From the NCBI GenBank assembly GCA_028872015.1, contig JAGWLO010000025.1, positions 1 through 45,093 of the forward strand: a stretch of 45,093 nucleotides of DNA, read 5' to 3'. Of this stretch, positions 1-45,093 are shown one piece after another (within the stretch, counting starts at the first letter, position 1; every line of letters starts with the position of its first letter). This DNA is from Burkholderiales bacterium (GTDB taxonomy: Bacteria; Pseudomonadota; Gammaproteobacteria; Burkholderiales; Burkholderiaceae_C). Below the pieces are notes generated by a model, which was not told the origin of the DNA, did not search any database, and saw only the letters and a list, made by a program, of their open reading frames with translations. A program made the position numbers and the translations under genes.

Positions 1-383
1 TCGGGCGCGGCCAGCGCCGTGTCGAGCCGGCCGGCCCCCAGCGCGCCCGGCCGCGTGGGCGGCGCATCCAGCGCCGCGTGCAGCTGCTGCACCACCTGCC
101 GCAGGTCGCGCGCGGGCCGCGTCTGGCCGCTGGTGCGCACGCTGCCGCGCAGGCGCTGCGGGTGCCAGTAGCGCTCGAACAGCTCGGGCCAGCGCTGCCA
201 GTCGCGCCGGTCGCGGCAGGCGATCGCGCGCCAGGCGGCGTCGAGCCTGGCCGCGCGCTCCACCGGCAGCGCCAGCGCGGCGCGCACGAAGGCCTGCTGC
301 TCGGCGATGCCCACGGGCAGCCCGTGATCGCGCAGCAGGGCGGCGAAGCCGGCGATGCTCTGCAGCGGCTGCGGCGAGGGCAT
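1..383 (-). CDS. coxE: CoxE-like VWA-domain protein, N-terminal part (cut by window edge)
   Basis: The first 127 residues are visible; the gene continues beyond position 1. The start ATG (383-381) overlaps the coxD stop in an ATGA arrangement, so the two are translationally coupled. The visible part reads [19 protein letters not shown] followed by a helical, Arg/Ala-rich stretch, as in the N-terminal region of CoxE/YeaD-type proteins that carry a von Willebrand A (MIDAS) domain further on. The MIDAS motif itself lies outside the window. CoxE proteins pair with a MoxR-type ATPase (CoxD) and are needed to assemble the copper-molybdenum active site of CO dehydrogenase. The assignment rests mainly on position after coxD plus the N-terminal sequence character. 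Confidence 0.75.
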
Positions 384-1279
384 CACGCCGCCTTCTCGGC
401 CACGCCGACGCCATGGCGGCCCTCGATGAGCTGGCGCACCCGGTCGGGCCCGAGCTGGAAGCGGTCTTCGCGCGTCTTCAGCAGGCAGCCCAGCGTGGCC
501 ATCAGGGCCTGCGGGTCGTCGGGCAGGGCGTCGAACCGCAGGCGGTGCAGGGCGCGTATCCAGTCCAGGGTCTCGGCCACGCCCGGGGTCTTGCCCAGGT
601 CTTCGCGCCGCAACCGCTGCACGAAGGCCACGGCCTGCTCGGTCAGTGCACTTTCGGCGTCTGGCAGGGCGGCGCGGACGATGGCCGTCTCGCGCGCCAG
701 GCTCGGGTAGTCGAGCCAGTGGTACAGGCAGCGCCGGCGCAGCGCATCCGACAGCTCGCGCGTGCCGTTGCTGGTGAGCACGACGGCCGGCACGTGGCGC
801 GCCGTCAGGGTGCCGAGCTCGGGCACCGTGATCTGCCAGTCGGCCAGCACCTCGAGCAGGAAGGCCTCGAAGGCCTCGTCGGCGCGGTCGATCTCGTCGA
901 TCAGCAGCACGCAGGGCGCCTCGCTGGCGATGGCCTGCAGCAGCGGGCGCTCGAGCAGGTACGCGCGTGCGAAGAGGTCGCTCTCGCGCACCGGGTCCGC
1001 GCCCGTCTCGGCGCGCCGGATGGCCAGCAGCTGGCGGCCGTAGTTCCATTCGTAGGCGGCCTGCGCCAGGTCCAGGCCCTCGTGGCATTGCAGGCGGATC
1101 AGGCGCCGGTCCAGCGCGCGCGCCAGCGCCAGCGCCAGCGCCGTCTTGCCCACGCCGGCATCGCCCTCGACCAGCAGCGGGCGCTGCAGCTCGCCGGCCA
1201 GCCACAGCGTGGTGACCAGCGCCTCGTCGGCCAGGTAGCCGGCGCGCTGCAGGTGCCGGGCCAGCTGCGGCTCGTCCAT
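383..1279 (-). CDS. coxD: MoxR-type AAA+ ATPase, CO dehydrogenase maturation (CoxD)
   Basis: A 298-residue cytoplasmic AAA+ ATPase. Walker A is GDAGVGKT (residues 39-46), Walker B is LLIDEID, and a sensor-type [20 protein letters not shown] segment follows. Together these are typical of the MoxR/CoxD clade. In Oligotropha carboxidovorans CoxD acts with CoxE and CoxF to insert sulfur and copper into the [MoO2-S-Cu] centre of CoxL; that role is transferred here from family and context. The start codon directly follows the coxL stop (TAG at 1282-1280, no intergenic base), and its own stop overlaps the coxE start. A generic MoxR ATPase would look similar, but its place in coxMSL-D-E makes CoxD the better reading. 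Confidence 0.9.
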
Positions 1280-3694
<2,415 letters not shown>

Positions 3695-3712
3695 GGCGGT
3701 GACTCCTCGGGC

Positions 3713-4234
<522 letters not shown>

Positions 4235-4249
4235 GGTCGTGGTCTCCCT

Positions 4250-5125
4250 TCAGGCGCAGCGGGCGGCGGCGGCGCGGAGCGCGCGCTTGACCATCTGCCC
4301 GGCCATCGCGGTCTTGTAGGCGACGTCGCCGCGCAGGTCGGCGGCAGGGTCGGTGATGCTCATCGCGGCGGCGGCGGCGGCGTCGATGCCGGCGTCGCCC
4401 AGCGGCTGGCCCAGCAGCGCCTGCTCGGCGGCGGCGGCCCGCAAGGCGGTCGGGCCCACGTTGGTGAGCGCGATGCGGGCATGGCTGACGCGGCCCGCGT
4501 CGAGGCGCAGCACGACGGCGGCACCGGCGGTGGCCCAGTCGCCGGTCTTGCGCTTGAGCTTCTCGTAGGCCCAGCCGGTGCCCGCCGCCGGCGCCGGCAC
4601 CCGGATCGCCACCAGGATCTCGTCTTCGGCCAGTGCGGTGGCGTAGGGGCCGATGAAGAACTGCGCGGCCCCGACTTCGCGCCGGCCGCGCGGGCCCTGC
4701 AGCGTGAACACGGCGTCCAGCGCGAGGGCCAGGGCCGGATGATCGTTGGCCGGATCGCCGTGCGCGATGTCGCCGCCGATGGTGCCGCGGTTGCGCACCT
4801 GCGGGTCGGCGATGAGCCGCGGCGCCTCGGCCAGCAGCGGCACCTTGCGCCGCAGCAGCTCGCTGGCGATGAGCTCGGCCTCGGTGGTCATGGCGCCGAT
4901 GACCACCGTGTCGCCGCCGGGGCCGGCCTCTTCGCAGATGCCGCGCAGCTCGGGGATGCGGTTGATGTCGATCAGGTGCGCGGGCTGCGCGAAGCGCAGC
5001 TTCATCATCGGCAGCAGGCTGTGGCCGCCGGCCAGGATCTTGGCCTCGGTGCCCAGGCGGCCCAGCAGGCCGATGGCCTCGCCCACCGAGCGGGGCGCGT
5101 GGTAGTCGAAGGCGGGGGGAATCAT
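4250..5125 (-). CDS. coxM: CO dehydrogenase FAD-binding medium subunit (CoxM)
   Basis: A 291-residue flavoprotein (reference 288). The two FAD-binding motifs of the family are visible: [13 protein letters not shown] (residues 32-44) and TIGGD (115-119). It accepts electrons from the CoxS clusters and hands them to the respiratory quinone pool at the inner face of the membrane. An open frame runs about 48 codons upstream, but ATG 5125 ([11 protein letters not shown]) is chosen because it matches the usual N-terminus and is preceded by a good ribosome binding site (GGAG, 5137-5134, about 8 nt upstream). It is the first gene of coxMSLDE and is preceded by a 210-bp control region. Confidence 0.96.
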
Positions 5126-5335
5126 GGCCGGGTCTCCTGAGGGTTCGTCTTCGGGGCGGGCGTTCGCGGGGGCCGGATGGGACCGGCAGGGCGATGTTCG
5201 CCCCGGACGGGGTGTCCGCGAAAGTGCCGGGGTCGCCGCCGCGCTGCACGAACGGCCGCCGCGGCGCATGAATGGCAGTCCGGAGCCCGGATCGGCGCGC
5301 GAGGCGCCAAAACTCGGGAAAACGATAGGCTGGGA
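5126..5335 (-). promoter_or_regulatory. coxM control region with candidate RcoM (LytTR) half-sites
   Basis: This 210-bp non-coding gap separates rcoM from coxM. On the minus (coding) strand it holds two pairs of TTnnnG hexamers in near-helical phase: TTCCCG (5320-5315) and TTGGCG (5310-5305), 10 bp apart, then TTCATG (5272-5267) and TTCGTG (5252-5247), 20 bp apart. LytTR regulators bind tandem direct repeats at about one-turn spacing, and I recall TTnnnG as the motif reported for RcoM; I cannot verify that here. An inverted repeat GGGCGA-3 nt-TCGCCC (5189-5203) lies nearer coxM. I do not see a convincing sigma-70 -35/-10 pair. That fits an activator-dependent promoter but does not prove one. 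Confidence 0.5.
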
Positions 5336-6124
5336 CTAACCCTGACGCGGCGCCGCGGCGGCCGAAGGCAGGCCGAAGCGCGCCAGCACGTCGGCCTGGC
5401 TGGAGCGCGAGACCGGCACCGTCTCGGGCTGGCCGTGCAGGCGCAGCGCCAGCCGGCCGTCGCTGCGCTGCAGCTCGGCCACCGCGCGCAGGTTGACGAT
5501 GTGGGTGCGGTGCACGCGCAGGAACAGCTCGGGGTCGAGCCGGGTCTCGAGATCGCCGATGGCCAGGTTGCAAAAACGCGTGGCCTGCGCCGTGACCACG
5601 CGCGTGTAGTGGCCGTCGGAGCGGATGCACAGCACCGCTTCGGCATCGACGAGCACGATCTTCTGCTCCGCCACGGTGGGCAGCTTCAGCAGCTGGCGCC
5701 GCGCGCCGGCCAGGGGTGGCGCGCCGTCGCCGGCGCTCACGGTCTCGGTGATGTCGTAGAACACCAGCACGTAGCCGGTGCCCTGGCGGTCGGCGCCGGC
5801 CATGCGCGTGACCTTGATCAGCAGCACCCGCTCGGGGATGTTGATGATCATCGCCATCGGCGGCGGGTTGGCCACCGGGCATTCGGCGGCCTGGTCGAGC
5901 AGGTGCAGCACCTTGGGCTGCGAGCGTTCGGGGTGGAAGCTGAGCACCATGCGCTCGAAAGGCTGGCGGGCCTCGACCGGCAGCACCCGGCGCGCGAACT
6001 CGTTCATCGCCACCACGTGGCGCTGCGCATCGAGCTGCACCACGCCGACGTCGAGCCGATCGAGCGCCAGCGGCGGCGGCACCGCGGTGGCGTTGGCCGT
6101 GGGGCTGGCGGCGACGGACGTCAC
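5336..6124 (-). CDS. rcoM: RcoM-type haem-PAS / LytTR CO-sensing transcriptional activator
   Basis: A 262-residue one-component regulator (known RcoM about 267). Residues about 20-140 form a PAS domain with the RcoM hallmark region SFHPERS ... ECPV ... [13 protein letters not shown]. The residues matching the haem ligands of Burkholderia xenovorans RcoM (H74, C94, M104) are H64, C82 and M92. C82 to M92 keeps the spacing of ten; the H64-C82 loop is two residues shorter. Residues about 155-258 are a LytTR DNA-binding domain ([27 protein letters not shown]). CO binding to ferrous haem is known to switch the family on. GTG 6124 is chosen because the next Met (MNEF, residue 40) would cut the PAS domain; its ribosome site is weak. 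It lies 32 bp after atpC and upstream of coxM. Confidence 0.93.
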
Positions 6125-6156
6125 GGCGATCCGGGCCCCATGCCGCCTGCGCGCGG

Positions 6157-6576
6157 CTACTTGCGGCGCAGCTTCTGGATCGCCGCCAGCTGCGCGGCCA
6201 TGGTCGCGAACTCGCTGGTCGCCGCGGCCAGGTCGATCTCGCTCTTGGCGTTCTTCATCGCCTGCTCGGCCAGGCGCTTGGCCTCGGTGGCCTTGGCCTC
6301 GTCGAGGTCCTTGCCGCGGATGGCGGTGTCGGCCAGCACGGTGACGGTGTCGGGCTGCACCTCGAGGATGCCGCCGGCAACGAACACGAACTCCTCGGCC
6401 CCGCCGCCGGCCGGCTGGATGCGCACCGCCCCGGCCTTGATGCGGGTGATCAGCGGCGTGTGGCGCGGCAGGATGCCGAGCTCGCCGTTCTCGCCCGGCA
6501 GGGCGACAAAGCTGGCCTCGCCGCTGAAGATGCTTTCCTCGGCGGAGACGACGTCGACGTGGATGGTGTGTGCCAT
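6157..6576 (-). CDS. atpC: ATP synthase F1 epsilon subunit
   Basis: 139 residues. An N-terminal beta-sandwich starts [21 protein letters not shown] and contains the family segment [23 protein letters not shown]; a C-terminal helical hairpin ([15 protein letters not shown]) follows. It sits on the gamma subunit of the rotor central stalk and can inhibit ATP hydrolysis. The start is 9 bp after atpD and it is the last atp gene. The next gene, rcoM, follows after only 32 bp with no hairpin-plus-T-run terminator, so transcripts may continue. Confidence 0.97.
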
Positions 6577-6585
6577 GCCAGCCTC

Positions 6586-8917
<2,332 letters not shown>

Positions 8918-8941
8918 GGTCTTGCTCCTGGAGTCGGTGGC

Positions 8942-10495
<1,554 letters not shown>

Positions 10496-10541
10496 GGTTT
10501 GCTCCGGATGGCTTGCGCGCGCGGGTCGCCGAAGGCGGCGC

Positions 10542-11081
10542 TCACGAAATTAACGCGGCCTTCATCTGTTCAAGACGGGCCTTGACCGAGGTGTCCAGCA
10601 CCTCGTCGCCGACGACGACGCGCACGCCGCCGATCAGCTCGGGCAGCACCTCGACGCGGGCGTTGAGCCTGCGGCCGAAGCGCTGCTCGAGCGCCGCCAG
10701 CACGCCGGCCAGCTGCTCGGGCGCCACGGGGAAGGCGCTCTGCACGACCGCATCGGACACGCCGCCGGCGTCGTTGACCAGGCCCGCGTACTGGGCTGCG
10801 ATCTCGGGCAGGGCGGCGACGCGGCCGTTGTCGATGACCGCGCGCAGCAGGTTGGCGACCTTCGCGTCGAGCGCCAGGCCCTGGCTCTGCGCCGCGCCGC
10901 CGACCACGTCGAAGACCTGCGCCGCCGTCACCTGGGGGTCGTCGGCGAACCGGCGCAGCTCGGGGCTGGCCGCCAGCGTCGCCAGGCCGGCCAGCTGCGG
11001 CTTGAGGGCCGCGGCGGCAGCGCCCGCCGATTCGAACAGCGCCTCGGCGTAGGGGCGGGCGATGGTGGCCAACTCGGCCAT
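10542..11081 (-). CDS. atpH: ATP synthase F1 delta subunit (OSCP-like)
   Basis: A 179-residue peripheral-stalk protein joining F1 to the b-subunit dimer. It starts [19 protein letters not shown], the usual N-terminal six-helix domain. The C-terminal domain ends with the [25 protein letters not shown] region typical of AtpH. The gap to atpF is a single base, indicating tight translational coupling. Confidence 0.97.
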
Positions 11082-11082
11082 G

Positions 11083-11553
11083 TCAGAGCTCCGCCTTCAG
11101 GCGGTCCAGCAGCTCGGCGTGCACGGCGGCGTTGACTTCCTTGCGCAGGATCGCCTCGGCGCCCTTGACGGCGAGGCCGGCCACCTGGTCGCGCAGCACC
11201 TGGCGCGCCTGCACCGAGGCCTGCGCGGCCTCGGCCTGCGCGGCGGCGATGATCTTCGCCGCCTCCTCGCTGGCCTTGCCCTTGGCCTCCTCGACGATCT
11301 GCTGCGCCAGGCGCTCGGCGTCGGCCAGGCGCTTGGCGGCGTCGTCGCGGGCGGCCGAGAGCTGCTGCTCGACGCGCTTGTTGGCCACGGCCAGTTCGCT
11401 CTTGGCCTTGTCGGCGGCCGACAGCCCTTCGGCGATCTTCCTCGCGCGCTCGTCGAGTGCGGCGGTGATCGGCGGCCAGATGAACTTCATCGTGAACATC
11501 ACGAGGATGACGAAGACGATGATCTGGACGATGAGGGTGGCAGTGATGTTCAC
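11083..11553 (-). CDS. atpF: ATP synthase Fo b subunit
   Basis: A 156-residue peripheral-stalk subunit. One N-terminal membrane helix (about residues 4-22, [19 protein letters not shown]) is followed by a long charged Ala/Glu/Lys coiled coil. An open frame extends upstream, but GTG 11553 is chosen: it gives the standard 156-residue length, places the membrane helix at the N-terminus, and has a GAGG ribosome site about 8 nt upstream. It follows atpE by 74 bp and precedes atpH by 1 bp. Confidence 0.96.
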
Positions 11554-11627
11554 GTTCTTGCCTCGGTCACGGTGACGGGGGACGGCACCGCGGCGCGCCG
11601 CGGTGCCAGCCGGCGAAGCCCCAGGGC

Positions 11628-13507
<1,880 letters not shown>

Positions 13508-13554
13508 GGGGTGGGTGCGTGAAGTAACTTGTTCGAGGTCGGCAAAGCCTCGGA

Positions 13555-13560
13555 ATTATA
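13555..13560 (-). promoter_or_regulatory. Candidate atp operon -10 box (TATAAT)
   Basis: A perfect TATAAT reads on the minus strand at 13560-13555, 47 bp before the atpI start, inside the 151-bp gap divergent to the dsbD-like gene. The -35 region is not recognisable (about TGCGGC at a 19-bp spacer). In DNA this GC-rich a chance perfect -10 is unlikely. The predicted start is near 13548. Confidence 0.6.
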
Positions 13561-13658
13561 TGAAGATTCCGCGGCCCCGCCGCAGCGGTCCTTTCCGCAG
13601 CGGCAGACAATGGCCTCCGACGTGGAACCCCGGCGCCGCAGCCGCCTCTGACAACCCC

Positions 13659-15857
13659 ATGAAACCGACCCCTGTCCTGCGCGCTGCGCTGGCCGTCCTG
13701 TTCGCACTGGCGGGACTGGGCGCACGCGCGGCCGATCTGCCCGGCGCGCCGCCCGGCCCGGTCGTCACCACGGAACAGGTGCGCGCCGAGTTGATGGCGC
13801 AAGCGCCCGACGGCGTGGCCGCCGGCAAGCCCCTGTGGCTGGGCCTGCAGCTGCAGCATCGGCCAGGGTGGCACACCTACTGGAAGAACCCGGGCGACTC
13901 GGGCCTGCCGACGACCCTGAAGTGGACGCTGCCGCCTGGCTTCGCCGCCGGCGCCATCGAGTGGCCCACGCCGCGCCGCCTGCCCGTGGGCCCGCTGCTG
14001 AACTACGGCTACGAAGGCACGGTGCTGCTGCCGGTGGCGGTGACGGTGCCGGCAGGCTTCCAGGGCGATGCGCTGGCCGTGAAGCTGCATGCCGAGTGGC
14101 TGGTGTGCAAGGACGTCTGCATTCCGCAAAGCGGCGACTTCGCGCTCAGCGTGCCGACGCAGGCGGCCACCGCCGGCCAAGCGGCGCAGTTCGCGCAGGC
14201 CCAGCAGGCGCTGCCGCACCCAGCACCCGGCGCGCAGGCCAGCGCCGGGTTCGAGGGCGGCCGGCTGGTCGTGCGCGTGGCCGGCCTGCCGGCGGCGTGG
14301 CGGGGCCAGGCGCTGCACCTGTTTCCCGAGACGCCGGGCCTGATCGACAACGCCGCGGCCGTGGCCGCCACCTGGGGCGGCGACGCCTGGACGGCGCGCG
14401 TGGCGCTCGACCCGCAGCGCACGGCCGCGCCAGCCACCCTGCCGCTGGTGCTGACCGCACCCGGGGAGGCGGCCGGGGTCGAGGTTGCCGCGGCGGTGAC
14501 CGCCGCCTGGCCGGCCGCAGCGCCCGCGGCGCCACCCCTGCCGGCGCTGACCACCGGCGCGGCCACCCTGCCGGCCGACGGCGCAGCCGCCGCTGCAGCG
14601 CCGGCAGCCCCCGCGGCCCCGGTCGGGCTCGCCCTGGCCTTGTTGCTGGCACTGGCCGGTGGCGTGCTGCTCAACCTGATGCCTTGCGTCTTTCCGGTGC
14701 TCTCGCTGAAGGTGCTGGGCTTCGCCCGCCACGCGCACGACCGGCGCGCGCTGCTCGCCGGCGGCGTGGCCTACACGCTGGGCGTGGTGCTGTCCTTCGT
14801 CGCCCTGGCCGGGGTGCTGCTGGCGCTGCGCGCGGGCGGCCAGCAACTGGGCTGGGGTTTCCAGCTCCAGTCGCCGGTGGTGGTGGCGGCGCTGGCCGCG
14901 CTGTTCACGCTGATCGCGCTCAACCTGGCCGGCGTGTTCGAGGTGGGCTCGCTGCTGCCCAGCCGCTGGGCCGCGGCGCAGGCTCGCCACCCGGTGCTGG
15001 ACGCGCTGCTCACGGGCGTGCTTGCCGTGGCAGTGGCCTCGCCCTGCACCGCGCCCTTCATGGGCGCCTCGCTCGGGCTGGCGCTGACGCTGCCGGCCGC
15101 GCCGGCGCTGGCCATCTTCGCCACGCTCGGCCTGGGCATGGCCCTGCCCTACCTGGCCGCCAGCGCCTGGCCGCGGCTGGCCGCCCTGCTGCCGCGGCCG
15201 GGCGTGTGGATGCAGCACCTGCGCACGCTGATGGCGTTTCCCATGCTGGCCACCGTGGTCTGGCTGGTGTGGGTGCTGGGGCAGCAGGTGGGCATCGACG
15301 GCGCCGCCACGTTGCTGCTGCTGCTGCTGGCGTTGGCCTTCGCCGCCTGGGCGCTGGGCTCGCCGACGCTGGGCCCGCTGGCGCGGCGCGGCTTCGGTGC
15401 CACGGCGCTGGTGCTGGTGGCGGGGGCGCTGGTGTGGGCCGCGCCGGTGCTGCACGGCAGCGCGGTGGCGCAGCCGGCCGGCCCGGGTGCCGGGGCCGAG
15501 GCCGACGGCGCCTGGCAGCCCTGGTCGCCCGAGCGCGTGGCCCAGGGCCAGGCCCAGGGCCGGCCGGTGTTCGTCGACTTCACCGCCGCCTGGTGCGTGA
15601 CCTGCCAGTTCAACAAGCGCACGACGCTGCACGATGCCGCGGTCCAGCGCGACTTCGCGGCCCGCCACGTGCTGCTGCTGCGCGCGGACTGGACCCGGCG
15701 CGATCCCGCCATCGGCGCCGAGCTGGCGCGCATGGGCCGCAGCGGCGTGCCGGTGTATGCGCTGTTCCCGCCCGGCGGCGGCGGCCCGCGCCTGCTGGAC
15801 GAGGTGCTGACCCCGGGCGAGGTGCGCGGCGCGCTGGCCGCGCTGCCCGCCCGCTGA
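13659..15857 (+). CDS. DsbD/ScsB-type protein-disulfide reductase
   Basis: A 732-residue membrane thiol-disulfide relay. A signal peptide (residues 1-25, ending GARA) leads to a periplasmic N-terminal domain with a cysteine pair C150/C154 (CKDVC). A multi-helix core follows with the two membrane cysteines C343 (LMPCVFP) and C463 (SPCTAPF), then a C-terminal thioredoxin-like domain with WCVTC (C646/C649). The family moves electrons from cytoplasmic thioredoxin across the membrane to periplasmic partners. The N-terminal domain and its CX3C spacing resemble the ScsB/DsbD2 branch more than E. coli DsbD. ATG 13659 is chosen because it opens the signal peptide. It is divergent from atpI and convergent with glpD (16-bp gap). 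Confidence 0.9.
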   Translation: MKPTPVLRAALAVLFALAGLGARAADLPGAPPGPVVTTEQVRAELMAQAPDGVAAGKPLWLGLQLQHRPGWHTYWKNPGDSGLPTTLKWTLPPGFAAGAIEWPTPRRLPVGPLLNYGYEGTVLLPVAVTVPAGFQGDALAVKLHAEWLVCKDVCIPQSGDFALSVPTQAATAGQAAQFAQAQQALPHPAPGAQASAGFEGGRLVVRVAGLPAAWRGQALHLFPETPGLIDNAAAVAATWGGDAWTARVALDPQRTAAPATLPLVLTAPGEAAGVEVAAAVTAAWPAAAPAAPPLPALTTGAATLPADGAAAAAAPAAPAAPVGLALALLLALAGGVLLNLMPCVFPVLSLKVLGFARHAHDRRALLAGGVAYTLGVVLSFVALAGVLLALRAGGQQLGWGFQLQSPVVVAALAALFTLIALNLAGVFEVGSLLPSRWAAAQARHPVLDALLTGVLAVAVASPCTAPFMGASLGLALTLPAAPALAIFATLGLGMALPYLAASAWPRLAALLPRPGVWMQHLRTLMAFPMLATVVWLVWVLGQQVGIDGAATLLLLLLALAFAAWALGSPTLGPLARRGFGATALVLVAGALVWAAPVLHGSAVAQPAGPGAGAEADGAWQPWSPERVAQGQAQGRPVFVDFTAAWCVTCQFNKRTTLHDAAVQRDFAARHVLLLRADWTRRDPAIGAELARMGRSGVPVYALFPPGGGGPRLLDEVLTPGEVRGALAALPAR

Positions 15858-15873
15858 AGGGGCCCTGCGCCGC

Positions 15874-17481
15874 TCAGGGCAGGCGCTGGTATTGCGCCGC
15901 CAGGGCCTTGAAGCCGCCGGCGTCGACCTCGTGCCCCAGTTCCTGGGCCACGATCGCGGCCACCGCGTCGGCCTGGCGCGCCGCCTCGGCTGCATCCAGG
16001 AACAGCAGCCGGCAGCGCCGCGCCAGCACGTCCTCGACATCGCGCGCCATCTCGTGGCGCACGGCGAACCGCACCATCGCCTCGCTCAGGCCGCCGCGCT
16101 GCGATTCGGCGTCGCGCCACAGCCAGCGCTCGGCGCCGGGCAGCGTGCGCAGCAGCGCCGCCTCGCTGCCATACAGGTGCTCGCCCGGTGGCTCGCCCAG
16201 CGGCCGGCCCGGGGCGGCGCCGATCAGCGGCAGCCGCGCCGTCACGGCGCCGGCGCGCCGCGGCAGCAGGCCGCGCGCCATGGCGCGGTCGAGCACGTCT
16301 TCGGCCATCGCGCGGTAGGTGGTCCACTTGCCGCCCGTCACCGTGACCAGGCCCGAGCGGCCGATCACCACCTGGTGCTCGCGCGACAGCGCCTTCGTCT
16401 CGCCGGCAGCACCTTCGCGCTCGTCGCCGGCCGGCTTGACCAGCGGCCGCAGCCCCACCCACACCGAACGCACGTCGGCCCGCTGCGGCGCCCGCGCCAG
16501 GTAGCGGCCGGCCTCGCCGAGGATGAACGCCACCTCGTCGGCAAAGGGCTCGGGCTCGCGCGCCAGGTCGTGGCGCGGCGTGTCGGTGGTGCCCAGCACG
16601 GTCTTGCCGAGCCAGGGCACCGCGAACAGCACCCGGCCGTCGGTCGTCTTGGGCACCAGCAGCGCATGCGTGCCGGGCAGGAAGGCGCGGTCGACGACCA
16701 GGTGCACGCCCTGGCTGGGCGCCACCAGCGGCGCCGCCTCGGGCCGGTCGGCCGCGTCGGCATCGCGGTCCATCGCCCGCACCGCGTCGACCCACACCCC
16801 CGCGGCGTTGACGACGCAGCGCGCGCGCAGGCCGGACTCGGTGCCGGTCTCGGCATCGCGCACCTGCACGCCGCAGACGCGGCCGCCTTCGTGCAGCAAG
16901 CCGACGGCGGGGCAGTGGTTGACGACCAGCGCGCCGCGCGCCAGCGCCGTGCGCGCCAGCAGCAGCGCCAGCCGCGCATCGTCGAACTGGCCGTCCCAGT
17001 AGCGCACGCCGCCCCACAGGCCGCGCGGCTGCACGCCGGGCAGCAGCTCGAGCGCGCGCCGCGTGCTCAGCCACTCGGTGCCTCCCAGGCCGTGGCGGCC
17101 GGCCAGGGCGTCGTAGGCCTTCAGGCCCAGGCCGTAGAAGCCGCGCTCCCACCAGTGGTAGCCCGGCATCACGAAAGGCAGGCGCTGCGCCACGTGCGGC
17201 GCGTTGGCCAGGATCGCGGCGCGCTCGTGCAGGGCCTCGCGCACGAGGTGGATGTCGCCCTGCGCCAGGTAGCGCACGCCGCCGTGGGCCAGCTTGGTGG
17301 CGCGCGACGAGGTGCCCTGGGCGAAGTCGTGCGATTCGACCAGCACCACCGAGAGGCCGCGCACCGCGGCGTCCAGCGCCACGCCCAGGCCGACGGCACC
17401 GCCGCCGATGATGGCCAGGTCCCATTCGCGCGGCTCGCGCAGCCGTGCGATCAGGCCGGGGCGGTCGGTGGCCGGGGTCAT
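15874..17481 (-). CDS. glpD: Aerobic FAD-dependent glycerol-3-phosphate dehydrogenase
   Basis: A 535-residue flavoprotein (E. coli GlpD 501). The N-terminal dinucleotide fold is IIGGGAVGLGVALDAAVRG. The family blocks SHDFAQGTSSRATKLAHGG, VVNAAGVWVD, VPWLGKTVLGTTDT and GGKWTTYRAMAEDV are all present. It oxidises glycerol-3-phosphate to dihydroxyacetone phosphate at the membrane and reduces quinone. The start ATG 17481 overlaps the stop of the SMP-30 gene by 4 bp (ATGA), so it is the last gene of a coupled three-gene unit. No glpK or glpF lies nearby, which is unusual for a dedicated glycerol operon. Confidence 0.94.
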   Translation of the reverse strand: MTPATDRPGLIARLREPREWDLAIIGGGAVGLGVALDAAVRGLSVVLVESHDFAQGTSSRATKLAHGGVRYLAQGDIHLVREALHERAAILANAPHVAQRLPFVMPGYHWWERGFYGLGLKAYDALAGRHGLGGTEWLSTRRALELLPGVQPRGLWGGVRYWDGQFDDARLALLLARTALARGALVVNHCPAVGLLHEGGRVCGVQVRDAETGTESGLRARCVVNAAGVWVDAVRAMDRDADAADRPEAAPLVAPSQGVHLVVDRAFLPGTHALLVPKTTDGRVLFAVPWLGKTVLGTTDTPRHDLAREPEPFADEVAFILGEAGRYLARAPQRADVRSVWVGLRPLVKPAGDEREGAAGETKALSREHQVVIGRSGLVTVTGGKWTTYRAMAEDVLDRAMARGLLPRRAGAVTARLPLIGAAPGRPLGEPPGEHLYGSEAALLRTLPGAERWLWRDAESQRGGLSEAMVRFAVRHEMARDVEDVLARRCRLLFLDAAEAARQADAVAAIVAQELGHEVDAGGFKALAAQYQRLP

Positions 17482-18374
17482 CCGCGCACGAAGTGCACCG
17501 GCAGCCCCGGCACATCCACGCGCAGGCTCAGCACCCGGCCGGCCAGCGGCTGGGCGGCCAGTTCTTCGGCCGGCCGGTGGTTGCGCGCGGTGGTGATGAA
17601 CAGCGTGCGCAGGTCCGGCCCGCCGAAGCAGGGCATGGTGGGGCAGCGCACCGGCAGCGGCAGCTCGCGCAGCAGCCGGCCGTCGGGCGCCAGCCGCAGC
17701 AGCCGCTGGCCCTCGTACATCGCCACCCAGTAGCAGCCCTCGGCGTCGACCGCCGCGCCGTCGGGGCGGCCGCCGTAGTCGGCCAGCGCCTGGCCGGGCT
17801 GGCGCGGCGCGAACTCGGCATGGACGCGCCGGCGGCTGAGCGAGCCGTCGCTGCCGTCGAAGTCGAAGGCGTACACGCGGTGCGCGCTGGTGTCGGCCCA
17901 GTACATCGTGCGGCCGTCGGGGCTGAAGGCCAGGCCGTTGCTGACCGTGATGCCGCCGGCGATGCGGTCGAGCCGGCCCGCGGCCCAGCGGTACAGGGCC
18001 GCGTTCGGGGGCTGGCGCGGCTCGTAGATGGTGCCCACCCACAGCCGCCCCTGCGGATCGGCCTTGCCGTCGTTGAAGCGCTCCTGGGCGCCGTCGTAGG
18101 GCGCACCGGCCAGGCGCTCGCGCCGGCCGCTGGCGGGGTCGAAGCCGAACAGGCCGTCGCGCATCGCCAGCAGCAGCCGCCCGCCGGGCAGCGGCGCGCA
18201 GCAGCCCGGCTCGCTCTCCAGGCTCCATTGCCGATGCGCGCCCACGGCCGGGCTGTAGCGGTGCAGCGCGCGGCCGGGAATGTCGCACCAGTACAGCGCC
18301 GCCTCGTCGGGGTGCCAGAAGGGCGATTCACCCAGCAGCGACGCCGGCGCGGGCAGGGCCTGGAGGGCGCTCAT
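17478..18374 (-). CDS. SMP-30/regucalcin-family lactonase
   Basis: A 298-residue six-bladed beta-propeller. The metal ligands of the family can be placed: E16 (LGESPFW), N146 (VSNGLAFSPDG) and D205 (GRPDGAAVD), with substrate-contact residues R99/N101 in ERFNDGK and E118. Relatives hydrolyse sugar lactones such as gluconolactone to the acids, using a divalent cation; the substrate here is unknown. There is no signal peptide. Both ends overlap neighbours by 4 bp (ATGA), placing it translationally between an FAD oxidoreductase and glpD. Confidence 0.9.
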   Translation of the reverse strand: MSALQALPAPASLLGESPFWHPDEAALYWCDIPGRALHRYSPAVGAHRQWSLESEPGCCAPLPGGRLLLAMRDGLFGFDPASGRRERLAGAPYDGAQERFNDGKADPQGRLWVGTIYEPRQPPNAALYRWAAGRLDRIAGGITVSNGLAFSPDGRTMYWADTSAHRVYAFDFDGSDGSLSRRRVHAEFAPRQPGQALADYGGRPDGAAVDAEGCYWVAMYEGQRLLRLAPDGRLLRELPLPVRCPTMPCFGGPDLRTLFITTARNHRPAEELAAQPLAGRVLSLRVDVPGLPVHFVRG

Positions 18375-19606
18375 TCGAACATCAGCTTGGTCAGGCCGCG
18401 CACGCTGAACAAGCGGCCCGGGTTCTGCGTTTCTTCCAGCACGCCGGACAGCCGCTGGCGGATGCGCGGGCTGCGCCGGGCGCGCCAGACCACGAGGTCG
18501 GCGATCCAGGGGTGGCGGTTCACGCGGCTGGCGGTCTCGTAGAGGTCGAACTGCGGCTGCAGCCGGCGCAGCGCGGCGGCGTAGGCCTGCTCGATGGCGG
18601 CATCGCCGGGCCGGCCCGGCGCCAGCAGCGCCTGGGCCGCGAGCAGCCCGGTCTCGAGCGCCTTGCCGATGCCCTCGCCGCTGAAGGCATAGGTGCTGCC
18701 GGCGGCCTCGCCCGCCACCAGCAGGCCGGGCCGCGACCAGCGCGCACCGCGCAGCGTGCAGCGCAGCGGCGCGCCTTCGAGCCGGCCCTGCAGCGTGCCG
18801 CCGGCCATCAGCTCGGCCGCGGGCGCGTAGATCTCGCAGAAGGCTTCGAAGAAGCGACGCAGGTTCACGTCCTGCATGCGGCCGCGGCCGTCACCCTGGC
18901 GCTGGTGGCTGCCGGTCAGGCCGGCGCCGATGTTGAACAGCCCGCCCGGCGCCGGGAAGACCCAGCCGTAGCCGCCCCGCAGGCGCGGGTGCCACACCAT
19001 CTGCAGCGGCAGGCCGGCGCGCGCCATGCCGTCGTGCCGCACGTAGCCGCGCAGGGCGATGCCGCTGGGCGTCTGGCGCTCGCACAGGCCGGCGGCGATC
19101 AGCGGCTGCGGCACGGCACCGGTGGCCAGCACCACCCAGCGGGCCGCGATCTCGTGCACCTGGCGCTGGTCGCGCGGGCCCGCCTGCAGCCGCGCGCCCA
19201 CGACACGGCCGCCTTCCACCAGCGGCGCCTCGAAGCGCAGCGGCGCCAGCAGCCGCGCGCCGGCGCGCTGGGCCGCCCGCACGAGGATGTGGTCGAGCGT
19301 CCTGCGCGGCAGCACCGACAGCGTGCCGGCGATGTCGACGTGGCCGCCGCGCGGGCCGACGAAACGCACCTGCGGCACCGGCGTGGCCAGCGCCGCGACC
19401 TCGTCGTACACGCCCAGCCGGCGCAGCGCGGCATGGGCATCGGGGATCAGGCCGTCGCCGCAGACCTTGTCGCGCGGGAAGGCCTGCTGGTCGGCCAGCA
19501 GCACGTCCAGCCCGCCCGCGGCCAGACGCTGCGCGCAGGCGCTGCCGGCCGGGCCGGCGCCGACGACGAGCACATCACAGGAAACGGGGTATGCGGGGTC
19601 GGCCAT
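18371..19606 (-). CDS. Geranylgeranyl reductase-family FAD oxidoreductase
   Basis: A 411-residue flavoprotein. The N-terminal Rossmann motif is VVGAGPAGSACAQRLA, followed by PRDKVCGDG, then YGWVFPAPGGLFNIGAGL and GEAAGSTYAFSGEGIGKALETG, the ordered blocks of the geranylgeranyl-reductase/FixC-like group. Members reduce isoprenoid chains or act as related FAD-dependent oxidoreductases or halogenase-like enzymes; sequence alone does not give the substrate. It is the first gene of the coupled trio with the SMP-30 lactonase and glpD. A TAGAAT box ends only 10 nt before its ATG, so the message may be nearly leaderless. Confidence 0.87.
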   Translation of the reverse strand: MADPAYPVSCDVLVVGAGPAGSACAQRLAAGGLDVLLADQQAFPRDKVCGDGLIPDAHAALRRLGVYDEVAALATPVPQVRFVGPRGGHVDIAGTLSVLPRRTLDHILVRAAQRAGARLLAPLRFEAPLVEGGRVVGARLQAGPRDQRQVHEIAARWVVLATGAVPQPLIAAGLCERQTPSGIALRGYVRHDGMARAGLPLQMVWHPRLRGGYGWVFPAPGGLFNIGAGLTGSHQRQGDGRGRMQDVNLRRFFEAFCEIYAPAAELMAGGTLQGRLEGAPLRCTLRGARWSRPGLLVAGEAAGSTYAFSGEGIGKALETGLLAAQALLAPGRPGDAAIEQAYAAALRRLQPQFDLYETASRVNRHPWIADLVVWRARRSPRIRQRLSGVLEETQNPGRLFSVRGLTKLMFE

Positions 19607-19616
19607 CTGCGGCGCG

Positions 19617-19622
19617 ATTCTA
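19617..19622 (-). promoter_or_regulatory. Candidate -10 box (TAGAAT) for the oxidoreductase-lactonase-glpD unit
   Basis: TAGAAT reads on the minus strand at 19622-19617, 10 nt before ATG 19606. Transcription would start about 3-4 nt before the start codon, and there is no room for a ribosome site. No clear -35 is seen. Confidence 0.5.
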
Positions 19623-19707
19623 GGCAGGCTGCCGCACCGGGTCGGCAGCGGCGCGGCGTTGTGGTAGCTTCGCTGCCCCAGCCGGAGGAGCCGGCCAGGA
19701 GGGATGG

Positions 19708-20823
19708 ATGCTCATCGGTGTACCGCTGGAAAGCGCGGCGGGCGAGACCCGCGTGGCCGTCACGCCCGAGACGGCGAAGAAGCTCAGGGCCCAGGGCCAC
19801 CTGATCAAGATCCAGTCGGGTGCCGGCGTCGCCGCCAGCGCCACCGACGAGGCCTACGCCGCCGCCGGCGCCGAGATCACCGACCGCGCCGGCGCCTTCG
19901 GCTGCGAGCTGGTGCTGAAGGTGAAGAGCCCCGACGCCGACGAGCTGAGCCTGATGCGGCGCGGCGCCGCGCTGGTGGGCCTGCTCAACCCCTACGACGC
20001 GGACGGCCTGGCGCGCCTGGCCGCCGCCGGGCTGACGAGCTTCGCGCTCGAGGCCGCGCCGCGCACGACCCGCGCGCAGAGCATGGACGTGCTGAGCAGC
20101 CAGGCCAACATCGCCGGCTACAAGGCCGTGATGATGGCGGCCGACCGGTACCAGCGCCTGTTCCCGATGCTGATGACGGCGGCCGGCACCATCAAGGCCG
20201 CGCGCGTCGTCATCCTGGGCGTGGGCGTGGCCGGGCTGCAGGCCATCGCCACGGCCAAGCGCCTGGGCGCGGTGATCGAGGCCAGCGACGTGCGGCCGAG
20301 CGTGAAGGAGCAGGTCGAGAGCCTGGGCGCCAAGTTCATCGACGTGCCCTACGAGACGGCCGAGGAGAAGGAGGCCGCCGAGGGCGTGGGCGGCTACGCC
20401 CGGCCCATGCCGCCGAGCTGGATGGAGCGCCAGAAGGTGGAGGTGGCCAAGCGCGTGGCCGCGGCCGACATCGTGGTCAGCACGGCGCTGATCCCGGGCC
20501 GCGCCGCGCCGGTGCTCATCACCGAGGCGATGGTCAGGAGCATGAAGCCGGGCTCGGTGATCGTCGACATGGCGGCCCCCGCCGGCGGCAACTGCCCGCT
20601 GACCGAGGCCGGCAAGACCGTCGTCAGGCATGGCGTGACGATCGTCGGCGAGACCAACATCCCGGCCCTGGTGGCGGCCGACTCGTCGTCGCTGTACGCG
20701 CGCAACGTGCTCGACTTCCTGAAGCTGATCCTGCCCAAGGACGGCGGCCTGCAGGTGCCGATGGACGACGACATCGTGGTCGCGTGCCTGATGACGCAGA
20801 GCGGTGAGATCAAGAGGAAATAG
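19708..20823 (+). CDS. pntAA: Proton-translocating NAD(P) transhydrogenase, alpha part 1 (NAD-binding domain I)
   Basis: A 371-residue soluble domain I that binds NAD(H). It begins MLIGVPLESAAGETRVAVTPETAKKL and holds the nucleotide fold VVILGVGVAGLQAIATAKRLGAVIEASDVR and the mobile-loop region around GGYARPMPPSWMERQ. The arrangement matches the three-polypeptide Rhodospirillum-type enzyme rather than the two-chain E. coli PntA. The ribosome site AGGAGGG is strong. The complex exchanges hydride between NADH and NADP+ driven by the proton gradient. Confidence 0.96.
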   Translation: MLIGVPLESAAGETRVAVTPETAKKLRAQGHLIKIQSGAGVAASATDEAYAAAGAEITDRAGAFGCELVLKVKSPDADELSLMRRGAALVGLLNPYDADGLARLAAAGLTSFALEAAPRTTRAQSMDVLSSQANIAGYKAVMMAADRYQRLFPMLMTAAGTIKAARVVILGVGVAGLQAIATAKRLGAVIEASDVRPSVKEQVESLGAKFIDVPYETAEEKEAAEGVGGYARPMPPSWMERQKVEVAKRVAAADIVVSTALIPGRAAPVLITEAMVRSMKPGSVIVDMAAPAGGNCPLTEAGKTVVRHGVTIVGETNIPALVAADSSSLYARNVLDFLKLILPKDGGLQVPMDDDIVVACLMTQSGEIKRK

Positions 20824-20826
20824 ACC

Positions 20827-21150
20827 ATGGACATCGTCAGCCCCACCGTCACCAACCTCATCATCTTCGTGCTCGCCATCTACGTCGGCTACCACGTGGT
20901 GTGGAACGTCACGCCCGCGCTGCACACGCCGCTGATGGCGGTGACGAACGCCATCAGCGCCATCGTCATCGTCGGCGCCATGCTCGCCGCGGCACTGACC
21001 GAAGGCCCGGTGGGCAAGACCTTCGGCGTGCTGGCGGTGACGCTGGCCGCCGTCAACGTGTTCGGCGGCTTCCTCGTCACGCGGCGCATGCTGGAGATGT
21101 TCCGCAAGAAGGAAAAGAAGCCCGCAGCACCCCGGGAGGCCGGCCAGTGA
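20827..21150 (+). CDS. pntAB: NAD(P) transhydrogenase, alpha part 2 (membrane domain)
   Basis: A 107-residue membrane protein with about three hydrophobic helices (residues 7-25, 36-56 and 62-82) and a Lys-rich tail (FRKKEKKPAAPREAG). It supplies part of the proton channel of the split transhydrogenase. It lies 3 bp after pntAA, and its stop overlaps the pntB GTG start by 3 bases within GTGA. Confidence 0.95.
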   Translation: MDIVSPTVTNLIIFVLAIYVGYHVVWNVTPALHTPLMAVTNAISAIVIVGAMLAAALTEGPVGKTFGVLAVTLAAVNVFGGFLVTRRMLEMFRKKEKKPAAPREAGQ

Positions 21151-22598
21151 GCCTGAACCTCGTCACTCTGCTGTACCTGGTGGCCAGCGTCTGCTTCATC
21201 CAGGCGCTGAAGGGCCTGAGCCACCCCACCAGCTCGATCCGCGGCAACCTCTTCGGCATGCTCGGCATGGCCATCGCCGTGCTCACCACCGCGGCGCTGA
21301 TCGTGCAGCTGGCCGGCAGCATGGGGCAGACGCGGGCGCAGGGCATGGTGTGGGTGGCCGTCGGGCTGCTGGCGGGCGGCAGCATCGGCTCGGTGATGGC
21401 CAAGCGGGTGGAGATGACCAAGATGCCCGAGCTGGTGGCCTTCATGCACAGCATGATCGGCCTGGCTGCGGTATTCATCGCCGCCGCGGCGGTGGCCGAG
21501 CCCTGGGCCTTCGGCATCGTGGCGCACCCGGTGAACGGTGTCGGGGGCGAGATCCCGCACGGCAACCGCATCGAGCTGGCCCTGGGCGCGTTCATCGGCG
21601 CGGTCACGTTTTCGGGCTCGGTCATCGCCTTCGGCAAGCTCAGCGGCAAGTACAAGTTCCGCCTCTTCCGCGGCGCGCCCGTGACCTTTCGCGGCCAGCA
21701 CTGGCTCAACCTGGCGCTGGGCCTGCTGGCGGTCTGGGGCTGCGCGGTGTTCTTCCTGTCGGGCTACACGCACGCCTTCGTGATCGTCACCGCGCTGGGC
21801 TTCGTGCTCGGCGTGCTGATCATCATCCCGATCGGCGGTGCCGACATGCCGGTGGTGGTGAGCATGCTCAACAGCTACTCGGGCTGGGCCGCGGCGGGCA
21901 TCGGCTTCTCGCTCGAGAACAGCATGCTCATCATTGCCGGCAGCCTGGTGGGCAGCTCGGGCGCGATCCTGAGCTACATCATGTGCAAGGCGATGAACCG
22001 CTCGTTCTTCAACGTCATCCTGGGCGGCTTCGGCGGCGAGGCCGGCGCGGCCGCTGCGGGCAGTGCCGCGCAGCGGCCGGTGAAGTCCGGCAGCGCCGAC
22101 GACGCCGCCTTCGTGCTGGGCAACGCCGAGACCGTGATCATCGTGCCCGGCTACGGCCTGGCGGTGGCGCGGGCGCAGCATGCGGTGAAGGAGCTGGCGG
22201 CCAAGCTCACGGCCAAGGGTGTCACCGTGAAGTACGCGATCCACCCCGTGGCCGGCCGCATGCCGGGCCACATGAACGTGCTGCTGGCCGAGGCCGAGGT
22301 GCCCTACGACCAGGTGTTCGAGATGGAAGACATCAACGGCGAGTTCGGCCAGGCCGACGTGGCCATCATCCTGGGCGCCAACGATGTCGTGAACCCGGCC
22401 GCGCACACCAAGGGCAGCCCGATCTACGGCATGCCCATCCTCGAGGCCTACAAGGCCAAGACCGTGATCGTCAACAAGCGCAGCATGGCCAGCGGCTACG
22501 CCGGCCTGGACAACGAGCTGTTCTACATGGACAAGACGATGATGGTCTTCGGCGACGCGAAGAAGGTGGTCGAGGAGATGGTGAAGGCCGTGGAATAG
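21147..22598 (+). CDS. pntB: NAD(P) transhydrogenase, beta subunit
   Basis: A 483-residue protein. The N-terminal two-thirds is membrane-embedded, with repeated Gly-rich helices (for example GFVLGVLIIIPIGGADMPVVVSMLNSYSG, shown here only as a landmark near residues 210-240). The C-terminal domain III binds NADP(H), with VPGYGLAVARAQH and VILGANDVVNPAAH. GTG 21147 is chosen because it gives the standard N-terminus (SLNLVTLLYLVASVCFIQ) and overlaps the pntAB stop; an upstream frame exists but only through pntAB. Confidence 0.96.
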   Translation: MSLNLVTLLYLVASVCFIQALKGLSHPTSSIRGNLFGMLGMAIAVLTTAALIVQLAGSMGQTRAQGMVWVAVGLLAGGSIGSVMAKRVEMTKMPELVAFMHSMIGLAAVFIAAAAVAEPWAFGIVAHPVNGVGGEIPHGNRIELALGAFIGAVTFSGSVIAFGKLSGKYKFRLFRGAPVTFRGQHWLNLALGLLAVWGCAVFFLSGYTHAFVIVTALGFVLGVLIIIPIGGADMPVVVSMLNSYSGWAAAGIGFSLENSMLIIAGSLVGSSGAILSYIMCKAMNRSFFNVILGGFGGEAGAAAAGSAAQRPVKSGSADDAAFVLGNAETVIIVPGYGLAVARAQHAVKELAAKLTAKGVTVKYAIHPVAGRMPGHMNVLLAEAEVPYDQVFEMEDINGEFGQADVAIILGANDVVNPAAHTKGSPIYGMPILEAYKAKTVIVNKRSMASGYAGLDNELFYMDKTMMVFGDAKKVVEEMVKAVE

Positions 22599-22606
22599 GC
22601 AGCCCC

Positions 22607-23944
22607 ATGCTGCCTGCCATCGCCGCGCTGCGCGCCACGCTCACCGAGCCCGGCTGCCACCTGGCCCTGGTCGAGCGCGTGCTGGCCCGGGCCGCCGAGC
22701 CGGCCGCGGCCCAGGTCTTCACCGCCTTGCTGGCCGACGAGGCGCGCGCCGCGGCGCAGGCCGCCGATGCGCGACTGGCGCGCGGGCTGGCGCAGCCCTC
22801 GCCGCTGGCCGGCCTGCCGGTGACGGTGAAGGACCTGTACGACATCGCCGGGCGCACCACGCTCGCCGGCTCGGTGCTGCGCCGCGGTGCGCCACCGGCC
22901 GCGCACGACGCCGCGGCGGTGGCGCGCCTGCGCGCGGCCGGCGCGGCGATCGTGGGGCTGACCAACATGAGCGAGTTCGCCTTCTCGGGCCTGGGCCTGA
23001 ACCCGCACTTCGGCACCCCGCGCAACCCGGCCGATGCCGCGCTGGCGCGCATCCCGGGCGGCTCGTCGTCGGGGGCGGCGGTGTCGGTGGCGCTGGGCCT
23101 GGCGGTGGCCGGGCTGGGTTCGGACACCGGCGGCTCGATCCGCATCCCGGCCGCCTTCTGCGGCCTGGTCGGCTTCAAGAACACGCAGGCGCGCACGCCG
23201 CTGGCCGGTGCCTTCCCGCTGTCGTTCACGCTCGACACGGCCTGCGCGATGACGCCTACGGTGGACGACTGCCTGCTCGTGGACGGCGTGCTGGCGGGCG
23301 CGCCGCTGGCGGCGCCTGCACGCGAAGCCCGTGGCCTGCGGCTGGCCCTGCCGCAGACGCTGGTGCTGGACGACCTGGAGCCCGCCGTGGCCGCGGCCTT
23401 CGACCGCGCGCTGGAGCGGCTGCGCCAGGCCGGCGCGCAGATCGTGCCGCTGGCGCTGCCCGAGTTCGCCGAGATCGCCCGGCTCAACGCCCCCGGCGGC
23501 CTGTCGCCGATCGAGGCCTGGGCGGTGCACCGCGCAGCGATGACGTCGCAGCGCGAACGCTTCGACCCCCGCGTGGCGCAGCGCATCGCGCAGGGCGCGG
23601 GCGTGGCGGCGGCCGACTACATCGACCTGCTGCAGCGCCGGCGAGAATGGATTTCGCGCGTGCAGGCGCGGCTGGCCGGCTTCGACGCGTTCGTCTGCCC
23701 TACCGCGCCCATCGTCGCGCCGGGTATCGCCGAGGTGGCCGCCAGCGACGAGGCCTACTTCAAGGCCAACGGCCGCGCGCTGCGCAACACCTTCGTCGTC
23801 AACTTCCTCGACGGCTGCGCCTTCAGCCTGCCCTGCCAGGCGCCGGGCGCGCTGCCGGTGGGCCTGATGCTGGCCGCACCGGCGCACCACGACGCCGCCC
23901 TCGCGGGCGTGGCCCGCGCCGTCGAGCCGCTGCTGCGGGCCTGA
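22607..23944 (+). CDS. Amidase-signature family hydrolase
   Basis: A 445-residue amidase-signature enzyme. The Ser-cisSer-Lys triad is visible: K75 in PVTVKD, S153/S154 in GGSSSG, and nucleophile S177 in GSDTGGSIRIP. The family hydrolyses linear amides; GatA, AtzF and plain amidases share this core. No gatB or gatC is adjacent and the C-terminal region differs from GatA, so a free-standing amidase is favoured, substrate unknown. It starts 8 bp after pntB and ends 2 bp before rsmE, so it may be cotranscribed with pnt. Confidence 0.9.
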   Translation: MLPAIAALRATLTEPGCHLALVERVLARAAEPAAAQVFTALLADEARAAAQAADARLARGLAQPSPLAGLPVTVKDLYDIAGRTTLAGSVLRRGAPPAAHDAAAVARLRAAGAAIVGLTNMSEFAFSGLGLNPHFGTPRNPADAALARIPGGSSSGAAVSVALGLAVAGLGSDTGGSIRIPAAFCGLVGFKNTQARTPLAGAFPLSFTLDTACAMTPTVDDCLLVDGVLAGAPLAAPAREARGLRLALPQTLVLDDLEPAVAAAFDRALERLRQAGAQIVPLALPEFAEIARLNAPGGLSPIEAWAVHRAAMTSQRERFDPRVAQRIAQGAGVAAADYIDLLQRRREWISRVQARLAGFDAFVCPTAPIVAPGIAEVAASDEAYFKANGRALRNTFVVNFLDGCAFSLPCQAPGALPVGLMLAAPAHHDAALAGVARAVEPLLRA

Positions 23945-23946
23945 CG

Positions 23947-24672
23947 GTGCGCCTGTTCGTGGCAGCGCCGCTGCGCGAGGGCACCGAGCTGGCGCTGCCG
24001 CATGGCGCCGCGCGCCACGCGCAGGTGCGGCGCGTGCAACCGGGCGATGCACTGCGGCTGTTCGACGGCGGCGGCTGCGATTGGCCGGCCACCGTGCTGG
24101 CGGTGGGCCGCAGCGAGGTGCGGGTGCAGGTCGGCACGCCCGTGGCCGCGGCCGGCGAGCCGCGCTGGCCGCTGACGATCGCGCTCGGCATGCCCGCCAA
24201 CGAGCGCATGGACGCGGTGGTCGAGAAGGCCACGGAACTCGGCGTGGCCGCGATCCAGCCGCTGCTCACCGAGCGCAGCGTGCTGCGGCTGGCCGGCGAG
24301 CGCGCCCAGCGCAAGGTGGCGCACTGGCAGGCGGTGGCCGAGGCGGCCTGCGAGCAATGCGGGCGCGCCCGCGTGCCGCAGGTGGCGCCGGTGCGCCCGC
24401 TGGCCGAGTGGCTGGCGGCGCTGCCCGCAGCGGCGGCCGAACAGCGCTGGCTGCTCAGTCTGCAGCCCGGCGCCGCGGCGCTGGCGGCCACGCCCCGCGC
24501 GGCCGCGGCGCTCACCACCCTCAGCGGCCCCGAAGGCGGGCTCACGCCGGACGAGGAAGACGCCGCCCGGCGCGCCGGCTTCGGCCCGGTGGCCCTGGGC
24601 CCGCGCGTGCTGCGCGCCGACACCGCGCCGCTGGCGGTGCTGGCCTGGCTGGCGCTGCAGGCCGGCGATTGA
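23947..24672 (+). CDS. rsmE: 16S rRNA m3U1498 methyltransferase (RsmE)
   Basis: A 241-residue SPOUT-fold enzyme that uses S-adenosylmethionine to methylate U1498 of 16S rRNA. An N-terminal PUA-like domain (residues 1-65) is followed by GMPANERMDAVVEKATELGV and the knot segment LSGPEGGLTPDEEDAARRAG ending LGPRVLRADTAPLAVLAWLAL. The GTG start at 23947 lies 2 bp after the amidase stop; the frame is open upstream, but only as an overlap with that gene. Annotation of the family is very reliable. Confidence 0.94.
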   Translation: MRLFVAAPLREGTELALPHGAARHAQVRRVQPGDALRLFDGGGCDWPATVLAVGRSEVRVQVGTPVAAAGEPRWPLTIALGMPANERMDAVVEKATELGVAAIQPLLTERSVLRLAGERAQRKVAHWQAVAEAACEQCGRARVPQVAPVRPLAEWLAALPAAAAEQRWLLSLQPGAAALAATPRAAAALTTLSGPEGGLTPDEEDAARRAGFGPVALGPRVLRADTAPLAVLAWLALQAGD

Positions 24673-24727
24673 CAGCGCTGCCGGCTCGGGCACAGTCGCG
24701 CCTGTTTCGTCACCGGAGTGCATCACC

Positions 24728-25192
24728 ATGGGTTTGCTGGATTCGGTACTGGGCGCGATCAACCAGGCTTCGCAGGGGCAGGCGGGCCTCAACAGTGCGG
24801 ATGGCACGGGCAGTGCGGGCGGTGCGCCCTCGGGCGACCTGCTGGGCGCCCTCGCCGGCCTGCTGGGCCAGGGTCAGGGCGCCGGCGGCCTGGGCGGGCT
24901 GACGGGCCTGATCGCCAGGTTTCAACAAGGCGGCCTGGGCGACGTCGTGCAGTCGTGGGTCTCCACGGGCCAGAACCTGCCGGTGTCGCCGGACCAGATC
25001 CGCCAGGTGCTGGGCTCGGACACCGTGGCGCGCCTGGCGCAGCAGCTGGGGCTGAGCCACGGCGACGTGGCCGGCCAGCTGTCGCAGGCGCTGCCCCACC
25101 TGGTGGACCAGCTCACGCCGGACGGCCAGGTGCCGCACGGCGGGCTGGGCGAGATCGCGGGCGTGCTGGGCGGGCTGTTCAACCGCGGCTGA
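24728..25192 (+). CDS. YidB/DUF937-family protein
   Basis: 154 residues, rich in Gly, Leu and Gln. It starts MGLLDSVLGAINQ and later has GLIARFQQGGLGDVVQSWVSTG, NLPVSPDQIRQVLGSD and VARLAQQLGLSHGDVAGQLSQALPHLVDQLTPDG, the ordered blocks of the DUF937/YidB family. No signal peptide or membrane helix is seen. The molecular role of the family is not established. It has its own ribosome site (CGGAGTG) and a 55-bp gap from rsmE. Confidence 0.9.
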   Translation: MGLLDSVLGAINQASQGQAGLNSADGTGSAGGAPSGDLLGALAGLLGQGQGAGGLGGLTGLIARFQQGGLGDVVQSWVSTGQNLPVSPDQIRQVLGSDTVARLAQQLGLSHGDVAGQLSQALPHLVDQLTPDGQVPHGGLGEIAGVLGGLFNRG

Positions 25193-25239
25193 GCCGGCCG
25201 GCTCCGCGCGCCCTGCCCCCGCTGCCGAGGTCCGCGCCC

Positions 25240-26370
25240 ATGAAGCGACGCCACCTGATCCAACAGCTGGGCGCCGCCTGCGCCACGCTCGGGCTGCCCG
25301 CCTACGCCCAGCCCGCCCGGCCGCTGCTGCTGGGCCAGTCGGCCGCCCTGTCCGGCCCGGCGCGCGAGCTGGGCGAGCAGTTCCGCAGCGGCGCGCTGCT
25401 GCACTTCGACAAGGTCAATGCCGGCGGCGGCGTGGGCGGCCGCTTGCTCGAGCTGCGCAGCCTGGACGACGGCTACGAGCCCGACCGCTGCGCGGCCAAC
25501 ACGCGCCAGCTGATCGACGCCGGCGCCTTCGCCCTGTTCGGCTACATCGGCACCCCCACCAGCCTGGCCGCGCTGCCGCTGGTGAACGCCGCGCGGCTGC
25601 CCTTCATCGCACCGCTGTCGGGCGCCGAGGCGCTGCGCACGCCTTTCAACCGCCTGCTGTTCCATGTGCGGGCCTCGTACTTCGACGAGACGGCCGAGAT
25701 CGTCAAGCAGATCACCGCGGTGGGCATCCGGCGGGTGGCCGTGTTCTACCAGGACGACGCCTACGGCAACGCCGGCCTGGAGGGCGTGACCCGGGCGCTC
25801 AAGCCGCTGGGCCTGGCGCCCACCGGGCTGGGCAAGGTGGAGCGCAATTCGGTGGACGTGGCGGCGGCGGCGAAATCCATCCTGGACGCCAAGCCCGACG
25901 CGATCGTGCAGATCAGCGCCTACAAGTCGTGCGCCGCGTTCATCCGGGCCGCGCGCCAGGCCGGCTTCGGCGGCACCTTCTACAACGTCTCGTTCGTCGG
26001 CACGCGCGCGCTGGCCGAGGCGCTGGGCGCCGAGGCGCGCGGCGTCGTCATCAGCCAGGTGATGCCCTACCCGTTCTCTCCCTCCACCGCGCTCGCCGGC
26101 GACTACCTGGCCGCCGGCAAGGCCGCGCAGGGGGCGAAGTTCGTGCCCAACTACGGCAGCATCGAAGGCTACGTGGCCGCGCGCACGCTGGTCGACGGCC
26201 TGCGCCGCGCCGGGGCCCGGCCCACCGCCGACAGCCTGATCGGCGGGCTCGAATCGCTGCGCGACCTCGACCTGGGCGGCTACTTCATCGACTTCTCGGC
26301 GCGCAAGCACACCGGCTCGCATTTCGTCGAGCTGACGATGCTCACGGCCAGCGGCCAGGTGCTGCGCTGA
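25240..26370 (+). CDS. Periplasmic ABC-type binding protein (branched-chain amino acid-binding family), orphan
   Basis: 376 residues. A signal peptide of about 23 residues (MKRRHLIQQLGAACATLG..., ending AYA) precedes a type I periplasmic binding fold: LLLGQSAALSGPARELGEQFRSG, then GYIGTPTSLAALPLV, then VAVFYQDDAYGNAGLEGV, then NYGSIEGYVAARTLVDGL. These segments match the LivJ/amide-urea-binding group. No permease or ATPase gene is adjacent, so it is an orphan that must use components encoded elsewhere or act as a sensor ligand-binder. ATG 25240 is chosen because it begins the signal peptide. Confidence 0.88.
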   Translation: MKRRHLIQQLGAACATLGLPAYAQPARPLLLGQSAALSGPARELGEQFRSGALLHFDKVNAGGGVGGRLLELRSLDDGYEPDRCAANTRQLIDAGAFALFGYIGTPTSLAALPLVNAARLPFIAPLSGAEALRTPFNRLLFHVRASYFDETAEIVKQITAVGIRRVAVFYQDDAYGNAGLEGVTRALKPLGLAPTGLGKVERNSVDVAAAAKSILDAKPDAIVQISAYKSCAAFIRAARQAGFGGTFYNVSFVGTRALAEALGAEARGVVISQVMPYPFSPSTALAGDYLAAGKAAQGAKFVPNYGSIEGYVAARTLVDGLRRAGARPTADSLIGGLESLRDLDLGGYFIDFSARKHTGSHFVELTMLTASGQVLR

Positions 26371-26395
26371 CGACGGCGCCGCGGCCGACGGTGGC

Positions 26396-27244
26396 TCAGG
26401 GCAGGCTGAGCGCGGTCTGGCCGGCCACGGCGCCAGTGGCGTCGAAACGGCGCTCGATCACCCGCGTGTGCAGCCGCGGGTGCCGGCTGCCGCGGCGCTC
26501 GGCGATGACCAGCGTGGAGCAGCGCGTGCCGTAGACCGCTGCCTCGGCGCCGCCCCGGTCGTCGCCGGCGATCCGGATGAACGCCGGCGACAGCTGCCGC
26601 TCGCGTGCCAGCGGCACGCCGGTGGCCGGCAGTTCGGCATCGGGCGCCGGGGTGCGGTCGGCCAGCGCCGCGAACAGGGCTTCGGCCAGCGCGTCGACAT
26701 CCGCGTCCCCGTCGGCGTCGGCCTGGGCCGCCAGGGCCTGGGCCAGCCGTGCCTTCAGCCGCAGCACCTTGGGCCAGGGCGTTTCCAGCGCCGCGTTGGA
26801 CAGGCCGTACAGACCGGCGCCCAGGCGGCGCTGCGCGCCCGCGCCGGCCCGGTTGCCGACCCACAGCAGCTGCGGCACCGCCAGGTCGGCCACCAGCAGG
26901 TTGAAGCCGTTGCGCGGCACCTGCCGCAGGCCGGCGAGCCAGTGCTCGTCGGCCTGCGGCACGGCCAGCGCATCGGTGACGAGCGCACCGCGCGAGGGCG
27001 CGGCAGGGTCGAAGCGGCCCGGCTCGCGCACGTTGGTCACCAGCGCCAGCCGGCCGGCTGCGCTCAGGCCGAGCCAGCTGCCGCCGCCGACCAGGTCGCG
27101 CCCGCCCAGCACGGGTGGCCGGCCGGGCGCCGGCTGCCACCAGGCCAGCGGCGCCGCGGCGCGGGCGAAGAACTCGTCGCGGTTGGAGGCCACGACCCAG
27201 GGAAAGCGCTCGCTCTGGGCGACGGCGATGGCGGCCAGGCACAT
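26396..27244 (-). CDS. NRDE/TANGO2-family protein
   Basis: 282 residues starting with the family hallmark MCLAAIAV ... VASNRDEFFARAAAPLAWW, where Cys2 can become an N-terminal nucleophile-type residue after Met removal. Later blocks are LGGRDLVGGGSWLGLSAAGRLALVTNVR, GFNLLVADL, GLSNAALETPWPKV and the C-terminal YGTRCSTLVI. Bacterial and eukaryotic TANGO2 relatives have been linked to haem and lipid handling, but no settled reaction is known. It lies 20 bp after the MFS transporter gene on the same strand and is probably cotranscribed. It is convergent with the orphan binding-protein gene. Confidence 0.9.
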   Translation of the reverse strand: MCLAAIAVAQSERFPWVVASNRDEFFARAAAPLAWWQPAPGRPPVLGGRDLVGGGSWLGLSAAGRLALVTNVREPGRFDPAAPSRGALVTDALAVPQADEHWLAGLRQVPRNGFNLLVADLAVPQLLWVGNRAGAGAQRRLGAGLYGLSNAALETPWPKVLRLKARLAQALAAQADADGDADVDALAEALFAALADRTPAPDAELPATGVPLARERQLSPAFIRIAGDDRGGAEAAVYGTRCSTLVIAERRGSRHPRLHTRVIERRFDATGAVAGQTALSLP

Positions 27245-27264
27245 GGCGGTGATCGCAGGTCCGG

Positions 27265-28572
27265 CTACCCGGCCTTGCGCCCGTAACCCGGGGCGATGCG
27301 CACCAGCGCCGCGGCCACGAACGAAGGCAGCGTGGCGATGCAGCCCCAGACGAAGAAGCCGCGGTAGCCCAGCACCGACTGCAGCCAGCCCGCCCACAGC
27401 CCGGGCAGCATCATGCCCAGCGCCATGAAGCCGGTGCACAGGGCGTAATGCGCCGTCTTGTGCGGGTTGTCGCCGGCCGGCCCGCCGGCCACCATCAGCA
27501 TGTAGACCATGTAGGCGGTGAAGCCGAAGCCGTAGCCGAACTGCTCCAGCCCGAGCGCCGCGCTCACCAGCCCCAGGCCGCCCGGCTGCCACCAGGCCAG
27601 CGCCACGAACACCAGGTTGGGCAGGTGCATCGCCAGCAGCAGCGGCCACAGCGTGCGCGCCAGGCCCAGGCGCGCCACGACCCAGCCGCCGAGCAGCCCG
27701 CCCAGCGTCAGCGCCACCACGCCCACGGTGCCGTAGGCGATGCCCACGTCCTGCGTCGGCAGGCCCAGCCCGCCGGCGCTGCGCGGGTCGAGCAGGAAAG
27801 GCACGGCGAGCTTGAGCAGCTGCGCCTCGGCAAAGCGGTACAGCAGCAGGAAGGCGAGCACGCGCACGATGTCGCGCTGGCGGAAGAAGGCGCCGAACAC
27901 GCGACCGAAGTCGGCCCAGAACGGCGCACCGCGCGGCGCGGCGTGGTCGGCCGCGGGCCGCGGCAAGGCCCAGGCGTGCCAGGCCGACAGGCCGACGAAG
28001 AACAGCGCCAGCAGCGCGAACACGCCGGCCCAGGCGGTGTGGAAATCGCCTGCGCCGTCACGGGCGCCTGCGGCACCCGTGCGTGCGGCCAGCGCACCGG
28101 CCAGCACCACCAGCCCGCCCTGGCCGGCGATCATCGCCAGCCGGTAGAACGTGCTGCGCACGCCGACGAACGCGGCCTGCGTGCGCTCGGGCAGCGCCAG
28201 CATGTAGAAGCCGTCGGCCGCGATGTCGTGGGTGGCCGAGGCCAGCGCCAGCAGCCACAGCACGGCCAGCGTCCAGCCCAGGAAATGCGGCCCCGGCAGC
28301 GCCAGCGCCACGCCCGCCAGCGCCAGCCCGAGCACGAACTGCAGCACCACGATCCAGCGCCGCTTGCGGCCCAGCAGGTCGACCAGCGGACCCCACAGCG
28401 GCTTGACCACCCAGGGCAGGTACAGGCCGCTGGTGACGAGCGCGATCTCGGTGTTGGACACCCCCAGGTTCTTGTACATGACGACCGCCAGCGTCATGAC
28501 CACCACGTAGGGCAGCCCTTCGCCGAAGTACAGCGTGGGGATCCAGCGCCAGGGCGTGGGGGGCGGGCGCAC
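27265..28572 (-). CDS. MFS transporter, AmpG/PAT-like
   Basis: About 435 residues with twelve predicted membrane helices. It begins WIPTLYFGEGLPYVVVMTLAVVMYKNLGV and has SGLYLPWVVKPLWGPLVDLLGRKRRW, the cytoplasmic loop motif between helices 2 and 3, then ATHDIAADGFYM, as in the AmpG/peptide-acetyl-CoA-transporter branch. The substrate is unknown; relatives move anhydromuropeptides, siderophore precursors or nucleotides. The start is uncertain: GTG 28572 is chosen, TTG 28581 is in frame with a slightly better placed GAGACC, and no suitable ATG exists. It is the first gene of a pair with the NRDE protein. Confidence 0.85.
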   Translation of the reverse strand: MRPPPTPWRWIPTLYFGEGLPYVVVMTLAVVMYKNLGVSNTEIALVTSGLYLPWVVKPLWGPLVDLLGRKRRWIVVLQFVLGLALAGVALALPGPHFLGWTLAVLWLLALASATHDIAADGFYMLALPERTQAAFVGVRSTFYRLAMIAGQGGLVVLAGALAARTGAAGARDGAGDFHTAWAGVFALLALFFVGLSAWHAWALPRPAADHAAPRGAPFWADFGRVFGAFFRQRDIVRVLAFLLLYRFAEAQLLKLAVPFLLDPRSAGGLGLPTQDVGIAYGTVGVVALTLGGLLGGWVVARLGLARTLWPLLLAMHLPNLVFVALAWWQPGGLGLVSAALGLEQFGYGFGFTAYMVYMLMVAGGPAGDNPHKTAHYALCTGFMALGMMLPGLWAGWLQSVLGYRGFFVWGCIATLPSFVAAALVRIAPGYGRKAG

Positions 28573-28818
28573 CGGGGTCAAGCGCGGGGTCTCGGCACAG
28601 GCATGATGCCGATGTTCACACGGATCGCGGCCCGACCCGACCCTCGCGCCACGGCCTGCGCCCGACCAGCCCCTGTTGCGCCGGCGCCGCGCTGCGGACG
28701 ATCCGGATTGGCTGGCCCGCCCGGTGCTGCAACACTGTGGGGCCACGTTGTCGCGCCTGCAATGGACGGTAAAGCGCGCCACCGTCTCCCAGATCAAACC
28801 AAACACACAGGAGTGCCG

Positions 28819-31674
28819 ATGAAACTCAACGCCATCGCTGGCGCCATCGCCCTGCTCGGGCTGGCCGGCTCCGCCCTCGCGCAGAGCAGCCCTGCCGAGC
28901 AGCGGGTCGAAGTCACCGGCTCGAGCATCAAGCAGATCGACGCCGAAGGCGCGCTGCCGGTGCAGGTGATCACGCGCAAGGAGCTCGACCGCCAGGGCAT
29001 CACCACGGCCGAGCAGCTGATCATGCAGCTCAACGTCAACGGCAACGGCGTCGACAACCTGGCCAGCAACTCCGACGTGGCCGCCGGCTCCTCGCGCGGC
29101 AACAACGGCCTGTCGGCGGCCAACCTGCGCATGCAGGGCGCCAATGCCACGCTGGTGCTGTTGAACGGGCGCCGCGTGGCCATCGCCGGCCTGAGCGGCG
29201 GCGTGGTCGACCTGCAGCAGATACCGTTCGCGGCCATCGAGCGGGTCGAGGTGCTGAAGGACGGCGCCTCGTCGCTGTACGGCTCCGATGCCATCGGCGG
29301 CGTCATCAACTTCATCACCCGCAAGGACTACCGCGGGCTGCAGGTCTCGGGCCTGGCCGACATCACCCAGCATGCCGGCGGCAACATCGGCAAGGCGTCG
29401 TTCACGGCCGGCAAGGGCGACCTCGACAGCGACCACTACAACATCCTCGTCACCGCCTCGTACGCCGAGAACCAGGCGCTGCGCGGCGACCAGCGCAACT
29501 TCGTCAACACCTTCCAGCCCAACCGCGGCCTGTCCCCCGACACCCGCGGCGACCCCTACGCCACGCTGTTCGCGATCAACAGCGTCTACGGCGTGCTCAG
29601 CCGCGACAACCTCAACAACTCGGGCCGCAGCACCGGCCCCATGCTGCCCGGTGGCGGCACCCAGACCTACAACGGCATCAACACGCTGAACCTGCCCGGC
29701 CAGGCCGGCTGCGCCAGCATCGCCGGCATGGGCCCGTACGCCTACGACCTGTGGAGCTCGCCCGGCGCCAGGTACGGCTGCGCCTGGGACACCGGGCGCG
29801 CCGCGGCACTGCAGCAGCCGGTGAAGAACGCCAACCTGCTGGCGCGCGGCACGCTGCGGCTGGGCGAGCACGAGCTGTTCATCGAGGCCACCGCGGCGCA
29901 GGTGAAATCGCAGAAGAGCTTCTCGCCGAACCAGATCACCAGCAGCAACGTCGCCAGCAGCCCGTTCTACAAGCTTGCCTATCCGAGCACCGGGGCGGCC
30001 TACGGCAGCGTGTTCAACGCGCTGGTGGCCACCTTCCCGCAGCTGGCCGTCAACAACGGCCTGCCGATGCCGCTGCGCTGGCGCTGCATGCCCTGCGGCA
30101 ACCGCCAGATCGGCACCACCTCGGACACCGGGCGCGTGGTGGTGGGCGCCAGCGGCCCGCTCGGCCTGGGCGACTGGGACTACAAGGCCGGTCTGTCCAG
30201 CGCCTACAGCGATTCCAAGTCCAAGCTCGCCGGCGGCTACTTCTACGGCGTGCCGTTCGCGGCGCTGATCAACACCGGGGTGCTGAACCCGTTCCCGACC
30301 GACGGCATCACGCAGACGCCGGCCGCGCTGGCGGCGCTGGCGGGCACCTCGGCCAACGGCGTCACCCTGTACGGCGGCAAGTACACCTCCACCGAGGCCG
30401 ACGCCACCTTCTCGGGCACCGTGGCCAGCCTGCCCGCGGGCCCGCTGATGGCGGCCGTGGGCGTGGACCTGCGGGCCGAGAAGTACCAGTTCAACGGCAA
30501 TGCCACCGACCTGGCCACGCAGGCGAGCATCTTCAATGCCCCGTTCGACAGCATCAACTCGCTGGCGCCGGTCAAGCGCAACGTCTCGGCGGCGTTCACC
30601 GAGATCCAGATCCCGTTGACCAAGGCGCTGCAGGTCACGCTGTCGGCGCGCATCGACAAGTACACCGGCTTCGGCAGCACCACCAACCCCAAGGTGGCGG
30701 CGCGCTACGCGCCGATCGAGCAGCTGATGTTCCGCGGCTCGTACAGCACGGGCTTCCGGGTGCCGACCTTCGCGCAGGAGTTCTTCGGCGTGACTCAGTC
30801 GCAGTACACCGGCGCCAACCTGGTCGATCCGCAGAGCTGCCCGACCCTGGTGGTCTCCAGCGCGCCGGGCTGCGCTTCGATCACGCCGGTGATCCTCAGC
30901 GGCGGCAAGCCCGAGCTCGGGCCCGAGAAGGCCAAGATGGCCAACCTGGGCTTCGTCTGGCAGCCCACGCGCAACCTCAGCGGCAGCCTCGACTGGTGGA
31001 GCATCGAGCGCACCGGCACCATCCAGAGCCTGGACCTGACCACGCTGTCGGCCAACTACGCCTCGTTCCAGAGCGCCTTCATCCGCGACGCCAACGGCAA
31101 CCTGGTGACCATCGACGACCGCTGGATCAACGCCGGCGGCACCCGCACGCGCGGGCTCGAGCTGACGGCCAAGGCCAGCGGCGCGGTGTTCGGCGGCCGC
31201 TGGGGCGTCAACTACGACCTGTCGTACCTGCTCGACAAGAAGTCGCGCGTGGTGCCCGGCGCGCCCTGGGGCCCGAGCGAAGTGGCCGTGGCCACGCGCA
31301 CCGGCGACCTGGGCATCCGCTGGAAACACACGCTGGAGCTGACCTACGGCCGGGGCGTCTGGGGCAGCAGCCTGAGCCAGGTCTGGCGCAGCGGCTACCA
31401 GGACTTCGTCCTGCCCGGCGTGGCCAACGGCACGGTCTCGCCGCCCGACTGGAACCCGCGCGTCAAGGCCTACGTGCTCTACAACGCCAGCGTCACCTAC
31501 ACCGGCATCAAGAACCTGACGCTGCTGGCCGGGGTGAAGAACCTGTTCGACACCAAGCCGCCCTTCAGCGCCACCTACGACACCGACACCGGCGCCGGCA
31601 GCTCGTGGGAGCCGCGCGTGGCCGATCCGCGGCTGCGTTCGTTCCTGCTGCAGGCCGACTACAAGTTCTTCTGA
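28819..31674 (+). CDS. TonB-dependent outer-membrane receptor
   Basis: 951 residues. A signal peptide of about 22 residues (ending SALA) is followed by RVEVTGSSIKQIDAEGALPVQVITRKELDRQG and the plug domain (NLRMQGANATLVLLNGRRVA, VEVLKDGASSLYGSDAIGGVINFITR), then a long beta-barrel ending in an aromatic (ADYKFF). There is no FecA-type N-terminal signalling extension. The RVEVTGSSIK plug type is common among large receptors of Burkholderiales and Xanthomonadales for carbohydrates, peptides or metal chelates; the ligand is unknown. ATG 28819 has an AGGAG ribosome site. A weak TTGTCG-16-TAAAGC promoter candidate lies at 28748-28775. Confidence 0.92.
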   Translation: MKLNAIAGAIALLGLAGSALAQSSPAEQRVEVTGSSIKQIDAEGALPVQVITRKELDRQGITTAEQLIMQLNVNGNGVDNLASNSDVAAGSSRGNNGLSAANLRMQGANATLVLLNGRRVAIAGLSGGVVDLQQIPFAAIERVEVLKDGASSLYGSDAIGGVINFITRKDYRGLQVSGLADITQHAGGNIGKASFTAGKGDLDSDHYNILVTASYAENQALRGDQRNFVNTFQPNRGLSPDTRGDPYATLFAINSVYGVLSRDNLNNSGRSTGPMLPGGGTQTYNGINTLNLPGQAGCASIAGMGPYAYDLWSSPGARYGCAWDTGRAAALQQPVKNANLLARGTLRLGEHELFIEATAAQVKSQKSFSPNQITSSNVASSPFYKLAYPSTGAAYGSVFNALVATFPQLAVNNGLPMPLRWRCMPCGNRQIGTTSDTGRVVVGASGPLGLGDWDYKAGLSSAYSDSKSKLAGGYFYGVPFAALINTGVLNPFPTDGITQTPAALAALAGTSANGVTLYGGKYTSTEADATFSGTVASLPAGPLMAAVGVDLRAEKYQFNGNATDLATQASIFNAPFDSINSLAPVKRNVSAAFTEIQIPLTKALQVTLSARIDKYTGFGSTTNPKVAARYAPIEQLMFRGSYSTGFRVPTFAQEFFGVTQSQYTGANLVDPQSCPTLVVSSAPGCASITPVILSGGKPELGPEKAKMANLGFVWQPTRNLSGSLDWWSIERTGTIQSLDLTTLSANYASFQSAFIRDANGNLVTIDDRWINAGGTRTRGLELTAKASGAVFGGRWGVNYDLSYLLDKKSRVVPGAPWGPSEVAVATRTGDLGIRWKHTLELTYGRGVWGSSLSQVWRSGYQDFVLPGVANGTVSPPDWNPRVKAYVLYNASVTYTGIKNLTLLAGVKNLFDTKPPFSATYDTDTGAGSSWEPRVADPRLRSFLLQADYKFF

Positions 31675-31707
31675 CGCCCACGCCCGCAAGGCGCTCGCGC
31701 CAGGCTC

Positions 31708-31734
31708 GGGGGCCTCTTCGGAGGCCCCCTTTTT
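31708..31734 (+). terminator. Rho-independent terminator after the TonB receptor gene
   Basis: A perfect 9-bp stem (31708-31716 with 31721-31729), a TTCG tetraloop and five T at 31730-31734. It lies 34 bp after the receptor stop. This is the only textbook intrinsic terminator I found in the window. Confidence 0.95.
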
Positions 31735-31762
31735 CTCCGGCCCGCCGCGCACGCCGACCGCC

Positions 31763-32821
31763 ATGCCCCCGCGCCCCGATCTCGCCCCATCCCTGCTCGC
31801 CGCCGTGCGCGCGCAGGACTTCGGCGCCACGCCCGACAGCGCGCGCGGCGGCGCGCCGGTGGCGCATTTCCCGAGCCTGGACCTGGCGGTGATCGACTTC
31901 GGCGTCGGCGCGGCCCAGCCGCCGCGCTGGGCCAACGTGCTGTTTTCGCGCGAGCACCCGCAGGGCGTGGTCGCGGCCTTGGACGGCCGCGCGGGGGCCG
32001 CGGCCAACCTGCGCTTCGACCAGGACCTGCAGGGCCCGAACGGCGATTCGATCGCCTGGGCGCCCGATGCCGACTGGTCGCGCCTGCCCTTCGTGCCGCT
32101 GGCCGGCCGCGGCGCGCTGCGCTTCGTGGCGCCCTACCCGGCCTCGCTGCTGAAGCTGATGGTGGCGGTGGGCCTGGGCCTGGCGCTGGACCGCGGGCTG
32201 ATCGCCGACTGGCCGGCCGCGCTCCTGCCGATGATCGTCGTCAGCGACAACGACGCCACCACCGAATGCGTCGCCCTGCTGCACAAGGTAGCGATGGTGG
32301 ACGCGCTGAACGCGCGCCTGGCGCAGCTCGGCCTGGTCACGCTGCAGATGCACGGCACCCGGCCCGATGGCGGCTGGCGCAACGCCGACGGCGCGGGCGT
32401 GGGCCGCATCCACATGACCGCCTGGGACACGGCGCGGCTGCTGTGGCTGCTGACCCCGCAGGCGCCGCCGCCGCCCTGGCTGCCGCGCGGCAGCCTGCTG
32501 CTGCAGCCGGCCACGGCCGGGCAGTTGCTGCAAGTGCTGCGGCGGCAGGCGGTGAACGACGTGCTGTCGTCGGGCTCGCTGCGCGAGGTGCCGGGCTGGG
32601 TGCCGGGGCTGCCCGACCCGCCGGCCTTCGCCCACAAGACCGGCACGACCGAGAACTACGCCAGCGATGCGGGCATCGTGCAGTTCGAGAGCCACTGCTA
32701 CATCGTGGCCTGGCTCAGCAGCCTGGGCAGCCGCTACGCACCCGACCCGCGCTGCGCCACCACCTGGCGCACACCGGCGCTGGGGGCGGCGATCCACCGG
32801 CTGATCGAGGCCGGCGCGTGA
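31763..32821 (+). CDS. Serine hydrolase of the class A beta-lactamase/transpeptidase fold
   Basis: 352 residues. The three active-site elements of the fold are in order: SLLK (S128-K131), SDN (S161-N163) and KTG (K292-G294), plus MTAWDTARLL between them. Two features argue against an ordinary beta-lactamase: no signal peptide is visible (MPPRPDLAPSLLAAVRAQDFG), and no ExxLN omega-loop with the deacylating glutamate follows the SDN motif. It may be an esterase or peptidase of this fold; the substrate is unknown. It lies after the terminator of the TonB receptor gene, so it needs its own promoter, which I could not identify. Confidence 0.8.
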   Translation: MPPRPDLAPSLLAAVRAQDFGATPDSARGGAPVAHFPSLDLAVIDFGVGAAQPPRWANVLFSREHPQGVVAALDGRAGAAANLRFDQDLQGPNGDSIAWAPDADWSRLPFVPLAGRGALRFVAPYPASLLKLMVAVGLGLALDRGLIADWPAALLPMIVVSDNDATTECVALLHKVAMVDALNARLAQLGLVTLQMHGTRPDGGWRNADGAGVGRIHMTAWDTARLLWLLTPQAPPPPWLPRGSLLLQPATAGQLLQVLRRQAVNDVLSSGSLREVPGWVPGLPDPPAFAHKTGTTENYASDAGIVQFESHCYIVAWLSSLGSRYAPDPRCATTWRTPALGAAIHRLIEAGA

Positions 32822-33124
32822 GCTGCGCCGCGCGGGCACCGGGCAGCCCGATCGGCTGCCACGGCGGCCACAGCGACATCACCGCGCTGCATGCGTCGTG
32901 GGCGCGCGAGGGCCGGCCCAGCCTGCACGCGCCGAGGGCCGGCTGGTGGGCGGCAGCCTGAGCCTCCCGGTGGGCGGCGCGATCCCGTCCTGGAAGACGT
33001 GGACGAAGCGGCCTGCCGCGTCGACCGCCTGCTGACCCGGTTGCGCCGGGCCGGCCTGCGCGTGGCGCTCGATGCCCAGGCCGGCACGCAGACCCGGCGC
33101 GAGGACCTGCCGGCCGCTGGCTGA
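32818..33124 (+). pseudogene. Possible frameshifted gene remnant
   Basis: This roughly 300-bp stretch between two convergent genes has no intact recognisable gene. A GTG (32818) overlapping the previous stop opens 47 codons to 32961. The next frame reads EGRLVGGSLSLPVGG, and a third frame reads DPVLEDVDEAACRVDRLLTRLRRAGLRVALDAQ to a stop at 33124 (landmarks only). Each piece has coding-like GC-rich third positions in turn, as expected of a decayed or twice-frameshifted small gene. In DNA this GC-rich that pattern can also arise by chance. I recognise no family. Confidence 0.3.
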
Positions 33125-33128
33125 CCGA

Positions 33129-33950
33129 TCAGCGCAGCGGCAGCCCGCCCGCCTCGGGCTGCGGCGGGCGGCCCTGCGCCAGATCCAGCGCCCAGGCCGC
33201 CGCGATGCGGCGCAGCGCCGCGACGTTCGCCGCCTGCGGCGCGCCCTGGCCGCAGGCCGCCACCGCCAGCGCCGTGGTGTCTGCGCCCTCGACATCCAGG
33301 TGCGTGGCCCCCGGCAGGCGCAGCCCGATGAAGGCCTGGGGCAGGGCCCGCAGCGCCGGCAGCGCGTTGTTGTGCAGGTTGCAGCGGCCCGGCTCGGCCA
33401 GCACGGCCAGCACCGGGCGCCGGCCGTCGCCGGCGATCGCCTGCAGCGCCGCGGCCAGGCCCGGCGTAGCCACCGGGTCGAGCAGCAGCGCGCCGGCCAG
33501 CCGATCGGGTGCCCGCACAGCCAGCGCCGCGCCCGTGTAAGCCGCGAACACGGCGCCCGCCGAATGGCCGCCCACGACGACGGCCTGGGACAGCGCGCGG
33601 CCGTCGGGTGCGCGCAGGCCGCCGGCGATCGCCGCGGCCAGGGCGCGCGCCAGCGCAGGCCGGCCGCCGGCCATGTCGGCGTCCAGGCACAGCACCATCA
33701 GGCCCTGCTGCATCAGCCGCGACGCCGTGCCGCGCAGGTTGGCGCAGGAGCGGCCGAAGCCGTGTTCGAGCAGCACCAGACCGGCCACCGGCGCCGGCGG
33801 CAGCAGCCATTCGGTGTCGACCGAGACACCGTTCAGCAGCAACGGCGCAAACACGCGCCATGGGTCGGCACCGGGCGCCGGCGGCCGGGTCGCGCAGGCG
33901 GCCAAGAGCATCAGCAGCCCGGCGGCCATGCCTGGCGATCGGATTCGCAT
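33129..33950 (-). CDS. Lipoprotein alpha/beta hydrolase
   Basis: 273 residues. The start ATG 33950 gives a short signal ending in the lipobox LAAC (C19), so it is probably a lipid-anchored envelope protein. The nucleophile elbow is GGHSAG, followed by LLLDPVATPG (acid region) and a late His in GATHLDVEG, consistent with a Ser-Asp-His triad. Relatives resemble chlorophyllase/dienelactone hydrolase-type esterases; the substrate is unknown. A CAGAAT -10-like box at 33963-33958 ends 7 nt before the ATG, and no ribosome site is present. It is divergent from purC and convergent with the serine hydrolase region. Confidence 0.82.
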   Translation of the reverse strand: MRIRSPGMAAGLLMLLAACATRPPAPGADPWRVFAPLLLNGVSVDTEWLLPPAPVAGLVLLEHGFGRSCANLRGTASRLMQQGLMVLCLDADMAGGRPALARALAAAIAGGLRAPDGRALSQAVVVGGHSAGAVFAAYTGAALAVRAPDRLAGALLLDPVATPGLAAALQAIAGDGRRPVLAVLAEPGRCNLHNNALPALRALPQAFIGLRLPGATHLDVEGADTTALAVAACGQGAPQAANVAALRRIAAAWALDLAQGRPPQPEAGGLPLR

Positions 33951-34012
33951 GGCGCCGATTCTGCTGCGCCGGCGCAGCAAGCAAAATGGTGCTCCACTCC
34001 GCACCGGCCCGC
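33951..34012. promoter_or_regulatory. Compact divergent promoter region, lipoprotein hydrolase / purC
   Basis: A 62-bp gap. On the minus strand CAGAAT (33963-33958) ends 7 nt before ATG 33950. On the plus strand CAAAAT (33982-33987) lies 25 nt before ATG 34013. The two -10 candidates are about 20 bp apart and point outward, so polymerases could exclude each other. Neither has a clear -35. Confidence 0.45.
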
Positions 34013-34936
34013 ATGAACGCTGCCCCTTCCACCCTCGCCGAGCTCGGCCCCGCCGTGGCCACCACGGCCCTGCATTCGCTGCCGCTGATCGCGCGCGGCA
34101 AGGTGCGCGACCTCTATGCCGTCGGCGCCGACCGCCTGCTGATGGTGGCCAGCGACCGGCTGAGCGCCTTCGACGTGGTGATGAAGGCGCCCGTGCCGGG
34201 CAAGGGCCGGCTGCTGACGCAGATGGCGCTGTTCTGGTTCGACCGCCTCGGGCCGCTGGTGCCCAACCACCTCAGCGCCGACGCCCCCGAGAGCGTGGTG
34301 GCCGCCGACGAGGTGGCGCAGGTGGCCGGCCGCTCGATGCTGGTGCGGCGCCTGCAGCCCCTGCCCTGCGAGGCGGTGGTGCGGGGCTTCGTCGCCGGCT
34401 CGGGCTGGAAGGAGTACCAGCAGCGCGGCACCGTGTGCGGCATCGCGCTGCCGCCGGGCCTGGCGATGACGCAGCCGCTGGCCGCGCCCATCTTCACGCC
34501 GGCCACCAAGGCCGCGGTGGGCGACCACGACGAGAACATTTCGTTCGCGCAGCTCGAGGCCCTGCTCGGCGCGGCCCGTGCGGCCGAGGTGCGCGCGACC
34601 GCGATCCGCCTCTTCCAGGCCGCCAGCGCCTACGCGCTGACGCGCGGCATCGTGATCGCCGACACCAAGTTCGAGTTCGGCCTGGACGAGGCCGGCCGGC
34701 TGACGTTGATGGACGAAGTGCTGACGCCCGACTCGTCGCGCTTCTGGCTCGCCGACGAGCTGGCGCAGGGCCGCATCGTGGCGCTGGACAAGCAGCCGCT
34801 GCGCGACTGGCTCAGCGCCAGCGGCGTGACGGGCGGCGCCGAGCAGGCCGCGCTCGACCTGCCCGACAGCGTGATCCTGGGCGTGCACGAGCGCTACGCC
34901 ACCGCGTACCGGCGGCTGTGCGGGGCAGCGGCATGA
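34013..34936 (+). CDS. purC: Phosphoribosylaminoimidazole-succinocarboxamide (SAICAR) synthase
   Basis: 307 residues. It catalyses the ATP-dependent joining of aspartate to CAIR in purine synthesis. Family blocks are [30 protein letters not shown] (ATP-binding, residues about 27-56), [22 protein letters not shown] and [16 protein letters not shown], with [14 protein letters not shown] later. An in-frame ATG at 33986 would add nine residues, but it lies within the CAAAAT -10 candidate, so 34013 is preferred. Its stop overlaps the next start (ATGA). Confidence 0.96.
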
Positions 34937-35925
34937 GTCCGGCGAGCGGCACCGACAAGGTCGCGCCGCGCAGCCTGCGCGCGCACCGCTTTGCCGGGCT
35001 CGACGGCGGCGCGCGCGGCCCGCGGCTCATCGTCACCGGCGCCGTGCACGGCAACGAGACCGCGGGCACGCGCGGCATCGAGCGCGTGCTGGGCGAGATC
35101 GAGCGCGGCGAGCTCGAGATCGTGCGCGGCACGGTCACCTTCGTGCCGGTGTGCAACCCGCTGGCCTACGCGCACGCGCGCCGCATGGGCGAGCGCAACC
35201 TGAACCGTCGCCTGCAGCCCACCGCCACGCCGCAGGACAACGAGGACCGCATCGCCAACGTGCTGTGCCGCTGGCTCGCCGAGCACGAGGTGCTGCTCGA
35301 CCTGCACAGCTTCCGCAGCCCGGGCCAGCCCTTCGTGATGCGCGGCCCGGGGGACAACCACGGCGCGCTCGAACCCTTTGCGCACGCCCGGGCCGAGGCG
35401 CGGCTGGCCGCCCACGTGGGCCCCAGCCGCATCGTCGACGGCTGGATGAGCGCCTACGCCGCCGGCGTGGCGCGGCGCCGCGCGCGCGGCCTCACGCCCG
35501 GCGCGGTGCACGAAGACCCGAGCTACGGCGTGGGCACCACCGAGTACATGCGCTCGGTGGGCGGATACGGCATCACGCTGGAATGCGGCCAGCACGACGA
35601 CCCGGCCGGCCCCGAGGTGGCCTGGCGCGCGATCCGCCAGACGCTGGCGCTGCTGGGCCTGGTCGAGACGCCGCCGGCGCCGCCGGCGGCGCCCTTCGAA
35701 TGCCTGACGCTGACCGAAGTCATCGACCGCTTCGATGCCGCCGACCGCTTCGCGCGGCCCTGGGCCAGCTTCGACCCGCTGGCCGCCGGCGAGCTCATCG
35801 CCACCCGCGCCGACGGCACCGAGCTGCGTGCGGCGCAGGCCGGCTACATCGTCTTCCCCGACGGGGCGGCGCTGCCGGGGCACGAGTGGTTCTACCTCGC
35901 GCAGCCCAGCAACCAGCCGCTGTAG
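34933..35925 (+). CDS. Succinylglutamate desuccinylase/aspartoacylase-family zinc hydrolase
   Basis: A 330-residue M14-like metallohydrolase. Zinc ligands can be placed at H39 and E42 (GAVHGNE) and H125 (LLDLHSF), with NLNRRL and a catalytic-type Glu region [10 protein letters not shown]. Relatives cleave N-acyl amino acids (AstE, aspartoacylase). None of the other arginine-succinyltransferase pathway genes is nearby, so AstE itself is not assumed. The start overlaps the purC stop by 4 bp (ATGA), which couples it to purine synthesis at the level of translation; the reason is not obvious. Confidence 0.85.
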
Positions 35926-35939
35926 CGCCGGGCGCACGC

Positions 35940-36036
35940 GCGGCCTCCGAAGGCGGATGTCCCCCCCGTGAGGGATGCACCCCAAGGGGCGGGACGCCCA
36001 TCATCGGCCCCTCGCTTCGGGCCCGAGCGCCCGGTC
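35940..36036. repeat. GC-rich intergenic segment with several short inverted repeats
   Basis: Between the zinc hydrolase and the small gene at 36052 lie CCCC-AA-GGGG, CCCCCCC...GGG and GGCCC...GGGCC pairings, rich in runs of C and G. It resembles in style, not in exact sequence, the element at the livG/livF junction. It may be a degenerate intergenic repeat or a weak transcriptional roadblock. Confidence 0.35.
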
Positions 36037-36051
36037 TCAGAGGACAGCACC

Positions 36052-36306
36052 ATGCGATTCGAAGAAGCCCACGAGGGCGACTACCGCATCTTCGTCGGCG
36101 CGCTGGAAGCGCCGCGCGGCGACGGCTACATCGCCGCGCTGATCGTCAACCGCGTGCGCGGCGCCATCGGCCGCCACCCCGAGGCCTTCCGCGACGACAG
36201 CCTGGCCTGCGGCTATCGCTGGCGCTCAGCCGAAGAGGCGCTGCACTACGCGATGAACCGGGCGCGCGAGCTCATCCGCAGCCGCTCGACCATGCTCGCC
36301 TGCTGA
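36052..36306 (+). CDS. Small conserved-looking protein of unknown function
   Basis: 84 residues ([21 protein letters not shown]...), mixed alpha/beta composition, two cysteines, no signal peptide or membrane helix. The ribosome site AGAGGA about 8 nt upstream of ATG 36052 and the GC-rich third positions support a real gene. I do not recognise a family. It lies 38 bp before mnmA on the same strand, but mnmA seems to have its own promoter. Confidence 0.7.
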
Positions 36307-36331
36307 GCCCGCGCCGCCCGGGACGCGGCGG

Positions 36332-36337
36332 GATAAT
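36332..36337 (+). promoter_or_regulatory. Candidate -10 box (GATAAT) for mnmA
   Basis: GATAAT ends 7 nt before ATG 36345. Transcription would begin at or next to the A of the start codon. No ribosome site is present. A -35 is not evident. Confidence 0.55.
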
Positions 36338-36344
36338 CCGCCGC

Positions 36345-37484
36345 ATGGGCAGGCAGCGCGTGGTGGTGGGGCTGAGCGGCGGGGTCGACTCCGCCGTCAG
36401 CGCCTGGCTGCTGAAGCAGCAGGGCTTCGAGGTGGTCGGCCTGTTCATGAAGAACTGGGACGACGACGACGACAGCGCGTACTGCGCGTCGAACATCGAC
36501 TTCGTCGATGCCGCGGCCGTGGCCGACGTGATCGGCATCGAGATCGAGCACGTCAACTTCGCGGCCGAGTACAAGGACCGCGTGTTCGCCGCCTTCCTGC
36601 GCGAGTACGCCGCCGGCCGCACGCCCAACCCCGATGTGCTGTGCAACGCCGAGATCAAGTTCAAGGCCTTTCTCGACCACGCACTGCGCCTGGGCGCCGA
36701 CCGCATCGCCACCGGCCACTACGCCCGCGTGCGCGAGCGCGGCGGCCGGTTCGAGCTGCTCAAGGGCCTGGACCCGGCCAAGGACCAGAGCTACTTCCTG
36801 CACCGCCTGAACCAGGCCCAGCTGGGGAGGACGCTGTTTCCGGTGGGCGCTCTGCACAAGACCGAGGTGCGGCGTCTGGCCGCCGAGATCGGGCTGCCGA
36901 ACGCGAAGAAGAAGGATTCGACCGGCATCTGCTTCATCGGCGAGCGACCGTTCCGCGAGTTTCTGCAGCGCTACCTCCGCCACGCACCCGGGCCGATGCT
37001 CGACGAGCACGGGCACACGCTGGGCCGGCACCTCGGCCTGTCGTTCTACACCCGCGGCCAGCGCCAGGGCCTGGGCATCGGCGGCGTGCGCGAGGGCGGC
37101 GGCGCCCACGCGCCCTGGTACGTGGCGCACAAGGACCTGGCGCGCAACGCGCTGCTGGTGGTGCAGGGCCATGACCACCCGGGGCTGCTGTCGCCCTGGC
37201 TCGTGGCCGACGACCTGAGCTGGGTCGCCGGCGAGCCGCCGGCCGCTGCGCGCCTGGCGGCCAAGACGCGCTACCGCCAGCCCGATGCGCCCTGCCGCGT
37301 GGGACTGCAGGCCGGCACGCTGCGCCTGGACTTCGACGCCGCGCAGTGGGCGGTGACGCCGGGCCAGAGCGCAGTGCTGTACGACGGCGAGGTCTGCCTG
37401 GGCGGCGGCGTGATCGCGCAGACCCGGGAGCCACCGCTGCCTGCACCGCGCAGCCGGGCGACGCAAACCGAGGGTATGCACTGA
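36345..37484 (+). CDS. mnmA: tRNA-specific 2-thiouridylase
   Basis: 379 residues. It thiolates U34 of Lys, Glu and Gln tRNAs. The PP-loop SGGVDS is at residues 11-16. The two catalytic cysteines are C100 ([10 protein letters not shown]) and C196 ([12 protein letters not shown]), matching C102 and C199 of E. coli. [14 protein letters not shown] and the C-terminal [28 protein letters not shown] segment are also typical. ATG 36345 directly opens the PP-loop domain and follows a -10-like box by 7 nt. Confidence 0.97.
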
Positions 37485-37582
37485 TCGGAAAAGTGCTGAG
37501 CGGCGGCAGTTGCAACCGAAGACCACGACGCGCCACCCCTAAACTCGCACCCTCCCCAAACCGGCTCGGCAACCCGATCTGC

Positions 37583-38356
37583 ATGTCCGACGACACCATC
37601 CTCGAAACCCGCAAACTGACCAAGGAATTCAAGGGTTTCGTCGCTGTGAGCGAGGTCGATCTGAAGGTGCGCCGGGGCACGATCCACGCGTTGATCGGCC
37701 CCAATGGCGCCGGCAAGACGACCTGCTTCAACCTGTTGACGAAATTCCTGGCCCCCACGCGCGGGCAGATCCTGTTCGAGGGCCACGACATCACGGCCGA
37801 GTCGCCGTCGCACATCGCGCGGCGCGGCGTGATCCGCTCGTTCCAGATCTCGTCGGTGTTTCCGCACCTCACGGTGCTCGAGAACGTGCGCGTGGCGCTG
37901 CAGCGATCGCTGCGCACCTCGTTCCACTTCTGGCGCCCCGAGCGCAGCCTGGACGGCCTGAACGAGCGCGCCCTGGCCCTGCTGCAGGAGGTGGACCTGT
38001 CGCCCTATGCCGGCGTCACCGCGGTCGAGCTCAGCTACGGGCGCAAGCGCGCGCTGGAGATCGCCACCACCCTGGCCATGAACCCCAAGCTGATGCTGCT
38101 GGACGAGCCCACGCAGGGCATGGGTCTGGAGGACGTGGACCGCACGCGCGCGCTGATCAAGAAAGTGGCGGCCGACCGCACGGTGCTGATGGTCGAGCAC
38201 AACATGAGCGTGGTGTCGAGCATCGCCGACACCATCACCGTGCTGCAGCGCGGTGCCACCCTGGCCGAAGGCCCGTACGAGGTGGTCAGCCGCGACCCGG
38301 CCGTGATCGAGGCCTACATGGGCACGGCGCAGACCGCCCTGGCGGGAGCCCACTGA
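37583..38356 (+). CDS. livG: Branched-chain amino acid-type ABC transporter ATPase (LivG)
   Basis: 257 residues. Walker A is GPNGAGKTT (39-47), Walker B is LMLLDEPTQGM, and the signature is LSYGRKRALEIA, the LivG/UrtD-style variant of LSGGQ. An H-loop (MVEHNM) is present. It is the first gene of livG-livF-livK-livH-livM. ATG 37583 follows a TAAACT -10 candidate (37540-37545), which leaves a leader of about 30 nt. Its stop codon lies inside the first copy of a 22-bp direct repeat. Confidence 0.94.
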   Translation: MSDDTILETRKLTKEFKGFVAVSEVDLKVRRGTIHALIGPNGAGKTTCFNLLTKFLAPTRGQILFEGHDITAESPSHIARRGVIRSFQISSVFPHLTVLENVRVALQRSLRTSFHFWRPERSLDGLNERALALLQEVDLSPYAGVTAVELSYGRKRALEIATTLAMNPKLMLLDEPTQGMGLEDVDRTRALIKKVAADRTVLMVEHNMSVVSSIADTITVLQRGATLAEGPYEVVSRDPAVIEAYMGTAQTALAGAH

Positions 38357-38442
38357 TGGCCCCCGAGCTCACTTCGTTCGCTGCCCCCCGAGGGGGCCCT
38401 GGGCTGCCTTGGGGCGGCCCGGCGGGAGCCCACTGATGGCCC
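38341..38442. repeat. Mini-element (58 bp) flanked by a 22-bp direct repeat at the livG/livF junction
   Basis: A perfect 22-bp repeat occurs at 38341-38362 and 38421-38442. It spans the livG stop and a TGATG start context. Between the copies lie 58 bp (38363-38420) with CCCCCCGAGGGGG and CTGCCTTGGGGCGGCC hairpin-like parts. The simplest reading is insertion of a small palindromic repeat into a former TGATG-overlapping livG/livF junction, duplicating the site. It resembles GC-rich intergenic repeats I recall from Comamonadaceae genomes, but I could not check that. Confidence 0.75.
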
Positions 38443-39137
38443 GCTTCCTCGAGGTCGCCGACCTGCACGGCTGGTACGGCGAGTCGCACGTGCTGCACGG
38501 CATGAACTTCCATGTCGACGAGGGCGAGGTGGTCACGCTGCTGGGCCGCAACGGCGCCGGCCGCACGAGCACGATGCGCGCGATCATGGGGCTGATCGGC
38601 AGCCGCAAGGGCAGCATCCGCGTTCATGGCCGCGAGACCATCGCGCTGGCCACGCACCGCATCGCGCGCCTGGGGCTGGGCTACTGCCCCGAGGAGCGCG
38701 GCATCTTCGCCAGCCTGTCGGCCGAGGAGAACCTGATGCTGCCGCCGGTGCTGGCCGAAGGCGGCATGAGCGTGGAGCAGATCTACGCCATGTTCCCCAA
38801 CCTGCGCGAGCGCGCGGGCAGCCCCGGCACGCGGCTGTCGGGCGGCGAGCAGCAGATGCTGGCGGTGGCGCGCATCCTGCGCACCGGCGCACGGCTGCTG
38901 CTGCTGGACGAGATCTCCGAAGGCCTGGCGCCCGTGATCGTGCAGAAGCTGGCTGAGATGGTCACGGCGCTGCGCGGCCAGGGCTACACCATCCTGATGG
39001 TCGAGCAGAACTTCCGCTTCGCCGCGCCGCTGGCCGACCGCTTCCTGGTCGTCGAGCATGGCCAGGTGATCCAGCAATTCACGCAGGCCGAGCTGCCCGC
39101 GCGGATGGACAAGCTGCACGAGTACCTGGGCGTCTGA
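38436..39137 (+). CDS. livF: Branched-chain amino acid-type ABC transporter ATPase (LivF), Walker A Lys-to-Arg
   Basis: 233 residues, normal LivF length. The signature is LSGGEQQMLAVARIL, Walker B is LLLLDEISEGLAP, and the H-loop is MVEQNF-like, as is usual in LivF. The P-loop reads GRNGAGRTS (residues 37-45), with R43 in place of the invariant Lys (codon CGC at 38562-38564). The start is ATG 38436 in the second repeat copy; an in-frame ATG at 38409 lies inside the mini-element. LivF pairs with LivG on the membrane permeases. ATP hydrolysis may depend more on LivG. Confidence 0.93.
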   Translation: MARFLEVADLHGWYGESHVLHGMNFHVDEGEVVTLLGRNGAGRTSTMRAIMGLIGSRKGSIRVHGRETIALATHRIARLGLGYCPEERGIFASLSAEENLMLPPVLAEGGMSVEQIYAMFPNLRERAGSPGTRLSGGEQQMLAVARILRTGARLLLLDEISEGLAPVIVQKLAEMVTALRGQGYTILMVEQNFRFAAPLADRFLVVEHGQVIQQFTQAELPARMDKLHEYLGV

Positions 39138-39197
39138 GCCCGGCACCAGAAAGCGAACCTTCCACAACCACCCTCAGCTTCACTCCAGGAGACCTTC

Positions 39198-40403
39198 ATG
39201 AAACGCAACAAGATCGCCGCCGCCTGCGCCCTCGCGCTGGGCGCCCTGCTCGCCAACACGGCCGCCCGCGCCGCCGGCAACGAAGTCGTCATCGGCGACA
39301 TCGACGACATGTCCGGCGTCTACGCCGACGTGATCGGCGAGGGCGGCGTGCAGGCCGCCAAGATGGCCATCGCCGACTTCGGCGGCAGCGTGCTGGGCAA
39401 GAAGATCGTCTTCCTCAGCTCCGATCACCAGAACAAGCCCGACCTGGGCGCCTCGAAGTTCCGCGAGTGGGCCGACCAGAACGGCGTGAACATGGTGCTC
39501 GGCGGCTCCAACACCGGGGTGTCGATCGCGATGGCCAAGGTGGCGATGGCCAAGAAGGTGCCCTTCTTCGCCATCGGCGCGGCCGGCGCCTCGCTCACGA
39601 ACCAGGACTGCACGCCCTACACCGTGCACTACGCCTACGACACCACGGCGCTGGCCAACGGCACCGCCAGCACGCTGGTCAAGGAAGGCGGCAAGAGCTG
39701 GTACTTCCTGACCGCCGACTACGCCTTCGGCACCCAGCTGCGCGACGCCGCCACCAAGGTCGTGGTGGCCAACGGCGGCAAGTCGCTGGGCGAGGTGCGG
39801 GTGCCGCTCGGCGCCTCGGACTTCTCGTCGTTCCTGCTGCAGGCGCAGAGCTCGGGCGCGCAGGTGCTGGGGCTGGCCAACGCCGGCGCCGACTTCACCA
39901 ACTCGCTGAAGGCGGCGCAGGAGTTCGGCATCACCAAGACCATGAAGCCGGCGGCCCTGCTGGCCTTCATCAGCGACATCCACGGCCTGGGCCTGAAGAC
40001 CGCGCAGGGCCTGGTGCTGACCACCGGCTGGTACTGGGACCTCAGCCCCGAGACGCGGGCCTGGGCCAAGCGCTACTTCGACATCATGAAGAAGGAGCCG
40101 ACCATGAACCAGGCCGCGTACTACTCGGCCACCATGAACTACCTCAAGGCGGTCAAGATCGTGGGCTCCACCGACTCGGACAAGGTGATGGCCGAGCTGA
40201 AGAAGATGAAGATCGATGACTTCTTCGTCAAGGGCGGCTACATCCGCGCCGACGGCGTGATGATCCACCCGATGTACGTGATGCAGGTCAAGACGCCGGC
40301 CGAGTCCAAGTACCCCTGGGACTACTACAAGGTGCTGAAGGTGATGCCGGGCGAAGAGGCCTTCGGCCCGGTCACCGGCCTGTGCTCTTTCGCCAAGAAG
40401 TGA
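39198..40403 (+). CDS. livK: Periplasmic substrate-binding protein of the Liv-type importer
   Basis: 401 residues. The signal peptide MKRNKIAAACALALGALLAN... ends around ARA-AG (residue 26). The mature protein is a type I binding fold: VVIGDIDDMSGVYADVIGEGG, FLTADYAFGTQLRDAATKVV, VLGLANAGADFTNSLKAAQEFG and AAYYSATMNYLKAVK. It is encoded between the ATPase and permease genes, and a strong ribosome site (CAGGAGACC) precedes it. The gene symbol reflects position; the ligand could be a branched-chain or other amino acid, an amide or an aromatic acid. Confidence 0.92.
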   Translation: MKRNKIAAACALALGALLANTAARAAGNEVVIGDIDDMSGVYADVIGEGGVQAAKMAIADFGGSVLGKKIVFLSSDHQNKPDLGASKFREWADQNGVNMVLGGSNTGVSIAMAKVAMAKKVPFFAIGAAGASLTNQDCTPYTVHYAYDTTALANGTASTLVKEGGKSWYFLTADYAFGTQLRDAATKVVVANGGKSLGEVRVPLGASDFSSFLLQAQSSGAQVLGLANAGADFTNSLKAAQEFGITKTMKPAALLAFISDIHGLGLKTAQGLVLTTGWYWDLSPETRAWAKRYFDIMKKEPTMNQAAYYSATMNYLKAVKIVGSTDSDKVMAELKKMKIDDFFVKGGYIRADGVMIHPMYVMQVKTPAESKYPWDYYKVLKVMPGEEAFGPVTGLCSFAKK

Positions 40404-40408
40404 GCTGA

Positions 40409-40441
40409 GGCCCGGGGGCGCCACGCCGGCGCCCCCGGGCC
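40409..40441 (+). ncRNA. Perfect 14-bp intergenic hairpin between livK and livH
   Basis: A left arm 40409-40422 pairs fully with 40428-40441 around a 5-nt loop. All pairs but none of the flank favour termination, as no T-run follows. It starts 6 nt after the livK stop. Such hairpins commonly protect the 3' end of an abundant binding-protein message from exonucleases while reducing permease expression. Confidence 0.8.
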
Positions 40442-40465
40442 GTCCAACCCGATGCCCGCCCTGCC

Positions 40466-41350
40466 ATGACCGAAGTCTTCGGCTACCCGCTGCCGGTGAT
40501 CCTGGGCCAGCTCATGCTGGGCCTGGTGAACGGCTCCTTCTACGCCATGCTCAGCCTCGGGCTGGCGGTGATCTTCGGCCTGCTCGGCGTGGTCAATTTC
40601 GCGCACGGCGCGTTCTACATGCTGGGCGCCTACGCGGCGTACCTGGCACTCAACCTGCTGGGCGTGGACTACTGGTTCGCGCTCGTGCTCTCGCCCCTGG
40701 TCATCGGCGCCCTGGGCATCGTGCTCGAGCGGCTGCTGCTGCGCCACCTGTACCAGCTCGACCCGCTGTACGGCCTGCTGCTCACCTTCGGCCTGGCGCT
40801 CATCGCCGAGGGCGTGATGCACGACTACTTCGGCTCCTCGGGCCAGAGCTACCCGGTGCCGCGGGCGCTGCAGGGCGTCTTCAACCTGGGCTTCATGATC
40901 CTGCCGGTCTACCGCGCCTGGGTCATCGTGGCCTCGCTCGCCGTGTGCTTCTCGACCTGGTTCCTGATCGAGCGCACGCGGCTGGGCTCGACCCTGCGCG
41001 CCGCGACCGAGAACCCGCGCCTGGTGCAGGCCTTCGGCACCAACGTGCCGCTGATCGTGATGGCCACCTATGGCGCCGGCGTGGGCCTGGCGGCGCTGGC
41101 CGGCGTGCTGGCGGCGCCCGTCATCCAGGTCTCGCCGATGATGGGCAATTCGCTGGTGATCGTGGTCTTCGCCGTGGTCGTGATCGGCGGCATGGGCTCG
41201 ATCTTCGGCGCCATCGTCAGCGGCCTCGTGCTGGGCATGGTCGAGGGGCTGACCAAGGTCGTCTACCCCGAGGCCTCCAGCGTGGTCGTCTTTCTCATCA
41301 TGGCCGTGGTGCTGATCTGGCGCCCGGCCGGCCTGTTCGGGCGGACCTGA
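40466..41350 (+). CDS. livH: Liv-type ABC transporter permease (LivH)
   Basis: 294 residues with about eight hydrophobic helices. It begins with LGQLMLGLVNGSFYAMLSLGLAVIFGLLGVVNFAHGAFYMLGAY, the standard LivH N-terminal block (landmarks near residues 12-55), and has the ATPase-contact segment RAATENPRLVQAFGTNV (about residues 175-192). It forms the membrane channel with LivM. It is 62 bp after livK, beyond a hairpin, and 4 bp before livM. Confidence 0.95.
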   Translation: MTEVFGYPLPVILGQLMLGLVNGSFYAMLSLGLAVIFGLLGVVNFAHGAFYMLGAYAAYLALNLLGVDYWFALVLSPLVIGALGIVLERLLLRHLYQLDPLYGLLLTFGLALIAEGVMHDYFGSSGQSYPVPRALQGVFNLGFMILPVYRAWVIVASLAVCFSTWFLIERTRLGSTLRAATENPRLVQAFGTNVPLIVMATYGAGVGLAALAGVLAAPVIQVSPMMGNSLVIVVFAVVVIGGMGSIFGAIVSGLVLGMVEGLTKVVYPEASSVVVFLIMAVVLIWRPAGLFGRT

Positions 41351-41354
41351 GGCC

Positions 41355-42302
41355 ATGCGCACCCCTACCGCCGCCACCGTCGCGTCCCTGGTCCTGCTGG
41401 CCGGGGCCCTGGCCGTGCCCGTGCTGGGCATCTACCCCGTGCTGGCGATGCAGCTGCTGTGCTTCGCGATGTTCGCCTGCGCCTTCAACCTGCTGCTGGG
41501 CTTTGCCGGCATGCTCTCGTTCGGCCACGCCGCGTTCTTCGGCCTCGCCGCCTACGTCACGGGCTGGGTCGTCACCGGCTGGGGCTGGGAGACGGTGCCC
41601 AGCATCCTGGCCGGCACGGCGGCGGCAGCCGCGCTGGGCCTGGTGATCGGCGCCATCGCCATCCGGCGCCAGGGCATCTATTTCGCGATGACCACGCTGG
41701 CGCTGGCGCAGCTGGTCTACTTCGTCTGCCTGCAGGCCCCGTTCACGGGCGGCGAGAACGGCATCCAGGGCGTGCACCGCGGCACCCTGTTCGGCCTCGT
41801 CTCGCTGCGCTCCGACGACGCCATGTACTATTTCGTGCTGGCCGTCTTCGTCGCCGTCTTCCTCTTCATCCGGCGCATCGTGCACTCGCCCTACGGCCAG
41901 GTGCTGAAGGCCATCCGCGAGAACGAGCCGCGCGCCATCTCGCTGGGCTACGAGGTCAACCGCTACAAGCTGCTGGCCTTCGTGCTGTCGGCGGCCATCG
42001 CCGGCCTGGCCGGCTCGCTGAAGTCGCTGACGCTGGGCCTGGCGAGCCTCACCGACGTGATGCAGGGCACCTCGGGCGAGGTCATCCTGATGACGCTGCT
42101 GGGCGGCACCGGCACCTTCTTCGGCCCGGTGCTGGGCGCTTTCACCGTGGCGGGGCTGCAGAACCTGCTGGCCGACCGCGTCGGCTCGTGGGTCAGCGTG
42201 ATCATCGGCGCCATCTTCGTCGTCTGCGTGATCGGCTTCCGCCGCGGCTTCGTCGGCGAGCTGCTGGCCTGGCAGAAGCGGCGCCAGGCCCGGACGCACT
42301 GA
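41355..42302 (+). CDS. livM: Liv-type ABC transporter permease (LivM)
   Basis: 315 residues with about nine hydrophobic helices. LivM blocks are FNLLLGFAGMLSFGHAAFFGLAAYV, IRRQGIYFAMTTLALAQL and the EAA-type loop KAIRENEPRAISLGYEVNRYK that touches the ATPases. It pairs with LivH. ATG 41355 is 4 bp after the livH stop. It ends 98 bp before the cupredoxin-like gene, with two small inverted repeats in between. Confidence 0.95.
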   Translation: MRTPTAATVASLVLLAGALAVPVLGIYPVLAMQLLCFAMFACAFNLLLGFAGMLSFGHAAFFGLAAYVTGWVVTGWGWETVPSILAGTAAAAALGLVIGAIAIRRQGIYFAMTTLALAQLVYFVCLQAPFTGGENGIQGVHRGTLFGLVSLRSDDAMYYFVLAVFVAVFLFIRRIVHSPYGQVLKAIRENEPRAISLGYEVNRYKLLAFVLSAAIAGLAGSLKSLTLGLASLTDVMQGTSGEVILMTLLGGTGTFFGPVLGAFTVAGLQNLLADRVGSWVSVIIGAIFVVCVIGFRRGFVGELLAWQKRRQARTH

Positions 42303-42400
42303 CCCGGGGCGGGACGCGACACGGCCGGGTCGGCTCAACCCGGCCCGGCCGACGCCGATAAAGGGGGTATCGCCCGTGCCGGGCCCGCCCCTTCGTCTGC

Positions 42401-43042
42401 ATGCGCTTCTCGACCTTCGGGCGTGCCGCCCGCGTCGCCTTGGCCTCGGCCGCCACCGGCCTGGCCCTGGCCGCGTCGGGTGCCGGCGCGGCCACCGTGA
42501 CCATCACCGTGCAGGACCAGGCCGGCCTGGCGCTGCCCGGCAGCGCCGTGTTCCTGGAGTCGGCCGAAGCGCGGGCCGCCGCTCGGCCCGCGGTCGGCGT
42601 CGAGATCGGCCAGCAGCACAAGCAGTTCACGCAGCGCGTGACGGTGGTGCCGGTGGGCACGGCCATCCGGTTCCCGAACAACGACACGGTGCGCCACCAT
42701 GTGTATTCGTTCTCGCCGACCAAGATCTTCGAGCTCAAGCTCTACGCCGGCACCCCGTCCCAGCCGGTGCTGTTCGACAAGCCCGGCATCGCGGTGCTGG
42801 GCTGCAACATCCACGACACCATGATCGCCTGGGTGGTGGTGGTGGAGACGCCCTACTACGGCCTGAGCGACGGCAGCGGCGGCGTGCGGCTGGACGGCGT
42901 GCCGCCGGGCCGCTACCGGCTGCGCAGCTGGAACCCGGCGCTGGCCGTGGGCGCCCCGGCGCTGGACCAGCCGCTGGAGGTGACCGCCGGCGGGGCCGCC
43001 GCCACGGTGAAGCTGCCGGTGGCCGCCGCCGCAGCCCGCTGA
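42401..43042 (+). CDS. Periplasmic cupredoxin-like protein (methylamine-utilization-type)
   Basis: 213 residues. A signal peptide (ending near residue 30, GAGA-A) leads to a beta-rich domain, FPNNDTVRHHVYSFS (H99/H100) and LGCNIHDTM (C135, H138, M141). The His...Cys-x2-His-x2-Met set matches a type I copper site, so a plastocyanin-like fold is likely. A carboxypeptidase-regulatory-like tail follows (VRLDGVPPGRYRLRSWNP). Proteins of this type are often labelled methylamine utilization protein, but no mau genes are here. It starts 6 bp before the next gene's ATG (ends 43042, next 43049), so both are cotranscribed. The upstream gap has inverted repeats at 42325-42343 and 42356-42372. Confidence 0.82.
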   Translation: MRFSTFGRAARVALASAATGLALAASGAGAATVTITVQDQAGLALPGSAVFLESAEARAAARPAVGVEIGQQHKQFTQRVTVVPVGTAIRFPNNDTVRHHVYSFSPTKIFELKLYAGTPSQPVLFDKPGIAVLGCNIHDTMIAWVVVVETPYYGLSDGSGGVRLDGVPPGRYRLRSWNPALAVGAPALDQPLEVTAGGAAATVKLPVAAAAAR

Positions 43043-43048
43043 CCCGGC

Positions 43049-45093
43049 ATGAAGCACCTGGCCCGGCTGCTGCCCCAGCGCCTGTTCTGGCGCGTGGCGC
43101 TGGGCTCGCTGGTGCTGCTCGTGCTGCTGCAGGCGGCCGTGTTCTGGCTGCTCAGCACCCGCATCCAGGACAACGCCCGCACCCGCCTGGCCGCCGAGCT
43201 GAAGGTGGCCGAAGGCATCTGGCACACCGAGCTGCAAAGCCGCGCCCAGACGATGCTGCTGGGCACCACGCTGCTGGCGCGCGACAGCGGCTTCGTCGCC
43301 GCGGTGGGCAAGCGCGACGCCCAGACCACGGCCTCGGCGCTGGACAACCAGCGCGACCGCATCGGCGCCGATGCCGCCGCCGCCTTCGGCCAGGACCTGC
43401 AGGACCTGGCGCCGACCGAAGACGGCGCACGGCCGCAGCAGCAGGCGATGCGCCGCGCGGCGGCGCGCTTCCTGCACGACGGCCGGCGCGTCGCCATCGA
43501 GCTGGTGGGCAGCACGCCGTTCCAGTTCGTCACCGCGCCGCTGCCCCCGCAGGTCAACGGCGGCGCGGTGGTGATGGGCTTTCGCATCGACCAGCCGCTG
43601 CTGGACGTGGTCAAGGCCAAGTCGCTGGCCGACATCGCCATCGTGACCTGGCTGCCGGGGCGCCGCGCCACCATCGACGCGGCCACGCTGGACGGCGCGC
43701 AGCGGGCCGGGCTGCTGGCGCAGGCCGCGCAGCCCGGCTTCTACGCCCGCATGGGCGGCACGGGCCAGGACGGCCGAGCGGGCGGCGGCGATCTGCTGCT
43801 CGGCCCCGGCGACTCGCGCCTGCCGCTGGGCGTGGCGCTGGGCACCGGGCTGCCGGCGCAGGTGCTGCTGCTGGGCTCGCTGGACCAGGCGATGCAGCCC
43901 TACCAGGCGGTGATGTCGCGCTTCCTCGTCATCACCGCCGGCGGCGTGGTGTTGTTCTTCCTGGGCAGCCTGCTGGCCGCGCGCTGGGTGACCACGCCGC
44001 TGACCTCGCTGGCCAAGGCGAGCGAGAAGCTGGGCCGGGGCGACTACGCCGCGCCGATCCCGTACACCGAGCGCAACGACGAGACCGGTGACCTGGCCAA
44101 GGCGCTGGACCACATGCGCACCAGCATCGACGAGCAGCAGGCCGAGATCCGGCAGCTGGCCTACTGGGACCGGCTCACCGGTCTGCCCAACCGGGCCCAG
44201 TTCAGCGACGCCCTGCGCAGCGCGATCGCCGCCGCTGGCACCGCGCCGGTGTCGGTGGTGATGCTGGACCTGGACCGCTTCAAGCACGTCAACGAGCAGC
44301 TCGGCTATGCCTTCGGCGACCGCCTGCTGCAGGGCGTGGCCGAGCGCCTGAACGGCCAGACCGTGCGCGAGGGCGACCTGGTGGCGCGGCTGTCGGGCGA
44401 CGAGTTCGCCCTGCTGCTGCCGGGCAGCACGGCCGCGGCCGCGCTGGCGGTGGCCGAGCGCGTGGCCGACGTCTTCCGGCTGCCCATGACGCTGGACGAC
44501 CACACGGTGGATATCGCGGCCAGCTTCGGCGTGTCGTGCTGGCCGGACCACGGCCCCGACGCCGACGTCCTGCTCAAGCATGCCGAGCTGGCCATGTACG
44601 AGGCCAAGCGCACGGCGCGCGCGATGCTGGTGTACGACCCCTCGATCGACGCCGGCAGCGAACGTTCGCTGTCGCTGCTGTCGGAGCTGCGGCAGGCGCT
44701 CGAGCAGGGCGAACTGCGGCTGTTCCTGCAGCCCAAGGTCGCGCTGGCCAGCGGCCGCCTCACCGGCGCCGAGGCGCTGGTGCGCTGGCAGCACCCCACG
44801 CGCGGCATGGTGCCGCCGATCGAGTTCATCCCCTTCGCCGAGCAGACCGGCATCGTGCGCGAGCTCACGCTGTGGATGCTCGAAGCCACCGCCAGCCAAT
44901 GGCCGGCGCTGCGCGCGCTGGGCCTGCACACGGTGTCGGTGAATCTGTCCACGCGCGACCTGCTCGACCAGGAGCTGCCGTTCAAGATCGCGGCCATCAC
45001 GCTGCGCCACGGCATGCCGCCGCAGGCGCTGTGCCTGGAGATCACCGAGAGCGCGATCATGGAGGACCGCCAGCGCGCCGAGGCCACGCTGGC
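43049..45093 (+). CDS. Membrane GGDEF-EAL cyclic-di-GMP protein (C-terminus beyond window)
   Basis: 681 residues are visible. The order is: helix 14-36; a periplasmic sensor domain (about 37-290, Cache-like by size and position); helix 290-312; a HAMP linker (about 313-360); GGDEF domain (371-530) with YWDRLTGLPNR and the active loop SGDEF (449-453); inhibitory I-site R440-x-x-D443; and an EAL domain with EALVRW (575-580), VNLSTRDLL and LEITESAIMED, cut at the edge. The first Gly of GGDEF is Ser, which some active cyclases tolerate. The EAL half looks intact, so net phosphodiesterase or dual activity is plausible. Its sensor faces the same compartment as the preceding cupredoxin. Confidence 0.93.
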   Translation, partial: MKHLARLLPQRLFWRVALGSLVLLVLLQAAVFWLLSTRIQDNARTRLAAELKVAEGIWHTELQSRAQTMLLGTTLLARDSGFVAAVGKRDAQTTASALDNQRDRIGADAAAAFGQDLQDLAPTEDGARPQQQAMRRAAARFLHDGRRVAIELVGSTPFQFVTAPLPPQVNGGAVVMGFRIDQPLLDVVKAKSLADIAIVTWLPGRRATIDAATLDGAQRAGLLAQAAQPGFYARMGGTGQDGRAGGGDLLLGPGDSRLPLGVALGTGLPAQVLLLGSLDQAMQPYQAVMSRFLVITAGGVVLFFLGSLLAARWVTTPLTSLAKASEKLGRGDYAAPIPYTERNDETGDLAKALDHMRTSIDEQQAEIRQLAYWDRLTGLPNRAQFSDALRSAIAAAGTAPVSVVMLDLDRFKHVNEQLGYAFGDRLLQGVAERLNGQTVREGDLVARLSGDEFALLLPGSTAAAALAVAERVADVFRLPMTLDDHTVDIAASFGVSCWPDHGPDADVLLKHAELAMYEAKRTARAMLVYDPSIDAGSERSLSLLSELRQALEQGELRLFLQPKVALASGRLTGAEALVRWQHPTRGMVPPIEFIPFAEQTGIVRELTLWMLEATASQWPALRALGLHTVSVNLSTRDLLDQELPFKIAAITLRHGMPPQALCLEITESAIMEDRQRAEATL

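Follow-up and report, generated by a model that had tools for sequence, protein, structure and literature searches.

A form I CO dehydrogenase operon with a putative RcoM-type CO sensor at the tail of an ATP synthase operon

How is CO oxidation controlled when the genes of the CO-oxidising enzyme, preceded by a gene for their own putative CO sensor, lie directly behind an ATP synthase operon? The question is raised by one whole contig of a Burkholderiales genome (C14 of genome G000, 45,093 bp; hereafter the window), and it bears on the regulation of aerobic CO oxidation, which according to excerpts of PMC11771112 varies between species. An earlier note on this DNA had described a CO-sensing and CO-oxidising module of rcoM and form I coxMSLDE. 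That reading was supported by the present analysis, though it had missed the RuBisCO and phosphoribulokinase of the genome, the place of the module behind the ATP synthase operon and the absence of the sensor in some relatives of that layout. Our main reading, to which we give a probability of roughly three in four, is that the ATP synthase operon is followed at its tail by an operon for a form I Mo-Cu CO dehydrogenase that brings an RcoM-type CO sensor of its own; rcoM would be transcribed by read-through and the enzyme genes would be switched by CO. The sequence itself carries the genes, their motifs, an operator-like repeat that across loci is associated with rcoM, and the position behind atpC.

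From the ATP synthase operon toward base 1 of the window, the genes are arranged in the following order:

6157..6576, minus strand: atpC, the final gene of the ATP synthase operon, its stop lying 32 bp before the start of rcoM on the same strand
5336..6124, minus strand: rcoM, a PAS-LytTR regulator of 262 aa with a GTG start at 6124 (Pfam PAS_4 and LytTR)
4250..5125, minus strand: coxM, the FAD subunit of 291 aa (Pfam FAD_binding_5 and CO_deh_flav_C; best solved match CutM, 1ffu_C)
3713..4234, minus strand: coxS, the 2x[2Fe-2S] subunit of 173 aa (Fer2 and Fer2_2; best solved match CutS, 1ffu_A)
1280..3694, minus strand: coxL, the Mo-Cu catalytic subunit of 804 aa, form I (TIGR02416, tree and CutL, 1ffu_B)
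383..1279, minus strand: coxD, an AAA ATPase (Pfam AAA_5 and AAA; syntenic homologues)
1..383, minus strand: coxE, the initial 127 codons, truncated at the contig end (in L050 and L053, a single reading frame spans both parts)

Since CoxM, CoxS and CoxL match their families over the whole length and syntenic homologues occur in many genomes, chance is not an issue, and the predicted cox module is confirmed as real. The subunit genes follow the M-S-L order, with the FAD and 2x[2Fe-2S] subunits that belong to a form I enzyme. The motifs claimed previously were recovered in the translations: CoxL exactly contains AYRCSFR (residues 383-389) with C386, the Cys of the AYXCSFR motif, which we take to be the Cu-binding residue, as well as E758 at the end of GAKGVAE; CoxM contains both FAD motifs, AGGHSLLP at 32 and TIGGD at 115; and CoxS contains the eight expected cluster cysteines among nine in all (42, 47, 50, 62, 69, 103, 106, 138 and 140), the extra one being C69, while all eight ligands align with those of CutS. 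CoxL reached 1512 bits on TIGR02416, whose cut-off is 991, and stayed below the cut-offs of the 12 other NCBIfam models listed. Its identity to the Afipia carboxidovorans CoxL was 66.3%, the threshold of identity to a form I reference being 55% in the excerpted text of PMC6794299, and the AYXCSFR active-site motif is given as the mark of form I in that of PMC11771112. In a CoxL tree of 45 rows, which included three CoxL paralogues from the same genome, the window CoxL was sister to that of G304 (95% identity) and fell, as had been anticipated, within the form I group, in which 38 rows carry AYRCSFR and four AYRCSLR. The three paralogues, of which two carry AYRGAGR, the motif of form II, fell outside this group, on long branches that make their own placement unsure. 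The TIGR02416 score and the tree rule out a position of CoxL outside form I, and by sequence the enzyme is a form I Mo-Cu CO dehydrogenase. That its physiological substrate is not CO, the protein being some other molybdenum hydroxylase, is very improbable: the genome does hold several paralogues of this superfamily, and the top NCBIfam scores of CoxM and CoxS were on glyceraldehyde dehydrogenase models (below cut-off), but the performance of CoxL on the CO dehydrogenase equivalog and on the other models, its active-site motif, its identity to the A. carboxidovorans protein and the adjoining putative CO-sensor gene all argue against such a substrate.

The reading frames and motifs of the module proposed in the earlier note thus held, but its coxE is incomplete, as the contig ends inside the gene. 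The 127-residue piece alone matched no Pfam or NCBIfam model. Its probable continuation is the right end of contig C55, which shares a 15-bp end overlap with the window, continues in the same frame and carries VWA_CoxE. On C55 there also lies coxF (XdhC_C and XdhC_CoxI), followed by a MobA-like (mocA) gene and PPK2, and one coxG (PF06240) was found on C73, outside the cox cluster. With coxD in the window and coxE as two contig-edge parts, coxD, E, F and G are all present in the genome, and a loss of maturation genes, which would have spoken against the module, is ruled out by the finding of coxF and coxG. CoxD would be expected to act in the maturation of the active site. In most relatives showing the stretch between coxL and coxD, coxG is located there; it is absent from this position in L050/L089, L099, L105 and L069, as in the window. 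The continuous order in L050/L089, atpC-rcoM-coxMSL-D-E-F-mocA-PPK2 with one further gene before PPK2, matches the window genome, and the tie of coxE and coxF to the window, drawn solely from the 15-bp contig overlap, the frame and this synteny, is likely.

The regulator has the RcoM PAS-LytTR layout that had been read from its translation, both PAS_4 and LytTR exceeding their Pfam cut-offs within one protein, while no NCBIfam model exceeded its own cut-off and a sequence search of the PDB gave no match up to E 0.1. H64, C82 and M92 are each conserved in 38 of 39 aligned regulator homologues, the exception (G019) being without all three. In RcoM-1, the published residues corresponding to H64 and C82 are presumably His74 and Cys94. 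In the homologue of Paraburkholderia pBN2, the columns of H64, C82 and M92 are occupied by H75, C95 and M105, a numbering one off from the published RcoM-1 ligand numbers, and Met104 of RcoM-1 of P. xenovorans appears in the title of a reference. H64 and M92, together with C82, are accordingly named here as putative heme ligands. An AlphaFold2 model of the regulator, of moderate confidence overall (mean pLDDT 72.5, pTM 0.65) and with pLDDT blocks of 56-69 over residues 61-100, the ligand-bearing stretch, showed a PAS fold followed by LytTR. When the model was used in a fold search, LytTR domains ranked best and PAS domains next, including the heme-PAS of Aer2 (6ceq, E 5.9e-4), but because heme-free PAS domains reach equal or better ranks, the fold search itself does not show heme binding. 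We infer from these features an RcoM-type CO sensor, which would bind heme and respond to CO. Among 250 genomes of the family, 88 match the regulator at E <= 1e-10 and 17 (E <= 7.7e-40) do so across PAS and LytTR together; beyond those 17, the regulator matches lie in the LytTR part, among the matches listed. In every one of the 16 further family genomes whose match spans both PAS and LytTR, rcoM is located 5' of coxM on the same strand.

The site of RcoM-1 is described in excerpts of PMC11347149 as three TTCNNGCA repeats with spacers of 12-13 bp. The region between rcoM and coxM in the window contains comparable repeats and a further element:

5265..5272, minus strand: operator-like repeat 1, TTCATGCG, with one mismatch to TTCNNGCA
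5245..5252, minus strand: operator-like repeat 2, TTCGTGCA, a full match to TTCNNGCA
5225..5232, minus strand: possible operator-like repeat 3, CCCCGGCA, weak, with two mismatches to TTCNNGCA, included in the best triple of the region
5316..5321, minus strand: second conserved promoter element with the core TTTCCC, recurrent as TTT[CA]CC in coxM upstream regions

The three repeats follow one another at a 20-bp period, 107-147 bp before coxM. They were assessed in the 260 bp 5' of coxM with 200 shuffles per locus, a pair or triple being counted when at most 5% of the shuffles were as good; five duplicate loci were dropped, as were those in which the sequence did not extend to the start of coxM. 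In the window, none of the 200 shuffles was as good, either for the pair or for the triple. Across loci, triples passed in 36/38 with rcoM upstream, in 2/2 with a divergent rcoM, in the single CoxC locus (at exactly 5%) and in 0/3 without rcoM, and pairs in 34/38, 2/2, 0/1 and 0/3, respectively. The 38 loci with an upstream rcoM include one in which the gene is broken (L098) and one whose product is without the ligand residues (L076); L076 and L075 were the two rcoM loci without a significant triple in this test. The operator-like repeat is, in this comparison of upstream sequences, associated with rcoM. In the whole genome, the exact pattern TTCRTGC-N13-TTCRTGC occurred only as the pair before coxM, and no second exact tandem site was found that would extend an RcoM regulon beyond cox. 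Tandem sites with one mismatch numbered five elsewhere in the genome, against one for the reversed control, and the best pair upstream of the displaced coxG has three mismatches.

The second element opens the possibility that a CO-independent regulator acting at TTTCCC (responding to starvation or carbon status, for example) is the main control, with RcoM as a modulator, and that it suffices where rcoM has been lost. Of 44 loci, 29 have TTT[CA]CC at a distance of 120-330 bp before coxM, compared to 2.3 expected, an excess that is inflated because visual inspection of the counted sequences had supplied the motif in the first place. The element is present in the window, just upstream of the putative RcoM site, and in all three loci without rcoM. 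Moreover, Paraburkholderia terrae COX, which bears rcoM, expressed its CO dehydrogenase regardless of added CO, according to the excerpted text of PMC11771112. On the other hand, the element is missing from 15 of the 44 loci, including Ramlibacter-type, Paraburkholderia/Caballeronia and Afipia ones, and no binder is known for it, which together with the inflated count leaves such a regulator a doubtful candidate for the main control.

The reading of CO-switched transcription from RcoM would involve the following steps. As the gap between atpC and rcoM measures only 32 bp and no terminator-like site was found in the region 5000-6700, rcoM may be read together with the atp genes, and a steady level of the sensor would result; a sigma-70-like promoter was likewise not found over 5000-6700, in a scan that is weak at 72% GC. 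CO would displace M92 from a ferrous heme held by H64, and the CO-bound RcoM would bind the TTCNNGCA repeats before coxM and switch on coxMSLDEF. The enzyme would then oxidise CO to CO2 and pass the electrons to the respiratory chain. Heme binding, the response to CO, activation, read-through and the fate of the electrons are the parts of this scheme that we infer. CO might also support autotrophy by CO2 fixation as well as respiration, because the genome holds RuBisCO and phosphoribulokinase. For the pairing that characterises carboxydotrophs, form I CO dehydrogenase with a Calvin cycle, the RuBisCO large chain and phosphoribulokinase were identified by model matches on C110, and their neighbours were read as cbbR, cbbS, cbbX and fbp, a model matching the AAA domain of the cbbX candidate. 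Among the 21 genomes of the genus with form I coxL, 11 have a match to the RuBisCO large chain.

These 21 genomes, out of 60 in the genus, are those with a TIGR02416 match over cut-off, which fits the previous statement that complete pairs of sensor and enzyme occur only in a minority of genomes. In eight of them, the cox block starts within ~2.5 kb 3' of atpC on the same strand: directly after atpC in G000, G304, G258, G267, G300, G294 and G302, and with ppk2 between in G261, as is also the case in L052 from another collection. In G302, atpC, rcoM and the start of coxM are on one contig and the remaining cox genes on another. In the other 13 genomes, coxL and atpC are on different contigs; ten of these show at least 5 kb upstream of rcoM without atpC, while the retrieved sequence of G282, G301 and G305 covers a shorter upstream part. 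Three of the atp-linked genomes (G304, G258 and G267) have no rcoM between atpC and coxM, nor anywhere in the genome at E <= 1e-15, and are also without the operator triple, but have kept cox. In G289, which is not atp-linked, rcoM is broken and without much of the sensor domain, and in the remaining 17 of the 21 genomes it reads through unbroken. An artefact of assembly or binning is a very unlikely source of the atpC-rcoM joint or of the missing rcoM in relatives. The window genome consists of 147 contigs with 3.16% contamination, the completeness of G304 is 83%, G258 is spread over 860 contigs with 7% contamination, and the G267 contig begins inside atpC. Against this, cox also lies 3' of atpC in other assemblies (G300, G294, G261, G302 and L052), a single contig of G304, and likewise of G258, carries atpC and coxM without an intervening rcoM, and the genome-wide searches of G304, G258 and G267 gave no RcoM match at E <= 1e-15.

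A further explanation is that the place behind atpC is incidental, the surroundings of atpC and ppk2 being a tolerated landing site and rcoM and cox having promoters of their own, with no coupling to the expression of ATP synthase; we rate this at somewhat less than an even chance. It agrees with the 13 genomes in which coxL and atpC are on different contigs, where the cox order is similar as far as it is visible, and with the frequency of ppk2: among 30 atpC loci of the genus, obtained from 53 atpC matches and including five from cox-linked genomes, 11 have ppk2 in the 1.5-kb flank that follows atpC. Nor is atpC a fixed neighbour: cox stands before ppk2 in L050/L089 (atpC-rcoM-cox-ppk2) and presumably in the window genome, whereas in L052 and L091 it comes after ppk2 (atpC-ppk2-rcoM-cox). 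Since cox lies on different sides of ppk2 among relatives, it may have come to be placed near atpC on more than one occasion. In the 41-row CoxL tree, atp linkage required five changes, at least three of them forced, and a single insertion behind atpC is not borne out by these changes or by the two positions relative to ppk2. Speaking against an incidental place are the short gap without a terminator-like site between atpC and rcoM, as well as the three atp-linked genomes that keep cox without rcoM and operator, which suggests another source of transcription there, though not necessarily the atp promoter.

On the same tree of 41 rows, the absences of rcoM correspond to two events, both forced by well-supported branches. 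The gene is lacking in 3/8 atp-linked and 0/13 unlinked genomes, a difference that comes down to only two independent losses and stands beside the unlinked G289 with its broken gene; a link between the atp position and loss of the sensor is at most suggestive. A wider and tentative proposal, to which we give rather low odds, is that CO oxidation in this genus has been rewired from CO-induced to ATP-synthase-coupled: cox would have settled behind atp, where the sensor could be dispensed with, and sensor and operator would have been lost at least twice (in G304 and in G258/G267) with the enzyme and the second element kept. The window would then represent an intermediate, in which the sensor is intact but read from the atp operon. 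A direct search of open-access papers gave no report of cox behind an ATP synthase operon, which is weak evidence of absence, and the excerpted text of PMC11771112 makes no mention of ATP synthase.

Close relatives that share the enzyme and its chromosomal neighbourhood, with or without sensor and operator, constitute a natural comparison, which would show whether loss of RcoM makes CO oxidation constitutive and ties it to energy metabolism. From the approximately 40 promoter regions collected here, a profile of the RcoM operator can be drawn for further use, and they hint at a possible second control site.

Compared to known systems, the rcoM-cox set is an ordinary, well-supported member of its kind, and its setting behind atpC is a variant. 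The closest solved relatives of all three subunits, CoxL, CoxS and CoxM, are CutL, CutS and CutM of the CO dehydrogenase structures 1ffu and 1ffv, presumably from Hydrogenophaga pseudoflava. Clusters of the type rcoM-coxMSLGDEF-mocA have been published for Cupriavidus ulmosensis CV2 and Paraburkholderia terrae COX, and as far as the excerpts of PMC11771112 go, these strains and the window genome have in common a form I coxL, rcoM, coxGDEF and mocA, accompanied in each genome by a cluster of form II. The window genome differs in having coxG elsewhere and the cox block behind atpC, and in holding RuBisCO and phosphoribulokinase, whereas no complete CO2 fixation pathway is reported for CV2 and COX in those excerpts. 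With RcoM-1 of Paraburkholderia xenovorans LB400, the window regulator shares the PAS-LytTR layout and TTCNNGCA-like repeats ~20 bp apart (PMC11347149 and PMC9670170, in the text excerpted from them), as well as the His, Cys and Met ligand columns, compared by way of the pBN2 homologue; relative to the RcoM-1 operator, the third repeat of the window is weak and the first has one mismatch. The regulator is ~39% identical to the Paraburkholderia/Caballeronia homologues and its His and Cys columns stand two residues closer together than those of pBN2. In Paraburkholderia aromaticivorans pBN2, rcoM is divergent with an OmpW-family gene between, whereas in the window it stands in tandem upstream of coxM. 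Finally, Afipia carboxidovorans OM5 (pHCG3, L061) has the same coxMSLDEF order and the form I enzyme with which CoxL was compared above, but its cox cluster is on a plasmid, coxG follows coxF, and control is exerted by the membrane MHYT-LytTR repressor CoxC, as described in the excerpted text of PMC11347149.

The region upstream of coxM contains a conserved element, which is found in the window as well as in relatives (loci L105, L090, L106 and others):

5316-5321, minus strand: conserved TTTCCC-centred element upstream of coxM

Several relatives carry CTAGGGACTTTCCCG, or a near-identical form, at this element. An element of this type was present in 29 of the 44 coxM upstream regions compared with 2.3 expected, an excess that is inflated by the motif having been picked by eye from the same sequences before counting.

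The regulator upstream of coxM in genome G019 (L033/L076) is RcoM-like at 38% identity but has none of the three ligand residues (His, Cys and Met), which are kept in the 38 other aligned sequences. At L098 (genome G289), rcoM is broken, with a large part of the sensor domain gone, though coxMSLGDEF and an operator-like repeat are retained.

Within this genus, a polyphosphate kinase 2 gene (ppk2) often occurs close downstream of atpC (11/30 loci), and the cox block was found on either side of it (loci including L052, L091, L050, L089 and L113-L115).

A form I-like CoxL branch (L056, L067, L069 and L107; 71-72% identity), likewise located behind rcoM, has AYRCSLR in place of AYRCSFR. The genome under study, G000, encodes three further molybdenum hydroxylase large subunits, the last of them on the contig that carries coxE/coxF at its end, roughly 4 kb away from that end:

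Contig C121, 130512-132857: large subunit 1, carrying AYRGAGR
Contig C26, 7915-10194: large subunit 2, carrying AYRGAGR
Contig C55, 24454-26772: large subunit 3

Genes for CO2 fixation were found on another contig:

Contig C110, about 33463-38395 (locus L139): genes for phosphoribulokinase and the large chain of RuBisCO

Their neighbours were read as cbbS, cbbX and fbp, with a LysR-type gene, read as cbbR, immediately ahead. Taken with these neighbours, the RuBisCO and phosphoribulokinase genes suggest autotrophic potential in G000.
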